64,000 nucleotides of DNA from positions 2,329,001 through 2,393,000 of the forward strand of contig NZ_CP115174.1 in the NCBI RefSeq assembly GCF_027625475.1, read 5' to 3'. Numbering within the stretch: the stretch's first letter is position 1; each line of letters starts with the position of its first letter. This DNA comes from Sphingomonas abietis (GTDB lineage Bacteria; Pseudomonadota; Alphaproteobacteria; Sphingomonadales; Sphingomonadaceae). Shown one piece after another: positions 1 through 64,000 of this stretch. Under the pieces are notes generated by a model that did no database searches, was not told where the DNA came from, and saw only the letters and a program-made list of their open reading frames with translations. The translations under genes and the position numbers were made by a program.

Positions 1-598
1 TCGGCGCGGCGGTGCGTCCATGCGCGGCCAACCATGCCCGGGCTAGCTGGGCGACGGCATCGGCGTCGCCGTTCACGGACTGGTAGAAGCCGCGATCCGC
101 ATCGGCCGCGATCGTCGAAAAGCCCGTGCCGGGCGGATCGAGGAACACCAGATCGGCGATGTCGAGCAGGGTTTCGCGATTTTCCACGACCGGGGCGTCG
201 GACGGCAGCGCGGCGGCGGGATCCTGCGGAACTTCGGCACGCATGGGCCCCAGCGCGCCCATGTGGAGATAGGCGGAAGCCGCGCCGGGGCCGCCATTGA
301 AGACGAACAGCACTGGACGATCCGTCCCGCCGGGACGGGTATAGGATATATACCCTGCGGTGGCGTCGAAATGCCCGGGCCTGCTGCGTACCGGCGCCAG
401 GCCGACCTCGGCATCATAGCCCAGCGACTGGCGACCAGGGGCCTGCAGCGTCTGAGCGCTGCGGGCCTCGATGTGGAGCGGCGATAATGTCGGCTCGGTC
501 TGCTGTGCCTTCAGCGCCGTCGGCCCATTGGCGCCAGCAAGCAATGCCGTGGCGGTCAGGATCGCGCGTAAGCATCCGGCTCCGGTTCGCCTTGTCAT
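1..598 (-). CDS. S10 serine carboxypeptidase-like protein, 3' end beyond window
   Basis: Partial gene reading leftward off the window edge; about 199 codons are visible from ATG at 598. The N-terminus has a basic start and a hydrophobic stretch (AILTATALLAG), so it is probably exported. The S10 oxyanion signature FNGGPGAAS lies near residues 100-108, followed by the conserved block DLVFLDPPGTGFS. The window ends just before the expected GES(Y/F)G nucleophile motif, so catalytic competence cannot be judged. It starts 4 bp after the stop of the aminotransferase (603-1811), so the two are probably cotranscribed. It is one of four S10 paralogs in this window. Family members hydrolyse C-terminal peptide bonds or act as acyl-transfer enzymes; the substrate is not known. 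Confidence 0.85.
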   Translation of the reverse strand, partial: MTRRTGAGCLRAILTATALLAGANGPTALKAQQTEPTLSPLHIEARSAQTLQAPGRQSLGYDAEVGLAPVRSRPGHFDATAGYISYTRPGGTDRPVLFVFNGGPGAASAYLHMGALGPMRAEVPQDPAAALPSDAPVVENRETLLDIADLVFLDPPGTGFSTIAADADRGFYQSVNGDADAVAQLARAWLAAHGRTAAP

Positions 599-602
599 GC
601 CG

Positions 603-1811
603 TCATACCCCCTTCGTCCCGGCCTGCTGCTCGCGGTAGCGCAGCAAACCGTCCGTCAACGCCTGCAAGCCATAATCAAGATCGGCCGGCGCGCGCGCAA
701 AGCCGACGCGGATATGACCCGCCGCACCGAAATATTCGCCCGGTGCGACCACCACGCCACAGCGATCCGCCAGCCATTCGGAAAATGCGATGGTGTCGCT
801 AATCCCGGTCAGCTTGGGGAAAGCGATGCAGCCGAAAAGGGGCAGCGCGCCGCTGACGAGATCCTCGTCGCGCCAAAAGCCGTGATAGGATTCGATGATC
901 GGTCTTGCCCGGCGCATGATGTCGCTTCGATACGTCTCGATCGTGCGTGGGCGCTCCAGCACGAGGGCGGCGACGGCATGCGCCAGGTTCGATACTCCGA
1001 AATCGATCTCCTGCGCGAGGCTGCGGATGCGCCGCATCGTATCGGGCTCCGCCACGATCCAGCCGCAGCGCAGCGTGCTCAATCCATGCGATTTGGTCAG
1101 GCTGCTGACGCTGATGAGGGCGGGCGACAATTGGACGGCCGGGGCCGGGCGCAGTTCGGCATCGACATAATCGCCATAGACCTCGTCGACGATGACATGG
1201 ATGCCACGGGCCTCGGCGATGGCGCCTATCGTGGCGAGCACGTCGGGTTCGGTCGACATGCCGGACGGGTTATGGAGGTTCGACAATATGATGAGCCGCG
1301 TCTGCGGGCCGATCGCCGCGGCCACCGCGTCCGGATCGATGGTGAAATGCTCGCCGCGTCGTTCGAAGCGGTCGACGCCGAAACCATGGGCTTCGGCGAT
1401 CTTGTGGAACAGATCGAAACCGGGATTTTCAACAAGTATGCGATCGCCGGGCTGCATCAGCGCCCGGTAGACGAGCGAGAGCGCCCCGGTCGCGCCGGTG
1501 GTGCAGAGGATCTGCTCGGCCGGCAACGCATAGCGCCGGGCGAGCTGTTCGACGACATAGGGGTTCCCGCTGGCGAAGGCGCTGGTGTAGCGTGACGTGA
1601 TCGGATCTGAGGAGAAACCCTCCAGCACGATCTGCCGCAGCAGCTCGAACGGCTCGGGAACCGAGCTGTCGAACAGGCTGACGAGCAGATTGCGCTCCGA
1701 ACGGACGGCACGGATCACCTTTCGCACCCATCGCGAGTAGGAATCCGGATCCGGGACGGATGGAGGCTGTCCGCCCGCCGGGATGGGATGCAGGGACTTC
1801 GATCGGCTCAT
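603..1811 (-). CDS. Class I/II PLP-dependent aminotransferase
   Basis: Fold-type I aminotransferase of 402 aa, no signal peptide, cytoplasmic. Visible PLP-binding features are the N181-containing NLHNPSG, D209 and Y212 in VDEVYGDY, the Schiff-base lysine K240 in SSLTKSHGLS, and R248 contacting the PLP phosphate. The C-terminal HIRVGFA supplies the likely substrate-carboxylate arginine. I chose ATG at 1811 (MSRSKS) because the longer frame to 1943 would run into the TonB receptor gene and has no family-like N-terminus. It lies 76 bp downstream of the receptor and 4 bp upstream of an S10 peptidase, all leftward. It probably transaminates an amino acid released by the neighbouring peptidases; the amino acid cannot be read from sequence. 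Confidence 0.85.
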   Translation of the reverse strand: MSRSKSLHPIPAGGQPPSVPDPDSYSRWVRKVIRAVRSERNLLVSLFDSSVPEPFELLRQIVLEGFSSDPITSRYTSAFASGNPYVVEQLARRYALPAEQILCTTGATGALSLVYRALMQPGDRILVENPGFDLFHKIAEAHGFGVDRFERRGEHFTIDPDAVAAAIGPQTRLIILSNLHNPSGMSTEPDVLATIGAIAEARGIHVIVDEVYGDYVDAELRPAPAVQLSPALISVSSLTKSHGLSTLRCGWIVAEPDTMRRIRSLAQEIDFGVSNLAHAVAALVLERPRTIETYRSDIMRRARPIIESYHGFWRDEDLVSGALPLFGCIAFPKLTGISDTIAFSEWLADRCGVVVAPGEYFGAAGHIRVGFARAPADLDYGLQALTDGLLRYREQQAGTKGV

Positions 1812-1887
1812 TGTTCGTTTCGTTTTCCGCGCGAAGCCAGGACTAGGAAAAACAGCTGCCCGGCGGTGAGGCCGGGCAGGGCCTTCT

Positions 1888-4800
1888 TCACCGCAGCTTG
1901 ATGTTGGCACCGACGAAGAAGCGTCGGCCCAGGATGTCGCCATAGGCGATCTGGGGATAGGAGGGGCTCTTGTCGGTGAGATTGTCTACGCCGGCGCGCA
2001 GCGTGATCCGCCCGACGTCGAGCTGGGCCGAGATGTCATGGACGATGTTCGCCTTGAGGATGGGATCCGGCGTGGTCTCGATCGACACGTCCGAGCCGGA
2101 ATGGGTCTTGGACAGATATTCGAGCTGATAGGTCAAGCGGAACGGGCCTTTGTCGTAGGCCAGATTGAAGCGGCCGTCCCATTTGGGAGACTGATAGGTG
2201 TCGTCAGTGCGCACGAAGGTCGCGCCGGTGACCGACGTGGTGAGCAATGTATTGTGGGTCAGCGCGGCGGTCAGCTGGAGATGACCGAGATCGCGACCGT
2301 GGAACAGGTCGCCGACCGCGAAGTGATAGTCGACCACGTAATTCTCGCCGTGATATTTGATCACGCCGGCGTTGAAGGTGGTCGTCGTTCCGGTGATGAT
2401 CGTACCGCCGGGGCTGGTGCCGTCGCTGGAGGCAAGCCGCGTGAAGGCACCGCAAACCGCGGGATCCGGCTGGACATTGTCATAACATGCAGCGGTGAAG
2501 TCCTCGGTGGTGAAGGCCGAGAGGCCCTCCTTGAGATCGATCTCGATGCGGTCGGCGCTGATCGTCAGACCCGGCACGAAAGCGGGCTGCAGCACGATCC
2601 CATAGGTCCAGGTGTTGGAAATCTCGTTGTGGAGATTGGGGTTGCCACCCGTCGTCACGGTCGCACGCGCGAAATTCTCGGACGGATCCTGGAAATTGGC
2701 CAGCCGCTCCGCGGCGCTCAGCCCCGCGCCCGTCCCGTCGGCATCGACGCCATAGTTCGGATTGGCCTGGAAGGCGGCGAGGCAGTTCGCGCGCCGCACC
2801 GACGGATTGGGGCCGCCGTTGATGCGATCGGCGTCGCATGGATCATAGCCGGTCGAGGCAAGCCCGCTCGACGACGGTGCGAGCAGCTGGGTCAGCGTCG
2901 GAGCCCGGAAGTTGCGGCTGCGCGATCCGCGCAGCGTCACGCCCTTCACGACCTCCCAGCGCAATCCGAGATCCCAGACATTCTCGCGACCCGCATAGGA
3001 ATTGTCGATGTGACGGAACGCGCCCTTGAACTCGAGCAGCTTGACCAGCGGCAACTGCCAGCTCTTGCCGATCAGCGGCACGATCATCTCGGCGGACAGC
3101 TCGTCGGTGTTGTACTGGCCGGACTGGGCGATTTCCGGTGTACCCGTGCCGAAAATTCCGAGGAGGTTCGCGGCCAGCGGATCGAAGCTCGCTTTCTCGT
3201 TGCGATGTTCATAGGCGACGTTGAAGTCGACGCTGCCGGACGGCAGCTTGACCACCGATCCGCCGAGAGTGGCAAGCAGATCGGCTTGTTCGTTCTTCCA
3301 GTCGAGACCGGCACGCGTGCTCACATAATTGCGTGCAGCGGTGCTCACATTGCCGTTGCCGAACGGATCGATCGGCGCGCAGGACGGATCGTCGTTGGTC
3401 GTATCGCTGTCGGCATTGATCGCGCAGACGATCTTGCCGTTGCTCGATACCGCATCGATCGCATTCTCGAACTTCGAATTGACGACCTGCCAACTGCGCT
3501 GATGGCCGTCGACCTGGGCGTAGCTGCCCGACACCGACCAGTAGAAATTATGGGTGCCGAGATTGAAGTCGCCCTCCAGCGTCAGCACCCCGCGATAGGT
3601 GTCGGTCGCGGTGGTCTGCACGTCGTTCGGCGTGAGATCGTAGAAATATTTGGACAGATAGAGCGGCGAGCCGGCGGCGAAGGCGGGGCTGGCGGCGCTC
3701 AGTACCGATCGGGCCTGGGTGGTCAGATAGGGATTGTCGACCGTGAAGCTGATCGGGCCGTCATAGCTGCCCGGATTGAGCACGGTATAGCTGTTGCCTT
3801 GCGGGATTTCGGTGCCGAGCGTGTGCGCATACATCAGCTCGGTCGAAATCTTGATATGATCGGTCAGATCATAATGGCCGAGCATGTTGGCGGTGTAGCG
3901 TTCGACGCCGGTGCGAAGCCCGGCCAGGTTCTGATATTTGAAGCCGTCGCCGCCCGATGCGAAGGGCACGCCCTGGAGGGTGCCGGTGTCGTAGGGGACG
4001 ACGTTGCCGTCGCTGCCGAACTGGAGCGGGCTCCCGCCGCTTTTTGTGAGGAAGGCGCTGACGGGCGCGGCGCGGGTGAAGATCACGCCATTGGGATTAA
4101 ATTCCCAGAACGTGCCGTTGAAGATCTCCTTGACCGACGGGATGCCGTCGTTCGGGCCGGTGTCGGCGCTGTTGCTTACCGTCAGGCGGCCGAGATTGGA
4201 CAGCGGCCGCGCCGAGAACATCAGCGTCGGGGATTTCGAATAGCCGAGATCGATGGCGATGTTGCCGCGACCGTCGGAGAAGTTGGTGCCCGCGGTCAAT
4301 CGCGCGCTGTGCGTGCCATAATCCCCGCGGCTCGATATGCCGTTCTGCACATCGACATCGAGACCGCTGAAATTCTGCTTGAGGACATAGTTGACCACGC
4401 CCGCGATCGCGTCCGAACCATAGACGGCGGCGCCGCCGCCTTGATAGACCTCGACACGATCGAGCAGGCCGAGCGGGATGATGTTGGAATCGACGGTCGC
4501 GTCGCCGACACCGTCCGAGGAGCCGATCCCCGACGAGCTGGTGACCATGCGGCGGCCGTTGACCAGGGTCAGTGTCCGCCCGACGCCGAGGTTGAACAGA
4601 TTGGGGGCCTGATAGCCAGGGCCGCTCGAATTTCCGCTGCCGTCGGCCTGGTTGAGCACCGGCGCGTTCGACGGCAGGTTGTTGAGCGCGTCGGCCGCGC
4701 TGATGTAGCCGCGATCACTGATCGACTGGGCGGTGATCTCCGCGACGGGGGCGATGTTGTCCGCCTCGCTCCGGCGGATGCGCGAGCCCGTGACCACGAT

Positions 4801-4953
4801 CATCCCGTCGCCATTGGCGGCGTCGGCGCTGGGCGTGGTCGATTGATCGATCGCCGGCGGCACCTCCTGCGCCATCGCCGGCGCCGCGCCGGCCGCTGCC
4901 AGCAGCGCGGTCGACAGCATCAATCTGCGGACGAATATGTGATTGTGAACCAT
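1888..4953 (-). CDS. TonB-dependent outer-membrane receptor
   Basis: A 1021-aa outer-membrane receptor. The signal peptide ends at AMA (residue 28). A TonB-box-like segment MIVVTGSRI (51-59) precedes the plug domain, which includes the typical TLVNGRRMV and GGGAAVYGSDAIAGVVNYV motifs. The rest is a long 22-strand-type beta-barrel. The start at 4953 is preceded by a strong ribosome site, AAGGGGG. The size and the plug match the large receptors sphingomonads and caulobacters use for peptides, glycans or metal complexes. It sits between S10 peptidase genes and an aminotransferase on the same strand, so a peptide or amino-acid conjugate is the likeliest ligand (inference). A 1195-codon stop-free frame on the opposite strand is a shadow. 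Confidence 0.93.
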   Translation of the reverse strand: MVHNHIFVRRLMLSTALLAAAGAAPAMAQEVPPAIDQSTTPSADAANGDGMIVVTGSRIRRSEADNIAPVAEITAQSISDRGYISAADALNNLPSNAPVLNQADGSGNSSGPGYQAPNLFNLGVGRTLTLVNGRRMVTSSSGIGSSDGVGDATVDSNIIPLGLLDRVEVYQGGGAAVYGSDAIAGVVNYVLKQNFSGLDVDVQNGISSRGDYGTHSARLTAGTNFSDGRGNIAIDLGYSKSPTLMFSARPLSNLGRLTVSNSADTGPNDGIPSVKEIFNGTFWEFNPNGVIFTRAAPVSAFLTKSGGSPLQFGSDGNVVPYDTGTLQGVPFASGGDGFKYQNLAGLRTGVERYTANMLGHYDLTDHIKISTELMYAHTLGTEIPQGNSYTVLNPGSYDGPISFTVDNPYLTTQARSVLSAASPAFAAGSPLYLSKYFYDLTPNDVQTTATDTYRGVLTLEGDFNLGTHNFYWSVSGSYAQVDGHQRSWQVVNSKFENAIDAVSSNGKIVCAINADSDTTNDDPSCAPIDPFGNGNVSTAARNYVSTRAGLDWKNEQADLLATLGGSVVKLPSGSVDFNVAYEHRNEKASFDPLAANLLGIFGTGTPEIAQSGQYNTDELSAEMIVPLIGKSWQLPLVKLLEFKGAFRHIDNSYAGRENVWDLGLRWEVVKGVTLRGSRSRNFRAPTLTQLLAPSSSGLASTGYDPCDADRINGGPNPSVRRANCLAAFQANPNYGVDADGTGAGLSAAERLANFQDPSENFARATVTTGGNPNLHNEISNTWTYGIVLQPAFVPGLTISADRIEIDLKEGLSAFTTEDFTAACYDNVQPDPAVCGAFTRLASSDGTSPGGTIITGTTTTFNAGVIKYHGENYVVDYHFAVGDLFHGRDLGHLQLTAALTHNTLLTTSVTGATFVRTDDTYQSPKWDGRFNLAYDKGPFRLTYQLEYLSKTHSGSDVSIETTPDPILKANIVHDISAQLDVGRITLRAGVDNLTDKSPSYPQIAYGDILGRRFFVGANIKLR

Positions 4954-5097
4954 GGAGCCCCCTTCGTTCCCCGAGCTATCTCGATCGAACCGATGGCGAG
5001 CATAACCGAGCGTGCCGGAATATTTTCGTCGTTGATGGGGCGGGGGGCGACCGGAAGCACAAATCCAAACCGGAAATTTGGGTCAGGCTTGCAAAAT

Positions 5098-6531
5098 CTA
5101 TGTGCGGGGATTCAGGAAGTCCGAGATTTCCTGCCCGAAATGGACGGTTTCGAGCGGATCCTGATACATCATGTGGCCGCCGGCGAAGCAGTGCAGCGCG
5201 ATGCGCGCGCCGATCGACGCCGGCATCGCGGCCACGGTTGCCTCGTTGCCGGCGCAGCTGTTGAGGGAGTCATACATGCCGGCGGCCACCCACATCCGCA
5301 GGGCCGGGGCCTTTTCCATCGCGCGCAGCGCCCATGGCTGGGGCGGGCTCGGCGGCCCTTCGCCGGCCCGCGCACGGGCGAGCGATTCCGGCGTGATCGG
5401 GGACTGGTCATATTGCCAGCGATTGCCGGCATCGCTTTCCGGTGCGTCGATCCCGGCATAATGGCCATCGCGATAGCCGAGCGCGCCGCGATAATAATCG
5501 AGTATCCGTTGACCCTCGCCGGGATTCTCGTCGGCCTGGTCGGTGCGCCGCATGTCGAAGATTGCCAGCGTCTTGCCCTGATCGGCGAGCAGGCCGGTGC
5601 GGAAGTCGTGCGGCGAAACCCATAATGTCCGGGCGTCGATCGTCGCGGGATCGAGCCCCTGATAGCGGGCGAGCGTCGCGATCACCTCGGCCCGCTGCTG
5701 CTCCGTCAGTGCGGCGGGATCGGCCAGCGCCGGCGCATAGACGGTTTCCGCCCAATGCCGCGCTTCTGCGAGGGTTCGCGCCTGGTCGGCCAGCAGCGCC
5801 GGATCGAGCCGCCGCAAGGCGATGGCGGTGGCGACGCGGCTGTAGAGCGACAGCGCACGCATCCGATAGCGGTCCTGCGTATCGCCGAGCGGAATGCCGC
5901 CGGAGATGAGGGCGATGCCCGCGACCGGAATCTTCTGATCGATCAGGCGCTCGGCGACACCGGCGGCTCGCCATGTGCCGAAGCTTTCGCCGACGAGATA
6001 GAGCGGCGCCGAGCCGCGGCGATAGGCGATGCGGAAATCGCGCACGAAACCGGAGATGGCGGCGATATCGCCGTTGGTGCCATAAAAGTCGCTGGCATGA
6101 TCCGTCGTGTCGGCCCGGCTGAAGCCGGTGCCGACCGGATCGACGAACACGAGATCGCTTGCCCCAAGCGGGCTGGTCGGGTTGTCGGCGAGCTTGCCGT
6201 CATGAAAGGTCTTGGGGCCCATGGCGTGGAATTGCAGCAGCCGAGAATCCGCGCCCGGCCCGCCGTTCCACACGAAGCTGAGCGGCCGCCCATGCGTGCC
6301 GGCCACGAGATAGGCGGTATAGAAGATCCGGCCATGCACCTCGTCCTTGAGATTGCGGGCCGGGAGCGTGCCGGCGCAAGCGACATAGCGGATCCGTCGG
6401 CCGGCAATGGTCGTCTCATGGCTGGTTTCGACAGCGTCGGGCGCGCAGCGTCGCGTCGTCGCGCCGCCTGGTCCGGCTGCCGCCAGAGCCATCACCATGG
6501 TTACGCCGCAAAACAATATCCGCTTTGGCAT
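5098..6531 (-). CDS. S10 serine carboxypeptidase-like, exported
   Basis: A 477-aa protein with a signal peptide (hydrophobic residues 4-24, VMALAAAGPGGA). ATG at 6531 is preceded by GGGAGGG at good spacing; the upstream extension to 6657 is rejected. S10 landmarks are WNGGPGADS (oxyanion, 88-96), DLVFVDPVGTGFS (126-138), the nucleophile S183 in LVGESFGTWRAAG, and a C-terminal HCFAGGHMMYQDP that carries the catalytic histidine. The enzyme is expected in the periplasm or outside the cell, acting on C-terminal peptide bonds. It is the first gene of the leftward run that continues into the TonB receptor 144 bp downstream, and it is divergent from the PvdN-like gene at 6710, so the 178-bp gap may hold promoters for both. 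Confidence 0.9.
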   Translation of the reverse strand: MPKRILFCGVTMVMALAAAGPGGATTRRCAPDAVETSHETTIAGRRIRYVACAGTLPARNLKDEVHGRIFYTAYLVAGTHGRPLSFVWNGGPGADSRLLQFHAMGPKTFHDGKLADNPTSPLGASDLVFVDPVGTGFSRADTTDHASDFYGTNGDIAAISGFVRDFRIAYRRGSAPLYLVGESFGTWRAAGVAERLIDQKIPVAGIALISGGIPLGDTQDRYRMRALSLYSRVATAIALRRLDPALLADQARTLAEARHWAETVYAPALADPAALTEQQRAEVIATLARYQGLDPATIDARTLWVSPHDFRTGLLADQGKTLAIFDMRRTDQADENPGEGQRILDYYRGALGYRDGHYAGIDAPESDAGNRWQYDQSPITPESLARARAGEGPPSPPQPWALRAMEKAPALRMWVAAGMYDSLNSCAGNEATVAAMPASIGARIALHCFAGGHMMYQDPLETVHFGQEISDFLNPRT

Positions 6532-6709
6532 CGCATGCCCTCCCGACCGCATTGTTAGGTGCAAGGCCCAGGCATTTTTATGCGTAGATCGCCCGGCGCG
6601 GCCGCTCTTGATCGCGATTTGCGTTGTGGCATCGGGCAGATGCGGCAAAATCTGCAAAAACTATTCCGTCTCGCCGCGCTAAGCTGCCGCGAATGGCAAG
6701 GGGCGACAT

Positions 6710-7987
6710 ATGGGGCGAGGTCTGACACGACGGGGCATCTTGGCCGGGGCGGGGGCGATGCCGCTCGCGGCACGCGCCGCCGCGGCCGGACTGGGGGATG
6801 CCGGCGCCAGCCTGCCCGACGGTGCCAGTCTGCCCGACAGGGCCAGTTTCGCGGCCATGCCCGGCGTCTATCTCGACTCGGGCACGATGCACCCGATCCC
6901 GCTCGGGGCCCGCGACGCGGTGCGCGCCTATGTCGATCAGCGCGCGACGATGGACGGGCACTATCCGACCGACGCGGTCGAGCAGCGGGTGAAGGACAAT
7001 TTCGCCAGGCTGATCAACGCGACGCCCGCAGAGATCGCGTTCGTCCAGAGCACCACCGCGGGCGAGCAATCGATCATCGATGCGCTCGGCTTTCCCTATC
7101 GGAAGGGCCGTATCGTCACCGATACGCTGCACTTCTTCGGCTCCTTCTATCTCTATGAGGAACTGGCCCGCCAGGGTGTCGATGTCGCATGGGTGCGGCC
7201 ACGCACCGGTTCGGGCGTCGCGCGCATCGCGATGGACGATATCGAGCAGGCGATCACGCCGGGCACGCGGCTCGTCGCCTTGTCGCTGGTCTCGACCTAT
7301 AACGGCTTCGAGCACGACCTGCAGCGGGTGTGCGAGATCGCCCATGCCCGGGGGGCGCTGGTCTATGCCGATATCGTCCATGCCGCCGGCACCGTGCCGA
7401 TCGACGTGCGCGCGTCGAACGTCGATTTCGCGTCCTGTGCCAGCTACAAATGGCTGATGGGCGATTTCGGGCTGGGCCTGCTCTACGTCCGCGCCGACCT
7501 GCACGATCGGCTGCAGCGCACCCGGTTCGGCTATTACCAGCTCGAGGGTTTCGGCCCGCATGTCTATCCGTTCGATCCGCCCGCGACCAAGGCCGACTAT
7601 CCGATCGCGGACGTCACGCCGCGGCCCGACATGGAAGGGCTGTTCGCCGGCGGCACCCACGCCCACACCGTCTCGGCGATGCTCGGCTGGTCGCTCGACT
7701 ATATCCTCAAGCTCGGCGTCGACCGGATCGCGGAGCATCGCCAACCGCTGCTCCAACGTCTGCACGAAGGGCTGGCGACCCGCGGCTATGCGGTGGTGAC
7801 GCCGCCCGAAAGCCGCACCCCGCTCGTCACCTGCGTGCTGGAAGGCGCGCATGACAGGCTCTCGGCGCCGTTGAAGGCCGCCAATGTGCAGATCACGCTG
7901 TCGCGCAACCGCTTCCGCGTCAGTCCGTCGGTGTTCAACGACATGGACGATATCGAACGCCTGCTCGCCGCGCTGCCGCGCGCCTGA
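6710..7987 (+). CDS. Tat-exported class V PLP enzyme (isopenicillin N epimerase / PvdN-like)
   Basis: A 425-aa fold-type I PLP enzyme of aminotransferase class V. The N-terminus carries a twin-arginine signal (LTRRGILAGAGAMPLAARAA), so the folded cofactor-loaded protein should be exported to the periplasm. The PLP aspartate is D221 in VYADIVHAAG, and the Schiff-base lysine is K247 in ASYKWLMGDFG. The start has AAGGGG upstream. Family knowledge: periplasmic Tat-dependent class V enzymes are rare; the well-known example is PvdN, which modifies pyoverdine in the Pseudomonas periplasm and has about the same length. Here there is no NRPS, but a TonB receptor and S10 peptidases flank it, so it may act on an imported or exported peptide. 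A short repeat (ASLPDGASLPD, 33-43) follows the signal. The next gene starts 20 bp downstream. Confidence 0.85.
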   Translation: MGRGLTRRGILAGAGAMPLAARAAAAGLGDAGASLPDGASLPDRASFAAMPGVYLDSGTMHPIPLGARDAVRAYVDQRATMDGHYPTDAVEQRVKDNFARLINATPAEIAFVQSTTAGEQSIIDALGFPYRKGRIVTDTLHFFGSFYLYEELARQGVDVAWVRPRTGSGVARIAMDDIEQAITPGTRLVALSLVSTYNGFEHDLQRVCEIAHARGALVYADIVHAAGTVPIDVRASNVDFASCASYKWLMGDFGLGLLYVRADLHDRLQRTRFGYYQLEGFGPHVYPFDPPATKADYPIADVTPRPDMEGLFAGGTHAHTVSAMLGWSLDYILKLGVDRIAEHRQPLLQRLHEGLATRGYAVVTPPESRTPLVTCVLEGAHDRLSAPLKAANVQITLSRNRFRVSPSVFNDMDDIERLLAALPRA

Positions 7988-8007
7988 CCATCACAAGGGA
8001 AATGCCG

Positions 8008-9525
8008 ATGCGCCCGACTGCCCTGATCTGCGCGATGCTGATCGCCGCCGCACCCGCCGCGCTGTTCGCCCAGGACGATAGCAAGGCGCCGATGTCGCCC
8101 GCCTTCCTGCGCGCGATGGAGCCGATGATCCCGCGCGATGCGGCGAACGACCGGGTGGTGACCACGCATCATGTCGTGAGCCTGGCCGGCAAGACGCTCG
8201 GCTACCGTGCGATCGTCACCGAACTGCCGATGCCCGGGCCGGACGGCGCGCCCGTCGCGGTCGGCGTCACCTTCGCCTATGTCGCGGACGAGGCGAAGGA
8301 CGTTGTCGCCAGGCGACCGGTCATGTTCGTCTTCAATGGCGGCCCGGGCGCCTCCTCCTCGCCGCTGCATCTCCAGGCCTTCGGCCCGCGGCGCAGCGTC
8401 GGGGAGGGGGCCGCGGCGCATATGGAGGATAATCGCTTCACCCTGCTCGATGCCGCCGATCTCGTCTTCGTCGATCCGGTCGGCACCGGGGCCAGCATGC
8501 CGATCAAGGGCCAGGACGCCTCCGGCTATTGGGGTGTCGGCGGCGATGCGCGTGGCGTCGCGCTGATGATCGAGCGCTGGCTCGCCGCCCATGGGCGCAC
8601 CGGCTCTCCGGTGATCCTCGTCGGCGAGAGCTACGGCACGTCGCGCGCGCTCGCCATCCTCCACGAAGACATGAAGGCGAAGACGGCGTTGCCCGATGGT
8701 GTGGTCCTGCTGTCGCTGGCGATCGGCGACAGCGACGGGCCGGTCATCTCCGACGCGGTGCTGCTGCCCACTTTGTCCAGCGTGGCTTGGTATCATCGCG
8801 CGATCGATCGCGGCGGCCGCAGCGTCGAGCAGCAGTTCGACGAGGCGCTGCATTTCGCGCAGACCGACTATGCGTCCGCGCTGATGCAGGGTCCGGCGCT
8901 CCCGGCCGCCGACAAGCGTCGCATCGCCGAGCGCATCTCCGCGATGATCGGTATTCCCGCCGCGACGATCGAGCATGATGATCTGCATCTCGATCGCCAC
9001 GACTTCATGTTGCAGTTGCTGGCCGCCAAGGGACTGCGCACCGGCCAGCTCGACGGCCGGGCGACGCGGCTGATCTCCGAAAGCAACCAGCGTCCGCCGT
9101 TCGACGACCCCTCGATGTCGCTGGGTTCGGGGTCGGCCAGCACGGTCGAGACCTATCTCCGGGACGAACTGGGCTACACCGTGCCCAGCCCCTATCGCAG
9201 CCTGAATCTCGGCATCAATTTCAAGTGGAACTACGACAAGGACTATGGCGGCAGCTTCCGGGCGATGTCGCTGGCGCCCGATCTGAAGGACGCGATAGCC
9301 CTGAAGCCGACGCTGCGCGCGTTCACGGCCGGCGGCTATTACGACATCACCACGCCGGTCTATGCCGGCCAGTTCGCGCTCGAACAAAATGGCGTGCCGG
9401 CCGATCGCCTGGCGATCCACCGCTACAAGTCCGGCCATTCCGCTTTCGAGGATGCGGATGCGCTGGCCGCGCTCAGTGCCGATCTTCACCGCTTCGTCGC
9501 GCAGGTGGCGGCCGAGAAGAAGTAA
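8008..9525 (+). CDS. S10 serine carboxypeptidase-like, exported
   Basis: A 505-aa exported S10 protein (signal peptide MRPTALICAMLIAAAPAALF, cleaved near AQD). The ATG at 8008 is preferred over 8002 because AAGGGA lies 7 bp before it. Motifs: FNGGPGASSSP (109-119), DLVFVDPVGTG (151-161), nucleophile S208 in LVGESYGTSRA, and the catalytic histidine in the C-terminal HRYKSGHSAFED. It is 20 bp downstream of the Tat-exported PLP enzyme and probably in the same transcript, so the pair would act on the same periplasmic substrate (inference). The gene ends at a perfect 13-bp hairpin that separates it from the convergent amidohydrolase. Confidence 0.9.
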   Translation: MRPTALICAMLIAAAPAALFAQDDSKAPMSPAFLRAMEPMIPRDAANDRVVTTHHVVSLAGKTLGYRAIVTELPMPGPDGAPVAVGVTFAYVADEAKDVVARRPVMFVFNGGPGASSSPLHLQAFGPRRSVGEGAAAHMEDNRFTLLDAADLVFVDPVGTGASMPIKGQDASGYWGVGGDARGVALMIERWLAAHGRTGSPVILVGESYGTSRALAILHEDMKAKTALPDGVVLLSLAIGDSDGPVISDAVLLPTLSSVAWYHRAIDRGGRSVEQQFDEALHFAQTDYASALMQGPALPAADKRRIAERISAMIGIPAATIEHDDLHLDRHDFMLQLLAAKGLRTGQLDGRATRLISESNQRPPFDDPSMSLGSGSASTVETYLRDELGYTVPSPYRSLNLGINFKWNYDKDYGGSFRAMSLAPDLKDAIALKPTLRAFTAGGYYDITTPVYAGQFALEQNGVPADRLAIHRYKSGHSAFEDADALAALSADLHRFVAQVAAEKK

Positions 9526-9532
9526 CGGGGCT

Positions 9533-9564
9533 CCCGCCGTCCCGGATCGTGCCGGGACGGCGGG
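9533..9564. terminator. Perfect hairpin between convergent genes
   Basis: CCCGCCGTCCCGG at 9533-9545 pairs perfectly with CCGGGACGGCGGG at 9552-9564, a 13-bp stem with a 6-nt loop. It fills the 45-bp gap between the stops of two convergent genes. There is no T-tract, so it may terminate poorly on its own or protect the mRNA 3' ends from both directions. Confidence 0.7.
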
Positions 9565-9570
9565 ACAGCA

Positions 9571-11658
9571 TCAGTAGAGGAACTCGTCCATCGCGTCGTG
9601 CGACGGCCCCGATCCGGCGATCTTGGGCGCGGCGGGCGGTAGCGTCACCTTGGGCGCATCGGCGAAGGGCGTCACGCCGAACGCCGGGTAGATTTCCGAC
9701 GGGAAATAGATGGTCCCGTCCTTCACCACCATCGCGATGCGGTGAAGCTCGCTCAGATTCTTGGTGGGATCGCCGGGGAGCAGGATGAAGTCGGCGATCT
9801 TGCCGCGCTCGATCGATCCCAATTCCTGGTCGCGACCCATATATTGCTCCGGCGCCAGGGTATCCATGCGCAGCACTTCGGGGATCGGGATGCCGGCCTC
9901 ATGATAGATTTCCAGCTCGCGATGCACCGAGATGCCGGTCTGGTCGTCGGTGCCGGGCATCAGGCGGATGCCGCGATCGTGCAGCAGCTTGAGCGTCTCC
10001 TTCACCTTCTCGAACCCGCCGAGATAGCCCGCATCGTCTGCCGGGCTCGCGATCGGCGCGATCGCCTGGCGGCGGCGGCGCTGGAGGCCGATCGGCAGAT
10101 GGTCGATATATTCGGCGACCGACGGCGATGGCTTGCCGTCGCGGCTCAGCATCAGCAGTTCGAGCGTGACCGCGGTCGGATCATGCGCGATCTTGCCCGC
10201 CACCATCATGTCGATCGTCTTTTGAACGCGCGGCGACTGGAGATCGAGCGTCGCGGTGCGCTTCATCGCCGTCAGCCGCAGCGGCGTGCGCGTATCCTCC
10301 TGGGGATCGAGCACCCATCCGAGCATCAACTGGTTGATGTGGGTCACCTCATCATAGCCGGCGCCGATCATCGCATCGGCATTCGTGAAGGCCGGGATAT
10401 GTCCGGTCACGGTCATGCCCAGCGCGTGCGCTTCCTTGGCGATGGCAGGCACCCAGGCCGGGTTCATGCTGTTGTAGATCTTGATCTGCCAATAGCCGCG
10501 CGCGGCATACCAGCGAACCGCGTCGAGGGCCTTGTCCTGGCTGTCGACGACGATGCCGAGCCGGGCCGAATAGGGGCTGCGGCCTTCGAGGAAGCCGTTG
10601 GGCAGGATGCGCGGGCCGGCCACTTCTCCGGTGGCGATGCGATGCATCAGGTCGGGCAGGAAATTATTGTCGTTGCCCATATCGCGCACTTCGGTGACGC
10701 CCGCGGCGATATACAGCATCGCCGATTCCAGGCTGACATGCGCATGCATGTCGTGCAGCCCGGCCATCAGCGTGCCGCCCTGGCCATCGATCAGCGCCTC
10801 GCCGGGAGACGCGGGCGCGTCGAGCGGCTGGATGCCGCTGATCCGGCCATTGGCGAACACCACCGAGACGGGATCGCCGAGCTGGCCTGCGATCGGATCG
10901 AACACGCGCACGTTGCGGATGCGAACCGGCGCATCGATATTGTGGGCGAAGCGCTTCTGGAGCGTCGCATAGCGTTCGGCGGTCAGCCGGGTCGCCAGTT
11001 CGGCCAGCGCCGGAACGTCCGCCTCATGGCCTTCGCGCACGGTCGCGCCGCCGGTATCGAGAACGGCGAACAGGGCGCCCTGGCTGTCGAGCAGGATCAT
11101 GGCGGGGGCCAGATCGATGCCGCTGATCGCGTAGGCCTGGTAGTGGCCCTTGCCGATCGATGCCGGCCCCAGCTTCTCGATGTGCAGCGTGCCGCCGGGC
11201 AGGGTCGTCAGTGTACCGTCGGGTGCCTTGAGCAATGCGCGGGCATAGAGGCCGAGCGCCCAGGGGCTCGCCGCCTGGCCGATATAGAGGCTGGCGCGGC
11301 TTGCCGGCACCTCGCGCGGACCCATCGAATCGCTCCAGCGTGCCGTCGTGCCGGTGCGCGCGAAGCTTTCATGGACATCACCGCCGAAGGTCGCCTTGCC
11401 ATCCAGCTTCCAGGCCACCGGCAGGCCGTCCGGCCCGAGGTCTATCGCCTCGTCCATGGTCGGGCCGCGGCCGTTATTCTTCACGTCATAATGGATGGCG
11501 ACATGGTTGCCGGTTTGGATCGCATCGACGAAACCGACCTTCTCTCCGTTGGCGACCACCGACAGCCGCTCCTGGTGGGATTGCGCGAAGGCGGGGCCTG
11601 ACAGGCCGGCGAGCAGCGTGGATGCGGTCCATGCGGTGCGGATCAGGGAAAGCGCCAT
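9571..11658 (-). CDS. Exported amidohydrolase (imidazolonepropionase/prolidase-like)
   Basis: A 695-aa protein with a signal peptide (hydrophobic 9-26, cleaved near FAQ). Residues 27-240 form an N-terminal domain typical of long periplasmic amidohydrolases; I do not recognise its fold. The metal-dependent amidohydrolase barrel follows, with H305 and H307 in DMHAH, the bridging lysine in YWQIKIYNS, histidines in MTVTGHIPAF and DEVTHINQ, and the aspartate in MPGTDDQTG. The C-terminus has the usual GSIERGKIADFILL closing motif. Relatives include Xaa-Pro and Xaa-Lys dipeptidases and cyclic-imidase-like enzymes, so a dipeptide or N-acyl amino acid is a likely substrate. Its ATG overlaps the stop of the upstream ornithine cyclodeaminase-like gene by one base (TGATG), implying translational coupling. 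Confidence 0.88.
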   Translation of the reverse strand: MALSLIRTAWTASTLLAGLSGPAFAQSHQERLSVVANGEKVGFVDAIQTGNHVAIHYDVKNNGRGPTMDEAIDLGPDGLPVAWKLDGKATFGGDVHESFARTGTTARWSDSMGPREVPASRASLYIGQAASPWALGLYARALLKAPDGTLTTLPGGTLHIEKLGPASIGKGHYQAYAISGIDLAPAMILLDSQGALFAVLDTGGATVREGHEADVPALAELATRLTAERYATLQKRFAHNIDAPVRIRNVRVFDPIAGQLGDPVSVVFANGRISGIQPLDAPASPGEALIDGQGGTLMAGLHDMHAHVSLESAMLYIAAGVTEVRDMGNDNNFLPDLMHRIATGEVAGPRILPNGFLEGRSPYSARLGIVVDSQDKALDAVRWYAARGYWQIKIYNSMNPAWVPAIAKEAHALGMTVTGHIPAFTNADAMIGAGYDEVTHINQLMLGWVLDPQEDTRTPLRLTAMKRTATLDLQSPRVQKTIDMMVAGKIAHDPTAVTLELLMLSRDGKPSPSVAEYIDHLPIGLQRRRRQAIAPIASPADDAGYLGGFEKVKETLKLLHDRGIRLMPGTDDQTGISVHRELEIYHEAGIPIPEVLRMDTLAPEQYMGRDQELGSIERGKIADFILLPGDPTKNLSELHRIAMVVKDGTIYFPSEIYPAFGVTPFADAPKVTLPPAAPKIAGSGPSHDAMDEFLY

Positions 11659-12611
11659 CAGCGATGCGAGCTCCGATAGAGATGGGCGGCCGCCGCCAGA
11701 TCCTGCACCGCGTGGCCCAGGGATTTGTAGAGGGTGATATCCTGGTCGCCGGTTCGACCGGCGACGCGGCCGAGCAGCACGTCGCCGATCTCCGCGAGGA
11801 TATGCCCGTCGGTGACGATGCCGGCGTCGCGAGCGACCAGGAACTCGGCGGCGGCATCGCGGGCCGAGGCGGTGCTGTCGGCGATATAGCGGCTCTTCGC
11901 GACCAGCGCGCTATCGACCTCGACCGGGCCGGGGCCACTCGATCCGACCAGGTTGACGTGCGTGCCGGGCTGCACCCAGTCGCCGAACAGGACCGGCTCG
12001 GAGGCCGTGGTGAGCGTGCAGATCACGTCCGCCTCGCGCGCGGCGGTTTCCAGATCGCCGGCACGCTCGGCGCCGAGATGGGCATATTGCTCTACCAGCG
12101 CATCGACCTTGGCGGGCGCGCGACCCCAGATCACTATGCGGGTGAAGTCACGCACCAGCGGCAGCGCCTTCAGATGGGTATGGGCCTGCCCGCCGGTGCC
12201 GACGATCAGCAGCGTGCGCGCATCCTTGCGGGCGAGCGCGTCGGTCGCGACGGCCGTCGCGGCGGCGGTGCGGATGTGGGTGATCTCCTCGGCATCGCAG
12301 ACGGCCACCGGGCGTCCCTCATAGGGCTCGAACAGGACGACCAGCCCGCGATGCCGGCGCAATCCCGGCGACAGCGGATCGGCGAAGACGCTGATCGTCT
12401 TGGTGCCGAACATATCGTGGTCGCCCAACGCGCCGGGCATCTGTGCAAAGGTGCGGCCCGTGCCCAGCGAGATCATCGTGCGCAGCAACTGCCGTGTGGT
12501 GCCGGCGGACAAGGCCTGCATGACGTCACGTATCGCCTCGATGCAGTCGGCATAGCTCAATCCGTCGCGCACGGCCTGACTGTCAAAGATCGCGAGATCT
12601 TCCCGCTTCAT
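11658..12611 (-). CDS. Ornithine cyclodeaminase / mu-crystallin family protein
   Basis: A 317-aa cytoplasmic NAD(P)-dependent enzyme of the OCD/mu-crystallin family. K71 in FGTKTISVF matches the conserved active-site lysine. The Rossmann glycine motif VGTGGQAHTHLKA is at 137-149. The family includes ornithine cyclodeaminase, L-alanine dehydrogenase, ketimine reductases and delta1-pyrroline-2-carboxylate reductases, and sequence alone does not separate these. The gene is first in a two-gene leftward operon with the exported amidohydrolase (TGATG overlap). It is divergent from an Lrp/AsnC regulator at 12754, an arrangement that usually means the regulator controls it. A product of peptide breakdown (alanine, ornithine, proline imine) is the likely substrate. 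Confidence 0.88.
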   Translation of the reverse strand: MKREDLAIFDSQAVRDGLSYADCIEAIRDVMQALSAGTTRQLLRTMISLGTGRTFAQMPGALGDHDMFGTKTISVFADPLSPGLRRHRGLVVLFEPYEGRPVAVCDAEEITHIRTAAATAVATDALARKDARTLLIVGTGGQAHTHLKALPLVRDFTRIVIWGRAPAKVDALVEQYAHLGAERAGDLETAAREADVICTLTTASEPVLFGDWVQPGTHVNLVGSSGPGPVEVDSALVAKSRYIADSTASARDAAAEFLVARDAGIVTDGHILAEIGDVLLGRVAGRTGDQDITLYKSLGHAVQDLAAAAHLYRSSHR

Positions 12612-12695
12612 CGTCTATTCCCCGCTGCCGAACTAGCCGTTTCGTCGAGATCGGAAGCTACGCTGCCCGGGCGGCGAAAACTTGTTGATTTTCGT

Positions 12696-12720
12696 ACTCG
12701 CCGATATGCTTCGGCGGAGT
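12696..12720. promoter_or_regulatory. Imperfect inverted repeat, candidate Lrp operator
   Basis: ACTCGCCGA (12696-12704) and TCGGCGGAGT (12711-12720) form an inverted repeat with one bulged base and a TATGCT centre. It lies in the 142-bp gap between the OCD-family gene and the divergent Lrp-type gene, where an autoregulatory Lrp site would be expected. Only position and symmetry support the call. Confidence 0.35.
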
Positions 12721-12753
12721 TCAATTCACATAGCGAACGGATTGCGCATAAAC

Positions 12754-13227
12754 ATGGCTGATGATCTCGATCGCCTCGACATCAAAATCCTCGACCGGCT
12801 GCAGATCGATGCGTCGGAATCGTCCAGCGAGATCGCCGAGCGCGTCGGCCTGTCGCAATCGCCCTGCTGGCGCCGCATCCAGCGGCTCAAGGAGGAGGGG
12901 TACATCAAGTCGCAGGTCGCGGTGCTCGACCGCGAGAAGTTCGGCGAGAGCATGTACATCTTCGCCCAGCTCAAGATGGGGCGGCTCAATGACGAGGCCC
13001 GCGAACGCTTCATCCGTGCGATCGAGGGCATCCCGGAGATCACCGAAGCCTATACGCTGTTCGGCGAGATGGACGTGATGCTCAAGGTGCTCGCACCGAG
13101 CATGGCCTGGTATCAGAATTTCACCTTCCGCACGCTGTTGCGGCTTCCCGGCGTCGAGGACATCCGTTCGACCGCAACCCTTTCCGAGATGAAATGCACG
13201 CACCGGCTACCGCTGCCGTCGCCCTGA
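12754..13227 (+). CDS. Lrp/AsnC family transcriptional regulator
   Basis: A 157-aa Lrp-type regulator. An N-terminal winged HTH (about residues 4-60, LDRLDIKILDRLQID, SSEIAERVGLSQSPCWRRIQRL) is followed by the RAM/AsnC ligand-binding domain with GIPEITEAYTLFGEMDVML. I chose ATG at 12754 (MADDLDRLD), which fits the family; the TTG at 12682 would add 24 non-conserved residues. It probably senses an amino acid and controls the divergent OCD-amidohydrolase operon. Its 3' end overlaps the convergent EamA transporter gene by 21 bp, so no room for a terminator exists between them. Confidence 0.92.
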   Translation: MADDLDRLDIKILDRLQIDASESSSEIAERVGLSQSPCWRRIQRLKEEGYIKSQVAVLDREKFGESMYIFAQLKMGRLNDEARERFIRAIEGIPEITEAYTLFGEMDVMLKVLAPSMAWYQNFTFRTLLRLPGVEDIRSTATLSEMKCTHRLPLPSP

Positions 13228-14136
13228 CAGGAGGAAGCCGATGCCGACCAGCGCGAAGCCGCCGAGCTCGAACGGGCCGATGGCCTCGTGCAGCGCGAAT
13301 GTGGCGAAGATCGTGCCGAATACCGGCATCAGGTAGAAGAACAGCCCGGCCCGGCCGGATCCGATCAGCGCGACGCCGCGATTGAACAGGAAGAAGGCGA
13401 GGACCGAGGGGCCGATCGCCAGATAGGCGAGCGCGGCCATGCCGCTACGGTCGTGCAGTGGCAGCGGCGCCCCTGCGAGCAACTGGAAGGGCAGCATCAG
13501 CGCGGCCGCGCCGGCGAAGGTCAGCAGCAGGAAGCTTGCCGGGTGCAGCCGCGGACGCCGCCGAAGCAGGGTTGCGTAGAGCGATTGCGACAGCATCGCG
13601 GCACCCGCCAGCAGCGTGCCCTGATCGAACGAGCCGGCGGCACCGGGCCGGCCCAGGATCACGGCGAGCACGCCGGACAAGGCAAAGCCGATCGCCATCA
13701 ATTGGCGGCCGCTCACCCGGTCCCCGAACAACAGGAAGCCGCTGGCGACGATCGTGACCGGGATGGCGGACTGCACCAGCAGCGCCGAGGTCGCACTCGT
13801 CTGCCGCAATGCGAGATAGGCCAGCGTGTTGCTGCCGGCGAGGCCGAGTGCGGCAAGCGCCAGCAGCATCGGCCAGCCGCGGCGGATCTCGGGCCAGTCG
13901 CGACGCAGGTGCGGCAGCGCGAAGGGCAGGGCGAGCGGGATGGCAAACGTCCAGCGCCAGAAGGACAGGCTCACCGGCGGCAGATCGTGCGGCAGCGCGC
14001 GGCCGAGCACGAAGTTGCTTGCCCATAGCGAGGCGGCCAGCGTGAGCAGCAGATAAGGGCTGTTCCACAAGGACAGCCGGTCGCGGCGTGGCGATGCCGC
14101 GTCGCGCCATGGGCTCGAGCCTTGCGCAGCGGTCAT
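13207..14136 (-). CDS. EamA/DMT-family metabolite exporter
   Basis: A 309-aa inner-membrane protein with ten predicted hydrophobic segments arranged as two EamA repeats (about 28-155 and 168-305). The motifs WASNFVLGRALP at the N-terminus and the repeated SALLVQSAIPVTI / GRAGLFFYLMPVFG at TM4 and TM9 are typical. DMT members export amino acids, purines or other small metabolites. Its start overlaps the stop of the TyrB-like aminotransferase by 4 bp (ATGA), so the two form one operon. With Lrp-type genes on both sides, amino-acid export is the most likely role. Confidence 0.88.
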   Translation of the reverse strand: MTAAQGSSPWRDAASPRRDRLSLWNSPYLLLTLAASLWASNFVLGRALPHDLPPVSLSFWRWTFAIPLALPFALPHLRRDWPEIRRGWPMLLALAALGLAGSNTLAYLALRQTSATSALLVQSAIPVTIVASGFLLFGDRVSGRQLMAIGFALSGVLAVILGRPGAAGSFDQGTLLAGAAMLSQSLYATLLRRRPRLHPASFLLLTFAGAAALMLPFQLLAGAPLPLHDRSGMAALAYLAIGPSVLAFFLFNRGVALIGSGRAGLFFYLMPVFGTIFATFALHEAIGPFELGGFALVGIGFLLSGRRQR

Positions 14137-15323
14137 GCGGCGACGTCCGCGTCGACGACGGCGTGCAGCGCGTCACAAAATCGTTCGATGCCGCCGATCC
14201 CGAAGCCCGCGATGTTGATGCGGCCGGAGCCGGCCATGTAGATGCCGTGCTCGCGCCGCAGATATTCGATCGGGCCGGGAGCGAGCGGCAGTGTCGCGAA
14301 CAATCCCTTGCCCGTCGCGATCGGCGCCAGATCGAGATCGCCGATCCGGCCTTGCGCGCCAAGCTCGCCGCGCAGCGCGTGCAGCCGCCTGCGCATCGCC
14401 TCGCGTTCGTCCTGCCATAGCGCGGCGAGTTCGGGATCCTCGAGGATGATGCGCACCGTCGCCGCGCCATGATCGGGCGGCATCGACCAGTTGGCCCGCG
14501 CTAGGGCGAGCAGGTTCGATTGGACGACAGCGCCGGCTGCGGCATTGGGGGCCGTCGCCCACAGCGCCCCGACGCGCTCGCGATACAGGCCGAAATTCTT
14601 GTCGCACGAATAAGCAAGCAGGCCATAGCGGGATCGGCCAAGCACCAGCCGTGCGCCGGCGGCATCTTCGTCCCACCCGTCCCCCAGCCCCTGATAGGCG
14701 AGATCGACCAGCGGCAGCAGGTCGCGCTCCGCGACGACATCGGCGATCGCGCGCCACTGGGCGGGATCGGGATCGATCCCCATCGGATTGTGGCAACAAC
14801 CGTGCAGCAGCACCGCATCGCCAGGCGCCGCCGCGCGCAGCGCATCCATCCAGGCCTCGGCATCGAACCGCTGCGCTGCCACATCAAAGGCATCGACCGC
14901 CATCGCCCTCAGCCCGGCCTGCGCGAAGATCGGGGCATGATTGGCCCAGCTCGGCGCCGCCAGCCAGATCCGTTCGACACCCGCCTGGACGAGAATTTCG
15001 GCGGCGAGGCGGAGCGCGCCGGTGCCGCCCGGGGTCTGGAGCCCCTGCCAGGGACGCATGAAATCCGCGCCGAATACGCGCGCGCCCAGCTCGGCGACGA
15101 ACGCCTTGTCGCCGTCAGGCCCCAAATAGGCCTTGCTGGTCTGGCGGTCGAGCAGCCGCTGTTCGGCGCGCTTCACCGCCTCCAGCACCCGCGTTTCGCC
15201 CCGGTCGTCGCGGAACACGCCGACGCCCAGGTCGATCTTGTCGGACCGTAAATCGGCGGCATAGGCCGCGATGATCTTCAGCAGGGGGTCCGCAGGCTGG
15301 TCGCGAAGCAGGTCGAAGCGCAT
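14133..15323 (-). CDS. Aspartate/aromatic aminotransferase (class I, TyrB/AspC type)
   Basis: A 396-aa class I aminotransferase of the enterobacterial AspC/TyrB subgroup. The N-terminal KIDLGVGVFRDDRGET and SKAYLGPDGDKAF blocks are diagnostic, and the Schiff-base lysine is in YSCDKNFGLYRERVG. The family length is about 397 aa. MRFDLL at 15323 is preferred because GGGGA lies 6 bp upstream; the ATG at 15335 has no such site. It makes or degrades aspartate, phenylalanine or tyrosine with 2-oxoglutarate. It is divergent from an Lrp-type regulator (15471) and coupled to an EamA exporter, so an amino-acid-controlled overflow unit is plausible. Confidence 0.9.
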   Translation of the reverse strand: MRFDLLRDQPADPLLKIIAAYAADLRSDKIDLGVGVFRDDRGETRVLEAVKRAEQRLLDRQTSKAYLGPDGDKAFVAELGARVFGADFMRPWQGLQTPGGTGALRLAAEILVQAGVERIWLAAPSWANHAPIFAQAGLRAMAVDAFDVAAQRFDAEAWMDALRAAAPGDAVLLHGCCHNPMGIDPDPAQWRAIADVVAERDLLPLVDLAYQGLGDGWDEDAAGARLVLGRSRYGLLAYSCDKNFGLYRERVGALWATAPNAAAGAVVQSNLLALARANWSMPPDHGAATVRIILEDPELAALWQDEREAMRRRLHALRGELGAQGRIGDLDLAPIATGKGLFATLPLAPGPIEYLRREHGIYMAGSGRINIAGFGIGGIERFCDALHAVVDADVAA

Positions 15324-15443
15324 CTTGGTCCCCATCCGATGATCTGTACGGGCATGATCCTATGCGCATCGGGCGCCAAATATCGTGCGAATTGGAGATA
15401 TTTTGCGCTATTTTCACACGGAATAAGCAGATTTCTGGACTAT

Positions 15444-15463
15444 CGTGCATGAGCCGTGCATGA
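15444..15463. promoter_or_regulatory. Direct repeat CGTGCATGA x2, helically phased
   Basis: CGTGCATGA occurs at 15444-15452 and 15455-15463, an 11-bp period, which is one helical turn. It sits in the gap between the aminotransferase operon and the divergent Lrp-type gene, immediately before the regulator's start. Lrp proteins bind phased arrays of sites, so this is a candidate operator; no experiment is implied. Confidence 0.45.
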
Positions 15464-15470
15464 TGCAGCG

Positions 15471-15944
15471 ATGCCACACACGCTCGATCGATATGATGGC
15501 CGGATTCTCGAGGTCTGGCAGGCGCAGGGCGATATCGGCCCTGTCGAAATGGGCACGCGCGTGCATCTTTCGGCGTCGCAATGCTCGCGGCGGATGCAGC
15601 GGTTGCGCGCCGCGGGCTACGTGTCCCGCGTGGCGGCGGTGCTCGATGCCGACAAGCTCGGCATCGGGGTCAGCGCCTATGTGCTGATCACGTTGCGCTC
15701 GCACGATTCCGAATGGCTGGAAAAGTTCAACGCCCGGATCGCCGCGCTCGACGAAGTGCTCGAATGCCAGGCGCTGACCGGCGCGGCGGACATCATCCTC
15801 AAGGTCGCGACGCGCGATCTCGCCAGTTTCAACCGATTGCTGACGCGCGAACTCCTCACCGCCCCGGAAGTCGCCACCGCACGCTCGAGCATCGTGCTCG
15901 AAAATCTCAAGAGCACGACCAGCCTCCCGGTTCGTTATGCGTGA
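15471..15944 (+). CDS. Lrp/AsnC family transcriptional regulator (second copy)
   Basis: A 157-aa regulator with an N-terminal HTH (TLDRYDGRILEVWQAQ, LSASQCSRRMQRLRAAGYV) and a C-terminal AsnC domain (VLECQALTGAADIILKVATRD). ATG at 15471 fits the family better than the GTG at 15456, which lies inside the phased direct repeat. It shares only the family pattern with the Lrp at 12754, and the recognition helices differ (SASQCSRR versus SQSPCWRR), so the two should bind different sites. It is divergent from the TyrB-like aminotransferase and EamA exporter and probably regulates them and itself. A hairpin follows its stop. Confidence 0.92.
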   Translation: MPHTLDRYDGRILEVWQAQGDIGPVEMGTRVHLSASQCSRRMQRLRAAGYVSRVAAVLDADKLGIGVSAYVLITLRSHDSEWLEKFNARIAALDEVLECQALTGAADIILKVATRDLASFNRLLTRELLTAPEVATARSSIVLENLKSTTSLPVRYA

Positions 15945-15954
15945 TTTCGCGTTA

Positions 15955-15977
15955 TTCCCGCATAGATCATGCGGGAA
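15955..15977 (+). terminator. Hairpin after the second Lrp gene
   Basis: TTCCCGCAT (15955-15963) pairs perfectly with ATGCGGGAA (15969-15977) around a 5-nt loop, 10 bp after the Lrp stop. There is no long T-run, so termination strength is uncertain. Confidence 0.6.
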
Positions 15978-16057
15978 GAAGCGATCTGCACGCCCACTTT
16001 GCGGGGATTTCGCCCGGCGCGACGGCTAGGCTGACGGCGCACCGACGGAGAGATGTC

Positions 16058-17845
16058 ATGGCTCGATATTTGTCGCGCGGCCGGGGACTTGCCCCTGTCG
16101 CCCTGATCCTGATCGGCGCGGCACCGGCCGCCCCCCGGCTGGCGATCGGGCTCGCCCCCGCCACGCCCGACGCCGCGCATCATATCCCTTATGTCGATGT
16201 CGTCGTGACCGCGCAGGATGTCCACGCCGCGCCGGGAGACCCGCTGTTTTCGCTGGCGCTGGTCGCCAATACCGTGACCACCAGCGCGAAAGACCTGACG
16301 CGGCTGGGCTTTGCCGATGAGGCCGGGCCGATCGGGGTGGCGGTGCGCGACGAGGCCGAGGACGGTTCGGACAGCCGGCGCGTCTGGCTTGCAAACCGTG
16401 CGGTGAACGGAACGGTCACGGTTCGCTATCGCGTGCCGATCGATAGCGCTGCACCGCCGCTCGCGCTGCCGCAATATGAGATGCGCACCGAAGGCGACAC
16501 CTTTTCGGCGGCTGCCAACGCCTTCCTGCTGCTCCCCGACGATCAGCGTTCTCGTGTCGCCCAGGTTCGCTGGGATTTCGCCGCCTATGGGGCAGGCGGC
16601 GTCGGCGTCTCGAGTTTCGGCGTCGGCGATGCGACCAGCGCGGCGGCTCTGTCCACCGACCGCTTGAACTCGGTCTATTATATGGGCGGTCATCCCGGCA
16701 CCTACCGGTCGAACGACGATGGTTTCTTCGCGGGCTGGCAGGGCCAGCCGCCGTTCGACATGGCACCGCTGATGTGCTGGGCAGGCGACCTCCACCGCTT
16801 CTATGGTCGCTTCTTCCGCTATGCCCCCGACAGCTTCGGGGTGTTCGGACGGACCAACAGCCGCAATCCGGGCAGCGGCATCGGCCTTGCCGACAGCTTC
16901 GCCTATACGTTCAACGATAGCTCGGTTCCCGCCGACCTGCGTACATTGCTGGCACATGAGATGCTGCACAGCTGGGTCAATTCGCTCGATGCCTCGATGG
17001 ATAAGGCGGGCGGGCTCGACCGATCATGGTTCGGCGAAGGGCTGGCGGTGCATTACCAGCGCGCGCTGCCGTTCCGCGCCGGCATGATCTCGGCGCGCGA
17101 TTTTCTGGCCGATGTCAACGAGACTGCCGGGCGTTATTATACCAACATCAAGATCGGCACGCCGAACGCCGACATCCCGGCCGGCTTCTGGCGCGACACC
17201 CGCGTCCGCGTGCTGCCTTATGATCGCGGATCGCTCTATTTCGACACCGTGGACGCGGAAATCCGGGCACGATCGAGGGGCGCCCGTTCGCTCGATGATA
17301 TCGTCCGGACGATGCTGGCCGCGCGCCGGGCAGGAAAGCCGATGAACGAAGCCTTGTGGCGCAAACTGCTCAACGCCGAACTGGGTGCGCCGGGCGTTGT
17401 CGAGTTCGATGCGATGCTTGCGGGGCGGACGGTGATCCCGCCGTCCAATGCCTATGGACCCCAATTCCGCCGGGTCAGCCGGCCGCTGCGCCGCTTCGAC
17501 CTGGGGTTCGATCCTGCATCGCTGCTGGCGCGACCCAGGATCGTCCAGGGCCTCGTCCCGGGCTCGCAGGCGGCGCTGGCGGGTCTGCGCGATGGCGACG
17601 AGATCCTCGACAGTTTCCCGCAGGATGCGCTCCAGGGCAACCAGCAGGCCTATCTGGCGATCGCGGTACGGCGCGGCGATCGATCGCTGGCCATCCGCTA
17701 TCAGCCGCGCGGTGAGACGGTGTCGGCCTATCAGTGGGCATTGACCGGAGCCGGGCAGGGGCCGGCCCCGCAGCACGATCGGGCCAGTAGCTGCTCTGCG
17801 ACAACAGGCGGTGATCGGCACGGCGACCGAATGGATCGAGACTAG
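16058..17845 (+). CDS. M61-family metallopeptidase with PDZ domain, exported
   Basis: A 595-aa protein starting at ATG 16058, which has GGAGA upstream; the longer frame from 15581 is only an overlap of the Lrp gene. A hydrophobic N-terminus (LAPVALILIGAAPAAP) suggests export. The M61 (glycyl aminopeptidase-like) zinc motif is HEMLH at 300-304 with the third ligand E327 in SWFGEGLAVHY. A PDZ-like segment near residues 490-560 contains GLVPGSQAALAGLRDGDEIL. M61 enzymes remove N-terminal residues, with a known preference for Gly or Ala in characterised members. The last 25 or so residues (after YQWALTGAGQG) are low-complexity and polar and do not look like the usual family end, so a 3' frameshift is possible. 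Confidence 0.85.
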   Translation: MARYLSRGRGLAPVALILIGAAPAAPRLAIGLAPATPDAAHHIPYVDVVVTAQDVHAAPGDPLFSLALVANTVTTSAKDLTRLGFADEAGPIGVAVRDEAEDGSDSRRVWLANRAVNGTVTVRYRVPIDSAAPPLALPQYEMRTEGDTFSAAANAFLLLPDDQRSRVAQVRWDFAAYGAGGVGVSSFGVGDATSAAALSTDRLNSVYYMGGHPGTYRSNDDGFFAGWQGQPPFDMAPLMCWAGDLHRFYGRFFRYAPDSFGVFGRTNSRNPGSGIGLADSFAYTFNDSSVPADLRTLLAHEMLHSWVNSLDASMDKAGGLDRSWFGEGLAVHYQRALPFRAGMISARDFLADVNETAGRYYTNIKIGTPNADIPAGFWRDTRVRVLPYDRGSLYFDTVDAEIRARSRGARSLDDIVRTMLAARRAGKPMNEALWRKLLNAELGAPGVVEFDAMLAGRTVIPPSNAYGPQFRRVSRPLRRFDLGFDPASLLARPRIVQGLVPGSQAALAGLRDGDEILDSFPQDALQGNQQAYLAIAVRRGDRSLAIRYQPRGETVSAYQWALTGAGQGPAPQHDRASSCSATTGGDRHGDRMDRD

Positions 17846-18393
17846 CCGGCTTCGTGTTTCAGCGTCGGGCAGGGCTTTCCATCGGCTGCTGCGCGCAATT
17901 GGTCGCTGGGTCGGGCTGTACCGGGCGGCAATGGCGCTGCGCCCAGATCAGCAATCGGAGGACGCCGATCATGGGAATATCCCCGTCGCGGTGGATGCCC
18001 GCCGGCATCGGCGGCGCGGCCGGACGACCGGAGATCAGATCGCCATCGAGGGATGCGCTGGGCGTCATGCTGGAGAGACGCCGCAACAGGCGGAAATCCG
18101 CATCTCGTTAAACCCCGCCCAGATCGCGCCGGCCATATCTTCCCGGCCAGATCTTTTCGGGGTGGCACGTCGGGATATCCGACCCCATGCTCCGATCGCG
18201 ACCTTCGCCAGCGGACCATGCTTCGCCAGCGGATCGTGCGAGATTATCGTGAGAGATTATAGAACAGCATATTCGATCTTATCATAATTTATCGGAATGC
18301 GGATCGAATCTAGGACCGATGCCACCATGCGGACGGACGCAGGCCGCCGATATTGGCATGGCCAGACCGCCCTCTCGAACGACGGATGACCCA
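17846..18393. other. 548-bp gap without a convincing gene
   Basis: Overlapping frames here (for example 17811-18287 plus and 17859-18086 minus) have no recognisable domain, no good ribosome site and arginine/proline-rich shadow composition. Direct repeats are present: CTTCGCCAGCGGA at 18203-18215 and 18221-18233 (18-bp period), and GAGATTAT at 18240-18247 and 18253-18260. The last 40 bp before 18300 are clearly AT-rich compared with the surroundings and may hold the promoter of the flavin monooxygenase gene at 18394. The rest may be a decayed gene. Confidence 0.5.
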
Positions 18394-19410
18394 ATGAAGA
18401 AAATCGGTTTCCTTTCCTTCGGCCATTGGTCTCCCGCCCAGAATTCTGGGACGCGATCGGCCGCCGATGTGCTGCTGCAATCCATCGATCTGGCCGTGGC
18501 CGCCGAGGAACTGGGTGCGGATGGCGCCTATTTCCGCGTCCACCATTTCGCGCGCCAATTATCCTCGCCCTTTCCGCTGCTGGCGGCGATCGGCGCGCGG
18601 ACCCGGCGTATCGAGATCGGCACCGGCGTCATCGACATGCGCTACGAGAATCCGTTCTACATGATCGAGGATGCGGGGTCGGCCGATCTCATTTCGGGTG
18701 GGCGTCTCCAGCTCGGCATCAGCCGCGGATCGCCGGAACAGGTGATCGAAGGATGGCGGCATTTCGGCTATGCCCCGCCGACCGGCGAAAGCGATGCCGA
18801 CATGGGGCGCCGGCACGGAGAGCTGTTCTTCGAACTTCTGAAGGGGCGGGGATTCGCGCAGCCGAACCCGCAGCCGATGTTCGCCAATCCTCCGGGGCTG
18901 CTGCGTCTCGAGCCGCACGCCGAAGGGTTGCAGGACCGCATCTGGTGGGGCGCGGCCTCCGACGCGACGGCGGCCTGGGCCGCCAGGAAGGGCATGAACC
19001 TCCAAAGCTCGACCCTGAAGGCCGACGAGTCCGGTGAACCGTTCGATGTCCAGCAGGCACGGCAGATCCGCCGTTATCGGGAAGCGTGGAAAGAGGCGGG
19101 GCATGAGCGGCAGCCGCGGGTGTCGGTTTCGCGTTCGATCGTCGCGCTGATGAACGACACCGACCGTGCCTATTTCGGGCGCGGCGAGAGCAGCGACCAG
19201 ATCGGTATCATCGACAATATGCGCGCCGTGTTCGGGCGCTCTTATGCGGCGGAACCGGATCGCCTGATCGATGAGCTGCGGGCCGACGAGGCGATCGCCG
19301 AGGCCGATACGCTCCTGCTGACGGTGCCGAACCAGCTCGGCGTGGCCTATAACGCGCATATCATCGAGGCCATTCTGAAGCATGTCGCCCCGGCACTCGG
19401 TTGGCGGTGA
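18394..19410 (+). CDS. LLM-class (bacterial luciferase-like) flavin-dependent monooxygenase
   Basis: A 338-aa luciferase-like TIM-barrel flavoenzyme. MKKIGFLSFGHW at the N-terminus, the ADGAYFRVHHFARQLSSPFPLLAAIGARTRRIEIGTGVID block (residues about 45-85) and GRLQLGISRGSPEQV are diagnostic of the class. The start at 18394 (MKKIG) fits the family; the longer frame from 18319 adds 25 unrelated residues. These enzymes use reduced FMN and oxygen to oxidise aldehydes, alkanes, sulfonates or other compounds, and the substrate cannot be assigned here. The gene stands alone, with gaps of about 550 bp before and 250 bp after it. Confidence 0.88.
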   Translation: MKKIGFLSFGHWSPAQNSGTRSAADVLLQSIDLAVAAEELGADGAYFRVHHFARQLSSPFPLLAAIGARTRRIEIGTGVIDMRYENPFYMIEDAGSADLISGGRLQLGISRGSPEQVIEGWRHFGYAPPTGESDADMGRRHGELFFELLKGRGFAQPNPQPMFANPPGLLRLEPHAEGLQDRIWWGAASDATAAWAARKGMNLQSSTLKADESGEPFDVQQARQIRRYREAWKEAGHERQPRVSVSRSIVALMNDTDRAYFGRGESSDQIGIIDNMRAVFGRSYAAEPDRLIDELRADEAIAEADTLLLTVPNQLGVAYNAHIIEAILKHVAPALGWR

Positions 19411-19659
19411 GGCCGGTCGCCGTCGGGACGGCGTGGCGTGGCGTGACGTGGCTGGTTCGCGGTTTGGGTTGACGGATTCGATGCAGGAATCCATGTCGCC
19501 ATCGATATATCGAGCCTCAAGGGGCCGCTTCGCCTGACGTCCCCACCCACATCGAGGCGGGCGGCCGAGAGGACGACGGCACCGCCTGCGGAGGTGCGTA
19601 AACGGCGCGTTAGCTAATTCAGATTAGCGTGCCTCGAAGACAAATTGGATTGCTGGACG

Positions 19660-21432
19660 ATGCGCCTTCCCCGGTATTTGGCCAGTACCGCCATCCTTGC
19701 CATCTCATATTTCCTGCTCGCCAGCGCCAGCATCCTGTTGACGCGGTTCGAGGGCGGCGCCGCCTTCCTCTGGCCCGCGACGGCGCCGCTGTTCGCCTTC
19801 CTCGTCATCCGGCATCCGCAGGAGTGGTTCTATCCCATCGCGGCCAGTGGGGCGGCGTCCTTTGCGGCGTCGTCCCTCTTTGGGCTCGGGCCGATCTTCG
19901 CCGTGCCCCTCGCCATCGCGATCGTCGCGGAGGCTGCGCTGCCGGCCTTGCTGTTGCGGAAGATCGATGCGGATCTGTCGTCGTTCGACAACATCCCGTC
20001 GCTGGTAAAATTCATTCTCGTGGCCGGCATCATCGGGCCGGCCGCCAGCGGTATCGTCGGAGCGGAGACGATCGCCCTTCGCGTCGGGCATGATTTCTGG
20101 CCGAACTGGCGGGCGTGGTTCGCCGCGCACAGCCTGGGCACCATCAGCATCGCGCCGCTGCTGCTGCTCGTCATGCAGGGCGACGGCCTGGCATGGCTGC
20201 GGGCCTCCAGCGTCCGCAACAAGATAGAAGCGATCGCCCTGCTGTTGCTGGTGGCGGCGACCTCGTTCGGCGTCTTCGAGCAACGGGAATATCCGCTGCT
20301 CTTCCTTCCCATGCTTCCCCTGATCATGACCACCTTCCGCCTCGGTCGCGTCGGGGCTGCTGGGGCGGTCGTGGTGCTGGCGACGATCGGCGGGGGCCTC
20401 ACGCTTCTGGGGCACGGCCCGATCAGCCTCATGCACGGGTCGATCGGCGCACGGGCGCAGTTCTTCCAATTCTATCTGGCGATCGCCGTGTTGATGGTCC
20501 TGCCGGTCGCTGCCGAGCTTCGACGCCGGGAGGCACTGGTGCTGACGGTGCGGCAGACGGGCGCCGCCTATCGTCTGCTGGCCGAAAATCTCGGTGACAC
20601 GCTGATCCATACCAGTCTCGACGGCGATGTTCGCTTCGCATCGCCCGCCATCCTCGAATTGACCGGCTACAAGGCCGCGGACGTGGTCGGCCGAAACTCA
20701 CGAAATTTCGTCCTGGCGGAGGATTTTGCGGTGTTCTTTGCCGCCCGGGAGAAGGCCATCGCCGAGCCGGATCGGACCACGACCATCGAATATCGTGCGA
20801 AGGTGCGGGACGATGTCGTGATCTGGTGCGAAACGCGGATGCGAAGCTACACCAACGAGAAGGGGACGCCGATCGGCGTCATCCTGGTGGTTCGCGACGT
20901 GACCGCGCGCAAGGCGGCCGAGGCGGAACTCGCGCTGGAAGCGACGACCGACGCGTTGACCGGCCTTCCGAACCGCCGGGCGTTTTTCAGCCGGCTTCGC
21001 TACCTGCGGCAGGAGGTCGCATCCGGGCAGGGGGCCGGCTGCATCGCGATTTTCGATATCGACCATTTCAAGACGGTGAACGACACCCACGGCCACGCGT
21101 CCGGCGATCGGGTGCTCGCGACGGTCGCACATGTGGCGCAAGCGGCGATCCGAAGCGGCGATATGGTCGCCCGCATCGGCGGGGAGGAATTCGGCATGGT
21201 GCTGTGGGGCGCATCCATCGAGGCGGCGATGCAGACCTGCGAGCGAGTGCGCGCCGCCATAGCCCATGCGGCGGTATCGTCCGGCCCCGGCGCGAACATC
21301 CGCGTCACAGCCAGCTTCGGTGCAGCGGCGATCCGATCGGGCGCCGATGACGACGCGATCTACGATGCGGCGGACCAGGCCCTTTATGCGGCGAAGGCAA
21401 GCGGCCGGAACAGGCTTCGCGTCGCGAACTGA
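19660..21432 (+). CDS. MASE1-PAS-GGDEF diguanylate cyclase
   Basis: A 590-aa inner-membrane signalling enzyme. Residues 1 to about 285 form a MASE1-type multi-spanning sensor (hydrophobic helices, FLWPATAPLFAFLV near the N-terminus). A PAS domain follows (about 300-415, DGDVRFASPAILELTGYKA). The C-terminal GGDEF domain (about 430-590) has the active-site variant GGEEF at 507-511, which is compatible with activity. An intact inhibitory I-site RSGD (498-501) lies five residues before it. It should make cyclic di-GMP in response to an unknown signal. ATG 19660 is used; a TTG at 19645 in the same frame is possible. Neighbours give no clue to the output pathway. Confidence 0.93.
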   Translation: MRLPRYLASTAILAISYFLLASASILLTRFEGGAAFLWPATAPLFAFLVIRHPQEWFYPIAASGAASFAASSLFGLGPIFAVPLAIAIVAEAALPALLLRKIDADLSSFDNIPSLVKFILVAGIIGPAASGIVGAETIALRVGHDFWPNWRAWFAAHSLGTISIAPLLLLVMQGDGLAWLRASSVRNKIEAIALLLLVAATSFGVFEQREYPLLFLPMLPLIMTTFRLGRVGAAGAVVVLATIGGGLTLLGHGPISLMHGSIGARAQFFQFYLAIAVLMVLPVAAELRRREALVLTVRQTGAAYRLLAENLGDTLIHTSLDGDVRFASPAILELTGYKAADVVGRNSRNFVLAEDFAVFFAAREKAIAEPDRTTTIEYRAKVRDDVVIWCETRMRSYTNEKGTPIGVILVVRDVTARKAAEAELALEATTDALTGLPNRRAFFSRLRYLRQEVASGQGAGCIAIFDIDHFKTVNDTHGHASGDRVLATVAHVAQAAIRSGDMVARIGGEEFGMVLWGASIEAAMQTCERVRAAIAHAAVSSGPGANIRVTASFGAAAIRSGADDDAIYDAADQALYAAKASGRNRLRVAN

Positions 21433-21570
21433 GCCATGGGATGCGGGCCGGACGGTTGCCCGATACTGAGTGCCGCTACCGCCTATCCTCGCTATCCAAA
21501 GCGGGAGGCGGAGCGACCCGGGAACGGCCAGGTCTTCGTTCCGGTTTTTCGCCTCGCCAGTCCGATAATA

Positions 21571-21581
21571 TACATTATGTA
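21571..21581. promoter_or_regulatory. AT-rich palindrome upstream of ogt
   Basis: TACATTATGTA is a perfect inverted repeat around one central base, inside an AT-rich island (about 21563-21586) in otherwise GC-rich DNA. It lies about 100 bp before the alkyltransferase start. It could be a promoter element or operator; the regulator is unknown. Confidence 0.35.
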
Positions 21582-21678
21582 AAATCGATGCGCCATCAGG
21601 GCCGGCGACGGTGGACGCTCCCTGCGATATCCGGCATCGCTACGCCAGCCGTCAGGAACACGCTGCAGAGACGATGTA

Positions 21679-22167
21679 ATGGCCAATGCCTTCCGTACCA
21701 TGCCTTCGCCCGTCGGCGTTCTCACTCTGGTGGCGAACGATACCGGGCTTGTCGCGATCCTGTGGGAGAATGATGCCCCCGATCGCGTCCGCCTCGGTGC
21801 CATGGTCGCGCAGACCGATCACCCGATCCTCGCCGAAACGGAACGCCAGCTCTCCGCCTATTTCGCCGGCACCCTGACCCGTTTCAGCATAGCACTCGAT
21901 TTTCATGGCACCGAATTCCAGAAATCGGTGTGGGCGGCGCTGTTGACCATCCCGTTCGGAGAGACCCGCAGCTATGGCGAGATTGCGCGCCAGATCGGGC
22001 GACCGGGCGCGGTTCGGGCGGTCGGCGCCGCCAATGGGCGAAACCCGATCTCGATCATCGCGCCCTGCCATCGGGTGATCGGATCGAATGGCGCGTTGAC
22101 CGGCTTTGCCGGCGGGCTCGAGGCCAAGGAGAGGTTGTTGGCGCTGGAGGGCGCCCGCCTGCTCTAG
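21679..22167 (+). CDS. ogt: Methylated-DNA--protein-cysteine S-methyltransferase (Ogt type)
   Basis: A 162-aa suicide DNA-repair protein that transfers alkyl groups from O6-alkylguanine to its own cysteine. The acceptor is C130 in the invariant PCHRV motif. The DNA-binding helix-turn-helix (FQKSVWAALLTIPFGETRSYGEIA, about 80-103) and the arginine-finger region AVRAVGAANGRNP are intact. The N-terminal Ogt-type domain is present, while the Ada-type phosphotriester-sensing domain is absent. It stands 73 bp before the MscS-type gene, so cotranscription is possible but not shown. Confidence 0.95.
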   Translation: MANAFRTMPSPVGVLTLVANDTGLVAILWENDAPDRVRLGAMVAQTDHPILAETERQLSAYFAGTLTRFSIALDFHGTEFQKSVWAALLTIPFGETRSYGEIARQIGRPGAVRAVGAANGRNPISIIAPCHRVIGSNGALTGFAGGLEAKERLLALEGARLL

Positions 22168-22174
22168 CGGCCAT

Positions 22175-22209
22175 GCCTTATGGGCTGGGCAGCGCCTTAT
22201 GGGCTGGGC
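22175..22209. repeat. Tandem 16-bp repeat (19-bp period)
   Basis: GCCTTATGGGCTGGGC occurs at 22175-22190 and again at 22194-22209. It lies in the gap between ogt and the MscS-type gene, just after the ogt stop. It looks like a recent short duplication and no function is apparent. Confidence 0.8.
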
Positions 22210-22240
22210 GGCGCGACCGGCAGGCGCTAGGAAGCCGGTC

Positions 22241-24655
22241 ATGAGGCTCCGCTTTTTTCTGCCGCTGCTCTGCCTGCTGGCGGTCACGTCCACGGCCACG
22301 CAGGTCGCCGCACAGGATGTCGATCCGATCGAAACGGCCACCACGGCGCTCGACAAGGCGTCGGACGAGTTCCGCGCGATCGACGCCGCCTATAACGACC
22401 GCACCGATGCCGCGCAGGCCCATGCCCTGCAAAATCGCGCGGCCGCAGTGAAGCAAAGCAGCGCCGATCAGGTCGCGGCGCTGTCGACCCAGTTGCAATT
22501 GATCGACGCGCGGGTCGCCCAGATCGGGCCGGTGACGCCGGGTCTGGTCGAGGCTCCGGACATCAGGGCGCAGCGCAAGTTGCTGGCCCAGCAGCGATCG
22601 ACCGTCGACTCCGCGATCAAGCGCGGTAAGTTGCTCGGCACCGAGGCCGACCAGCTCGCGACCGAGATCAGCCAGGCCCAGGCCAATGCCTTTTCCGAGC
22701 GGATGTCGGTGCGGGTGCCGTCCCCGTTGACGAGCGGTTTCTGGGGGCCCTTTCTCGCCTCCTTTCCGCGCGACAGCAGCCTCCTGTCCGGCTTCCTGAA
22801 GACCGAGATCGATGCGATCGCAGGCGGCGCCCGCAGAGGCGGCCTGCTGCCGGCTCTGGCGGGGCTGATCATTGCGCTGGTGCTGATCGGCCCGGTTCGC
22901 ATCAGCCTCCGCGCGGTCGGACGGCGTTATGTGATCGAACGGGCGCCGGGCAGCCGCATCCGGCGTTCGGGCCTGGCCCTGTGGCTGACGGTCGTGGGCA
23001 CGCTGGTGCCGTGGCTGGCGGCGACCGTCTTCGTCAATGGCCTCCAGGCCGGCGAGATGATCGCGAAGGAGTGGGAGAAGCTGGCCGGCGGCTTCCAGAT
23101 CGCCTGCCTGATCGCCGCGCTGATTTCCGCGCTGGGTGGCGCTCTGCTCCAGCGCCATCAGCCCTCGTGGCGGCTGATCGCGATTTCCGACGAGACCGCC
23201 AACCGGCTGCGGCCTTGGACCTTCGTCGCGTCCGGCGTCACCATGGTCAGCTTCGGATTGCTCGCGATCCGCGACGGCGTGAGCACGAGCTGGTCCGCGC
23301 AGGCGATGGCGGACGGGCTGTCGACGGCGCTCTATCTCGCATTGGTGCTGGGCATCCTGATCGGCGGCGCGCGCATCCGCGCCCAGATCATCCGCGCCGC
23401 CAGCGCCGAGGATGACACGCGCGGCGATCAGTCCGTCATCGCCTTCCTGTCACTGGCGACGTGGGCGATCGTGGCGGTGTCCCTGGTGTCGCTCGCCACG
23501 GGCTATGTCGCGTTCGGCCATTTCCTCTCGCGTATCATCGTGTGGGTGGCGGTCGTCGCCAGCACGCTCTATCTCGGGCTGGTCAGTGTCGACGATATCT
23601 TCTCCACCCTGTTCCGCCGCGATGGCAGGCTGGCCGACGCTTTCTATCATGGCTTCGGCGTCCGCCGCAGCCTGATCGATCAGTTCGGCGTGGCGCTCTC
23701 CGCCCTCATCCGCCTGATGCTGATCCTGATCGCTGCCGGTCTTGTTCTGTTCCCCTTCGGTTCGAACATTCCTTCGCTGTTCGGTCAGCTCGGCACGATC
23801 GCGAAGGGGGTGACGATCGGCCAGGTAACGGTCTCTCCCGGCGCGATCCTGCGCGCCGTTGCCGTGCTGCTCGTCGGCATGTCGGTGGTGCGCGGCTTCC
23901 AGAAGTGGCTGACCGGGCGCTATCTGCCTGCCACCGAACTGGATGCCGGCGCCCGCAATTCGATCGCGATGGTGGCGCGTTACACCGGCCTGATCCTCGC
24001 CGTGCTGTGGGCGATGGCCTCGCTCGGCATCGGCATCGAGCGGATCGCGCTGCTGCTCTCGGCGCTCTCGGTCGGCATCGGCTTCGGCCTCCAGGCGATC
24101 ACGCAGAATTTCGTGTCGGGCCTGATCCTGCTCGCCGAACGGCCCGTCAAGATCGGCGATTGGGTGGTGATCGGCGATCAGGAGGGCGACGTGAAGAAGA
24201 TCAGCGTGCGCGCCACGGAGATCCAGATCGCCGACCGATCGACCCTGATCGTGCCCAATTCCGAGCTGATCACCAAGAGCATCCTCAACAAGACGATGGC
24301 CGATGCGATCGGCCGCATCCAGCTGCAATTCTCGGTTCCGCTCGGCAGCGATATCAATCAGGTACGCGGCATCGTGATGGCGATCCATGAAGAACATCCG
24401 GCGGTGCTGGACGATCCCAAACCGAGCCTGTTCATCGATTCGATCGCGGACGGCCGGGTGAACTTCAACGGCTTCGCCTATGTGGCGTCCCCGCGCCTGG
24501 TCTATGGGACGCGCAGCGAAATCTGGTTCCGACTGCTGACCGATCTGCCGGATGCGGGGATCGAACTCGGCACCACGCCCCAGCAGGTCCAGTGGATCGG
24601 GGCACCGGCGACCGGTGCCGAAGGGGTGATCGGCACGTCGCCGCCTGCGGAATAA
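22241..24655 (+). CDS. DUF3772 / MscS-family mechanosensitive channel
   Basis: An 804-aa inner-membrane channel of the large MscS type. A signal peptide (MRLRFFLPLLCLLAVTS, cleaved near VAAQD) leads to a periplasmic helical domain (about 30-185, DUF3772 type). About ten membrane segments follow. The MscS pore helix and beta-domain are near residues 590-720: GIGIERIALLLSALSVGIGFGLQAITQNFVSG, then LIVPNSELITKSILN. It should open under membrane tension to release osmolytes. ATG 22241 is chosen because the preceding frame overlaps the ogt gene. The opposite strand also has long stop-free frames, which are shadows. Confidence 0.9.
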   Translation: MRLRFFLPLLCLLAVTSTATQVAAQDVDPIETATTALDKASDEFRAIDAAYNDRTDAAQAHALQNRAAAVKQSSADQVAALSTQLQLIDARVAQIGPVTPGLVEAPDIRAQRKLLAQQRSTVDSAIKRGKLLGTEADQLATEISQAQANAFSERMSVRVPSPLTSGFWGPFLASFPRDSSLLSGFLKTEIDAIAGGARRGGLLPALAGLIIALVLIGPVRISLRAVGRRYVIERAPGSRIRRSGLALWLTVVGTLVPWLAATVFVNGLQAGEMIAKEWEKLAGGFQIACLIAALISALGGALLQRHQPSWRLIAISDETANRLRPWTFVASGVTMVSFGLLAIRDGVSTSWSAQAMADGLSTALYLALVLGILIGGARIRAQIIRAASAEDDTRGDQSVIAFLSLATWAIVAVSLVSLATGYVAFGHFLSRIIVWVAVVASTLYLGLVSVDDIFSTLFRRDGRLADAFYHGFGVRRSLIDQFGVALSALIRLMLILIAAGLVLFPFGSNIPSLFGQLGTIAKGVTIGQVTVSPGAILRAVAVLLVGMSVVRGFQKWLTGRYLPATELDAGARNSIAMVARYTGLILAVLWAMASLGIGIERIALLLSALSVGIGFGLQAITQNFVSGLILLAERPVKIGDWVVIGDQEGDVKKISVRATEIQIADRSTLIVPNSELITKSILNKTMADAIGRIQLQFSVPLGSDINQVRGIVMAIHEEHPAVLDDPKPSLFIDSIADGRVNFNGFAYVASPRLVYGTRSEIWFRLLTDLPDAGIELGTTPQQVQWIGAPATGAEGVIGTSPPAE

Positions 24656-24680
24656 CGGAATAACCGCCTGCGACGCGCTG

Positions 24681-25868
24681 CTAGAGTGCCCGTCCGGCCG
24701 CCCAGCCGCTCGCCCAGGCCCATTGGAAATTATAGCCGCCGAGCCAGCCGGTGACATCCACCGCCTCGCCGATCGCATACAGGCCGGGCAGCTTGCGCGC
24801 TTCCATCGTCTGCGACGACAGCTCGGTGGTGGCGATGCCGCCGACGGTCACCTCGGCCTTGGCGAAGCCCTCGGTGCCGTTGGGGCGGAAGCGCCAGTCT
24901 GCCAGCCGCCGCTCGGCCGCTTGCAGTGCCTTGTCGGAGAGATTGGCCATTTCGCCGGCCAGGGCCAGCCGCTCGGCGAGCGCTTCGGCCAGGCGATCGG
25001 GCAGCAGCGCGCCGAGCACGGATCGCGCGCCGGCCCGAGGTCGCGAGCGCTTGGCGTCACGGAACCAGCCATCCGGCTGGTCGGGCAGGAAATCGATACC
25101 GACATCCTCGCCATGCCGCCAGAAGGACGAAATCTGGAGGATCGCCGGCCCTGACAGCCCGCGATGGGTGAACAAAGCGGCCTCGCGGAACGCGGTCTTG
25201 CCGATCTTCGCCACCACATCGTGGGCGACGCCGGAGAGTTCCCGGAACAGCGCCTCGTCGGCGCCCAGCGTCAAGGGCACCAGCGCGGGGCGCGGATCGA
25301 CCAGCTTGAGCCCGAAATGGCGCGCTATCTCGTAGGAGAAGCGGGTGGCGCCGAGCTTGGGGATGGAGGGGCCGCCGGTGGCGATCACCAGCGCGGGGGC
25401 GCTGGCGACGCGATCGCCATGGACGACGGTGAAGCGGCCATCGGCATGGGTGACGTCGCGCACGTCATGGCTGCAACGGATCGTGACGTCGCCCTGCCGG
25501 CACTCGTAGAGCAGCATCGCCACGATCTGGCGCGCCGATCCGTCGCAGAACAACTGGCCGAGCGTCTTCTCGTGCCAGGCGATGCTGTGGCGATCGACCA
25601 TCTCGATGAAGTCGGCCGGCCGATAGCGGCCGAGCGCCGACTTGGCGAAATGCGGGTTGGCCGAGAGATAATGGGCCGGCCCCGCCCCGACATTGGTGAA
25701 ATTGCAGCGGCCGCCGCCGGAGATCAGGATCTTCTTCCCCGGCTCGTCGGCATGATCGATCACCAGCACCCGCCGGCCGCGCTGGCCGGCGGTGGCGGCG
25801 GCCATCAGCCCCGCTCCGCCGGCCCCGAGGATGATCGCGTCGTAGGATTCGGGGGTGGGGCTCGTCAT
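24681..25868 (-). CDS. HI0933/BaiN-family FAD-dependent flavoprotein
   Basis: A 395-aa flavoprotein of the HI0933 (YhiN/BaiN) family. The FAD Rossmann motif AIILGAGGAGLMAA is near residues 10-24, and the diagnostic GKKILISGGGRCNFTN follows at about 44-59. The C-terminal EAVDVTGWLGGYNFQWAWASGWAAG block is also family-typical. Functions in the family are poorly known; some members reduce bile-acid-like or other carbon-carbon double bonds. It ends 25 bp from the convergent MscS-type gene and starts 42 bp downstream of the fourth S10 peptidase gene, so it could be cotranscribed with it. Confidence 0.9.
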   Translation of the reverse strand: MTSPTPESYDAIILGAGGAGLMAAATAGQRGRRVLVIDHADEPGKKILISGGGRCNFTNVGAGPAHYLSANPHFAKSALGRYRPADFIEMVDRHSIAWHEKTLGQLFCDGSARQIVAMLLYECRQGDVTIRCSHDVRDVTHADGRFTVVHGDRVASAPALVIATGGPSIPKLGATRFSYEIARHFGLKLVDPRPALVPLTLGADEALFRELSGVAHDVVAKIGKTAFREAALFTHRGLSGPAILQISSFWRHGEDVGIDFLPDQPDGWFRDAKRSRPRAGARSVLGALLPDRLAEALAERLALAGEMANLSDKALQAAERRLADWRFRPNGTEGFAKAEVTVGGIATTELSSQTMEARKLPGLYAIGEAVDVTGWLGGYNFQWAWASGWAAGRAL

Positions 25869-25910
25869 CCCCAGCCCCCTACCCTTCGATGGCCCGCACC
25901 TCCAGCCGGA

Positions 25911-27566
25911 TCAGTTGGCGATATTGTCCGTCCGCCGGATGAAGCTCGCGACATTGTCATGCATCTGCTGGAGCGACTGCTGGTGCGCGTAGATCATGTG
26001 GCCGGACTCGTAATAATGATATTCGATGTTGTTCTGGAGGCTCGCCGGGATCGGCAGGTGATGCATCTCGTACCAGCCCTGATAATATGGCGTGGCGGCG
26101 TCATAATAGCCGCCATTCACCATCACCTTGAGCTGCGGATCGAATTTCATCGCCGCTGCGAGATCGGGCAGCACGCTGGTGCCGACCATCTTGAGCGCCG
26201 GCGCGCCGGGTGCCGCGTGGCTCCAGTCCCAATATCGGAAGACATCGGCCATCGGCTTGAACTGCTCGTCCTTGCCATAGCCGAGATCCTTGCGGGCATA
26301 TTCGTTGAACGCCGAGATATAGGCCGAGCTCAGCGCCGCCGACTGCGGATCATAATCGGCATCCTTGGACAGCGGGTCCATGTCCGGCCCCGAGAAGCGG
26401 GTATCCAGTCGGCCGGTGGTCAGCCCGGATTCTTCCTGCAATTTCTTGGAGAAGGTCGGCCCGTCGATGCGGAGGTCTCCCTTCAGGATATAGTCGACCG
26501 GGAGGCCGGTATAATGCGCCAGCTTCTCGGCGACCTGCTGCTTGGTGGCCGGATCGATCTCGTCGCCCTGGGCCAGCGCAGACGCATAGTCGGTCGAGGC
26601 GAAATGCTCGACCTCCTTGAGGAAGGGCGCCAGCGCGGCCGGGCGACCGCCGGGGATGCGGTTATGATACCAGGCCGTCGCCGCATAGGTCGGCAGCTGG
26701 GTGACATAGCCCTCGACATTGCCCGGATTGCCGCCCTGCAGGCCGGCGAACAGGTTGAAGTCGAGGATCTGGGACAGCAGCACCACGCCGTTGAAATCGA
26801 TATTGTCGTCGGTGGTCAGGCTGTTGATCAGCACCGCCGAGCGCGGCGTGCCATAGCTTTCGCCGAACAGATATTTGGGTGAGTTCCAGCGGCCATATTG
26901 GGTCAGGAAGCTCTTGATGAACTGATCGAAGGCATAGGCGTCCACGTCGATGCCGTAGAAGGCCTTTTCCTTGTCCTTGCCGGCGATACGGCTGAAGCCT
27001 GTGCCCGGCGCGTCGATGAACACCACGTCGGAGACATCGAGCAGGCTATAGTCGTTATTGACCAGCTGATAGGGCGCCGCCGGCGTGTGGCTGTCGTCTG
27101 CCGTCACCACCCGCTTGGGGCCGAATGCGCCCATATGGAGCCACACGGTCGAGGAACCGGGGCCGCCATTGTAGAGGAAGGTGATCGGCCGGTCGGCAGA
27201 CGGCACGCCTTTCTTGAAATAGGCGGCGTAGAAGAGCGAGGCTTCGGGCTTGGCATTCTTCTTGTCGGCCCGATCGCTGTCCGACTGCTCCCGCCAGGCG
27301 GTATCGTCCCAGTCCTTGGGGTGGACGACGATCGTTCCGGCGACGGCATGATAGGCGATCGCCTTGCCGCCGACGGTGACGCTGCCGTCGCTGTCCGAGC
27401 GGGTCGGCGCGAAGAACAGCCCCGCACCCGGCACGACCGCCGGGCCGGCATCCTGCTTGCCATCCTGCTTCCGGGCATCGGGCGTGCCCTTAGCTGCTTC
27501 TGCGGCGTAGGCCGTGCCCCATGACAGCGATGCGACGGCGGCGAGCAACAGGCTTTTCGGAATCAC
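25911..27566 (-). CDS. S10 serine carboxypeptidase-like, exported
   Basis: A 551-aa exported S10 protein, the longest of the four in the window. The start is GTG 27566: AGGGA stands about 6 bp upstream and a clean signal peptide (IPKSLLLAAVASLSWGTAYA) begins there. The ATG at 27659 would overlap the divergent S9 gene. Motifs are YNGGPGSSTVW (132-142), DVVFIDAPGTGFS (180-192), nucleophile S237 in LFGESYGTPRS, and the C-terminal YYESGHMIY with the histidine. It also has an N-terminal polar linker (about residues 24-60). The 91-bp gap to the divergent S9 peptidase probably holds both promoters, so the two peptidases may be co-regulated. Confidence 0.9.
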   Translation of the reverse strand: MIPKSLLLAAVASLSWGTAYAAEAAKGTPDARKQDGKQDAGPAVVPGAGLFFAPTRSDSDGSVTVGGKAIAYHAVAGTIVVHPKDWDDTAWREQSDSDRADKKNAKPEASLFYAAYFKKGVPSADRPITFLYNGGPGSSTVWLHMGAFGPKRVVTADDSHTPAAPYQLVNNDYSLLDVSDVVFIDAPGTGFSRIAGKDKEKAFYGIDVDAYAFDQFIKSFLTQYGRWNSPKYLFGESYGTPRSAVLINSLTTDDNIDFNGVVLLSQILDFNLFAGLQGGNPGNVEGYVTQLPTYAATAWYHNRIPGGRPAALAPFLKEVEHFASTDYASALAQGDEIDPATKQQVAEKLAHYTGLPVDYILKGDLRIDGPTFSKKLQEESGLTTGRLDTRFSGPDMDPLSKDADYDPQSAALSSAYISAFNEYARKDLGYGKDEQFKPMADVFRYWDWSHAAPGAPALKMVGTSVLPDLAAAMKFDPQLKVMVNGGYYDAATPYYQGWYEMHHLPIPASLQNNIEYHYYESGHMIYAHQQSLQQMHDNVASFIRRTDNIAN

Positions 27567-27657
27567 GGCGTCCCTTTCGGTGTTTGATTTTGACAACACA
27601 GTAATCGCGATCCAATCTGGCCGACAAGGGGAAACCGGTTTCAGGGGATCATCGAAC

Positions 27658-29796
27658 ATGCGGATCGCTTTGGTGGCTGTTTCGGCGCTGGCGCTGGGCT
27701 TGGCAACGCAGGCCGCGGCGCAGGCCGCTGCATCCGATGACCCCTATGTCTGGCTGGAGGACAAGGACGGCGCGCGCGCGATGCAGTGGGTGGAAGCGCA
27801 GAACGCCAAGACCCTACCCCGACTGGACCATGATCCGCGCTACGCCGGCTTCTACAAAAGCGCCTATGCGATCTCGGCCGCGACCGATCGCATCCCCTAT
27901 CCGGAACTGACCTATGGCCGGGTGCTCAATTTCTGGCGCGACGATGCCCATCCGCACGGCCTCTGGCGCTGGACGACGCCCGCCGACTACGCGACCAACA
28001 GCCCGCACTGGACGACGCTGATCGATATCGACGCGCTCAACAAGGCCGAGGGCAAGACCTGGGTGTGGAAGGGCGCGACCTGCATCAAGCCCGATCAGCG
28101 CCTCTGCATGGTCGCGCTTTCGGACGGCGGCGAGGATGCCGTCAGCTACCGCGAATATGATCTCCAGACCGGCGCGTTCGTGACCGACGGTTTCGCTCTG
28201 CCCAAATCGAAGCAGGACATATCCTGGCTCGACAAGGACACTCTGCTCGTCGCCCGCAATTGGGGCGCCGGCACGATGACGGCGTCGGGCTATCCGTTCG
28301 TGCTCAAGATATGGAAGCGCGGCCAGCCCCTCGATCAGGCGAAGGAGGTGTTCCGTGGCGCGGCGACCGATCAGGTCGGCAGCGGTGCCGGCGTGCTGTC
28401 GGACGCGCAGGGCCACCGCCTCACCCTGATCACGCGGGGCACAACCTTCTTCGGGCACCAGAGCTATGTGCTCGGCCCCAAGGGCGCCATCAAGCTGCCG
28501 ATCCCCGACAAGGCCGACATCTTAGGGATGCTGGACGGCCATGTCGTGATCAGGACGAGCGAGGACTGGACCACGGCGGGCCAGACCATCCCGGCCGGCG
28601 CGCTGGTGACGGTCGACTATCGCCAACTCGATGGCGGCCCTCTCCATCCCAGCCTGCTGTTCCAGCCCACCGCCCGGCAGTCGATCAACGACGTCGCCGT
28701 CACCCGCGATCACGTCATCCTGACCATTCTGGACAATGTTCGCGGCCGGGCGATGATCCTGACGCCGGGTCGTGGCGGATGGACATCGCAACCGCTCGCG
28801 CTGCCCGATAATGCGACGATCAGCAATGCGACGTGGAACGAGAATGGCAACGACGCCTATCTCGAGGTGACCGGCTTCCTCACGCCGACGACGCTGTGGT
28901 CGCTGGATGCGGCGACCGGCAAGCTGGGCCAGGTCAAGGCGCTTCCGGCGCGCTTCGATGCGTCACAGGACGTCGTCGAGCAGTTCGAGGCGTCGTCCAC
29001 CGACGGCACGAAAATCCCCTATTTCATCGTCCATCGGAAGGGCATCCCGCTCGACGGGACGACGCCGACGATCATGACCGCCTATGGCGGCTTCGAGATT
29101 TCGGAAACGCCTTATTATTCGGGCGCGATCGGCAAATTGTGGATCGAGCATGGCGGCAGCTTCGTGCTCGCCAACATCCGCGGCGGCGGCGAGTTCGGGC
29201 CGGCCTGGCACGAGGCCGGACGCAAGACCAAACGCCAGATCATCTATGACGACTTCGCCGCGGTGGCGAAGGACATCTTCGCGCGCAAGCTGTCCAGCCC
29301 GCCCAAATTCGGCATCTTCGGCGGGTCCAACGGTGGCCTGCTGATGGGCGTCGAGTTCAACCAGCATCCCGATCTGTGGCATGCCGTCACCATCGAGGTG
29401 CCGCTGCTCGACATGATCCGCTACGAGAAGATCGAGGCCGGTGCCTCCTGGGTGGACGAATATGGCAGCGTCTCGGTGCCCGCCGAAAAGGCCTTCCTCG
29501 AAACCATCTCTCCCTACGCCAATCTGAAGAAGGGCGGCGCCTATCCCGAGCCGTTCATCGTCACCACCACCAAGGACGATCGCGTCGGGCCGCAACATGC
29601 CCGCAAGTTCGCGGCGCGGATGCAGGAATATGGGCTGCCCTATCTGTTCTACGAGGATACGCTGGGCGGCCATTCGAGCGACGCCGATATCGCACAGGGC
29701 GCGCGGATGACGTCGCTGATGATGGTCTATTTCAGCCAGAAGCTGATGAACCCGATGGGATCGACGGAAGGATCGGCTGTCACAGCGACGAAATGA
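27658..29796 (+). CDS. Prolyl oligopeptidase (S9 family), exported
   Basis: A 712-aa serine peptidase with a signal peptide (MRIALVAVSALALGLATQAAAQ). It follows the S9A layout: an N-terminal beta-propeller (about 60-440) that limits access to oligopeptides, then an alpha/beta-hydrolase domain. The catalytic serine is S557 in FGGSNGGLLMG. The acid is in TTTKDDRVGPQHA and the histidine in LGGHSSDAD. It cleaves after proline in short peptides. AGGGGA stands 10 bp before the start. It is divergent from the S10 gene at 25911-27566, and PPK2 begins 15 bp downstream on the same strand. Confidence 0.93.
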   Translation: MRIALVAVSALALGLATQAAAQAAASDDPYVWLEDKDGARAMQWVEAQNAKTLPRLDHDPRYAGFYKSAYAISAATDRIPYPELTYGRVLNFWRDDAHPHGLWRWTTPADYATNSPHWTTLIDIDALNKAEGKTWVWKGATCIKPDQRLCMVALSDGGEDAVSYREYDLQTGAFVTDGFALPKSKQDISWLDKDTLLVARNWGAGTMTASGYPFVLKIWKRGQPLDQAKEVFRGAATDQVGSGAGVLSDAQGHRLTLITRGTTFFGHQSYVLGPKGAIKLPIPDKADILGMLDGHVVIRTSEDWTTAGQTIPAGALVTVDYRQLDGGPLHPSLLFQPTARQSINDVAVTRDHVILTILDNVRGRAMILTPGRGGWTSQPLALPDNATISNATWNENGNDAYLEVTGFLTPTTLWSLDAATGKLGQVKALPARFDASQDVVEQFEASSTDGTKIPYFIVHRKGIPLDGTTPTIMTAYGGFEISETPYYSGAIGKLWIEHGGSFVLANIRGGGEFGPAWHEAGRKTKRQIIYDDFAAVAKDIFARKLSSPPKFGIFGGSNGGLLMGVEFNQHPDLWHAVTIEVPLLDMIRYEKIEAGASWVDEYGSVSVPAEKAFLETISPYANLKKGGAYPEPFIVTTTKDDRVGPQHARKFAARMQEYGLPYLFYEDTLGGHSSDADIAQGARMTSLMMVYFSQKLMNPMGSTEGSAVTATK

Positions 29797-29810
29797 TCGG
29801 AAGGTAGCGG

Positions 29811-30722
29811 TTGTTCATGACCCCATATCAGACCGATCTCGATCGCATCCGCGAGGAACTCACCGACAGCTTCGACGAGGAGCTGGAGATGGAGCTGGAT
29901 GAGGCGCGCCTCGACAGCCTGCTCGAGGAAGGGCCGGGCGCGCGAGATTCGATCGATCGCCGCGTCTATTTCCGCGAGCTGTTCCGGCTCCAGCACGAAC
30001 TGGTGCGGTTGCAGGATTGGGTGCAGAGCCAGGGCCTCAAGGTGGTCGTGCTGTTCGAGGGGCGCGACAGCGCCGGCAAGGGGGGCGCGATCAAGCGGAT
30101 CACCCAGCGCCTCAATCCGCGCGTCTGCCGGGTGGCCGCCCTGCCCGCGCCCAACGAGCGCGAGCGCACCCAATGGTATTTCCAGCGCTATGTCGCGCAC
30201 CTGCCGGCCGCGGGCGAGATCGTGCTGTTCGATCGCAGCTGGTATAATCGCGCGGGTGTCGAACGGGTGATGGGCTTCTGCACGCCTGAGGAATCCGAGG
30301 AATTCTATCGCTCGGTGCCGGAATTCGAACGGATGCTGATCCGTTCGGGCATCATCCTGCTGAAATATTGGTTCTCGATCACCGACGACGAGCAGCAGTT
30401 CCGCTTCGCGATGCGCATCCAGGATCCGCTCAAGCAGTGGAAGCTCTCCCCGATGGACGTGGAAAGCCGCCGTCGCTGGGAGGATTATACCCGCGCCAAG
30501 GAAGCGATGCTGGAGCATACCCACATCCCCGAGGCGCCGTGGTGGGTGGTGGAAGCGGTCGACAAGAAGCGGGCGCGGCTGAATTGCATCAGCCACCTGC
30601 TCGGCCAGATCCCCTATGACGACGTGCCGCGCGCCGAAGTCGTGCTCCCCGATCGCGTTCGGCACGAGGATTATGAGCGCCACCCCGTGCCGCGCGAGAT
30701 GTACGTCCCCGAACTCTATTGA
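29811..30722 (+). CDS. ppk2: Polyphosphate kinase 2 (PPK2)
   Basis: A cytoplasmic PPK2 kinase, 303 aa from TTG 29811 (GGAAGG lies 6 bp before it) or 301 aa from ATG 29817, where the spacing is poorer. Walker A is EGRDSAGKGG (83-92) and Walker B is FDRSWYNRAGVE (140-151). The lid residues AALPAPNERERTQWYFQR match family members. It transfers phosphate between polyphosphate and nucleotides, usually making GTP or ATP from polyphosphate. A Pit-type phosphate transporter lies about 2 kb away on the other strand, but no direct link is visible. It is followed by a GC-rich hairpin. Confidence 0.95.
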   Translation: MFMTPYQTDLDRIREELTDSFDEELEMELDEARLDSLLEEGPGARDSIDRRVYFRELFRLQHELVRLQDWVQSQGLKVVVLFEGRDSAGKGGAIKRITQRLNPRVCRVAALPAPNERERTQWYFQRYVAHLPAAGEIVLFDRSWYNRAGVERVMGFCTPEESEEFYRSVPEFERMLIRSGIILLKYWFSITDDEQQFRFAMRIQDPLKQWKLSPMDVESRRRWEDYTRAKEAMLEHTHIPEAPWWVVEAVDKKRARLNCISHLLGQIPYDDVPRAEVVLPDRVRHEDYERHPVPREMYVPELY

Positions 30723-30742
30723 AGCCCAAACTTTATTGAAGC

Positions 30743-30765
30743 CCCCCTCCCTCGTCGGGAGGGGG
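30743..30765. terminator. GC-rich hairpin between convergent genes
   Basis: CCCCCTCCC (30743-30751) pairs perfectly with GGGAGGGGG (30757-30765) around TCGTC. It lies in the 51-bp gap between the convergent ppk2 and glycine-zipper gene, so it probably stops both transcripts. Confidence 0.65.
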
Positions 30766-30773
30766 ACGTCCTC

Positions 30774-31703
30774 CTACCAGTGCCGGCCGCGATAGGGGCC
30801 ATGTCCGTAATAGCCGCGATAGCCCCAGCGCGGGCCATAATGGCCGTAATACCAGACATGGTAGGGATAGGGGCGATACACCCAGGCGCCGCCATAATAG
30901 GCCCAGGGCCGATACCAGCCCGGCGCGGCATAGACATAGGGCGCCCCGGCATAGCCGCCATAGGAGAAGCTCGGCGCACCGCCGCGGACGACGAAGCCCG
31001 GCGGGCAGCCGGGGCTGGTCGCGTTGCTGCCGGAACTGTCGGCCACCACGGCGCCGCCCACCGCACCGACGGCGGCACCCGCCAGCGCACCTCCGCCATG
31101 ATCATGGCGTCCGCCGATCACCGATCCCAGGATCGCGCCGGCGATCCCGCCGACAAGGGCACCCTGCCCGGCATCGCCATGCGCCTTGACGCAATAGGAC
31201 TGCGCCCATTGCTGGGCATAAGCGGCATATTGCTGATCCGCGGCCTGCTGACGGGCGATGTCCGGCCCGGCCTGATAGCCCGGCGGCGGCGGCGGCGGCT
31301 GTGAACCATCATAACCGGCCGGCGGCGGCGGCGCATTGTCATAGCCCTGCCCCTGCTGGGGCGGCGGGCCGCCCTGATATCCCTGCGGCGGCGGTTGCGA
31401 CGGGTCATAGCCCTGCTGCCGGTCGCCATAGCCCTGCGGCTGCTGGGAATAACCCTGCTGCTGGGGATAGCCCTGCTGCGGATACCCCTGCTGTTGGGGG
31501 TAGCCCTGCTGTTGGGAGTAATCTTGCTGCTGAGAATAGCCTTGCTGCTCGGGGTAGCCCTGTGCGGGCTGTTGATCGTCATAGCCGCCATTGGGGGGAT
31601 AGGACTGATCCTGCGCTTGTGCGGCGCCGGCAAGGAGAGGCGTGAGGGCAAGCGACAGCGCGCTCGCCAAGAGGGTCGTTCTTCCCGGCATCGTCATGGA
31701 CAT
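30774..31703 (-). CDS. Secreted glycine-zipper protein with YxQQQG repeats
   Basis: A 309-aa envelope protein with an unusual modular make-up. A signal peptide (1-30) is followed by about 115 residues of tyrosine/glutamine/glycine/proline low-complexity sequence built from near-exact GY(P/S)QQQ hexads at 49-99, then proline-rich GPPPQQ and PPPPPP segments. A glycine-zipper region at 180-225 (GALVGGIAGAILGSVIGG) resembles the 17-kDa surface antigen/2TM family and may span or pack against a membrane. The C-terminal 245-309 is very rich in Tyr, Trp, Gly, Pro and His. I chose ATG 31703 as the likely start, although two further ATGs follow in the same frame. The repeat tract could self-associate; no function is known. 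Confidence 0.85.
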   Translation of the reverse strand: MSMTMPGRTTLLASALSLALTPLLAGAAQAQDQSYPPNGGYDDQQPAQGYPEQQGYSQQQDYSQQQGYPQQQGYPQQGYPQQQGYSQQPQGYGDRQQGYDPSQPPPQGYQGGPPPQQGQGYDNAPPPPAGYDGSQPPPPPPGYQAGPDIARQQAADQQYAAYAQQWAQSYCVKAHGDAGQGALVGGIAGAILGSVIGGRHDHGGGALAGAAVGAVGGAVVADSSGSNATSPGCPPGFVVRGGAPSFSYGGYAGAPYVYAAPGWYRPWAYYGGAWVYRPYPYHVWYYGHYGPRWGYRGYYGHGPYRGRHW

Positions 31704-31785
31704 GGTATCGATTCCGCAAAACAGAAATGAGCGCACCCTAGATGCGATGGGCCGTCTGAACGGCATGTGAGCAAATCCCTGCGAC

Positions 31786-32790
31786 TTACTGTTTACGCAC
31801 CAGACCCATCCAGCGCAGCAGCAGCCAGCTCGCCGCGGCGGAGAACAAGGCGACGCCGCTCGCCAGCAAGGTGCCATGGTCGCCCTGTGCGAACGGCAGC
31901 CCGCCGGTGTTCATCCCGAAGAAGCCCGTCACCAGGGTCGCCGGCATCATCAACGCAGTGAGGATCGAGAGCAGATAGACGTTCGCGTTGGTGCGCTGCG
32001 CCGCCTGGAGATCGAGTTCGTCGCGGAGCAGCTTGAGCTGGTTCTGCCCGGCCACGATATCGGCGTCCAGCGCGGACAGGCGCGGCTGGAAGCGCTGCGC
32101 GATCGGCGCCAGCCCTTCGGGCAAGGCCGGATGGCGTTCCATGCGTTGCAACGTCACCCGCGTACCGCCGATCATGCGGTGCAGCTGGGCCGATCGCCGA
32201 CGTGCCGCGATCAGATCGCGGGTGTCCGGTGCCTCGTCGTCCACCAGCAGATTTTCTTCCGCCTCGAGCAGTTCGGTCGAGAGATCGAGCACCATCGAGG
32301 CGAGGCTGTCGGTCAGCACGCCCAGCACGAAATCCAGCGCGGTGGGCGTATCGGCCAGACGCTGGCCCTCCTCCAGCCGATTGCGGAACAGATCGGCGCT
32401 GTGGAGCGGGCGATAGCGGCCGGTGATGATCAGGCCGGGCTTCATGGCGATATGGAGGCCCCCGATCCGGCCGATCGACGACGGATCGAAGCCCCGCTCG
32501 AAATCATGGAGCACCAGCCCCACGGTATCGCCCTCGACCACCACGCGCTGGTGGCTGTCGCGGGTCAACAGCGCGGCGTGGACGGTGGCAGGAAGCCCCG
32601 CCTCCTCTTCCAGCCAGCGCAGGCTGCGCTGATCGGAAAGGTTGAGATGGATCCATCGGAAGCTGCAATCGGCCGGCGGGATCGCGGCCTGCAGCCCGCC
32701 ATCCCCCTCATCCGTCAGATGATAACACCACACGAGGCCGGGTTGCCGGACCGTTTCCCGCAACTCGGCCTCACGATCGTCTGCCTTCAA
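31786..32790 (-). CDS. ZntB/CorA-family divalent cation transporter
   Basis: A 334-aa CorA-superfamily protein. A large cytoplasmic N-terminal domain (1 to about 270) with long helices (LLEAEENLLVDDE, RTRDLIAARRRSAQLHR-like stretch) is followed by two C-terminal membrane helices. The selectivity motif GMN is at 292-294 in FFGMNTGGLPF, and the GLPF segment after it is typical of the ZntB branch, which moves zinc rather than magnesium in enterobacteria. The metal is therefore inferred. It starts 11 bp after the stop of the Pit phosphate transporter on the same strand, so the two are probably cotranscribed. Confidence 0.9.
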   Translation of the reverse strand: MKADDREAELRETVRQPGLVWCYHLTDEGDGGLQAAIPPADCSFRWIHLNLSDQRSLRWLEEEAGLPATVHAALLTRDSHQRVVVEGDTVGLVLHDFERGFDPSSIGRIGGLHIAMKPGLIITGRYRPLHSADLFRNRLEEGQRLADTPTALDFVLGVLTDSLASMVLDLSTELLEAEENLLVDDEAPDTRDLIAARRRSAQLHRMIGGTRVTLQRMERHPALPEGLAPIAQRFQPRLSALDADIVAGQNQLKLLRDELDLQAAQRTNANVYLLSILTALMMPATLVTGFFGMNTGGLPFAQGDHGTLLASGVALFSAAASWLLLRWMGLVRKQ

Positions 32791-32800
32791 CCGCCTGTCC

Positions 32801-34405
32801 TTAGAAAATCCGCGACAGGATCAGATATAGCGTGCCCGAAAGCAGCATGGCGACAGGCAATGTGACGACCCACGCCGCGATCATGTTGCGGATCGTGGCC
32901 ATCTGAAGGCCCGATCCGTTCGCTGCCATGGTTCCCGCCACGCCCGAGGAGAGGACGTGGGTGGTCGATACCGGCAGGCCGAAACCGTCGGCCAGGCCGA
33001 TCGTCGCCATCGCCACCAGCTCGGCCGAGGCGCCCTGCGCATAAGTGAGGTGCGACTTGCCGATCTTCTCGCCGACCGTCACCACGATCCGCTTCCAGCC
33101 GACCATCGTGCCGAGGCCGAGCGCGAAGGCCACCGCGATCTTCACCCAGGTCGGGATGAAGCGCGTCGCCTTGTCGAGCGAGCCCTTATAGTCGGTCAGA
33201 GCCTTGGCCTCGTCGCCCTTGAAGGCGCTATCGTCCCCCGAGGTCAGGTGCTTGATCGCCTCGGAGGCGAGATACATGTCGTTGCGGACGTTCTTGGACG
33301 CCGCCGCCGGCACCTGCTTGATCGAGCCATAGGCGCTGATCTGGCGATCGATGTCGCCGACCAGCATGTCTAGCGCCGGCACGGTCTGCGGCGTCGCCTT
33401 CTTGTCCTCCAGATAGGTCGTCAGGGTCGCGCGCGCGTCGGTCGGCGCCGGCACGCCGTTTTCGTGCGCGATCAATGCCTTGTGGACCGATGCTGAGCCA
33501 CTGTGGAACTGCTGCTCATATTGCGCGGGGACGGCGCGGTTGAGCGCATAGGCGGTCGGCACGGTGCCGATCAGGATCAGCATGATCAGGCCCATGCCCT
33601 TCTGGCCGTCGTTGGAACCGTGCGCGAAGCTCACCCCGGTGCAGGTGAACACCAGCAGGCCGCCGATCCACCACGGCGGCGGCAGGCCGTCCTTGGGTTC
33701 CTCGTAGAGTTTCTTGTTCTTGACCAGCACCCGCATCACCCAGAACAGCAAGGCCGAGAGGGTGAAGCCGATCAGCGGCGAGAAGAGCAGCGCCTCGCCG
33801 ATGCTGGTCGCCTGCTTCCAGTCGACGCCGGACGTGCCCGAGCGGCCATGCAGCAGCGCGTTGCAGACGCCGACGCCGATGATCGAGCCGATCAGCGTAT
33901 GCGAAGACGAGTTGGGGATGCCCCACCACCAGGTCGCGAGGTTCCAGATGATCGCCGCGATCAGCAGCGAGAACACCATCGCGAAGCCGGCATCCGATCC
34001 GACCTGCAGGATCAGTTCGACCGGCAGCAGCGAGACGATGCTGAACGCCACCGCGCCGGTGGAGAGCAGCACGCCGAGGAAGTTGAAGAAGCCGGACCAG
34101 ACGACCGCGACATGGGCGGGCAGCGAATTGGTGTAGATCACCGTCGCGACCGCGTTGGCGGTGTCATGGAAGCCGTTCACGAACTCGAAGCCGAGCGCGA
34201 TCAGCAGCGCGATGAACAGCAGGACGAAGGGCATGACCGCGCGGGCATGGACGCCGGCAGCCGCGGAATCGCTCCAGATGCTCCATGCGACGAACAGGAT
34301 CGCGGCGATCACGGCGGCTGCAAAGCCCGCCAGCCCGGCCTTGCCGAACCCCTTGTCGAAATCGGGGCGCGAACTGCCCCCGATATTGCCTGCCACTGTC
34401 GCCAT
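32801..34405 (-). CDS. Pit-family inorganic phosphate transporter
   Basis: A 534-aa inner-membrane symporter of the PiT/PHO-4 family. The two inverted signature repeats GFEFVNGFHDTANAVATVIYT (near residue 75) and GLADGFGLPVSTTHVLSSG (near residue 485) are intact, and NSSSHTLIG and FAHGSNDGQKGMG are also present. About twelve membrane segments flank a soluble central loop (about 290-430). It takes up phosphate with a proton or a metal-phosphate complex in the family. The zinc/CorA-type gene follows 11 bp downstream, which suggests a link to metal-phosphate balance (inference). Confidence 0.93.
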   Translation of the reverse strand: MATVAGNIGGSSRPDFDKGFGKAGLAGFAAAVIAAILFVAWSIWSDSAAAGVHARAVMPFVLLFIALLIALGFEFVNGFHDTANAVATVIYTNSLPAHVAVVWSGFFNFLGVLLSTGAVAFSIVSLLPVELILQVGSDAGFAMVFSLLIAAIIWNLATWWWGIPNSSSHTLIGSIIGVGVCNALLHGRSGTSGVDWKQATSIGEALLFSPLIGFTLSALLFWVMRVLVKNKKLYEEPKDGLPPPWWIGGLLVFTCTGVSFAHGSNDGQKGMGLIMLILIGTVPTAYALNRAVPAQYEQQFHSGSASVHKALIAHENGVPAPTDARATLTTYLEDKKATPQTVPALDMLVGDIDRQISAYGSIKQVPAAASKNVRNDMYLASEAIKHLTSGDDSAFKGDEAKALTDYKGSLDKATRFIPTWVKIAVAFALGLGTMVGWKRIVVTVGEKIGKSHLTYAQGASAELVAMATIGLADGFGLPVSTTHVLSSGVAGTMAANGSGLQMATIRNMIAAWVVTLPVAMLLSGTLYLILSRIF

Positions 34406-34489
34406 GACGCCATTCTCCCGATGCTGATCGGAAGGTTAATGACGGCCTGTGACAATTGTGGGTCCGGGGCGCTGCCCGAACCCGGCCTG

Positions 34490-35893
34490 CTACTTCACCA
34501 CACCGCCCAGCGAATGCACCGTATCCACCGCCGTCGTCAGCTGGCGGGTGTGGAGATCGAGGAGCGATCGCTCGGCATCCAGCGCCGCGGTCTGCGCGGT
34601 GACGACCTCCAGATAATCGGAGGCACCGTCGCGATAACGGGTGAACGCCAGATCGCGCGTGGTCTCCGCCGCCTGGGCGGCATCCCGCTCGTCGCGTTCC
34701 TCCTGCACCAGGTCGCGGCCGGTGGCGAGATCGTCCTCCACTTCCTTGAACGCGGTGAGCACGGTCTGCTTGTAGTTGGCCGACGCCTCGGCAAATTCGG
34801 CGCGCGAAATCCGCACCCTGGCCGCGCGCGCGCCGCCATCGAACAGCGACAGCGCGAGGCTCGCCGGCCCCAGCGCCCAGAAATTGCTGGCTGCGCTGAG
34901 CAGGTTCGGCCCGGTCGTCTCATAGCCGCCACCGCCGCCCAGCGACAGCGACGGATAGAGCGCGGCCTTCGCGACGCCGATGCGGGCGTTGGCAGCATAG
35001 ACGCGGCGTTCGGCGGCATCGATATCCGGCCGGCGCTGCAGCAGCGTGGAGGGCGTGCCCGTCGGGAACGACGGCGGCGTGTTCTGCTTGGGGTCGGCCG
35101 CCACCGAGAAAGTGGTCGCCGGCTCGCCGACCAGCACCGCAATGGCATGTTCGAACGCCGCGCGCTGGGCGTGGATGTCGATCAGCTCCGCTCGGGCGGA
35201 TGCCAGCTGGGCCCGGGCGCGCGACGTATCGAGGCCGGAGGCGACGCCGCCCTGATGGCGGACGTCGGTCAGGTCATAGGCCTTCTGATAGGCCTCTACG
35301 GTCTGCTTCAGCAGGCCTTCGCGCGCATCGAGCCCGCGCATCCTGAAATAGGCCGTCGCCAGGCTGGTCTGAAGGCCGAGGCGCACGCCCGCAACATCCG
35401 CCGCGCTCGCCTGGGCCTCGCCCTTGTTCGCCTTGATCGAATTGCGGACGCGGCCGAACAGATCGATTTCCCAGTCGAACGAACCGCCGAGCTGATATTC
35501 ATTGTAGGTTACCGAGCGGCCGGTGGTCGCCAGCGGCCGGTTGGCCGGCGCGCGATCCCGCTGGGCGCCGCCATTGGCGCTGATCTGCGGATAGAGATCC
35601 GCCTTGGCCTCGCGCAGCGCGCCGATCGCCTGGTCATAGCGGGCCACCGCAGCGGCGAGCGAGGGGCTTCCCGCCTCGATCCGCCCTTCGAGGCCGTTCA
35701 GCACCGGATCGCCGAACGCCTCCCACCAGGAGGCCGGCGAAGCATCGGCAGCGGGTGACGCCACCGTCCAGCCCGTCGGCACTTCCTTGTAGGCATCGGC
35801 GGCGGCGACCGCCGGGCGATGATAATCGGGCGCCAGGGAGCAGCCGGAAAGCAGCACCAGCGCGGCGGCGAGCGCCGGCTTACTGCTTCGCAT
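34490..35893 (-). CDS. RND efflux outer-membrane lipoprotein (NodT family)
   Basis: A 467-aa TolC-like outer-membrane channel. The lipoprotein signal ends at C18 in the lipobox LSGC, so it is anchored in the outer membrane. Two OEP repeats (about 60-250 and 265-460) form the beta-barrel and helical tunnel. The C-terminal half carries the family block RRPDIDAAERRVYAANARIGVAKAALYPSLSL. It is the third gene of the efflux operon; its first 14 bp overlap the adaptor gene. It completes the tripartite pump; the substrate is unknown. Confidence 0.92.
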   Translation of the reverse strand: MRSSKPALAAALVLLSGCSLAPDYHRPAVAAADAYKEVPTGWTVASPAADASPASWWEAFGDPVLNGLEGRIEAGSPSLAAAVARYDQAIGALREAKADLYPQISANGGAQRDRAPANRPLATTGRSVTYNEYQLGGSFDWEIDLFGRVRNSIKANKGEAQASAADVAGVRLGLQTSLATAYFRMRGLDAREGLLKQTVEAYQKAYDLTDVRHQGGVASGLDTSRARAQLASARAELIDIHAQRAAFEHAIAVLVGEPATTFSVAADPKQNTPPSFPTGTPSTLLQRRPDIDAAERRVYAANARIGVAKAALYPSLSLGGGGGYETTGPNLLSAASNFWALGPASLALSLFDGGARAARVRISRAEFAEASANYKQTVLTAFKEVEDDLATGRDLVQEERDERDAAQAAETTRDLAFTRYRDGASDYLEVVTAQTAALDAERSLLDLHTRQLTTAVDTVHSLGGVVK

Positions 35894-37061
35894 TGGCGGC
35901 TCCGGGCTGGGCGACCTTCACGGTATCGCCGTTGGACAGCGCGTCCGGCGGGCTGTCGATCACCTTGTCGGTCTTGGTCAGGCCGGAGGTGACTTCCAGC
36001 GTATCGCCGGAGTCGCGACCGATCTTGATCGGATGGAGCACCGCCTTGTTGTCGGGGCCGACCGTCGCGACCAGCGTGCCGTCGCTACGATACAGCACCG
36101 CGCTCGCCGGAATGGTCACCGATCCGGCAATGCCGGTGATCGGGAACTTCACCTGCGCATAGGCACCCGGCTTGAGCGCCCCGTCGCCGTTGGCGACCTG
36201 CAATTCCACCAGCACGGTGCCGGACTGCTGATCCACCGCATCGGCGGTTCGGGTCAGCACCGCGTCGAAGGTCCGGCCGGGATATTCGGGCAGCGTGAGA
36301 GCGGCGTGGAGCCCCGGGTGGATCTCGGCCGAATAGACCTGCGGCACGCGGACGTAGATCCGCATCCGGCTGACGTCCGATACCGTGAACAGCGGCTGGG
36401 CCGCGGCGCTGCCCGAGGTGACGAGCTGGCCGATCTGGGTCGAGCGGCTGGTCACCACGCCTGCGAACGGCGCGATGATCCGGGAGAAGCCGGTCAGCGA
36501 CGACAGCCGGCTGACATTCGCCGCGGCGGCGTTGGTCAGCGCCTTCTTGGCGGCCAGATCGCCCGACTTCTCGTCCGATTCCTGCTTGGAGACGGCGTCC
36601 TTCTGGAGCAAGGTCGTCCAGCGCGTCGCAGTGGTCGAGGCGAGCGCCTCATTGGCCTTCGCGGTCTGCAGGTCGGCGCGGGCGGCGACCAGTTGCTGGT
36701 CGACCTCGGGCGCGTCGATCGTCGCCATCAGCTGGCCGGACTTCACCGGCGAGCCGATATCGACATACCATTTGCTGACATAACCGTTGGTGCGCGCGTA
36801 GAGCGGCGCCGAGTTGAACGCCTGCACATTGCCCGGCAGCACCAGCGAATTGCCGCCGCCCGTTGCCGACGGGGTGACCACCGAGACCGACGGGATCGAC
36901 TGGTCGTCGGTCCAGCTGCTGAGCTGGCTTTCCGAGCGATGGCGGGAGAATAGCCCCCACGCCACCACCAGCACGGCCACAATCACCGCGATGACGCCGA
37001 TCTTCTTCAGCGTCCGGTTGTCCACCGACGGGGTATCCCCGTCGCCCGTGACGTCATGCAT
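35880..37061 (-). CDS. RND efflux periplasmic adaptor (membrane fusion protein)
   Basis: A 393-aa adaptor anchored by an N-terminal helix (KKIGVIAVIVAVLVVAWGLF, about 14-33). The lipoyl/hairpin and beta-barrel domains follow: LVLPGNVQAFNSAPLYARTNGYV, then GQLVTSGSAAAQPLFTVSD. No lipobox cysteine is present. It bridges the inner-membrane permease and the NodT channel. The gene overlaps the permease by 8 bp upstream and the channel gene by 14 bp downstream, so translation of the three proteins is coupled. Confidence 0.92.
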   Translation of the reverse strand: MHDVTGDGDTPSVDNRTLKKIGVIAVIVAVLVVAWGLFSRHRSESQLSSWTDDQSIPSVSVVTPSATGGGNSLVLPGNVQAFNSAPLYARTNGYVSKWYVDIGSPVKSGQLMATIDAPEVDQQLVAARADLQTAKANEALASTTATRWTTLLQKDAVSKQESDEKSGDLAAKKALTNAAAANVSRLSSLTGFSRIIAPFAGVVTSRSTQIGQLVTSGSAAAQPLFTVSDVSRMRIYVRVPQVYSAEIHPGLHAALTLPEYPGRTFDAVLTRTADAVDQQSGTVLVELQVANGDGALKPGAYAQVKFPITGIAGSVTIPASAVLYRSDGTLVATVGPDNKAVLHPIKIGRDSGDTLEVTSGLTKTDKVIDSPPDALSNGDTVKVAQPGAANAKQ

Positions 37062-40000
37062 GCGCTTCCTCCAGGTGACCTGCGTTCGTCGGACGGCCCT
37101 TGCGGTGGGCCAGGCTGAACACGACAGGCACGAACATCAATGTAGCAAAGGTGGCAACGATCAGGCCGCCGATCACGGCCCGGCCCAGCGGCGCATTCTG
37201 CTCGCCGCCTTCGCCCAGCCCCATGGCCATCGGCAACATGCCGATGATCATGGCGAGGGCGGTCATCAGAACGGGGCGGAAACGGGTGACGCCGGCCTCG
37301 AACGCGGCCTTGGTGGCGTCGCCCAGCTCCTCCAGCTTCTCGCGCGCGAAGCTGATGACAAGGATCGAGTTGGCGGTGGCGACGCCCATGCACATCAGCG
37401 CGCCGATCAGGGCCGGCACGGACAGCGGCGTACCCGTCACGAACAGCATCCAGACGATGCCGGCGAGTGCGCCGGGCAGCGCGGTGACGATCACGAACGG
37501 ATCGAGCCAGCTCTGGAAATTCACCACGATCAGCAGGTAGATCAGGATGATCGCGCCGATCAACCCGAAGAACAGCCCGGAGAATGCGACGTTCATCGTG
37601 GCATACTGGCCGCGCAGCGTCACCGTGACCCCCTTCGGTGCCTGCGCCTTGAGATCCTTCAGCACGGCGTTGATGTCGCCGGCGACCGCGCCGAGGTCGC
37701 GTCCGGCAGGGGTCGCGTAGATGTCGACCACCGGCAGGATGTTATAGTGGCTGACCACCGCACCGCTGACGCCGCGCTTGATGTTGGCGACGCCGCCCAG
37801 CACCTGGGTCGAGGTGGCGTTGGCCCCCGTCACCGGGACGTTGGTGAGCTCGTTGAGCGTGCGGATGCGATATTCCGGGGCCTGTGCGACCACCGAATAT
37901 TGCACGCCGTTCTCGGGGTTCACGAAGTAGACCGGCGCGGTCTGCGAGGTGCCGGCGAGCGCGTTCGAGACCGACGTGGTGACGTCCTTCTCGGTCAGGC
38001 CATACTGGCCGATGCGGGAGCGGTCGGCGAGCACGTTCAGCGTCGGATAGCTGGCCGACTGCTGGATGCGTCCGTCGGCGGCACCCGGTATCGCCTTCAG
38101 GCGGCGCAGGATCTTTTCCGCATAGGCCATGTTGTCGGTGGCCTTCTTGCCGCTGATCTGGATGTCGATCGGCGCCGGCGCGCCGAAGTTCAGGATCTGG
38201 CTGGTGATGTCCGCCGGCAGGAAGGCGAAGTCGGTGCCCGGGAAGGCGTGCGGCAGCTGCTCGCGCATCGCGCGGATATAGTCCGCCGTCGGCTTGTGAT
38301 CCTCGGACAGGGTGATCAGGATGTCACCGTCCTGCGGGCCGATCGTGCCGGAATTGTTGTAGGTCGTGTTGATGCCCGACACCGGCAGGCCGATATTGTC
38401 GACCATCGTCACCAGCTCGTGGCCCGGGATGATCTGGTGGATGCGCCGCTCGATCCGATCGAACTCCGCGGCGGTATCCTCGATGCGCGAGCCGACCGGC
38501 GCGCGCACGTGCATCGTGATCTGACCGGAGTCGACGGTCGGGAAGAAGTTGCGGCCAAGGAACGGAACGAGCAGGAAGCTCAGCACCACGACCACCAGAA
38601 AGCCGATCGTGAAGATCTTGCTCGCGCCCAGCGCCTTGCCCAGCAGTCCGCTATACCCCCGCCTGACCCGCTCGAACCGCGCCTCGAAGCCGCGCTGGAA
38701 GGTCACCAGCGGATTGCGCGACGCCGGGCGGGTGCCCTCACGATGCTCGTCGGTGTGCGGCTTGAGCAGGAACATCGCCAGCGTCGGCACCAGGGTGCGC
38801 GACAGGATGAACGAGCCGATCATCGCGAACACCACAGCGAGCGCCAGCGGCACGAACAGGAAGCCCGCAACGCCCGGCAGGAAGAACATCGGCACGAACA
38901 CGATGCAGATGCACAGCAACGACACGAACGCCGGCGTCACGATCTGCGCAGCGCCGTCCAGGATCGCCTGGACGACGCCCTTGCCCTGCTCGAGATGGTA
39001 ATTGATGTTCTCGATCGTCACCGTCGCGTCGTCGACCAGGATGCCGACCGCGAGGCTGAGCCCGCCCAGCGTCATGATGTTGAGCGTGTTGCCGGTGACG
39101 CCGAGGAAGATGATCGCGAACAGGATCGCGAGCGGGATCGAGATCGCGATGATCACGGTCGAACGCCACGAGCCGAGAAACAGCAGAATCATCACCGAGG
39201 TCAGCGCGGCGGCGATCACGCCTTCCTTGATCACGCCCGAAATGGCGGCGCGCACGAACAGCGACTGATCGCCGATCGCCATGACCTTCAGCTGCGGCGG
39301 CAGCGTCGAGGTGATGCTGGGGATCTTGGCCTTGACGCCCTCGACGATCGCGAGCGTCGACGCCTGGCCGTTCTTGAGCACGGTGAGCAGCACGGATCGC
39401 GTGCCGTCGACGTGGACGACGTTCTGCTGCGGCGCGAAGCCGTCGCGGACATGGGCCACGTCACGCATGTAGATGGTCGCGCCGTTGACGGTCTTGACCG
39501 GCAGGTCGTTGAACGCGTCGATCGAGTCCGGTGAGTTGTTGAGCGCGATATTATATTGGAACGTGCCGATCTTGGCGAAGCCGACCGGGTTGATCTGCTG
39601 CTGCGCGGCGATCGCATTGCCGACGTCCTGCGCCGACAGTCCCTTGGACTGGAGCGCCTGGGGATCGAGATCGATCTGCACCTGGCGCTGCTTGCCGCCC
39701 GACGGATAGGGCATCGCCGCGCCGGGAATGGTGACCAGCGACGGCCGGATCTGATTCTGGCCGATATCGAACAGCGTCTTCTCGGACAGCCCGCGACCAG
39801 ACACGGCGAGCTGGAGGATCGGCACGGTCGAGGCATTGTAGTTCAGGATGAGCGGCGGGGTGATGCCTGGCGGCATCTGCTTCAGCACCGTCTGCGAGAT
39901 CGACGTCACCTGCGCGGTGGCGGTGCGGATGTCGGCGGTCGGCTGGAAGTAGATCTTCACGACGCCGATGCCCTGCATCGACGTGCTCTCGATATGCTCG

Positions 40001-40236
40001 ATGTCGTTGACCGTGGTGGTCAGGATGCGCTCGAACGGGGTGATGATGCGGCCGGACATGTCGTCGGGCGAGAGGCCGGCATATTGCCAGGCCGTCGCGA
40101 TCACCGGAACGCCGATGTTGGGGAAGATGTCGACGGGGGTCCGCGCCGCCTGCAACACGCCGACGATGGCAATGAGAATCGACATGACAATGAAGGTCAG
40201 CGGTCGGGCCAACGCAATCCGGACGATCCCGTTCAT
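37054..40236 (-). CDS. RND multidrug efflux permease (AcrB/HAE1-like)
   Basis: A 1060-aa inner-membrane pump with twelve membrane segments and two large periplasmic loops. Landmarks are MNGIVRIALARPLTFIVMSIL at the N-terminus, GILVDDATVTIENI in the TM4 region (the two adjacent acidic residues of the proton relay), and LMCMGVATANSILVISFAREKL near TM10-11. It drives export with the proton gradient. It is first in the operon, which is the reverse of the usual adaptor-first order. It is divergent from a LysR regulator at 40423, and the 186-bp gap between them contains a possible LysR box. Confidence 0.95.
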   Translation of the reverse strand: MNGIVRIALARPLTFIVMSILIAIVGVLQAARTPVDIFPNIGVPVIATAWQYAGLSPDDMSGRIITPFERILTTTVNDIEHIESTSMQGIGVVKIYFQPTADIRTATAQVTSISQTVLKQMPPGITPPLILNYNASTVPILQLAVSGRGLSEKTLFDIGQNQIRPSLVTIPGAAMPYPSGGKQRQVQIDLDPQALQSKGLSAQDVGNAIAAQQQINPVGFAKIGTFQYNIALNNSPDSIDAFNDLPVKTVNGATIYMRDVAHVRDGFAPQQNVVHVDGTRSVLLTVLKNGQASTLAIVEGVKAKIPSITSTLPPQLKVMAIGDQSLFVRAAISGVIKEGVIAAALTSVMILLFLGSWRSTVIIAISIPLAILFAIIFLGVTGNTLNIMTLGGLSLAVGILVDDATVTIENINYHLEQGKGVVQAILDGAAQIVTPAFVSLLCICIVFVPMFFLPGVAGFLFVPLALAVVFAMIGSFILSRTLVPTLAMFLLKPHTDEHREGTRPASRNPLVTFQRGFEARFERVRRGYSGLLGKALGASKIFTIGFLVVVVLSFLLVPFLGRNFFPTVDSGQITMHVRAPVGSRIEDTAAEFDRIERRIHQIIPGHELVTMVDNIGLPVSGINTTYNNSGTIGPQDGDILITLSEDHKPTADYIRAMREQLPHAFPGTDFAFLPADITSQILNFGAPAPIDIQISGKKATDNMAYAEKILRRLKAIPGAADGRIQQSASYPTLNVLADRSRIGQYGLTEKDVTTSVSNALAGTSQTAPVYFVNPENGVQYSVVAQAPEYRIRTLNELTNVPVTGANATSTQVLGGVANIKRGVSGAVVSHYNILPVVDIYATPAGRDLGAVAGDINAVLKDLKAQAPKGVTVTLRGQYATMNVAFSGLFFGLIGAIILIYLLIVVNFQSWLDPFVIVTALPGALAGIVWMLFVTGTPLSVPALIGALMCMGVATANSILVISFAREKLEELGDATKAAFEAGVTRFRPVLMTALAMIIGMLPMAMGLGEGGEQNAPLGRAVIGGLIVATFATLMFVPVVFSLAHRKGRPTNAGHLEEAHA

Positions 40237-40387
40237 CGTGCTCTATTACTCCGGGAGGCGCTTGCTGGGACGCAGGAAGGAAAAGTGCCGGACCTCACGC
40301 TCTCACCGCACGAGGGGGGGGTATGCGGGAACGCGAAGTCCGGACGCGACTGGCATTGCCCGCGCTGTCATGGCCAGTCCAGTATGG

Positions 40388-40404
40388 ATTTGCAACTGAT
40401 CAAT
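40388..40404. promoter_or_regulatory. Candidate LysR-type (T-N11-A) box
   Basis: ATTTG (40388-40392) and CAAT (40401-40404) form an imperfect inverted repeat that satisfies T-N11-A twice. It lies 19-35 bp before the LysR gene in the divergent gap with the RND operon, the expected position for an autoregulatory site. Only position and symmetry support the call. Confidence 0.35.
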
Positions 40405-40422
40405 ATGTAAAAGCTATCAATC

Positions 40423-41310
40423 ATGGAACTGCGCCATCTCCGATATTTCGTGAAAGTCGCCACCGAGCTGCACTTCGGCCGCGCCGCCGAGCAGCTCGGT
40501 ATTTCGCAACCGCCGCTCAGCCAGCAGATCCGCCTGCTCGAACAGGAACTGGGCGTGCAGCTTTTCGAGCGATCGAGCCGCAAGGTCCGGCTGACCGTCG
40601 CGGGGCGATTGTTCCTGGACGAGGCGCAAGCGACACTGGCGCAGGCCGATCACGCGATCCGGATCACCCGCCGTGCGGCAGGCGGCGAGATCGGGGAGCT
40701 CACCATCGGGCTGGCCGCCTCGGCGCTGTTCGTGCCGCTGGTGTCCCATGCGATCAGCGCATTCCGTTCGAGCCATCCCGACGTCCACCTCGTCTTCACC
40801 GAATTGTCGATGCCCGCCCAGCGCGAACGGGTCGCGGCCGGCAGTCTCGACATTGGCTTCGTTCGCAGCGGCAACATACCGTTTCTTCCGAGCACTGTCA
40901 TGGCCGAGCATCTGGTGACTGACAGAATGTTCGTGGCGATGAACAAAAAGCACCGGTTGGCGGCGGAAGACGGGCCGATCGCCGTCTCCGCACTCGCTGG
41001 CGAACCGCTGATCCATTACCCTTATGAGCGCGAAGGCTTCATGGACGACCTCCATCGGCTGTTCAGCAATGCCGGCATCCGCCCGGCGCTGGCGCTGGAG
41101 AGTACCGAAATGTCGACCTTGCTCGGGCTGGTCGCCGCCGGGCTGGGAATCTCCGTTCTGCCCGGTTCGCTGCTCAGGCTGGAGGTGGACACGCTCTGCT
41201 ATCGCGAGATCGGCGACGACGACGCCCTCAGTTCGATGTGGCTGCTTCGCCGCGGCGCCCTCACCAACCCGGCCGCATGCGCCTTCATGGACCTGCTGGG
41301 ATTGACCTAA
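40423..41310 (+). CDS. LysR-family transcriptional regulator
   Basis: A 295-aa regulator. The winged HTH (1-60) contains MELRHLRYFVKVATELHFGRAAEQLGISQPPLSQQIR, which is typical of the CatM/BenM/AlsR subgroup. The C-terminal part is a periplasmic-binding-like effector domain (about 90-290). It is divergent from the RND efflux operon and probably activates it in response to a small molecule, possibly an aromatic acid by analogy with its subgroup. The gene is followed by a REP-like hairpin. Confidence 0.92.
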   Translation: MELRHLRYFVKVATELHFGRAAEQLGISQPPLSQQIRLLEQELGVQLFERSSRKVRLTVAGRLFLDEAQATLAQADHAIRITRRAAGGEIGELTIGLAASALFVPLVSHAISAFRSSHPDVHLVFTELSMPAQRERVAAGSLDIGFVRSGNIPFLPSTVMAEHLVTDRMFVAMNKKHRLAAEDGPIAVSALAGEPLIHYPYEREGFMDDLHRLFSNAGIRPALALESTEMSTLLGLVAAGLGISVLPGSLLRLEVDTLCYREIGDDDALSSMWLLRRGALTNPAACAFMDLLGLT

Positions 41311-41363
41311 AGCGGATCGACGTTCGGATTGGTGGGATATCGGGTGATCGTGTCGTTTCAGAC

Positions 41364-41452
41364 CGTCATGCCGGACCCGTTTCAGCATCCCGCTTCCGCC
41401 GGGCGCTCGGCGCCAAGCTTTGCCGGGATCCTGAAACGAGTTCAGCATGACG
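41364..41452. repeat. REP-like imperfect palindrome
   Basis: CGTCATGCCGGACCCGTTTC begins the left arm (41364-41390); the right arm (41426-41452) ends in GAGTTCAGCATGACG. The 27-bp arms match at about 22 positions and bracket a GC-rich centre with its own short palindromes. The element fills most of the gap between convergent LysR and S-formylglutathione hydrolase genes. The wording CATGCTGAACTCGTTTCAG is, to my knowledge, common in sphingomonad intergenic repeats. Confidence 0.7.
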
Positions 41453-41501
41453 ATCGCTTCGGGCGCGGATCCGGGCCTGATCCGCCGCATGTCGATCGGC
41501 C

Positions 41502-42371
41502 CTAGACGCGGCGCAGCCGGGCGGCGTGCCAATGCAGCTGATCGGCCATGAAAGTGGAGATGGCATAATAGCTGTGGTCGTAGCCAGGCCGCATCCGCAG
41601 GGTGAGATCGATCCCGGCATCGGCGCAGGCCCGCGCCAGCAATTCGGGGCGAAGCTGGTCGGTGAGGAAGGCATCCCCCTCGCCCTGATCGACCAGCAAT
41701 TCTGCCACCCGCGCGCCATCCTCGATCAGCGCGACCGCATCGTGGCGGCGCCAGGCCGAACGATCGACGCCGAGATAGCCGGTCAGCGCCTTCTCGCCCC
41801 ACGGCACCTGGCTTGGCGCGACGATCGGCGCGAACGCCGAGATCGCCCGGTAGCGATCGGGCAAGCGCAGACCGATGGTCAGCGCCCCATGGCCGCCCAT
41901 CGAATGCCCCATGATCGACTGACGCGCGAGGTCCACCGGGAAATACGCGGCGACCAGCGCCGGCAGCTCCTCGGTGACATAGCTCCACATCCGGTAGTTC
42001 GCAGCGAAGGGGGTTTCGGTCGCATCGACGTAGAAGCCCGCGCCGAGCCCGAAATCATAGCCGCCGGCCAGATCGTCGGGCACGCCCTCGCCGCGCGGCG
42101 AGGTGTCGGGCGCGACGAAGATCAGCCCGAGCTCGGCGCACGCTGCCCGGAACTCGCCCTTTTCGGTGACATTGGCATGAGTGCAGGTCAGACCCGACAG
42201 ATACCACACCACCGGAAGACTGGCGCCGTCCTCATGCGGCGGAACATAGACCGAGAAGGTCATGTCGGTGCCGGTTGCCGAGGAAGCATGGCGATAGACG
42301 CCCTGGGTGCCGCCGAACGCCTTGTTGGTGGAGAGCGTCTCCAGCGCGGTTGCGTCGCGATTATCGTCCAT
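41502..42371 (-). CDS. fghA: S-formylglutathione hydrolase
   Basis: A 289-aa cytoplasmic esterase-D-family alpha/beta-hydrolase that releases formate and glutathione in formaldehyde detoxification. The nucleophile is S157 in IMGHSMGGHGALT. WYLSGLTCTHANVTEKG and the GAGFYVDATE block are diagnostic, and the histidine is in RPGYDHSYYAIS. Length and motifs fit a full, active member. A partner formaldehyde dehydrogenase (adhC type) is not in the window. Nothing on the same strand is close upstream, and the short gene at 42413 is not obviously related. Confidence 0.95.
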   Translation of the reverse strand: MDDNRDATALETLSTNKAFGGTQGVYRHASSATGTDMTFSVYVPPHEDGASLPVVWYLSGLTCTHANVTEKGEFRAACAELGLIFVAPDTSPRGEGVPDDLAGGYDFGLGAGFYVDATETPFAANYRMWSYVTEELPALVAAYFPVDLARQSIMGHSMGGHGALTIGLRLPDRYRAISAFAPIVAPSQVPWGEKALTGYLGVDRSAWRRHDAVALIEDGARVAELLVDQGEGDAFLTDQLRPELLARACADAGIDLTLRMRPGYDHSYYAISTFMADQLHWHAARLRRV

Positions 42372-42412
42372 GGGTGGGCCTTTTTGAGATCAGGTGACGC
42401 CGGCCGGGCGGA

Positions 42413-42628
42413 TCAGCGGCTCAGATCGCCGATGAGATTGTCGAGCTGCCTGCGGGCGCCTTTGGCGTAGCCGGTGAACGTCGCCCGCTGCTCGCACGCA
42501 TCGCGGGCGCTGCGATCGAGCGGATGATTCCAGCCGCACTGTTGGGGCGCAGACAGCGAGCGGTAATAGACATGGAAACCCGCTGCGCCGAGCAGCAGCC
42601 CCAATGCGAAGACGATCAGCACGCGCAT
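42413..42628 (-). CDS. Small membrane-anchored protein, hypothetical
   Basis: A 71-aa protein beginning at ATG 42628, with GAGAGG 7 bp upstream. One N-terminal membrane helix (VLIVFALGLLLGAAGFHVYY, residues about 3-22) is followed by a polar tail with two cysteines (QQCGWNHPL, DACEQRA). It begins 10 bp after the PHA-system gene stop, so it is probably in the same transcript. I do not recognise a family and give no function. Confidence 0.65.
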   Translation of the reverse strand: MRVLIVFALGLLLGAAGFHVYYRSLSAPQQCGWNHPLDRSARDACEQRATFTGYAKGARRQLDNLIGDLSR

Positions 42629-42638
42629 CGCGGGCCTC

Positions 42639-42980
42639 TCAGGCCTTCGATCCGGGGGACACGCTATCGGAAGGCGCGGCCAGCATCTTTTCGGCACTGG
42701 TCTTCACGAAGCCGGAGATCGCCCCGGCCATCATGGACAGCATCAGCGGCACCGTGACACTCGCTTTTACCGACGTCTCCTCGATTTGCAGATCGGCGGA
42801 AACCTTCTGGCCCATCGCGGTGATGGCCAGCTTCACCCGATCCTCGTCGAGCCACGTCGCATCGACCTGGCCGCCGCCGGGAATATGGCGCTCCAGCTTC
42901 GGGATGCCGGCCTGGATACGGCGCCTGGCCTCGTCCTTGCCGAGCTGGTGGGGAATGTCGAACTGCAAGGGGGAAGCCAT
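42639..42980 (-). CDS. Polyhydroxyalkanoic-acid system family protein
   Basis: A 113-aa protein matching the PHA granule-region family: FDIPHQLGKDEARRRIQ at the N-terminus, then a compact domain with DRVKLAITAMGQKVSADLQIEE. The last part is hydrophobic (VTVPLMLSMMAGAISGF) and amphipathic. Relatives lie near PHA genes and are thought to associate with granules; the role is poorly known. No PHA synthase is in this window. The small 42413 gene follows at 10 bp. Confidence 0.8.
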   Translation of the reverse strand: MASPLQFDIPHQLGKDEARRRIQAGIPKLERHIPGGGQVDATWLDEDRVKLAITAMGQKVSADLQIEETSVKASVTVPLMLSMMAGAISGFVKTSAEKMLAAPSDSVSPGSKA

Positions 42981-43062
42981 CGTCTAACCTGCCTAACCGC
43001 GGAGCGTCATCTCTAGGAGAGCACTGGCGGCTTGAGAAGCGATGATGTAGCCCGCGTCCCGC

Positions 43063-43293
43063 ATGACCGGACCCGAACTTCGCGACACCCTGATCCGTGA
43101 GATCGTCAAGACTTATGGCGGCAGCGGCGCACGCTGGCGGCAGGCGGTAGGACAGATCAAGGTCTATTCCCGCGCCACCCACGCCCATTGTAACTGGGAC
43201 GTGCGGGCCACCGGATCGCCGCGCCAGATCGAGATCGTCGAAAGTGCAGTCGACGCGATGCGGACCACCCTGCCCTTCGTCGAAGAATCCTGA
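43063..43293 (+). CDS. Conserved-looking hypothetical protein, 76 aa
   Basis: A 76-aa protein (MTGPELRDTLIREIVKTYGG) with balanced amino-acid composition, not the arginine-rich pattern of shadows, which is why I keep it. It has no signal or membrane segment. The last five codons plus stop are repeated exactly after the stop (15-bp tandem duplication at 43279-43308). It lies between two leftward operons and has no recognised domain. Confidence 0.6.
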   Translation: MTGPELRDTLIREIVKTYGGSGARWRQAVGQIKVYSRATHAHCNWDVRATGSPRQIEIVESAVDAMRTTLPFVEES

Positions 43294-43308
43294 GTCGAAG
43301 AATCCTGA
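43279..43308. repeat. 15-bp tandem duplication spanning a stop codon
   Basis: GTCGAAGAATCCTGA occurs at 43279-43293 and again immediately at 43294-43308. The first copy encodes the last four residues (VEES) plus the TGA stop of the 76-aa gene, and the second is an in-frame untranslated copy. It is a recent slippage product, with no clear consequence because the first stop is kept. Confidence 0.9.
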
Positions 43309-43380
43309 AGAGCCCGTGGCGGCGGGGAGAAGTGTCGCCGGCAAGCGGCACCCCCTCCCCGTCACGTTAGATCACCGCCA

Positions 43381-44994
43381 TCAGGGGGTGCTCGTGCAGG
43401 CCGGCGCGGCGTCACGCGCGGGCGTCGGCACATGTGCCGACGGCGCCAGCACCTGCCATTCGGGAACGCCGAACCCGGCATAATGGCCACCGGCCTGAGA
43501 CGCCTGGAAGACCGCGCGCAGGCAGCGCGTGGTGATCGTCTTGAAGCGGGTCTCCTGCGGCGCATCGACCGCCGTGCCATAGCCCGAGGCGCCGGGAACG
43601 GGCTTCCACGCGCCATCCCAATATTGCAGCTGCCAGCTGGCCGGCGGTGCGACGCCCTCGCCCGATCCGGCCGGATGATCGCCCCAGAACCAGATGCGCG
43701 ATCCGTTGATCGTCACCGGCTGCGGCCAGCGATATTCGATCCATTGCGACGCCGGATTGTGCGGAGACCAGCTGCCCCACATGTCGGGCGGCAAGGGGGC
43801 TTGGGGCACGATCCCGTCGTTCAGCGACTTGATCCAATATTGCGACGGCACCGGCATGTTGGAGGCGGCCGGCGTCGCCGCCATCGCGATGTTGCGGGTC
43901 GGCGCCGGCGCCGGCTGCGGCGCGCGCGTCGGAACCACCGGCAGGATCGCCGGCGGGCTCACGCTATCGTCGAAGTTCAGTTTGTCGAGCGCGACACTGC
44001 GCCGAAAATGGCCACCATTCTTCGCATCGGCCGTGTGATAAGCGAGATACCATTGGCCCTTGAATTCGACCGCACCCGAATGGGAGGTGGTGGACGACAC
44101 CGGGCCGAGGAACACGCCGCGATAGGTCCACGGCCCCAGCGGCGACGAGGCCGTCCCATAGGCCAGGCAGGCATGATAGACGGCCGGTGTGCAATTCGAT
44201 TGGGGGCCGGCATTGTTCGCCGCATAGAGCATGTAATAGGTGCCCTTGCGCTTCATCAGCCACGGCGCCTCGAAATATCCCTTGAGGCTATGGACCGGCA
44301 CCTCTGGCCCCTTGGGGGTGATCATGTCGCGATCCAGCTCCATGCCACGCAGCTGGCCGAAGGTGCCCCAATAGATATAGGGGCGCCCGTCATCGTCGAT
44401 CATGACGGTCGGATCGATATTCTGGATGTCGTTGGCGACGGGCACGCGCTCGGAGATGATCGGCCCCGAGGGGTGCGCATCGACCCACGGCCCTTCGGGC
44501 CTGTCCGCCACCGCGACGCCGATCGCGAAGCGATCCTGCGCGTCGCTGTCACGCTCCAGCACCGGCGCGTACATGTACAGGCGGCCATCCGGCCCCTTGA
44601 CGATCTGACCGGCATAAGCGCGCCCGGCCTCCGCCCATTTGAACACCGTTTCAGGGCGCGCGATCGCCGGGTAATGGGTCCAGTCGCCCGAGGCCGGATC
44701 GGTGGTGGCGAGCAGCTGCCATTCGTTCATGATGAAGTCGTTGACGCCCACCGGTGCCTCGTCGCGCCCGGCGATGATCCACAGCGTGTCGCCCAGCACC
44801 ACCGGCGCCGGATCGGTGGAATAATAGCGGCCGTCCGACAGGATCGGATTGCCGGCGCTGTGGAAATGCACGGGCGCCGAGGGCATGACGGTCGGCGCAG
44901 CCGCCACGGCAGCATCACCCGTTCCTGCCCAGCCAGCAGCGGGCAGCGCCGGCGCAGCCAGCGCCGCCGCCGCCAGGAACCACTTTTTCGTCAT
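43381..44994 (-). CDS. Glycoside hydrolase family 43 protein, exported
   Basis: A 537-aa secreted glycosidase. The start is MTKKWFL at 44994 (GAGGAA upstream overlaps the DUF885 stop region), with a signal peptide to about residue 23. The five-bladed beta-propeller holds the GH43 catalytic triad: D61 in YYSTDPAPVV (base), D194 in QNIDPTVMIDDDG (pKa modulator) and E242 in GYFEAPWLMKRKG (acid). A C-terminal region (about 385-520) looks like a carbohydrate-binding beta-sandwich (YWIKSLNDG, WIEYRWPQPVTINGSRIWFWGD). GH43 members remove alpha-L-arabinofuranose or xylose. It is last in an operon with GH127, so arabinose-containing glycan is likely. One base separates it from the DUF885 gene. Confidence 0.9.
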   Translation of the reverse strand: MTKKWFLAAAALAAPALPAAGWAGTGDAAVAAAPTVMPSAPVHFHSAGNPILSDGRYYSTDPAPVVLGDTLWIIAGRDEAPVGVNDFIMNEWQLLATTDPASGDWTHYPAIARPETVFKWAEAGRAYAGQIVKGPDGRLYMYAPVLERDSDAQDRFAIGVAVADRPEGPWVDAHPSGPIISERVPVANDIQNIDPTVMIDDDGRPYIYWGTFGQLRGMELDRDMITPKGPEVPVHSLKGYFEAPWLMKRKGTYYMLYAANNAGPQSNCTPAVYHACLAYGTASSPLGPWTYRGVFLGPVSSTTSHSGAVEFKGQWYLAYHTADAKNGGHFRRSVALDKLNFDDSVSPPAILPVVPTRAPQPAPAPTRNIAMAATPAASNMPVPSQYWIKSLNDGIVPQAPLPPDMWGSWSPHNPASQWIEYRWPQPVTINGSRIWFWGDHPAGSGEGVAPPASWQLQYWDGAWKPVPGASGYGTAVDAPQETRFKTITTRCLRAVFQASQAGGHYAGFGVPEWQVLAPSAHVPTPARDAAPACTSTP

Positions 44995-44995
44995 G

Positions 44996-46780
44996 TCATT
45001 CCTCGTCCGGATAGGGGCCCTTGCCGCCATCGGCGATGAGCTGGTCGATCCGGGCGTCGATCACCGGCAGCGGCACCGAACCGAGGGACAGCACGGCGTC
45101 GTGGAAGGCGCGGATGTTGAACTTCGGCCCCAGCGCCTTTTCGGCGCGGTGGCGCGCGTTCAGGATCGCCTGCTCGCCCATATAATAAGACAGGGCCTGC
45201 CCCGGCCAGGCGATGTAGCGGTCCACCTCGGTCTCGATCTCATGATCGGCCATGGCGGTGTTGTCGTGGAGATATTGCTGCGCCTGCTGGCGCGTCCAGC
45301 CCTCGGTGTGGATGCCGGTATCGACGACCAGACGCGCCGCGCGCCACATCTGGTAGCTGAGCATTCCGAAGCGATCATAGGGCGTGTCGTACATCCCCAT
45401 ATCCTCGCCGAGCGCCTCGCAATAGACCGCCCAGCCCTCGCCATAGGCCGAGAGATATTCGCTGCGACGGAAATCCGGGAGATCCTTGTTCTCGGCCGCC
45501 AGCGGCATCTGGAAGGCATGGCCGGGCGCGCTTTCGTGCAGCGTCAGCGCGGTCAGCGAATAAAGTGGGCGGGACGGCAGGTTGTAGGTGTTGACCAGAT
45601 AGATGCCCGGCCCGCCGCGCCCGCCGGTATAGAAGGGGGCGAGGTCCGCCGGCACCGGCTTGATCGCGAAGCGGCTGCGCGGGAGATGCCCGAACCACTC
45701 GGAGGCCTTGCCGTCGAAGGTCTTGGCGATCCACGCGGCGCGATCGAGCAGATCCTGCGGGGTCTTGGCGTAGAAGCGCGGATCGGTGCGCAGGAAGGTC
45801 AGGAAAGCCGGCAGATCGCCCTGGAAGCCGACCTGCTTCATCACGTCGAGCATCTGCCCCCGGATCCGCGCGACTTCGGCGACGCCGAGCTGGTGGATTT
45901 CCTCGGGCGACTTGTCCTCGGTGACGAACTCGCGGATCTTGGAGCGGTAATAGGCCTTGCCGTCCGGCAGCGCATAGGCGTCGATGCTGGTCCTTGCCTT
46001 GGGGAAATATTCGTCGCGCATGAAATGCAGCAGCTTGGCGTGGGCCGGCACCACCGCATCGCCGATCGCCTGTAGCGCCTGCCGGCGCAGATCGGCCTGA
46101 TCGGCCGCCGAGATCGTCGCCGGCCGCGTCTTGAACGGCGCATAGAAGGCCGAATCTTCCGGCGATTTCGTGTCCGCTACAGCCGCCAGGCCGACATCCC
46201 GGCCGACCAGCGTGATCTGCGGCGCGGTGAATCCGCGCGCGAGGCCGGCACGCATGTTGACGATCTGCTCGTCATAATAGCGCGGGATTTCGCGCAGCAT
46301 CGCGATGTAGCTGCGATAATCCTCTTCCGTCTTGAACACGCCGCGCGGCCATTCGGCGATATCGCCCCAGAAGCTGCTGTCGGCGTTGAACGGCTTTTCG
46401 TAATCCCGATAACGCTGCGACGCGAGCAGCGCGTCGATCTGGCCCTGATAGACCGCGAAGTTGACGCGATCCTCGGTGCTCAGCTGGGATTGCGGAATGG
46501 CAGCGAGCTGTTGCGAAACCTGGGTCCAGCGCGCCAGTTTCTCGGCCTGCGCCTTCGGCCCCACGTCGGGCAGATGGAGCGGCGTGCCCTTGGGCGAATC
46601 CTCGTCCGGCGCCTGCATCGTCTGCCGCCAGCTATATTCGGCGCTTGCGATCGCCTTGAAACGTGCTGCGGCGGAACTCGACACCGTGGCGGCTTCGGCG
46701 GCCGTGGCGACGGGCAAAATCGGAACGGTGCCGGCCATCAGCAATCCCATCATCAGCGAAACACGTAATTGGGCGGTCAT
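44996..46780 (-). CDS. DUF885-family metallopeptidase, exported
   Basis: A 594-aa protein with a signal peptide (hydrophobic 8-27). It is a DUF885/M3-like helical metallopeptidase whose zinc motif is HESAPGH at 415-421; the family third ligand is expected in the EGWAVYCEALGEDMG block that follows. Members are often annotated as exported carboxypeptidase-like enzymes, though few have been tested. The gene overlaps the imino-acid reductase by 4 bp and touches the GH43 gene, so it is part of the same four-gene operon. This puts a peptidase among glycosidases, which supports a glycopeptide substrate (inference). Confidence 0.88.
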   Translation of the reverse strand: MTAQLRVSLMMGLLMAGTVPILPVATAAEAATVSSSAAARFKAIASAEYSWRQTMQAPDEDSPKGTPLHLPDVGPKAQAEKLARWTQVSQQLAAIPQSQLSTEDRVNFAVYQGQIDALLASQRYRDYEKPFNADSSFWGDIAEWPRGVFKTEEDYRSYIAMLREIPRYYDEQIVNMRAGLARGFTAPQITLVGRDVGLAAVADTKSPEDSAFYAPFKTRPATISAADQADLRRQALQAIGDAVVPAHAKLLHFMRDEYFPKARTSIDAYALPDGKAYYRSKIREFVTEDKSPEEIHQLGVAEVARIRGQMLDVMKQVGFQGDLPAFLTFLRTDPRFYAKTPQDLLDRAAWIAKTFDGKASEWFGHLPRSRFAIKPVPADLAPFYTGGRGGPGIYLVNTYNLPSRPLYSLTALTLHESAPGHAFQMPLAAENKDLPDFRRSEYLSAYGEGWAVYCEALGEDMGMYDTPYDRFGMLSYQMWRAARLVVDTGIHTEGWTRQQAQQYLHDNTAMADHEIETEVDRYIAWPGQALSYYMGEQAILNARHRAEKALGPKFNIRAFHDAVLSLGSVPLPVIDARIDQLIADGGKGPYPDEE

Positions 46781-47823
46781 GCCTTTTTCCTCAATAATTC
46801 GATATCGGCGAGCAGCCGGGCCGAAACCCGGACGCCATCGCGCAGGCTGATCGCCCGCGCGGCATAGCGCCGCTGCGACGGAAGACGGGCGCCCTGCCCT
46901 TCGATCGCGGCAAACATCTTTTCCGCGCGTGCCAGATGCGTGCCGACCTCGTCGCCCAGGAAACCGGCGGGGTCGATCGCGATGATCAATTCGCCGCCGA
47001 GCGGTGATCCACCCCGGCCGGCATCATGCGCCATCGATTCCTGGCTGGTGAGATCGCCGATCAGCGGGCCAGCGAGCAATTCCACCATCGCGGCCAGCGC
47101 CGAGCCCTTGTGCCCCCCGAAGGTCCGCATCGCACCATCCAGCACCGCCTTGGCGTCGGTGCTGGGCTGGCCGTCGGCATCATAGCCCCAATCGTCAGGG
47201 ATCGCCTTGCCGGCGCGGCGGTGCAGCTCGATCTCGCCGCGCGCCACCGCGCTGGTCGCGAAGTCGAACACGAACGGATCGCGGCCCGGGCGCGGCCAGC
47301 CAAAGGCGATCGGGTTGGTGCCGAACACCGGCTTGGTGCCGCCTGCCGGGGCGACCCAGCCATGGCTAGGGGTGAAGGCCAGGGCGACCAGCCCCTCGCC
47401 CGCCAGCGCCTCGACCTCGGGCCACAGCGCAGCGAAGTGGACGACATTGTTGAGCGCCAGCGCCGCGATGCCGAATTGGCGGGCGGCCGCGATCAGCGCC
47501 GGCTTGCCGGTCTCGAACGCCAGTTGAGCGAAGCCGCCCCCGCCATTGATCCGGACGATCGCCTTGCCGCTCGGTTCGGCCAAAGGCAGCGCGTTGGGCG
47601 CCACGACGCCCGCCGCCAGGCTCCGCGCCGCGACCAGCAACCGATAGAGACCGTGGGATGTGCAGCCGTCCCGCTCGCCGGCCACCATCGTCTCGGCCAC
47701 CGCCTCGGCATGGTCGGCGGCGAGGCCCTGTTCGGTCAGGACGGCACGGGCGAGTGCCCGCACCTCGTCCAGCGTCATCGTCACGTCCGTATCGACCACC
47801 ATCGCCGCTTCCGCCACCGTCAC
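46777..47823 (-). CDS. DpkA-like delta1-pyrroline/piperideine-2-carboxylate reductase (Ldh2 family)
   Basis: A 348-aa cytoplasmic NAD(P)H-dependent reductase of the malate/lactate dehydrogenase Ldh2 superfamily. Motifs DGCTSHGLYRL (about 52-62), VVHFAALWPEVE, FGTNPIAFGWPRPG and FGGHKGSALAAMVELL match, from memory, the Pseudomonas DpkA branch, which reduces cyclic imino acids (delta1-pyrroline-2-carboxylate to L-proline, delta1-piperideine-2-carboxylate to L-pipecolate), rather than the lactate branch. The assignment needs a tree. It overlaps GH127 upstream and DUF885 downstream by 4 bp each. A proline-forming reductase in a GH127 operon is unusual and suggests proline or hydroxyproline as a product. 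Confidence 0.8.
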   Translation of the reverse strand: MTVAEAAMVVDTDVTMTLDEVRALARAVLTEQGLAADHAEAVAETMVAGERDGCTSHGLYRLLVAARSLAAGVVAPNALPLAEPSGKAIVRINGGGGFAQLAFETGKPALIAAARQFGIAALALNNVVHFAALWPEVEALAGEGLVALAFTPSHGWVAPAGGTKPVFGTNPIAFGWPRPGRDPFVFDFATSAVARGEIELHRRAGKAIPDDWGYDADGQPSTDAKAVLDGAMRTFGGHKGSALAAMVELLAGPLIGDLTSQESMAHDAGRGGSPLGGELIIAIDPAGFLGDEVGTHLARAEKMFAAIEGQGARLPSQRRYAARAISLRDGVRVSARLLADIELLRKKA

Positions 47824-50204
47824 GCGGTCGCTCCCGGCTTCGCGGTGAACAGAACGACACCGAAGACCGGGCCCGCGGTGCTGCGATCATGCGGCAGGAA
47901 CTTGACCCGCAGCACGCTCTTGCCCCGCGTCAGCGCCTCCGGCAGCGGATATTCGATGTCGAAGAACTTGCCTGGCTTGTCGTCGTGCAGCGTCTGGGTG
48001 GCGACCTTCACGTCATCGACCAGGATGTCGAACCGGTTGCCACGCTCACCACCCCAATAGGTCGCCTGCAAGATCAGCGGCCCGGGCTTGGTCTTCATTT
48101 CGAAGGCGAAATAGCCGCCCGAGCGGGCATCGCGCCCGTTCCGGCCGCGATAGGTGACCGGATAGGAGATGTCCGAGGTCAGCTTGTGGTCATGCTCCTG
48201 CTGCATCTCGCCGAGATGGACGGCATCGACCGACCGCGCGGCGATATCCTTGAGCCGCGCCTGATCGGCGACATAGGCGGCCTCCTCGGTCTTCCAGCTC
48301 GCCTCGGTGAAATGCTTGAAATAGACCGCGCTGCGCCGCTCATACTGGCGATAGAAGGGCACGAAGGTCAGGTCCGCCGGGCGGATCACGCCGTGCGTCG
48401 CATAGGTGCCGGCGGCCGCATCGGTCGCCGAGAAGGCGCTCAGCACATCGTCGCCGACCATCGCCGGATCGGGCTTGTTCCAGTCGCCGTCGGTGGTGCC
48501 GAGATCGGCAGCCAGCACCATCGGCCCGCGCAGGATCGCGATGGTGTCGGGGTCGCCGGCCGCGGCCTCCGTCCGCAGTTCGAGCGGCAGGTCGATGGTG
48601 ACGACATCGCCCTGCTTCCACTTGCGCTCGAGGATCGCATAGCCCTGCGCGAACGTCGGCAGCACCGGCTTGCCGTTGACGGTGAGCACCGCCTTGCCGT
48701 TCGCCCAGCCCGGCACGCGCAGCGCGATCGGGAAGCGGCCGGGCTTGGCCAGCGTCGTCAGCGTCAGCCGCGATTGCGGCTCGAACGGGTAGCGGGTGTC
48801 CAGCACCAGATCGGCGCCCCGCGCCTTCCAGTGGACTTCCGACGGGATGTAAAGATTGACCAGCAGCGCGTTGCCGCCTTCCCAGAAGATCGCCGCGCCA
48901 TGCTTGGAATGGCTCTCCATGCCGGTGCCGACGCAGCACCAGAAGGCATCGTCGTCCGGCGTCGAATAGCCGCGCACCGCGCCGGTCATCAGCGGGGTCA
49001 TGTAGGTAAAGCCGGCGGTCTTGGGATCCTGCGCCGCCATGATGTGGTTGAGGTGGGTGCGCTCATAATAGTCGAACAGCGCGCCGTCCGGGTTCCAGCC
49101 GTAGAGATGCTCGGTGAGCTTGAGCATGTTATAGCTGTTGCAATGCTCGCAGGTCTGTTCGGTGATATGGTCGGCAATGGTGTCCGGCTCGGAGAAATAT
49201 TCCCGATCCGCGTTGCCGCCGATCACATAGCTGTGATGCTGCGTCACCGCCTGCCAGAAGAAGCCGGCCCCGGCCTTGGGCGCGGGCTGGTTGGTCAGCT
49301 CGTAGATGCGGGCGAGCCCGATCAGCTTGGGCACCTGGGTGTTGGCGTGGAAATTGGCGAGCTTGTCCTGCCCGGCCTCCAGCGGATCGAGCACCTTGCG
49401 ATCATAGATGCGCTGCGCGGTCGCCAGCCACTTGCGATCGCCGGTGCGGGCGTAGAGTTCGGCATAGCTCTCGTTGAGGCCGCCATATTCGCAGCTCAGC
49501 ATCTCCTGCATCTGCGCATCGTCGAGCGCGGCGAACACCGGCTCGAAATAGCCGGCAAAGGCGATCAGCACCGCCAGCGCCTTGGGGTTGCCCCAGCTGC
49601 CATGGATATCGAGCAGGCCGGCATAGAGCTTGTGGACGGTGTAGAGCGGCGACCAGGCACCGTTGAGATCGAAGCCGCCCGACCGGATGTCGCCCTTCAT
49701 GATCTCCGGGAAGATCTCGATCGCGTCGACGACGGTGGCGTCCTTCCGCTTGCGCTGCATCGCGCCGATATAGCCGTTGCCGCGCGCCTGCTGGGCGACG
49801 GCCAGCTCATCGACGATATAGTCCGCCCGCTTGCGGCAATCGGCGTCACCGGTCTGCTCGTACATCAGCACCAGCGCCGACATATAATGGCCGAGCGTAT
49901 GGCCGGCGATGGTATCGCCCTCCCAGCCACCATAAATCTCCGCCTTGGGCTGGAGACCGGCATATTTGCGGAAATTGTGCAGCAGCCGGTCGGCGCTCAG
50001 TCGCAGCAGATAGGCGCGGTTGACCTCCACGGCGGTGGCATAATCCGATGGCCGCAGTCGCACTGCAGACAAGGGCAGCGGCTTGGCCGAACGAGGCAGC
50101 AACCCCGAAGAGGAAGAAGCGTTGGCCAATGCGTTGCCCGACGCCCCGGCAAGAGCGATGACCGCTCCACCCATCATCCATTCGCGGCGATTGCTCTCGA
50201 TCAT
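47820..50204 (-). CDS. Glycoside hydrolase family 127 (beta-L-arabinofuranosidase family), Tat-exported
   Basis: A 794-aa GH127 protein. I chose ATG 50204 (MIESNRREWMMGG) because GGGA is 8 bp upstream; ATG 50210 is too close to it. A twin-arginine signal (RREWMMGGAVIALAG) implies export. The zinc/thiolate site matches the founder HypBA1: E353 and C355 in CEHCNSYNML, and C423-C424 in FWCCVGTGMESHSK, with the second pair supplying the likely nucleophile. HypBA1 removes beta-L-arabinofuranose from hydroxyproline-linked oligosaccharides of extensin-type proteins. It is first in a four-gene operon that includes a cyclic-imino-acid reductase, a peptidase and GH43. An ATACCGTATA site is 19 bp upstream of the start. 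Confidence 0.9.
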   Translation of the reverse strand: MIESNRREWMMGGAVIALAGASGNALANASSSSGLLPRSAKPLPLSAVRLRPSDYATAVEVNRAYLLRLSADRLLHNFRKYAGLQPKAEIYGGWEGDTIAGHTLGHYMSALVLMYEQTGDADCRKRADYIVDELAVAQQARGNGYIGAMQRKRKDATVVDAIEIFPEIMKGDIRSGGFDLNGAWSPLYTVHKLYAGLLDIHGSWGNPKALAVLIAFAGYFEPVFAALDDAQMQEMLSCEYGGLNESYAELYARTGDRKWLATAQRIYDRKVLDPLEAGQDKLANFHANTQVPKLIGLARIYELTNQPAPKAGAGFFWQAVTQHHSYVIGGNADREYFSEPDTIADHITEQTCEHCNSYNMLKLTEHLYGWNPDGALFDYYERTHLNHIMAAQDPKTAGFTYMTPLMTGAVRGYSTPDDDAFWCCVGTGMESHSKHGAAIFWEGGNALLVNLYIPSEVHWKARGADLVLDTRYPFEPQSRLTLTTLAKPGRFPIALRVPGWANGKAVLTVNGKPVLPTFAQGYAILERKWKQGDVVTIDLPLELRTEAAAGDPDTIAILRGPMVLAADLGTTDGDWNKPDPAMVGDDVLSAFSATDAAAGTYATHGVIRPADLTFVPFYRQYERRSAVYFKHFTEASWKTEEAAYVADQARLKDIAARSVDAVHLGEMQQEHDHKLTSDISYPVTYRGRNGRDARSGGYFAFEMKTKPGPLILQATYWGGERGNRFDILVDDVKVATQTLHDDKPGKFFDIEYPLPEALTRGKSVLRVKFLPHDRSTAGPVFGVVLFTAKPGATA

Positions 50205-50222
50205 GTTCATCGTCCCAACTAG

Positions 50223-50236
50223 ATACCGTATACGAT
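50223..50236. promoter_or_regulatory. Operator candidate, copy 1 (ATACCGTATACGAT)
   Basis: ATACCGTATACGAT contains the self-complementary core CGTATACG. It lies 19 bp upstream of the GH127 start. Its first ten bases recur at 50317-50326 on the other side of the same intergenic gap, so one regulator may control both directions. GTATAC-centred sites are seen for FadR-type GntR sugar regulators, but no such gene is adjacent. Confidence 0.5.
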
Positions 50237-50316
50237 TATGCAATTGGCGCCGGAAGGTCAATCCGACAATTCAAAGCGGGTTTGAAGCCATCCTCGAATA
50301 GAATTCAACACATAAT

Positions 50317-50326
50317 ATACCGTATA
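50317..50326. promoter_or_regulatory. Operator candidate, copy 2 (ATACCGTATA)
   Basis: ATACCGTATA sits inside TATACCGTATA, an 11-bp inverted repeat around a central base. It is 42 bp upstream of the DPP4-type peptidase start and just before a TTGACC (50333-50338) that could be a -35 element. It is an exact copy of the first ten bases of the 50223 site, 94 bp away. Confidence 0.5.
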
Positions 50327-50367
50327 ATATCCTTGACCAGTCCGGCGGCGACTGATGTAAGGCTGTC

Positions 50368-52761
50368 ATGCGCACTCTCCATCACACCCCGTCCGATGTC
50401 GCGGCCAAGCGTGTTCGCCGCTTGGCATCGTCGTCGCTCGCCATCGCGCTGGCGATCGCCGGCTTCGGGGCGGGGGCGGCATCGGCGGCCGGCAGTGCGC
50501 CGGCGGCCCTGACGATGCTCGATCGCTACCATCTGGCCGACGCGTATCTCCATGGCATCACGACGGGGCTCGTTACCGATGCGGACCTGCGGGCCAGCTT
50601 CACGGCGGATGGCAAGGGCATCCTCTACCGTAGCGGCCCGGACGGCCATCGCATGATCCGCTATTTCGACATCGCCACGAACACCGGCAGCGCCATCATC
50701 GAGGACGGCAGGCTCGCCCAATTGCTGGCGCAGCAGCTCGGCCACCCCGTCCGCGCCACGGAATTCGCGCTCGACGATGCCAAGGTCGATCCCGCACGCG
50801 GCACCCTCACCTTCTCGTGGCAAAAGCATTGGACGCTGAGTCAGGGCAAGACCCTGACCGCCGGAGCGGATCTCGCCGCGGAGCCGGCCGACGGGCTTTC
50901 GCCCGATGGTCGCTATCGCATCGTCGCGCGCAACTTCAATCTCGTCGCGATCGATACGGCATCGGGCCGCGAGCTCCCCCTGACCACCGACGGCACGCGG
51001 GACCAGCCTTATGGCCGCAACATTTCCCAACTCGCCGATATCCTGAAGCAGGGCACCGAGGATCCGGTCCAGCCGGTCTCGCTCGCCTGGTCGCCGGACA
51101 GCAAGCGGATCTTCACCTGGCGGCTCGACACGCGCGAGGTGAAGCGGCTGACGATGACGCAGCAGAATCCACCGGGCAGCTTCTATCCGCGCAGCTTCAG
51201 CTACGTCTATCCGCTCGCCGGCGCCGAGAAACTGCCGATGGCGACCCGGCTGATCATCGATGTCCCCGCCGCCTTCGCGCGCGGCGCCGCCAAGATCGTC
51301 CCGGTCGCGATGCCGGCGGAAGCTTTGCTCTATCCGGCGGCGCCGGACATGGAATGGATCGGCGATCGCGCCCGCGCCAACTGGACCGCGCGTGGCTATG
51401 GCCAGATCGACGCCTATGACATCGATCCGGCGACCGGCGCCGCCAGGGTCGTGGCGCGCGAGACCGACAAGCCGCTGGTGACGATCACCGCGACCTCGCT
51501 CCAGCCCGCCCCCGAGCTGGGCGGCGAACTGGTGATCTCGGAGCGTTCGGGCTGGGCCCAGCTCTATCTGGTCAAGCCCGACGCGCCCGATGGCGGCACC
51601 GCGCTCACCCATGGCGCGTGGGAAGTCCGTTCGGTCGAACGGGTCGATGCCGACCGCCAGTCGATCCTGCTCACCGGCGCCGGCCGCGAGCCGGGCTGGA
51701 ACCCCTATTGGCTCGGCCTGTACCGGATTTCGACCGAGGGCGGCACGCCGACCCTGCTGACCCCCGAACCGCTCGATCACCACGTCACTCTGTCGGACGA
51801 CGGCCGCTGGGGCATCGACGTGATGTCGAGCCCGACCACGCCGCCCGAGACGGTGCTGCGCGACCTCAGCGACGGCCACATCGTCAGCCGGCTGGGCAAG
51901 GCCGATGCCCGCGCCCTGCTCGCCTCCGGTTTCACCCTGCCCGAGCCCTTCCAGGGCGTCGCCGCCGACGGCAAGACCCCGCTCTACGGCATGATCTTCC
52001 GCCCGGCCCATTTCGATCCGGCGCAGCATTATCCGATGATCGATGAGGTCTATACCGGCCCGACCATGTCGATCGTGCCGACCGGCTGGTCCCGCGCGAT
52101 CCGGCAGGATGCCAACAGCGTCGCCCAGCTCGGCGCGATCGTGGTGATGATCGATGCGCGGGGCACCTCCGATCGCGGCCAGGCCTTCCGCCTTCCCGCC
52201 TATCGCAACATGGGCGAAGTCGGGCTCGACGATCATATCGCGATGATGCGCCAGATGGCGGCGCGCTATCCGTACATGGATACCGACAAGGCCGGCGTCT
52301 ATGGCTGCTCGGCCGGCGGCTACGACGCCGCGCGCTTCATCCTGCGCCGCCCCGACTTCTTCAAGGTCGCGGTGGCGACGTCGGGCAATCAGGATCTCCG
52401 GCTCGACAAGGCCTGGTGGCCCGAGGTGACGATGGGCGATGCCGATCCGGCGACGTGGGATCGCGTGTCCAACATGTCGGTCGCCGGCCAGCTCAAGGGC
52501 AAGTTGATGATCGTCCACGGCGACATCGACGACAATGTGCCCGTCACCGAGGCCTATCGGCTGGAAAAGGCGCTGATCGATGCCGGCCGCGACGTCGATG
52601 TCGTGATCCTGCCCAATGCCAGCCATTGCGCGATGCCGCCCTATTTCTGGCGCAAGTTCAGAAATTATTTCGTCCAGAACCTGTTCGACGAGACGCCGCC
52701 GAGCCAGGCCGAGATCGACGCCGCGGGGCAGGCCGCCCCTTCTCCCACTTCCAATCGCTGA
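50368..52761 (+). CDS. DPP4-type S9 serine peptidase, exported
   Basis: A 797-aa S9 peptidase with an N-terminal signal (about 20-40, SLAIALAIAGFGAGAASAAG). A DPP4-type eight-bladed propeller (about 60-540) leads to the alpha/beta-hydrolase domain, where S648 in YGCSAGGYDAAR is the nucleophile. The acid is in HGDIDDNVPV and the histidine in LPNASHCAMPP. Such enzymes cut X-Pro or X-Ala dipeptides from the N-terminus. AAGG stands 6 bp before the ATG. It is divergent from the GH127 operon and shares the ATACCGTATA motif with it. The next gene starts 8 bp downstream. Confidence 0.92.
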   Translation: MRTLHHTPSDVAAKRVRRLASSSLAIALAIAGFGAGAASAAGSAPAALTMLDRYHLADAYLHGITTGLVTDADLRASFTADGKGILYRSGPDGHRMIRYFDIATNTGSAIIEDGRLAQLLAQQLGHPVRATEFALDDAKVDPARGTLTFSWQKHWTLSQGKTLTAGADLAAEPADGLSPDGRYRIVARNFNLVAIDTASGRELPLTTDGTRDQPYGRNISQLADILKQGTEDPVQPVSLAWSPDSKRIFTWRLDTREVKRLTMTQQNPPGSFYPRSFSYVYPLAGAEKLPMATRLIIDVPAAFARGAAKIVPVAMPAEALLYPAAPDMEWIGDRARANWTARGYGQIDAYDIDPATGAARVVARETDKPLVTITATSLQPAPELGGELVISERSGWAQLYLVKPDAPDGGTALTHGAWEVRSVERVDADRQSILLTGAGREPGWNPYWLGLYRISTEGGTPTLLTPEPLDHHVTLSDDGRWGIDVMSSPTTPPETVLRDLSDGHIVSRLGKADARALLASGFTLPEPFQGVAADGKTPLYGMIFRPAHFDPAQHYPMIDEVYTGPTMSIVPTGWSRAIRQDANSVAQLGAIVVMIDARGTSDRGQAFRLPAYRNMGEVGLDDHIAMMRQMAARYPYMDTDKAGVYGCSAGGYDAARFILRRPDFFKVAVATSGNQDLRLDKAWWPEVTMGDADPATWDRVSNMSVAGQLKGKLMIVHGDIDDNVPVTEAYRLEKALIDAGRDVDVVILPNASHCAMPPYFWRKFRNYFVQNLFDETPPSQAEIDAAGQAAPSPTSNR

Positions 52762-52768
52762 GATCACC

Positions 52769-55531
52769 ATGTCCCCGCACAAGATGACATCCCGCGCGCT
52801 CTTCCCCATCGCCTTGGCGATCGCGACCGTCTCGACGCTGCCCGTCCTGCCGGCCGCCTCCGCGCAGGAGGCCCAGCCGAAGAAGCCGAGCTATCCCCCG
52901 ATCCGGACGACATCGTTCAAGGTCGGCAATTTCGTTCTGGCCCTGCGGCAGGACACCCAGACGCTCGCGCGCCTGTCCCCCGCCGGCGAGCCCGCCTTCG
53001 ATTTCGTGCCCGGCGCGCGCGAGGCGGAACGGCAGGCGGACGGCTATGTCCATATCGGCGATCTCAACCTGCGGCTGCGTACCGCCGGTGGCGACTGGCA
53101 GGATTTCGCCTCGGCCCATCTCCGCAAGCCGATCGCCGCCCTGAAGAGTGGTGGCAAGCTGCTCGCCGCCGCCGACATCACCGCCAGCATGGGCGCGGGC
53201 ATCCCGCTCACCGTCGAGCGGCGCTGGGTCAACGAGGGCGGCGTGCCCGCCCTCCGCTTCACGCTGATCAACCGCTCCAAGGCGCCGGTCGAGATCGGCG
53301 CGCTCGGTATGCCGATGGTGTTCGACAACATCATCAGCGATCGCACACTGGAACAGGCCCACACCGAGGCGAGCTTCACCGATCCCTATATCGGCCGCGA
53401 CGCCGGCTATCTCCAGGTTACGCGCCTCAACGGCAAGGGGCCGAGCCTGCTGGTGTTGCCGGAGAAGGACACCCCGCTCGAGGCCTATCGCCCGATCGAC
53501 GTCGCCTATCGCGGCCATGCTCCCAACATTTTCTCCGATCGCAGCCCGCGCGACCAGACATCCGAAGGCTTCTACGACTGGACGGTGGCCAGCAAGGGCT
53601 TCGCCGACAAGGAGTGGAGCAAGGCCGGCGAGCAGTGGAACACACCGACCAGCTTCACCCTCGCGCCCGGCGAGCATCGCACCATCGGCCTGCGCTTCGT
53701 CCAGTCTCCCGCGATCGAAAAGATCGAGGATACACTGGTCGCGCAGAAGCGGCCGGTCGCAATCGGCATCCCCGGCTATGTCGTGCCGATGGACCTCGAC
53801 GCGACTTTGTTCCTCAAGAGCCCGCAGCGCGTCGCCAGCATCGCCAGCTATCCCGATGGCGCGCTCGTCGCCACGGCGGACGGCAGCATCAACGGCTATG
53901 CCCGCTACAGCGTTCGCGGGCGGCAATGGGGGCGCTCGCGCCTAACCATCACCTACGTCGATGGTTCGGTGCAGACGATCAGCTACTTCGTCACCAAGCC
54001 GCTGGAGCAGACGATGGCCGATCTCGGCCATTTCGCCACGACCAAGCAATGGTATGACGACAAGAGCGATCCGTTTCACCGCTCGCCGGCGATCCTCACC
54101 TATGATCGCGACGCCGACAAGATCGTGACGCAGGAACCGCGCGTGTGGATCTCGGGGATGAGCGACGAAGGCGGCGCCGGCAGCTGGGTGGCGGCGATCT
54201 CCAAGCAGCTCGACAATCCCGATCCGGCCGAGGTCGCCAAGCTGGAACGACTGATCGACGAGACCGTGCTCGGCACGCTTCAGGTCAAGGATGGCGAGCA
54301 TGCCGGCGGCGTGAAGAAGAGCATCTTCTATTACGAGCCCAGCGAGCATCCCGGCTATTACGACCCGACCGAGAATTGGAAGAACTGGACGAGCTGGTCC
54401 AAGAAGGATGCCGGCGATCTCGGCCGCGCCTACAACTATCCGCACGTCGCGATCGGCTATTGGGTGCTGTACCGCCTCGCCCGCAACCATCCGGGGCTGG
54501 TGACCGCGCATGATTGGCGCTGGTATCTCGACCATGCCACCATCACTGTCGATGCGATGATGCGCGATGCGCCTTATTACACCCAGTTCGGCCTGATGGA
54601 GGGCGACGTCTTCGTCGATATCCTGAAGGATCTGAAGCGCGAGGGGATGACCGGCGAGGCGACGAAGATGGAGGCCCAGATGAAGGGCCGCGCCGATCAT
54701 TGGAAGACGCTGGCCTATCCGTTCGGCAGCGAGATGGCGTGGGATTCGACCGGCCAGCCCGAAGTCTATGCCTGGATGCGCTATTTCGGCTATGACAAGC
54801 AGGCCGACGAGACCCGCGACGCGATCCTCGGCTATGATCCGACGATCCCGAGCTGGGGCTATAATGGCGATGCCCGCCGCTATTGGGATTTCCTCTATGG
54901 CGGCAAGGTCTCGCGGATCGAGCGGCAGATCCACCATTATGGCTCGACCCTCAACGCCGTGCCCTTGTTCGACGCCTATCGCCACGATCCGGCCGATCTG
55001 CACCTGCTGCGCGTCGCCTATGGCGGAATGATGGGCGGGATCACCAATATCGACCAGAGCGGCTTCAGCTCGGCCGCTTTCCACAGCTGGCCCGACATGA
55101 TGAAGTGGGACAGCTATACCGGCGATTACGGCATGGGCTTCTTCGGCCATGCCTATGCCGCCGCGACCTATCTGGTGAAGGATCCGACGCTCGGCTGGCT
55201 CGGCTTCGGCGGCAATCTCAGCGAGGCGACCGGCGTCGAGCATATCGTGCCCAAGGACGGCGCGCGCAGCCGGCTGTTCATCGCGCCGGCCGGGCTGTGG
55301 ATCACGCTGGAAGCCGGCAAGATCGCCAGCGCCGACTATGCGCCGGCCACCGGCAAGATCATGCTGACGCTCGATCCTGCCGATGCCACGACGCCGCAGG
55401 CGCGCGTCTTCCTCGAAACCACCACGGCCGGTGCCAAGGCCTATGCGCTGCCGGGCGCAGCGCTGGAACGGGGCGGCTATTCTGTGCCGCTGTCGGGCCA
55501 GCCGACCACGATCGATCTTGTCGGCCAATAA
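52769..55531 (+). CDS. Large exported DUF5695-like protein (possible glycoside hydrolase)
   Basis: A 920-aa exported protein (signal about 6-31, LFPIALAIATVSTLPVLPAASA). It looks like the DUF5695 family: an N-terminal beta-rich part (about 40-420, LTVERRWVNEGGVPALRFTL) followed by a long helical region (about 480-830) with YYEPSEHPGYYDPTENW and GSEMAWDSTGQPEVYAWMRYFG. The helical half resembles the (alpha/alpha)6 toroid of glycosidases. Carboxylates in those two conserved blocks are candidate catalytic groups. The function is unproven. It starts 8 bp after the DPP4-type gene, and its context with GH127 and GH43 suggests it acts on the same glycoprotein. A strong terminator follows. Confidence 0.75.
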   Translation: MSPHKMTSRALFPIALAIATVSTLPVLPAASAQEAQPKKPSYPPIRTTSFKVGNFVLALRQDTQTLARLSPAGEPAFDFVPGAREAERQADGYVHIGDLNLRLRTAGGDWQDFASAHLRKPIAALKSGGKLLAAADITASMGAGIPLTVERRWVNEGGVPALRFTLINRSKAPVEIGALGMPMVFDNIISDRTLEQAHTEASFTDPYIGRDAGYLQVTRLNGKGPSLLVLPEKDTPLEAYRPIDVAYRGHAPNIFSDRSPRDQTSEGFYDWTVASKGFADKEWSKAGEQWNTPTSFTLAPGEHRTIGLRFVQSPAIEKIEDTLVAQKRPVAIGIPGYVVPMDLDATLFLKSPQRVASIASYPDGALVATADGSINGYARYSVRGRQWGRSRLTITYVDGSVQTISYFVTKPLEQTMADLGHFATTKQWYDDKSDPFHRSPAILTYDRDADKIVTQEPRVWISGMSDEGGAGSWVAAISKQLDNPDPAEVAKLERLIDETVLGTLQVKDGEHAGGVKKSIFYYEPSEHPGYYDPTENWKNWTSWSKKDAGDLGRAYNYPHVAIGYWVLYRLARNHPGLVTAHDWRWYLDHATITVDAMMRDAPYYTQFGLMEGDVFVDILKDLKREGMTGEATKMEAQMKGRADHWKTLAYPFGSEMAWDSTGQPEVYAWMRYFGYDKQADETRDAILGYDPTIPSWGYNGDARRYWDFLYGGKVSRIERQIHHYGSTLNAVPLFDAYRHDPADLHLLRVAYGGMMGGITNIDQSGFSSAAFHSWPDMMKWDSYTGDYGMGFFGHAYAAATYLVKDPTLGWLGFGGNLSEATGVEHIVPKDGARSRLFIAPAGLWITLEAGKIASADYAPATGKIMLTLDPADATTPQARVFLETTTAGAKAYALPGAALERGGYSVPLSGQPTTIDLVGQ

Positions 55532-55554
55532 CGGATCGATCCGGCACGCCAACG

Positions 55555-55593
55555 AAAAGCCGGGCAATGTCATCGACATCGCCCGGCTTTTTA
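55555..55593. terminator. Strong bidirectional intrinsic terminator
   Basis: AAAAGCCGGGC (55555-55565) pairs with GCCCGGCTTTT (55581-55591), followed by further T residues. It lies in the gap between the convergent DUF5695-like gene and thiD, with an A-run and a T-run on either side, so it can act in both directions. Confidence 0.88.
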
Positions 55594-55647
55594 CTCTTGC
55601 ATGACAGAAATGCGGATCGATCGCCGGCGGCTGGCCGCGCCGCACTA

Positions 55648-56406
55648 TCAGCGCTGCGGCATGCCAAGCGGGCCGCTGCCCCTCCCCAGCCCCGGTGCCG
55701 CGAGGATGGCCGCGCGAACATGCCGCCTCGCCGCCGCCACCGCCTGATCCAGCCCGTCCCCTTTGCCGAGGCCGGTCGCGATCGCGCTGGCCAAGGTGCA
55801 GCCCGTGCCATGGGTGTGGCGGGTCTCGATGCGATCGTCGATCCACGTCTCGGTCGATCCATCGGGGTGAACGAGGCGGTCGACGAGACGATCGCCCTCG
55901 CCATGACCGCCCTTGGCGAGCACCGCCGCCCCCGTTCGCGCCGCCAATGCCTCCGCCCCTTCCGGTGACAACAGGGCCAGTTCGGGCAGGTTGGGCGTGA
56001 TCAGCGTCGCCATCGCCATCAGCCGCTCGAACGCGGCGATGGCGGCGTCATCGGCAAGCATCGCGCCACTGGTCGCGATCATCACCGGATCGAACACCAA
56101 AGGCATCCGCGCGTCGGCCATGGCGAGCCGATCGGCAACCGCCTCGGCGATCGGCGCCGATCCGATCATGCCGATCTTGATCGCATCGGCGCCGATGTCG
56201 GACAGCACCGCGTCGATCTGCGCCACCACTAGGGCAGGCTCCATCCGCTGCATGGCGGCCACGCCAAGCGTATTCTGCGCGGTGATCGCGGTGACAGCGG
56301 TCATCGCATGGCCACCAAAGGCGGTGATCGTCTTGATATCCGCCTGGATTCCCGCACCGCCGCTGCTGTCCGATCCGGCGATGACGAGAATGCGCGAGAT
56401 GGTCAC
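55648..56406 (-). CDS. thiD: Hydroxymethylpyrimidine/phosphomethylpyrimidine kinase
   Basis: A 252-aa thiamine-pathway kinase (HMP to HMP-phosphate to HMP-diphosphate). The ribokinase-like signature ILVIAGSDSSGGAGIQADIK is at the N-terminus, and the catalytic cysteine is in THGTGCTLASAIA (about 207-219). The start is GTG 56406, which overlaps the DUF1272 stop by 4 bp (GTGA); the longer frame to 56607 would read across that gene. It is the last gene of a leftward glmM-DUF1272-thiD set. A terminator stands beyond its stop. Confidence 0.93.
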   Translation of the reverse strand: MTISRILVIAGSDSSGGAGIQADIKTITAFGGHAMTAVTAITAQNTLGVAAMQRMEPALVVAQIDAVLSDIGADAIKIGMIGSAPIAEAVADRLAMADARMPLVFDPVMIATSGAMLADDAAIAAFERLMAMATLITPNLPELALLSPEGAEALAARTGAAVLAKGGHGEGDRLVDRLVHPDGSTETWIDDRIETRHTHGTGCTLASAIATGLGKGDGLDQAVAAARRHVRAAILAAPGLGRGSGPLGMPQR

Positions 56407-56627
56407 GCCGGATGCTGGCGGGCGGTGGAGGCGGGATAGGCCTTCAGCGTCTTGCCGACGCGGGTCGGCCGGTCGAGCAACTCGCCGCCGCAATTGGGGC
56501 AGCGTTCGTCCAGTGCTTCGGCGCAGGGGCTGCAAAAGGTGCATTCGAGCGAACAGATGAACGCACCGCCGTCGTCGGCGGGCAGGTCGATGCCGCAGCG
56601 TTCGCAATCGGGGCGCATCTCCAGCAT
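56403..56627 (-). CDS. DUF1272 zinc-ribbon protein
   Basis: A 74-aa protein with four CxxC-type pairs: CERC (8-11), CSLECTFC (25-32), CSPC and CPNC. These probably bind one or two zinc ions. The DPTRVGKTLKAYPA-like C-terminus is family-typical. The role is unknown, but members occur widely as small stand-alone genes. Its start overlaps the glmM stop by one base (TGATG), and its stop overlaps thiD, so all three are translationally coupled. Confidence 0.88.
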   Translation of the reverse strand: MLEMRPDCERCGIDLPADDGGAFICSLECTFCSPCAEALDERCPNCGGELLDRPTRVGKTLKAYPASTARQHPA

Positions 56628-57964
56628 CAGACAGCGCGCCGCACGGCTTCGCAGATATCCTCGACCACCAGCGCGACGAGCGCGGGATCTTCCCCTTCGG
56701 CCATCACCCGGATCAGCGGCTCGGTGCCCGACTTGCGGATGACCAGCCGACCGGTGCCGGCGAGCTTCTGCTCGGCCGCTGCGATCGCCGCCTTGACGCC
56801 GTCCGTCTCGAGCGGCTGTCCGCTCTTGAAGCGGACATTCTGGAGCTTCTGCGGCAAGGGCTCGAAACAGGCGAGCAGCCGGGACGCCGGCCGCCCGATC
56901 TCGACCAGCTCGGCCAGCACCTGCAAAGCGGCGAGCAACCCGTCCCCGGTGGTCGCATAATCCGAAAGGATCATATGCCCCGATTGCTCGCCGCCGACAT
57001 TGAAGCCATCGCGGCGCATCGCCTCCAGCACATAGCGATCGCCGACGGCGGTGCGATGGAGGCTGAGGCCGGCGGCGGCCAGATAGCGCTCGAGACCGAG
57101 GTTGGACATCACCGTCGCCACGATGCCGCCGCCCTTCAGCAGGCCGCGGCGCTGCCAGCTGGTCGCGATCAGGGCCATGATCTGATCGCCGTCGATGATC
57201 TTGCCCTTCTCATCGACGATGATCAGCCGATCCGCATCGCCATCGAGCGCGATGCCGATATCGGCGCGCGTCTCCAACACCTTCTTCTGCAGGGCCTCGG
57301 GCGCGGTGGATCCCACGCCATCATTCACATTGGTGCCGTCCGGGGTGATACCGATCGCGATCACGTCGGCTCCCAGCTCCCACAGGGCGGCAGGAGCCAC
57401 GCTGTAGGCCGCGCCGTTCGCGCAATCGACCACGACGCGGAGGCCGTCCAGTCGCAGATTTTCGGGGAAGGTCGCCTTCACCGCATGGATATAGCGGCCA
57501 CGCGCGTCTTCGATGCGCTGGGCGCGGCCGATCTCCTCGGCCGAGGCGAGACGGGGCGGCTTGTCGAGCGCCTTCTCGATCGCCAGTTCGTCCTCGTCGG
57601 ACAGCTTGTAGCCGTCCGGCCCGAACAGCTTGATGCCATTATCCTGATAGGGATTGTGGCTCGCCGAGATCATCACGCCGATATCCGCGCGCATCGCCTT
57701 GGCGAGCATCGCCACCGCCGGCGTCGGGATCGGGCCGAACAGGATGACGTCCATCCCGACCGAGGTGAACCCGGCGACCAGCGCCGATTCCATCATATAG
57801 CCGGACAGGCGGGTATCCTTGCCGATCACCACGCGATGGCGATGTTCGCCGCGCAGGAAATGCGCGCCCGCCGCCTGGCCGACCTTCATCGCCAGTTCCG
57901 CCGTCATCGGCGCTTCGTTGGTGCGCCCGCGAATGCCGTCCGTGCCGAAATATTTGCGCGCCAT
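56627..57964 (-). CDS. glmM: Phosphoglucosamine mutase
   Basis: A 445-aa enzyme converting glucosamine-6-phosphate to glucosamine-1-phosphate for peptidoglycan and LPS. The phosphoserine S102 is in [13 protein letters not shown], the magnesium site is DGDADR, and the sugar-binding loop GGEQSGHMI and the phosphate-binding [15 protein letters not shown] are intact. The start [14 protein letters not shown] is typical and length is normal. It is the first gene of a three-gene overlapping operon. The 107-bp gap to the divergent Sua5-type gene holds the promoters. Confidence 0.97.
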
Positions 57965-58071
57965 GCTCGCTCCTCGTCAATGGACGACCTCTTACACCGG
58001 CATCCGCTGCCCGTTCCACCCCCTCCAGCCGATCATTGCGGAGCGTCGGCGCGTGCGGTAGCGGGCAGGAC

Positions 58072-59001
58072 ATGATCCTGCCCATCGAAGACCGCGCCAT
58101 CGCGCAGGCCGCGGCCCTGATCCGCGCCGGCCAATTGGTCGCGGTGCCGAGCGAGACCGTTTACGGCCTGGCCGCCGATGCCACCGATGGCGAGGCGGTC
58201 GCGCGCATCTATGCGGCCAAGGGGCGCCCCTCGTTCAATCCGCTGATCGTCCATGTCGGCAGCATGGCCGATGCCGATGCGTTCGCCATGCTCCCGCCGG
58301 CCGCCCACCGCCTGGCCAGGGCGTTCTGGCCCGGCCCGCTGACCATGGTGCTGCCGTCCCGCACCGGCTCGCCGATCGCCGCGCTGGTCATGGCCGGCCT
58401 TGCGACCATCGCGATCCGGATGCCCTCCCACCCGGCGATGCGGGCGTTGATCGAGGCGGCCGGCGTCCCGCTGGCCGCGCCGTCCGCCAATGCCAGCGGC
58501 AGGATCAGCGCGACGCGCGCGGAGCATGTCTCCGCCTCGCTGGGGGATCGGGTGCCCCTGATCCTCGACGGCGGGCCGACCCGGCACGGCCTCGAATCCA
58601 CCATCGTCGCGGTCGAGCCCGAACGGCTGCGCCTGCTCCGCCCCGGCCCGATCGACGCCCCGGCACTCGAACAGGCATCGGGCCTGCCGGTGATGCTGGT
58701 GGAGAATGGCGCGATCGAGGCGCCCGGCCAGCTTTCCAGCCATTATGCGCCGGGCAAGCCAGTTCGCCTCGACGCCCGCGAGCGTCGCGCCGGGGAATGG
58801 CTAATCGGCTTCGGCGCCGTGGCCGGCGACGACACCCTGTCGGCGTCAGGCGATCTGGTGGAGGCTGCCGCCCGGCTGTTCGACGCGCTCCATCGCGCCG
58901 ATGCCGTTTCCTCGACCGGCATCGCGATCGCGCCGATCCCGCACGGCGGCCTCGGCATGGCGATCAACGACCGGCTACGCCGCGCCGCTGCGCCGCGCTG
59001 A
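58072..59001 (+). CDS. L-threonylcarbamoyladenylate synthase (Sua5/YrdC)
   Basis: A 309-aa enzyme that makes threonylcarbamoyl-AMP from threonine, bicarbonate and ATP for the t6A37 tRNA modification. The YrdC domain (about 1-200) holds PSETVYGLAADATDGEAV, RPSFNPLIVHV and APSANASGRISATRAEHV. The C-terminal Sua5 domain begins near APGQLSSHYAPGKPV. The start MILPIEDR at 58072 fits; a TTG start at 58036 adds 12 unrelated residues. It is divergent from glmM. Confidence 0.93.
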   Translation: MILPIEDRAIAQAAALIRAGQLVAVPSETVYGLAADATDGEAVARIYAAKGRPSFNPLIVHVGSMADADAFAMLPPAAHRLARAFWPGPLTMVLPSRTGSPIAALVMAGLATIAIRMPSHPAMRALIEAAGVPLAAPSANASGRISATRAEHVSASLGDRVPLILDGGPTRHGLESTIVAVEPERLRLLRPGPIDAPALEQASGLPVMLVENGAIEAPGQLSSHYAPGKPVRLDARERRAGEWLIGFGAVAGDDTLSASGDLVEAAARLFDALHRADAVSSTGIAIAPIPHGGLGMAINDRLRRAAAPR

Positions 59002-59097
59002 CGTCAGATCGCGCAGGTCTTTGCCTGCATCTGGACCGTCTCTCCGTCGCATTCCGGCCATGGAACCGATGGCTTCGTGGTGCGATAACGTCCCGCG

Positions 59098-59307
59098 ATG
59101 AAGACCAGCGACTCCAGCGAGGCTCCGCCGCCGACCGGCGATCTGGATATCCTCGTCGCGCGCATCCATCAGGATCTCCGCAAGGCGCGGGATGCGCGGG
59201 CGTGGCGGAGCCGGGCGCAATACCGCCACAAGATGCTGCTGGCGTTGCTGGTCGCTGCGGTGCCGATCGCGGAGTTCTTCTACCTGTGGTTCGACAGCGC
59301 TTTCTGA
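59098..59307 (+). CDS. Small membrane protein, hypothetical
   Basis: A 69-aa protein with a polar helical N-terminus (DLDILVARIHQDLRKARDARAW) and one C-terminal membrane helix (MLLALLVAAVPIAEFFYLWF). The pattern and lack of arginine-rich shadow composition make it plausible, but there is no clear ribosome site and no recognised family. It lies between Sua5 and the convergent M48 gene. Confidence 0.5.
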   Translation: MKTSDSSEAPPPTGDLDILVARIHQDLRKARDARAWRSRAQYRHKMLLALLVAAVPIAEFFYLWFDSAF

Positions 59308-59351
59308 CGGCCGGCGCCTCCCACGCACATAGGCCGGCGAGCAGGCGGATA

Positions 59352-60374
59352 TCACCGCTTCCGCTGGTAATGCGGATCGAGCGGCTGTCCGGCGGCCCGC
59401 TTCGCATCGATCTCATCGGCGGCACGCTCCAGATCGCGCACCCGTGCGCCATTGCCGGGATGGGTGCCGTCGGAGAACAGCCCGCCCAGCGGATCGGCAT
59501 GGGCCATCCGCTTCCAGAACCGGGCCGCCGCATGAGGATCATACCCGGCCCAGGCGGTCAGATAGACGCCGAAATAATCCGCCTGGCGCTCGGTGTCGCG
59601 GATCCGCGCGCCATTGCGCCCGATCCCGCGCAGCACGCCGTCGCTGACATGCGCGGTATCGAGAAAATCCCGGTGGCCGAGAATATTGTGGGACAGCTCA
59701 TGACCGATCACGAAGGCCAGTTCGTCATCGTCGCGGGTGAAATCGAGCACGCCTTGCGAGACGCTGACGATGCGGCCGTCCGCGCTGGCGTTGCGGGCGC
59801 CGGACAGATCGAGCTGGACCGCCGATCGGCAGGCATCCGCCCCGTTCACCGTCACCGTCAGCGGCTGGCCGTCACGGCGTAGTTCCAGCGTCACCGGGCC
59901 TGCCGCAAACGCCGTGTCCAGCCTGTCGAGCAAGGCCGAGAAGCGGCTGCCATCGGCGCTGCGCTTCGTCACCCCGGGCAATTCGTCCGCGAGCCTCTGC
60001 CCGTTCATCAACAGGATCCCGTCGCCCACCTGGATGCCGGCCCCCGCACCGGCGCTGTCGGGCACCACCGCCGTCACCGTCGGCAGATCCGTCAGCCCGA
60101 AGAGCTGCGCCACCGCCGGGCGGAGATCCGCGCGATATTGCGAGGCATCCTGCACGACCAGCCCGGACAGGCGGGTGTGTCTGGGGCAATGCGCCCGCCC
60201 ACCGGTCTGCAGCCGATAGGCGACCGTCGCCACCCGCAAATCCTTGGCCGCCAGGGCCTGTAGCGATGCGGCCAGTTCGGGATCGACCGGCATGGGCGGC
60301 ATCGGCGGCGGCGGCGCGGCGGCGGCCAGAGCCCCCGCCGTGATCGCCATTCCGACCCTGTTAGGAAACGCCAT
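59352..60374 (-). CDS. M48-family metallopeptidase with PDZ-like domain
   Basis: A 340-aa exported protein (hydrophobic N-terminus MAITAGALAAAAP). A PDZ-like domain (about 90-180, VTAVVPDSAGAGAGIQVGDGILLMNGQ) precedes the metallopeptidase domain, whose zinc motif is HELSH in FVIGHELSHNILGH. The third ligand is likely in RDTERQADYFGVY. It has no membrane segments like those of HtpX, so it may be a periplasmic, BepA-like quality-control enzyme (inference). Its start overlaps the end of the POT transporter gene by 14 bp, so the two are coupled. Confidence 0.87.
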   Translation of the reverse strand: MAFPNRVGMAITAGALAAAAPPPPMPPMPVDPELAASLQALAAKDLRVATVAYRLQTGGRAHCPRHTRLSGLVVQDASQYRADLRPAVAQLFGLTDLPTVTAVVPDSAGAGAGIQVGDGILLMNGQRLADELPGVTKRSADGSRFSALLDRLDTAFAAGPVTLELRRDGQPLTVTVNGADACRSAVQLDLSGARNASADGRIVSVSQGVLDFTRDDDELAFVIGHELSHNILGHRDFLDTAHVSDGVLRGIGRNGARIRDTERQADYFGVYLTAWAGYDPHAAARFWKRMAHADPLGGLFSDGTHPGNGARVRDLERAADEIDAKRAAGQPLDPHYQRKR

Positions 60375-62163
60375 GCATCAGGCGCTTGAGCACCGGCGTC
60401 AACGCCAACAGCAGGATGCCGGCACCGATCGTCAGTTCACCGCCGGTCAGGAAAGTGCCGAGATAGGTGTGCAGGCTGAGTTCCGGGTTGGTCACCTGCC
60501 CGCCGATGGTCTGCACCGATGCGGCCTGGGCGGCGGCGCCGGCCAGATATTCGCCGATCGAGATCGACAGGAACCACACGCCCATCATCATGCCTACCAC
60601 CCGCGCGATCGACAGCTTGGTGATCATCGACAGCCCGACCGGCGAGATGAACAGCTCGGCGATCGAGTGGAGGAAATAGGTGAGCACCAGCCACCACAGC
60701 GACACCCGGAAATCATCGCCGGCGAAGGAACCGCTCGACGCCAGCACCACGAAGCCCAGCCCGACGAGGATCAGCGCCAGCCCGAACTTCACCTGGATCG
60801 AGGGCTCCCACCCCTTCTTCGCCAGGGCCAGCCATAGCCAGCTGACCACCGGCGCGAACAGGATGATCGTGATCGGATTGAACTGCTGCGTGTTCGGCGC
60901 CGAGATCGGGATACCGAACAGCTCCAGCGTGGTGTTGCGATCGGCGAACAGGGTGAGCGAGGACGCCGCCTGCTCGAACAGGGTCCAGAAGGTGACGTTG
61001 AACACGACGAGGATGATCGCCGCCACCATCATCTGGAACTCGGCGCGGGAACCGGCCTTCCAGGACCAGATCGGGATGCCGATCACGGCTGCCAGGAAGG
61101 TCGCGAACAGCACCTTGCCGAGGAACGGCGTCGCCACGACATAGCCCCACAGGCCACTGCCCGCGGCCGCCTCCGGCGTGTCCATCACATTGCTGAAGAT
61201 CAGCCACACCAGCGGCGCCGCCACGATCGACAGAGCATAGATCAGCACCCGGCGATCCGGGCCCTCGTTCACCGGCGGTTCGCCATAGCCGGCAAGCCGG
61301 CCGCCATCGAACTGGATCATCGCATAGGCCACCAGAAGCCCGATCGAGACGGCGAGGAAACCCGCCCACCAGCCGAAATACTGGACCACGAACGGGCAGA
61401 CCAGCTGGCCGCCGATCGAGCCGAGGTTGATGCCCCAGTAGAAGATGGTGAAGCCGGCATCGCGCCGGCGATCGCCCGGCCCGTAGAGGCTGCCGACGAT
61501 GGTGGAGATATTGGGCTTGAAGAAGCCGTTGCCGATCACGACGAAACTGAGCGCGATCAGCATCACCGCGACGAAGAAGGGCGAGCGATCCGCGCCGGAC
61601 CCGAAAGCGCCCTTGGCGATGGTGTCCGCGACATGGCCATCGGCGGCGAGCAACTGGACAGAGCCATCGGGAAGCCCGTGGATCACCAGGCGCTGGCCGT
61701 TGCGATCGATCGACTGCACGGCGTCGCCCGAATCGAGCACGGAGCCGCTCTGCTTCTGGATGACCTCGTAGCGGGTGCCGTCGATCGTCGCATAGGGCCT
61801 GGCCTGCTGCCCGCCGAAGCAGAGCAGGAAATAGCCGAACGCCATCACGATCGCGCCGAACTTCACCGATCGCTTCGACCCCAGATAGCGATCCGCCAGC
61901 CAGCCGCCGATCAGCGGCGTGAGGTAGACCAGGCTGAGATACCCCCCGACGATGCCGTTGGACTGGTGATCGCTGAGCAGGAAGAATTTGCTGAGATACA
62001 GCACCAGCAGCCCGCGCATCCCGTAGAATCCGAAGCGTTCCCACGCCTCGATCGAGAAGAGCCGGGCAAGCTGACGTGGGTGCCCCAACCATGAGCCGCC
62101 GTCCGTGCGGGCGACATCGGGGGATTGGGGTGCGAAGGTGGCGTCTGCGTCTGGAAGGACCAT
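60361..62163 (-). CDS. POT-family proton-dependent oligopeptide transporter
   Basis: A 600-aa inner-membrane symporter of the PTR2/POT family with about fourteen membrane segments. The N-terminal EAWERFGFYGMRGLLVLYL holds the ExxERFxYYG proton-coupling motif. GWLADRYLGSKR and FYWGINLGSIGGQL are the family signatures. The start at 62163 has GGAGCC upstream. It imports di- and tripeptides, which fits the many exported peptidases here. The M48 gene overlaps its 3' end by 14 bp. Confidence 0.94.
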   Translation of the reverse strand: MVLPDADATFAPQSPDVARTDGGSWLGHPRQLARLFSIEAWERFGFYGMRGLLVLYLSKFFLLSDHQSNGIVGGYLSLVYLTPLIGGWLADRYLGSKRSVKFGAIVMAFGYFLLCFGGQQARPYATIDGTRYEVIQKQSGSVLDSGDAVQSIDRNGQRLVIHGLPDGSVQLLAADGHVADTIAKGAFGSGADRSPFFVAVMLIALSFVVIGNGFFKPNISTIVGSLYGPGDRRRDAGFTIFYWGINLGSIGGQLVCPFVVQYFGWWAGFLAVSIGLLVAYAMIQFDGGRLAGYGEPPVNEGPDRRVLIYALSIVAAPLVWLIFSNVMDTPEAAAGSGLWGYVVATPFLGKVLFATFLAAVIGIPIWSWKAGSRAEFQMMVAAIILVVFNVTFWTLFEQAASSLTLFADRNTTLELFGIPISAPNTQQFNPITIILFAPVVSWLWLALAKKGWEPSIQVKFGLALILVGLGFVVLASSGSFAGDDFRVSLWWLVLTYFLHSIAELFISPVGLSMITKLSIARVVGMMMGVWFLSISIGEYLAGAAAQAASVQTIGGQVTNPELSLHTYLGTFLTGGELTIGAGILLLALTPVLKRLMHGVS

Positions 62164-62335
62164 TGAGGCTCCGAAATAGCTGGCGGGCGGGCATCTCACG
62201 CCTCACCGATCATGGCGCGCAGACTAGCGATGGCGGCGGCGGCGGCAAGAGGTGCGAAAGAATATTGCGTTCCTCGGTCGGCGTTGTGGCGCCCCCGCTG
62301 TCGACGGCCGTCGTCCACTTTGCTAATCGGCTGCC

Positions 62336-62908
62336 ATGCTCAACGATCTGTCCACGCCCGCCACGCTCGCTGCAACCCGCCGTTCGGGCAAGCCCCGCGA
62401 GATCGTCGCCCCCGGCCCGAACACGGCGCAGATGCAGCGCGTCCTCACCGCCGCAATGCGGGTGCCTGATCATGGCAAACTGGCGCCCTGGCGGTTCGTG
62501 GTGATCGGCGAGGACCGGCGCGATGCATTCGCCACTTTGCTGCAACAGGCGTGGCGCAGCGAACATGGCAGCGAGGATCGACCCGATGTCGAGGCGATCA
62601 ACCAGTTCGCACGCCAGGCGCCCGCGCTGGTGGTGGTGATCTCGACGCCGATCCCCGGCAGCAAAATCCCGGTGTGGGAGCAGGAGCTTTCGGCCGGTGC
62701 GGCGTGCATGGCGATGCTGACCGCGGCCCATGCGGAAGGCTTCGTCGGCGGCTGGCTGAGCGGCTGGGCGGCCTATTCGCCTATGGTGGCCGAAGGGCTC
62801 GGCCATCCCGGCGGGCGGATTGCGGGCTTCCTCTTCCTCGGCACGGCCGGCAAGGATGCGGAAGAACGTCCCCGCCCGTCCTACGATAGTATCGTTTCGT
62901 GCTGGTGA
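62336..62908 (+). CDS. Nitroreductase-family flavoprotein
   Basis: A 190-aa FMN-dependent nitroreductase. The family motif TRRSGKPREIVAPGPNTAQMQRVLTAAMRVPDHGKLAPWRF is intact near residues 14-54, and WLSGWAAYSPMVAEGLG and AGFLFLGTAGKDAEER fit the C-terminal half. It resembles the short YdjA type. It reduces nitro groups or similar acceptors; the true substrate is unknown. A YtrA-type regulator starts 50 bp downstream. Confidence 0.9.
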   Translation: MLNDLSTPATLAATRRSGKPREIVAPGPNTAQMQRVLTAAMRVPDHGKLAPWRFVVIGEDRRDAFATLLQQAWRSEHGSEDRPDVEAINQFARQAPALVVVISTPIPGSKIPVWEQELSAGAACMAMLTAAHAEGFVGGWLSGWAAYSPMVAEGLGHPGGRIAGFLFLGTAGKDAEERPRPSYDSIVSCW

Positions 62909-62932
62909 TGCCGAAAGCGGCTTGACCCGCCA

Positions 62933-62950
62933 TGCTGTGTTACTACAGCA
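62933..62950. promoter_or_regulatory. Inverted repeat overlapping the regulator's promoter
   Basis: TGCTGT (62933-62938) and ACAGCA (62945-62950) form an inverted repeat around GTTACT, 8 bp before the GntR start. A TTGACC at 62922-62927 could be a -35 element, so a bound repressor would block it. No ribosome site is seen, so the message may be leaderless. Confidence 0.45.
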
Positions 62951-62957
62951 CGTCGGC

Positions 62958-63299
62958 ATGGCCCATGATGATCGCCCCGTCTATATCCGCCTGCGCGACG
63001 TGATCGCCGACGCGATCCTCGAGGGACGATATAAGGACGGTGACGCGTTGCCGTCCGTCCGGTCGCTGGCCGCCGAGCATGGCGCCAATCCGCTGACCGT
63101 CGCGAAGGCCTATCAGAGCTTCCAGGATGATGGGCTCGTCACCGTTCGCCGTGGCGTCGGCATGTTCGTCGCCCAAGGCGCCTCGGTTCGGCTCCGCCGT
63201 CGGGCTCGCGAGCAGTTCCTGCAGGTGGAGTGGCCAAGGATACGCGCGCAGATCGAGCGGCTTGATCTGAACATGACCGACCTGTTCGATATGGCCTGA
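62958..63299 (+). CDS. GntR regulator, YtrA subfamily
   Basis: A 113-aa regulator with a winged HTH (about 3-70, VYIRLRDVIADAILEGRYKDGDALPSVRSLAAE) and a short helical C-terminus typical of YtrA members. Such regulators normally control a linked ABC transporter, which is absent here. It probably binds the inverted repeat just upstream. The ATG 62958 fits; the longer frame from 62820 overlaps the nitroreductase gene. Confidence 0.9.
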   Translation: MAHDDRPVYIRLRDVIADAILEGRYKDGDALPSVRSLAAEHGANPLTVAKAYQSFQDDGLVTVRRGVGMFVAQGASVRLRRRAREQFLQVEWPRIRAQIERLDLNMTDLFDMA

Positions 63300-63431
63300 T
63301 CGCGAGCCGGCCCGATTTGGACCGCCGGCATTGCTTTCGGGAGGGTCGGGTTGGCCGCTCGCGGCAGATCCGCCTCAACCGATCGACATCCCGCGTCCGG
63401 ATCGATCGATCGACGGCGACGCTTCCGCCCT

Positions 63432-63479
63432 AATACGCTCCGACCCCAATACCCTCCGACCCCAATACCCTCCGACAAC
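63432..63479. repeat. Three tandem 16-bp units
   Basis: Units AATACGCTCCGACCCC, AATACCCTCCGACCCC and AATACCCTCCGACAAC lie head to tail at 63432-63479, between the GntR gene and the convergent sugar transferase. The period is 16 bp and only a few bases differ. It resembles a minisatellite produced by slippage. Confidence 0.88.
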
Positions 63480-63506
63480 GTCCCCAGCCTTGCCGGCCGA
63501 GGATGG

Positions 63507-64000
63507 TCAATAAGCGTTGCGATGGACGACCACACGCAGCGTGGCGATGAGGATCGAGATATCGCGCAGCACCGTCCAGCCGGTGACATATTCCAGATCG
63601 GACTGAAGGCGATTGATGAGATCGGACTGGAGCAAGGTGGCGCCGCGGAACCCACGGATCTGCGCCAGTCCGGTCAGTCCCGGCTTGCAGGCATGGCGAT
63701 GCCAATAGCGCTCGTCGATTTCCCAGAACAGGCGATCGCCGGCGAGCGATCCCAGGGCGTGCGGGCGCGGGCCGACGAAGCTCATCTCGCCCCGCAGGAT
63801 GTTCAGAAGCTGGGGCAGTTCATCGATGCTGGTGGCACGGATGATCCGCCCGACACGCGTGATCCGCTCGTCGTCCCGGCCGGTCGAGCGGTGCCCGCGT
63901 GCATCGAGGCTTTCCGATCGCATACTGCGGAATTTGTAGATGCCGAACAGACGGTTTCCTCGTCCGACGCGGGTCTGGACAAACAATATCGCACCTGCAC
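63507..64000 (-). CDS. Bacterial sugar transferase (exopolysaccharide), 5' end beyond window
   Basis: The C-terminal 163 codons of a polyprenyl-phosphate sugar-1-phosphate transferase; the frame is open through the right edge of the window ([12 protein letters not shown] is at the edge). Visible signatures are [35 protein letters not shown] and [15 protein letters not shown], which are typical of WcaJ/ExoY/PssY-type enzymes that start lipid-linked repeat-unit assembly. The full protein would carry membrane segments upstream. Exopolysaccharide genes may continue beyond 64000. Confidence 0.9.

Follow-up and report, generated by a model that had tools for sequence, protein, structure and literature searches.

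Ara4-Hyp makes up 33-75% of plant cell-wall hydroxyproline (Hyp), as cited in PMC6085000, and two bacterial systems acting on Hyp-rich glycoproteins (HRGPs) have been described, in Bifidobacterium longum and Xanthomonas euvesicatoria (PMC6085000, PMC7263609). In these papers, both HypAA/HypBA2/HypBA1 systems remove terminal alpha-arabinose with a GH43 enzyme and the beta-arabinose on Hyp with a DUF1680-family enzyme; they are credited with the release of arabinose or arabinobiose and are not described as users of Hyp. The xanthomonad layout with GH43 and GH121 was tested biochemically in X. euvesicatoria, where a putative prolyl-oligopeptidase gene lies adjacent; this organism is unable to use L-arabinose, and the authors ask why the enzymes are present (PMC6085000).

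Gene clusters for L-hydroxyproline catabolism hold a 4-Hyp epimerase, a D-amino-acid oxidase (DAAO), a DHDPS-family gene and an aldehyde dehydrogenase (PMC4113996, PMC5144071), and the trans-4-Hyp route runs through epimerase, cHyp oxidase, Pyr4H2C deaminase and KGSA dehydrogenase (PMC4113996). MLD2 (=Ldh_2) reductases are among the neighbours of these genes and reduce proline ketimine, and the same paper has no word starting with 'glycosid' (PMC4113996). Coupling with a Pyr2C reductase turned a 4-hydroxy imine into cis-4-hydroxy-L-proline (PMC5144071). Among GH146 enzymes, XeHypBA1 mainly cuts Araf-beta-Hyp (PMC10850190, PMC6085000), Bll4HypBA1 has activity on Araf-Hyp of the glycoprotein backbone, the bifidobacterial Bll3HypBA1 acts on arabinogalactan-protein (AGP) and arabinan, and BT0349, a member of an RG-I locus, acts on arabinan-derived oligosaccharides (PMC10850190).

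We analysed a locus of Sphingomonas abietis within a window of 64,000 nucleotides, the whole stretch of DNA under study. Its component parts are of known kinds, and their joining is unreported in the open PMC literature that we searched, where we found no report of a deglycosylation unit joined to Hyp and arabinose catabolism. The locus shares with the HRGP systems a GH43 and a DUF1680-family enzyme, and like X. euvesicatoria it has a peptidase gene close by, although the S9 genes beside or near GH43 in xanthomonad loci (L095, L096, L099) are only 30-32% identical to it. Unlike those systems, it lies in a genome where GH121 was not found, adds Ldh_2, DUF885 and DUF5695 genes, and is connected with the catabolism of Hyp and arabinose through gene linkage in relatives and a shared motif. 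Compared with the L-hydroxyproline clusters, glycosidase genes join here, and the reductase gene lies between those of a predicted beta-L-arabinofuranosidase and a metallopeptidase-like protein.

Six genes in two divergent operons

Six open reading frames occupy positions 43381-55531 of the window, where a sequence-only reading had placed them. Four lie on the minus strand: a GH146-type predicted beta-L-arabinofuranosidase with an RR signal (47820..50210; PF07944, 403 bits), an Ldh_2/MLD2 imino-acid reductase of the DpkA type, predicted to be a delta1-pyrroline-2-carboxylate reductase (46777..47823; PF02615, 308 bits), a DUF885 metallopeptidase-like protein with an HESAPGH motif (44996..46780; PF05960, 527 bits), and a predicted exported, HypAA-like GH43 alpha-L-arabinofuranosidase with a C-terminal NedA/F5-F8-like region (43381..44994; PF04616, 104 bits). 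The plus strand carries an S9 serine peptidase (50368..52761; PF00326/PF00930, the S9/DPPIV_N profiles, 127/124 bits) and a DUF5695 protein (52769..55531; PF18951, 1280 bits), both predicted to be exported. Five genes (GH43, DUF885, Ldh_2, S9/DPPIV_N and DUF5695) matched over cut-off the Pfam families that the sequence-only reading had named; the exception was its GH127 label for the sixth, which matches PF07944, a profile named for GH127.

The coordinates confirmed that the leftward genes touch as had been noted (4, 4 and -1 bp): GH146/Ldh_2 and Ldh_2/DUF885 each overlap by 4 bp, and DUF885 and GH43 are 1 bp apart, given ATG at 44994 as the GH43 start (the longest GH43 frame begins at 45030). 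The DUF5695 gene starts 7 bp past the end of the S9 gene. The longest GH146 frame starts with TTG at 50261, and the true start is probably the alternative ATG at 50210 or 50204, because with TTG a candidate operator at 50223-50231 would fall inside the gene. Read by eye from the sequence, the N-termini of the GH43, GH146, S9, DUF885 and DUF5695 proteins look like export signals, with an RR motif in that of GH146, and inspection of the Ldh_2 sequence revealed no export signal.

The same gene order, GH146-Ldh_2-DUF885-(GH43), was found by tblastn in many named loci as a tandem with short junctions, so the arrangement is not due to chance. Across 92 gene-called sequences (the window, 80 named loci that are the best 80 of 116, and 11 stretches from its own family), GH146 and Ldh_2 overlapped by 4 bp in 26 of 42 cases, as did Ldh_2 and DUF885 in 26 of 41, and in 22 of 29 the DUF885>GH43 spacing did not exceed 20 bp. 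A single contig of 4,429,509 bases makes up the chromosome, and the DUF1680 (GH146-type) protein has one match in it.

The closest solved sequence to the DUF1680 protein, 5opj, gave E 1.6e-136 (459.7 bits; aligned over 63-594 and 628-790), versus E 1.1e-48 (169 bits) for 8k7x, 1.3e-24 for the GH127 member 4qjy and 1.6e-12 (49.5 bits) for HypBA1 (3wkw). By sequence the enzyme is therefore GH146-like and not HypBA1-like, and the GH127 assignment was rejected although the PF07944 profile matches. The entries 5opj and 6yqh we take to be structures of BT0349, the GH146 enzyme of Bacteroides. The CEHCNSYN and WCCVGTG columns agree with 5opj and 8k7x, keeping the E-x-C and W-C-C motifs, and the Glu-x-Cys and Cys-Cys stretches hold the zinc ligands and the cysteine nucleophile. 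Membership in GH146 favours the idea of an enzyme for arabinosylated Hyp, because XeHypBA1 of this family cleaves Araf-beta-Hyp; the substrate cannot be fixed by family alone, since GH146 enzymes act on Araf-Hyp, AGP and arabinan. In a GH146 tree built by a quick method, the window protein, whose closest row is from a Sphingomonas isolate, falls in a clade of 68 rows, 54 of them adjoining Ldh_2 or DUF885. A separate xanthomonad clade of 12 rows holds all nine GH121-linked rows and the DUF885-linked L090, and since the two clades stand apart we do not claim orthology with XeHypBA1. The second GH146 copy of L057 forms a long branch of unsure placement.

The GH43 protein has gly43N entries (3qed, 3qee, 3qef) as its best solved relatives, and PF22633 scored 17.8 bits on it, under its cut-off. 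With the GH43 of all nine GH121-bearing loci among the best 80 of 116 it shares 61-65% identity, and this identity, not one to a characterised HypAA, is what makes it HypAA-like; shorter matches of 36-40% in the same loci lie within the GH121 gene or close to it. Scored against the HypBA2 model, two members of the GH121 cluster reached 1126 and 1176 bits, with most of the protein aligned, and so stayed below the equivalog cut-off of 3200. When the whole S. abietis genome was searched once with a xanthomonad GH121 as query, no GH121 was found; the query matched the GH43 binding-domain region (42% over query residues 1108-1271) and, at a weak 28%, C1:3272498.

For the reductase, the DpkA-like assignment of the sequence-only reading held, as DpkA (1wtj) is the closest among solved Ldh_2 structures with 238 bits versus 127 for the next. 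Its proposed place as a step of Hyp catabolism did not hold, since a Pyr2C reductase is not known to be a step of the trans-4-Hyp route. The solved relatives of DUF885, including 3o0y, are unnamed or putative lipoproteins; the HESAPGH motif has a role in metallopeptidase-like DUF885 proteins. The S9 protein had been called a DPP4-type X-Pro peptidase. It matches the S9/DPPIV_N profiles and keeps the catalytic regions (GCSAGG serine, Asp and His). DPP4 enzymes clamp the substrate N-terminus with a Glu pair, which in 5yp1 lies in the segment DEEMDRHTGYWW. This segment aligns with TEDPVQPVSLAW in the S9 protein; the first Glu is kept, the second is Asp, and the flanks differ. Because the pair reads Glu-Asp in different surroundings, exopeptidase action predicted from the sequence is uncertain.

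DUF5695 had no solved relative in a search of solved sequences, and 2335 of 7998 scored candidates match it at E 1e-10 or better. Among the open PMC papers searched, one names it, a paper on fungal regulators. Profile comparison with GH121, GH146 and seven further clusters gave a best probability of 5.1%, and kinship with any of them was rejected.

Hydroxyproline and arabinose genes in relatives and in the same genome

A scan of genome contigs with the GH146 protein confirmed 116 places, and the neighbourhoods of the best 80 were analysed with our own gene caller and blastp clusters, which pool near and distant copies and take their Pfam/NCBIfam names from one or two members each. The loci are mutually related, hence not independent, and the linkage counts are lower bounds because no flank exceeded 10 kb and several contigs stop short. 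Among these best 80 of 116, DUF885 occurred in 53 loci, DUF5695 in 45 (close copies in 43; L060 and L104 have a distant copy only), Ldh_2 in 43, GH43 in 38 and S9 in 35 (19 at 56% identity or more); none of the nine GH121-bearing loci held DUF5695. Recurrent neighbours with no copy in the window were the DHDPS family (43 of the 80), D-amino-acid oxidase (DAO; 37), M24 peptidase (37), 4-Hyp epimerase (31; the L069 copy scored 546 against a cut-off of 376 for the NCBIfam 4-hydroxyproline epimerase equivalog), GntR (30) and amino-acid permease (23), with the DHDPS, DAO and aldehyde dehydrogenase functions assigned at family level. The alpha-galactosidase cluster (one member scored) and the GH2 cluster each appeared in 13 of the 80.

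At least one of epimerase, DHDPS and DAO lay within the stretch examined in 51 of these 80 loci, including 50 of 63 with GH146 plus DUF885, DUF5695 or Ldh_2, and in 37 of 43 with Ldh_2 versus 14 of 37 without it; the other 29 of the 80 had none in that stretch, which we count against the best explanation. Hyp genes and GH146 stood together in 17 gene-order strings, some distinct merely through cut ends, indicating that the association survives rearrangement. The Hyp-gene loci come from Sphingomonas, Sphingobium, Sphingopyxis, Novosphingobium, Altericroceibacterium, Pacificimonas, Caulobacter, Acetobacter and Gluconobacter.

A few of the 80 loci also have L-arabinose oxidative genes beside the operon. 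In L056 (Sphingopyxis italica), one flank holds an IlvD-type dehydratase, GalM, a FucP-like transporter, an SMP-30 lactonase, an aldehyde dehydrogenase, a gene of the AraD1/GguC cluster (the AraD1 match was scored on the L036 copy) and a Gfo/Idh dehydrogenase; the opposite flank holds M24, DAO, DHDPS, epimerase and GntR. We read these flanks as arabinose and 4-Hyp routes, and the L-arabinose oxidative route reaches alpha-ketoglutarate semialdehyde (KGSA), where the 4-Hyp route meets it. In four loci (L019, L020, L097, L103) arabinose genes accompany GH146 and Hyp genes are absent, which again counts against the best explanation.

The six genes had been proposed to catabolise Hyp themselves; this was rejected, as the 64-kb window had no epimerase, DHDPS or DAO match and the pathway lies elsewhere in the genome. 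PF05544 has one match over cut-off there (C1:770985-771953), and the epimerase scored 541.7 bits against the equivalog cut-off of 376, at 80% identity. Hyp and arabinose genes share one island (C1:752.8-781.9k) 1.6 Mb from the unit, so the inner, catabolic half is present and distant. This lack of a linked Hyp gene in the S. abietis genome counts against the regulon proposed below. Its Hyp part, with epimerase, DAO and DHDPS (C1:770.0-780.7k), matches at 69% for DHDPS, 73% for permease, 69% for GntR, 55% for DAO and 68% for M24, and the arabinose side at 86% for IlvD, 82% for the FucP-like transporter, 57% for GalM, 70% for aldehyde dehydrogenase (to L056), 77% for AraD1 (to L036), 61% for Gfo/Idh and 57% for a FadR-type gene. 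The island also has a second DUF885 (41% to the window copy) and a second S9 (29%), and alpha-galactosidase-family matches lie at C1:1853758 and C1:3276619-3277584. A POT gene in the window (60361-62163) was rejected as a firm part of the unit because it is 34% identical to the POT adjoining DUF5695 in L028; POT genes occur in 19 of the best 80 of 116 loci.

In 99 genomes of the family, GH146 (E <=1e-60) was present in 8, PF05544 in 14 and both in 6 (Fisher p 6.4e-5, kinship ignored). With GH146 at 55% identity or more, PF05544 accompanied it in 5 of 5 genomes versus 9 of 94 others (p 2.8e-5, kinship ignored). DUF5695 was found in 4 of the 99, all of which also have GH146 and PF05544.

A motif upstream of the unit and of hydroxyproline genes

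A dyad search covered 69 of 94 regions upstream of GH146 in loci with DUF885, DUF5695 or Ldh_2. ATAC-n-GTAT occurred in 26 of the 69, a count that is not independent because the motif was discovered there; in ten shuffles by two-base blocks no such dyad exceeded 12, and longer versions of the motif stood out more. The 92 gene-called sequences held 60 ATACnGTAT sites, 56 of them no more than 400 bp upstream of a gene or no more than 60 bp inside it; the genes concerned are mainly GH146, S9, DAO, DHDPS or DUF5695. When TATAnTATA was included, the best 80 of 116 loci (1.70 Mb) had 78 sites versus 3-9 in five resamplings, and 75 of the 78 were intergenic. The 51 Hyp-gene loci of this set divided into 15 with sites before both modules, 21 with sites on the glycosidase side only, 2 on the Hyp side only, and 13 with sites before neither, the last being counted against the best explanation.

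The window has two ATACnGTAT sites in 64 kb, compared to a shuffle mean of 0.10 and matched by 1 of 100 shuffles, which we treat as candidate operators 1 (GATACCGTATACGA, 50223..50231) and 2 (TATACCGTATAATA, 50317..50325), assigned to no strand. Both lie in the GH146/S9 divergent promoter and are among seven sites in the whole genome (4.43 Mb; four for the reversed-pattern control), where one more precedes the DHDPS-epimerase operon, three are inside called genes and one is in an unrelated intergenic region. ATACNGTATA occurs in this genome only at three of these seven, the two in the GH146/S9 promoter and the one before the DHDPS-epimerase operon. Surveyed with strands merged in eight genomes picked for having PF05544 (six other PF05544 genomes were left out), it was at system genes in 16 of 29 distinct sites: G000 3/3, G043 2/3, G029 0/4, G032 2/3, G052 4/6 (one site assigned merely by its 241-bp distance to the epimerase match), G057 2/2, G081 1/1 and G083 2/7. 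The reversed control gave 19 strand hits in these genomes versus 42 for the motif.

Hyp loci were fetched from 7 of the 14 PF05544 family genomes. A site was present at four (L127, L130, L131, L133) and absent at three (L128, L129, L132), the latter counted against the best explanation. Among the five fetched genomes with no GH146 match at E 1e-60, G043 and G081 had a site at Hyp genes; no site was found at the fetched Hyp loci of G001, G003 and G095, which are outside the eight-genome survey. In our reading of this distribution, the glycosidase operon was recruited into a Hyp regulon. Judged by position only, the likely regulator reading ATACnGTAT is the GntR/FCD protein encoded beside the Hyp genes (C1:778654-779298).

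A proposed regulon and its alternatives

We consider it likely that the unit forms the outer arm, for deglycosylation and protein cutting, of a Hyp-controlled regulon directed at plant Hyp-rich glycoprotein, with extensin as the most likely target, and that it is one part of a larger, unlinked but apparently co-regulated system. From gene content, conservation, linkage and motif sharing we infer the activities, substrate, location, transport and the regulator with its ligand as follows. GH43 would remove alpha-linked arabinose and GH146 the beta-linked arabinose on Hyp, DUF5695 would probably handle part of the remaining sugar, and the exported S9 and DUF885 peptidases would cut the deglycosylated peptide. 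Peptides would be taken up and a cytoplasmic M24 peptidase would release Hyp, which 4-Hyp epimerase, D-amino-acid oxidase, DHDPS-family deaminase and aldehyde dehydrogenase may convert through KGSA to alpha-ketoglutarate, with arabinose reaching the same KGSA by the oxidative route. The Ldh_2 reductase may rescue L-proline from pyrroline-2-carboxylate, which would arise as a by-product when epimerase and oxidase act on proline, and the GntR/FCD regulator, reading ATACnGTAT, would place these genes under Hyp control. The sequence-only reading had likewise proposed use of arabinosyl-Hyp glycoprotein; 4-Hyp linkage in relatives, the site common to the unlinked Hyp operon and the GH43 kinship speak for this part of it, and the GH127 label, the reductase on the Hyp route and Hyp catabolism by the six genes were given up.

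It is improbable that GH43 and GH146 instead serve the arabinan side chains of pectic RG-I, with the peptidases and reductase as unrelated passengers. The best solved relative, 5opj, is the BT0349 structure, and some GH146 homologues stand with arabinose genes only. BT0349 acts on arabinan-derived substrates (PMC10850190). That reading sits poorly with a four-gene tandem kept with short junctions in many loci, with the Hyp linkage in relatives and the motif common to the Hyp operon, and with L131, where Ldh_2 and two DUF885 genes adjoin the Hyp genes in a genome (G081) with no GH146 at E 1e-60. Salvage of proline peptides, with glycosidases for another purpose and the reductase acting on D-proline or D-lysine imines, is very improbable: the S9, DUF885 and M24 proteins may be general peptidases, and the title of a cited reference describes a DpkA-type enzyme in D-lysine and D-proline catabolism, but an epimerase over the 4-Hyp equivalog cut-off shares one island with arabinose genes.

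AGP, whose type II arabinogalactan would supply the beta-Araf, is an unlikely target in place of extensin, even though linkage and motif do not separate the two because both are Hyp-rich. Extensin serines bear a single alpha-galactose (Ser-alpha-Gal), with which the presence of the alpha-galactosidase cluster (one member scored) in 13 of the best 80 of 116 loci agrees, and this tilts the target to extensin; GH2-cluster genes in 13 of the same 80 would favour AGP. The GH43 is most like those of GH121-bearing loci, which argues against AGP; in favour of AGP, the bifidobacterial GH146 Bll3HypBA1 acts on it (PMC10850190).

With the extensin-directed, Hyp-controlled regulon as the preferred reading, deglycosylation would be coupled to the catabolism of Hyp, which can be tested directly with Hyp arabinosides, and two uncharacterised families, DUF885 and DUF5695, gain a testable substrate. 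More tentatively, and with considerable doubt on our part, there may be one Hyp-responsive regulon in which both halves of arabinosyl-Hyp merge at KGSA via one aldehyde dehydrogenase, with DUF5695 a new GH family replacing the GH121 beta-L-arabinobiosidase. If so, this would suggest that what bacteria gain from HRGP deglycosylation can be Hyp instead of arabinose. The names of several carriers are plant-linked (Leaf26, Leaf242, Root241, hibisci, populi, hylomeconis).

Possible metallopeptidases and Ldh_2 genes in related loci

Two families adjoin the unit in the loci of relatives, 13 loci each: DUF6055 (for example L069:2134-3912) and an unnamed lipoprotein-like family (L056:16740-17609). Because an H-E-x-x-H stretch was seen in both (L069, L056), these families may be additional metallopeptidases. 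An Ldh_2 gene is also found a few kb from GH146 in three xanthomonad GH121-GH43-GH146 loci (L093:15999-17021, L094:16037-17059 and L095:17929-18954), with 58-60% identity to the window Ldh_2.

Distant DUF5695 copies

Distant DUF5695 proteins, 25-27% identical to the window DUF5695, are encoded after GH43 or DUF885 in three relatives' loci (L059:16943-19582, L060:17163-19553 and L062:15214-17970), and a close DUF5695 copy is additionally present in L059 and L062.

Other regions of the S. abietis chromosome

Read from its gene content, the Hyp and arabinose island of the S. abietis chromosome (C1:741-789k; stretches L110, L107 and L108) is a broad peptide-use island. Also present there are a gamma-glutamyltranspeptidase, M3 and M20 peptidases, a 5-oxoprolinase with DUF969 and DUF2891, a POT transporter, and two TonB receptors, one identified by Pfam and the second by similarity only. 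Elsewhere, a 710-aa frame in the C1:3272498-3277584 region weakly resembles a GH121 protein (28%), and an alpha-galactosidase-family match lies ~3 kb from it. C1:1553300-1569300 (L118) has numerous short called genes that run in one direction, and this stretch looks like a prophage region.
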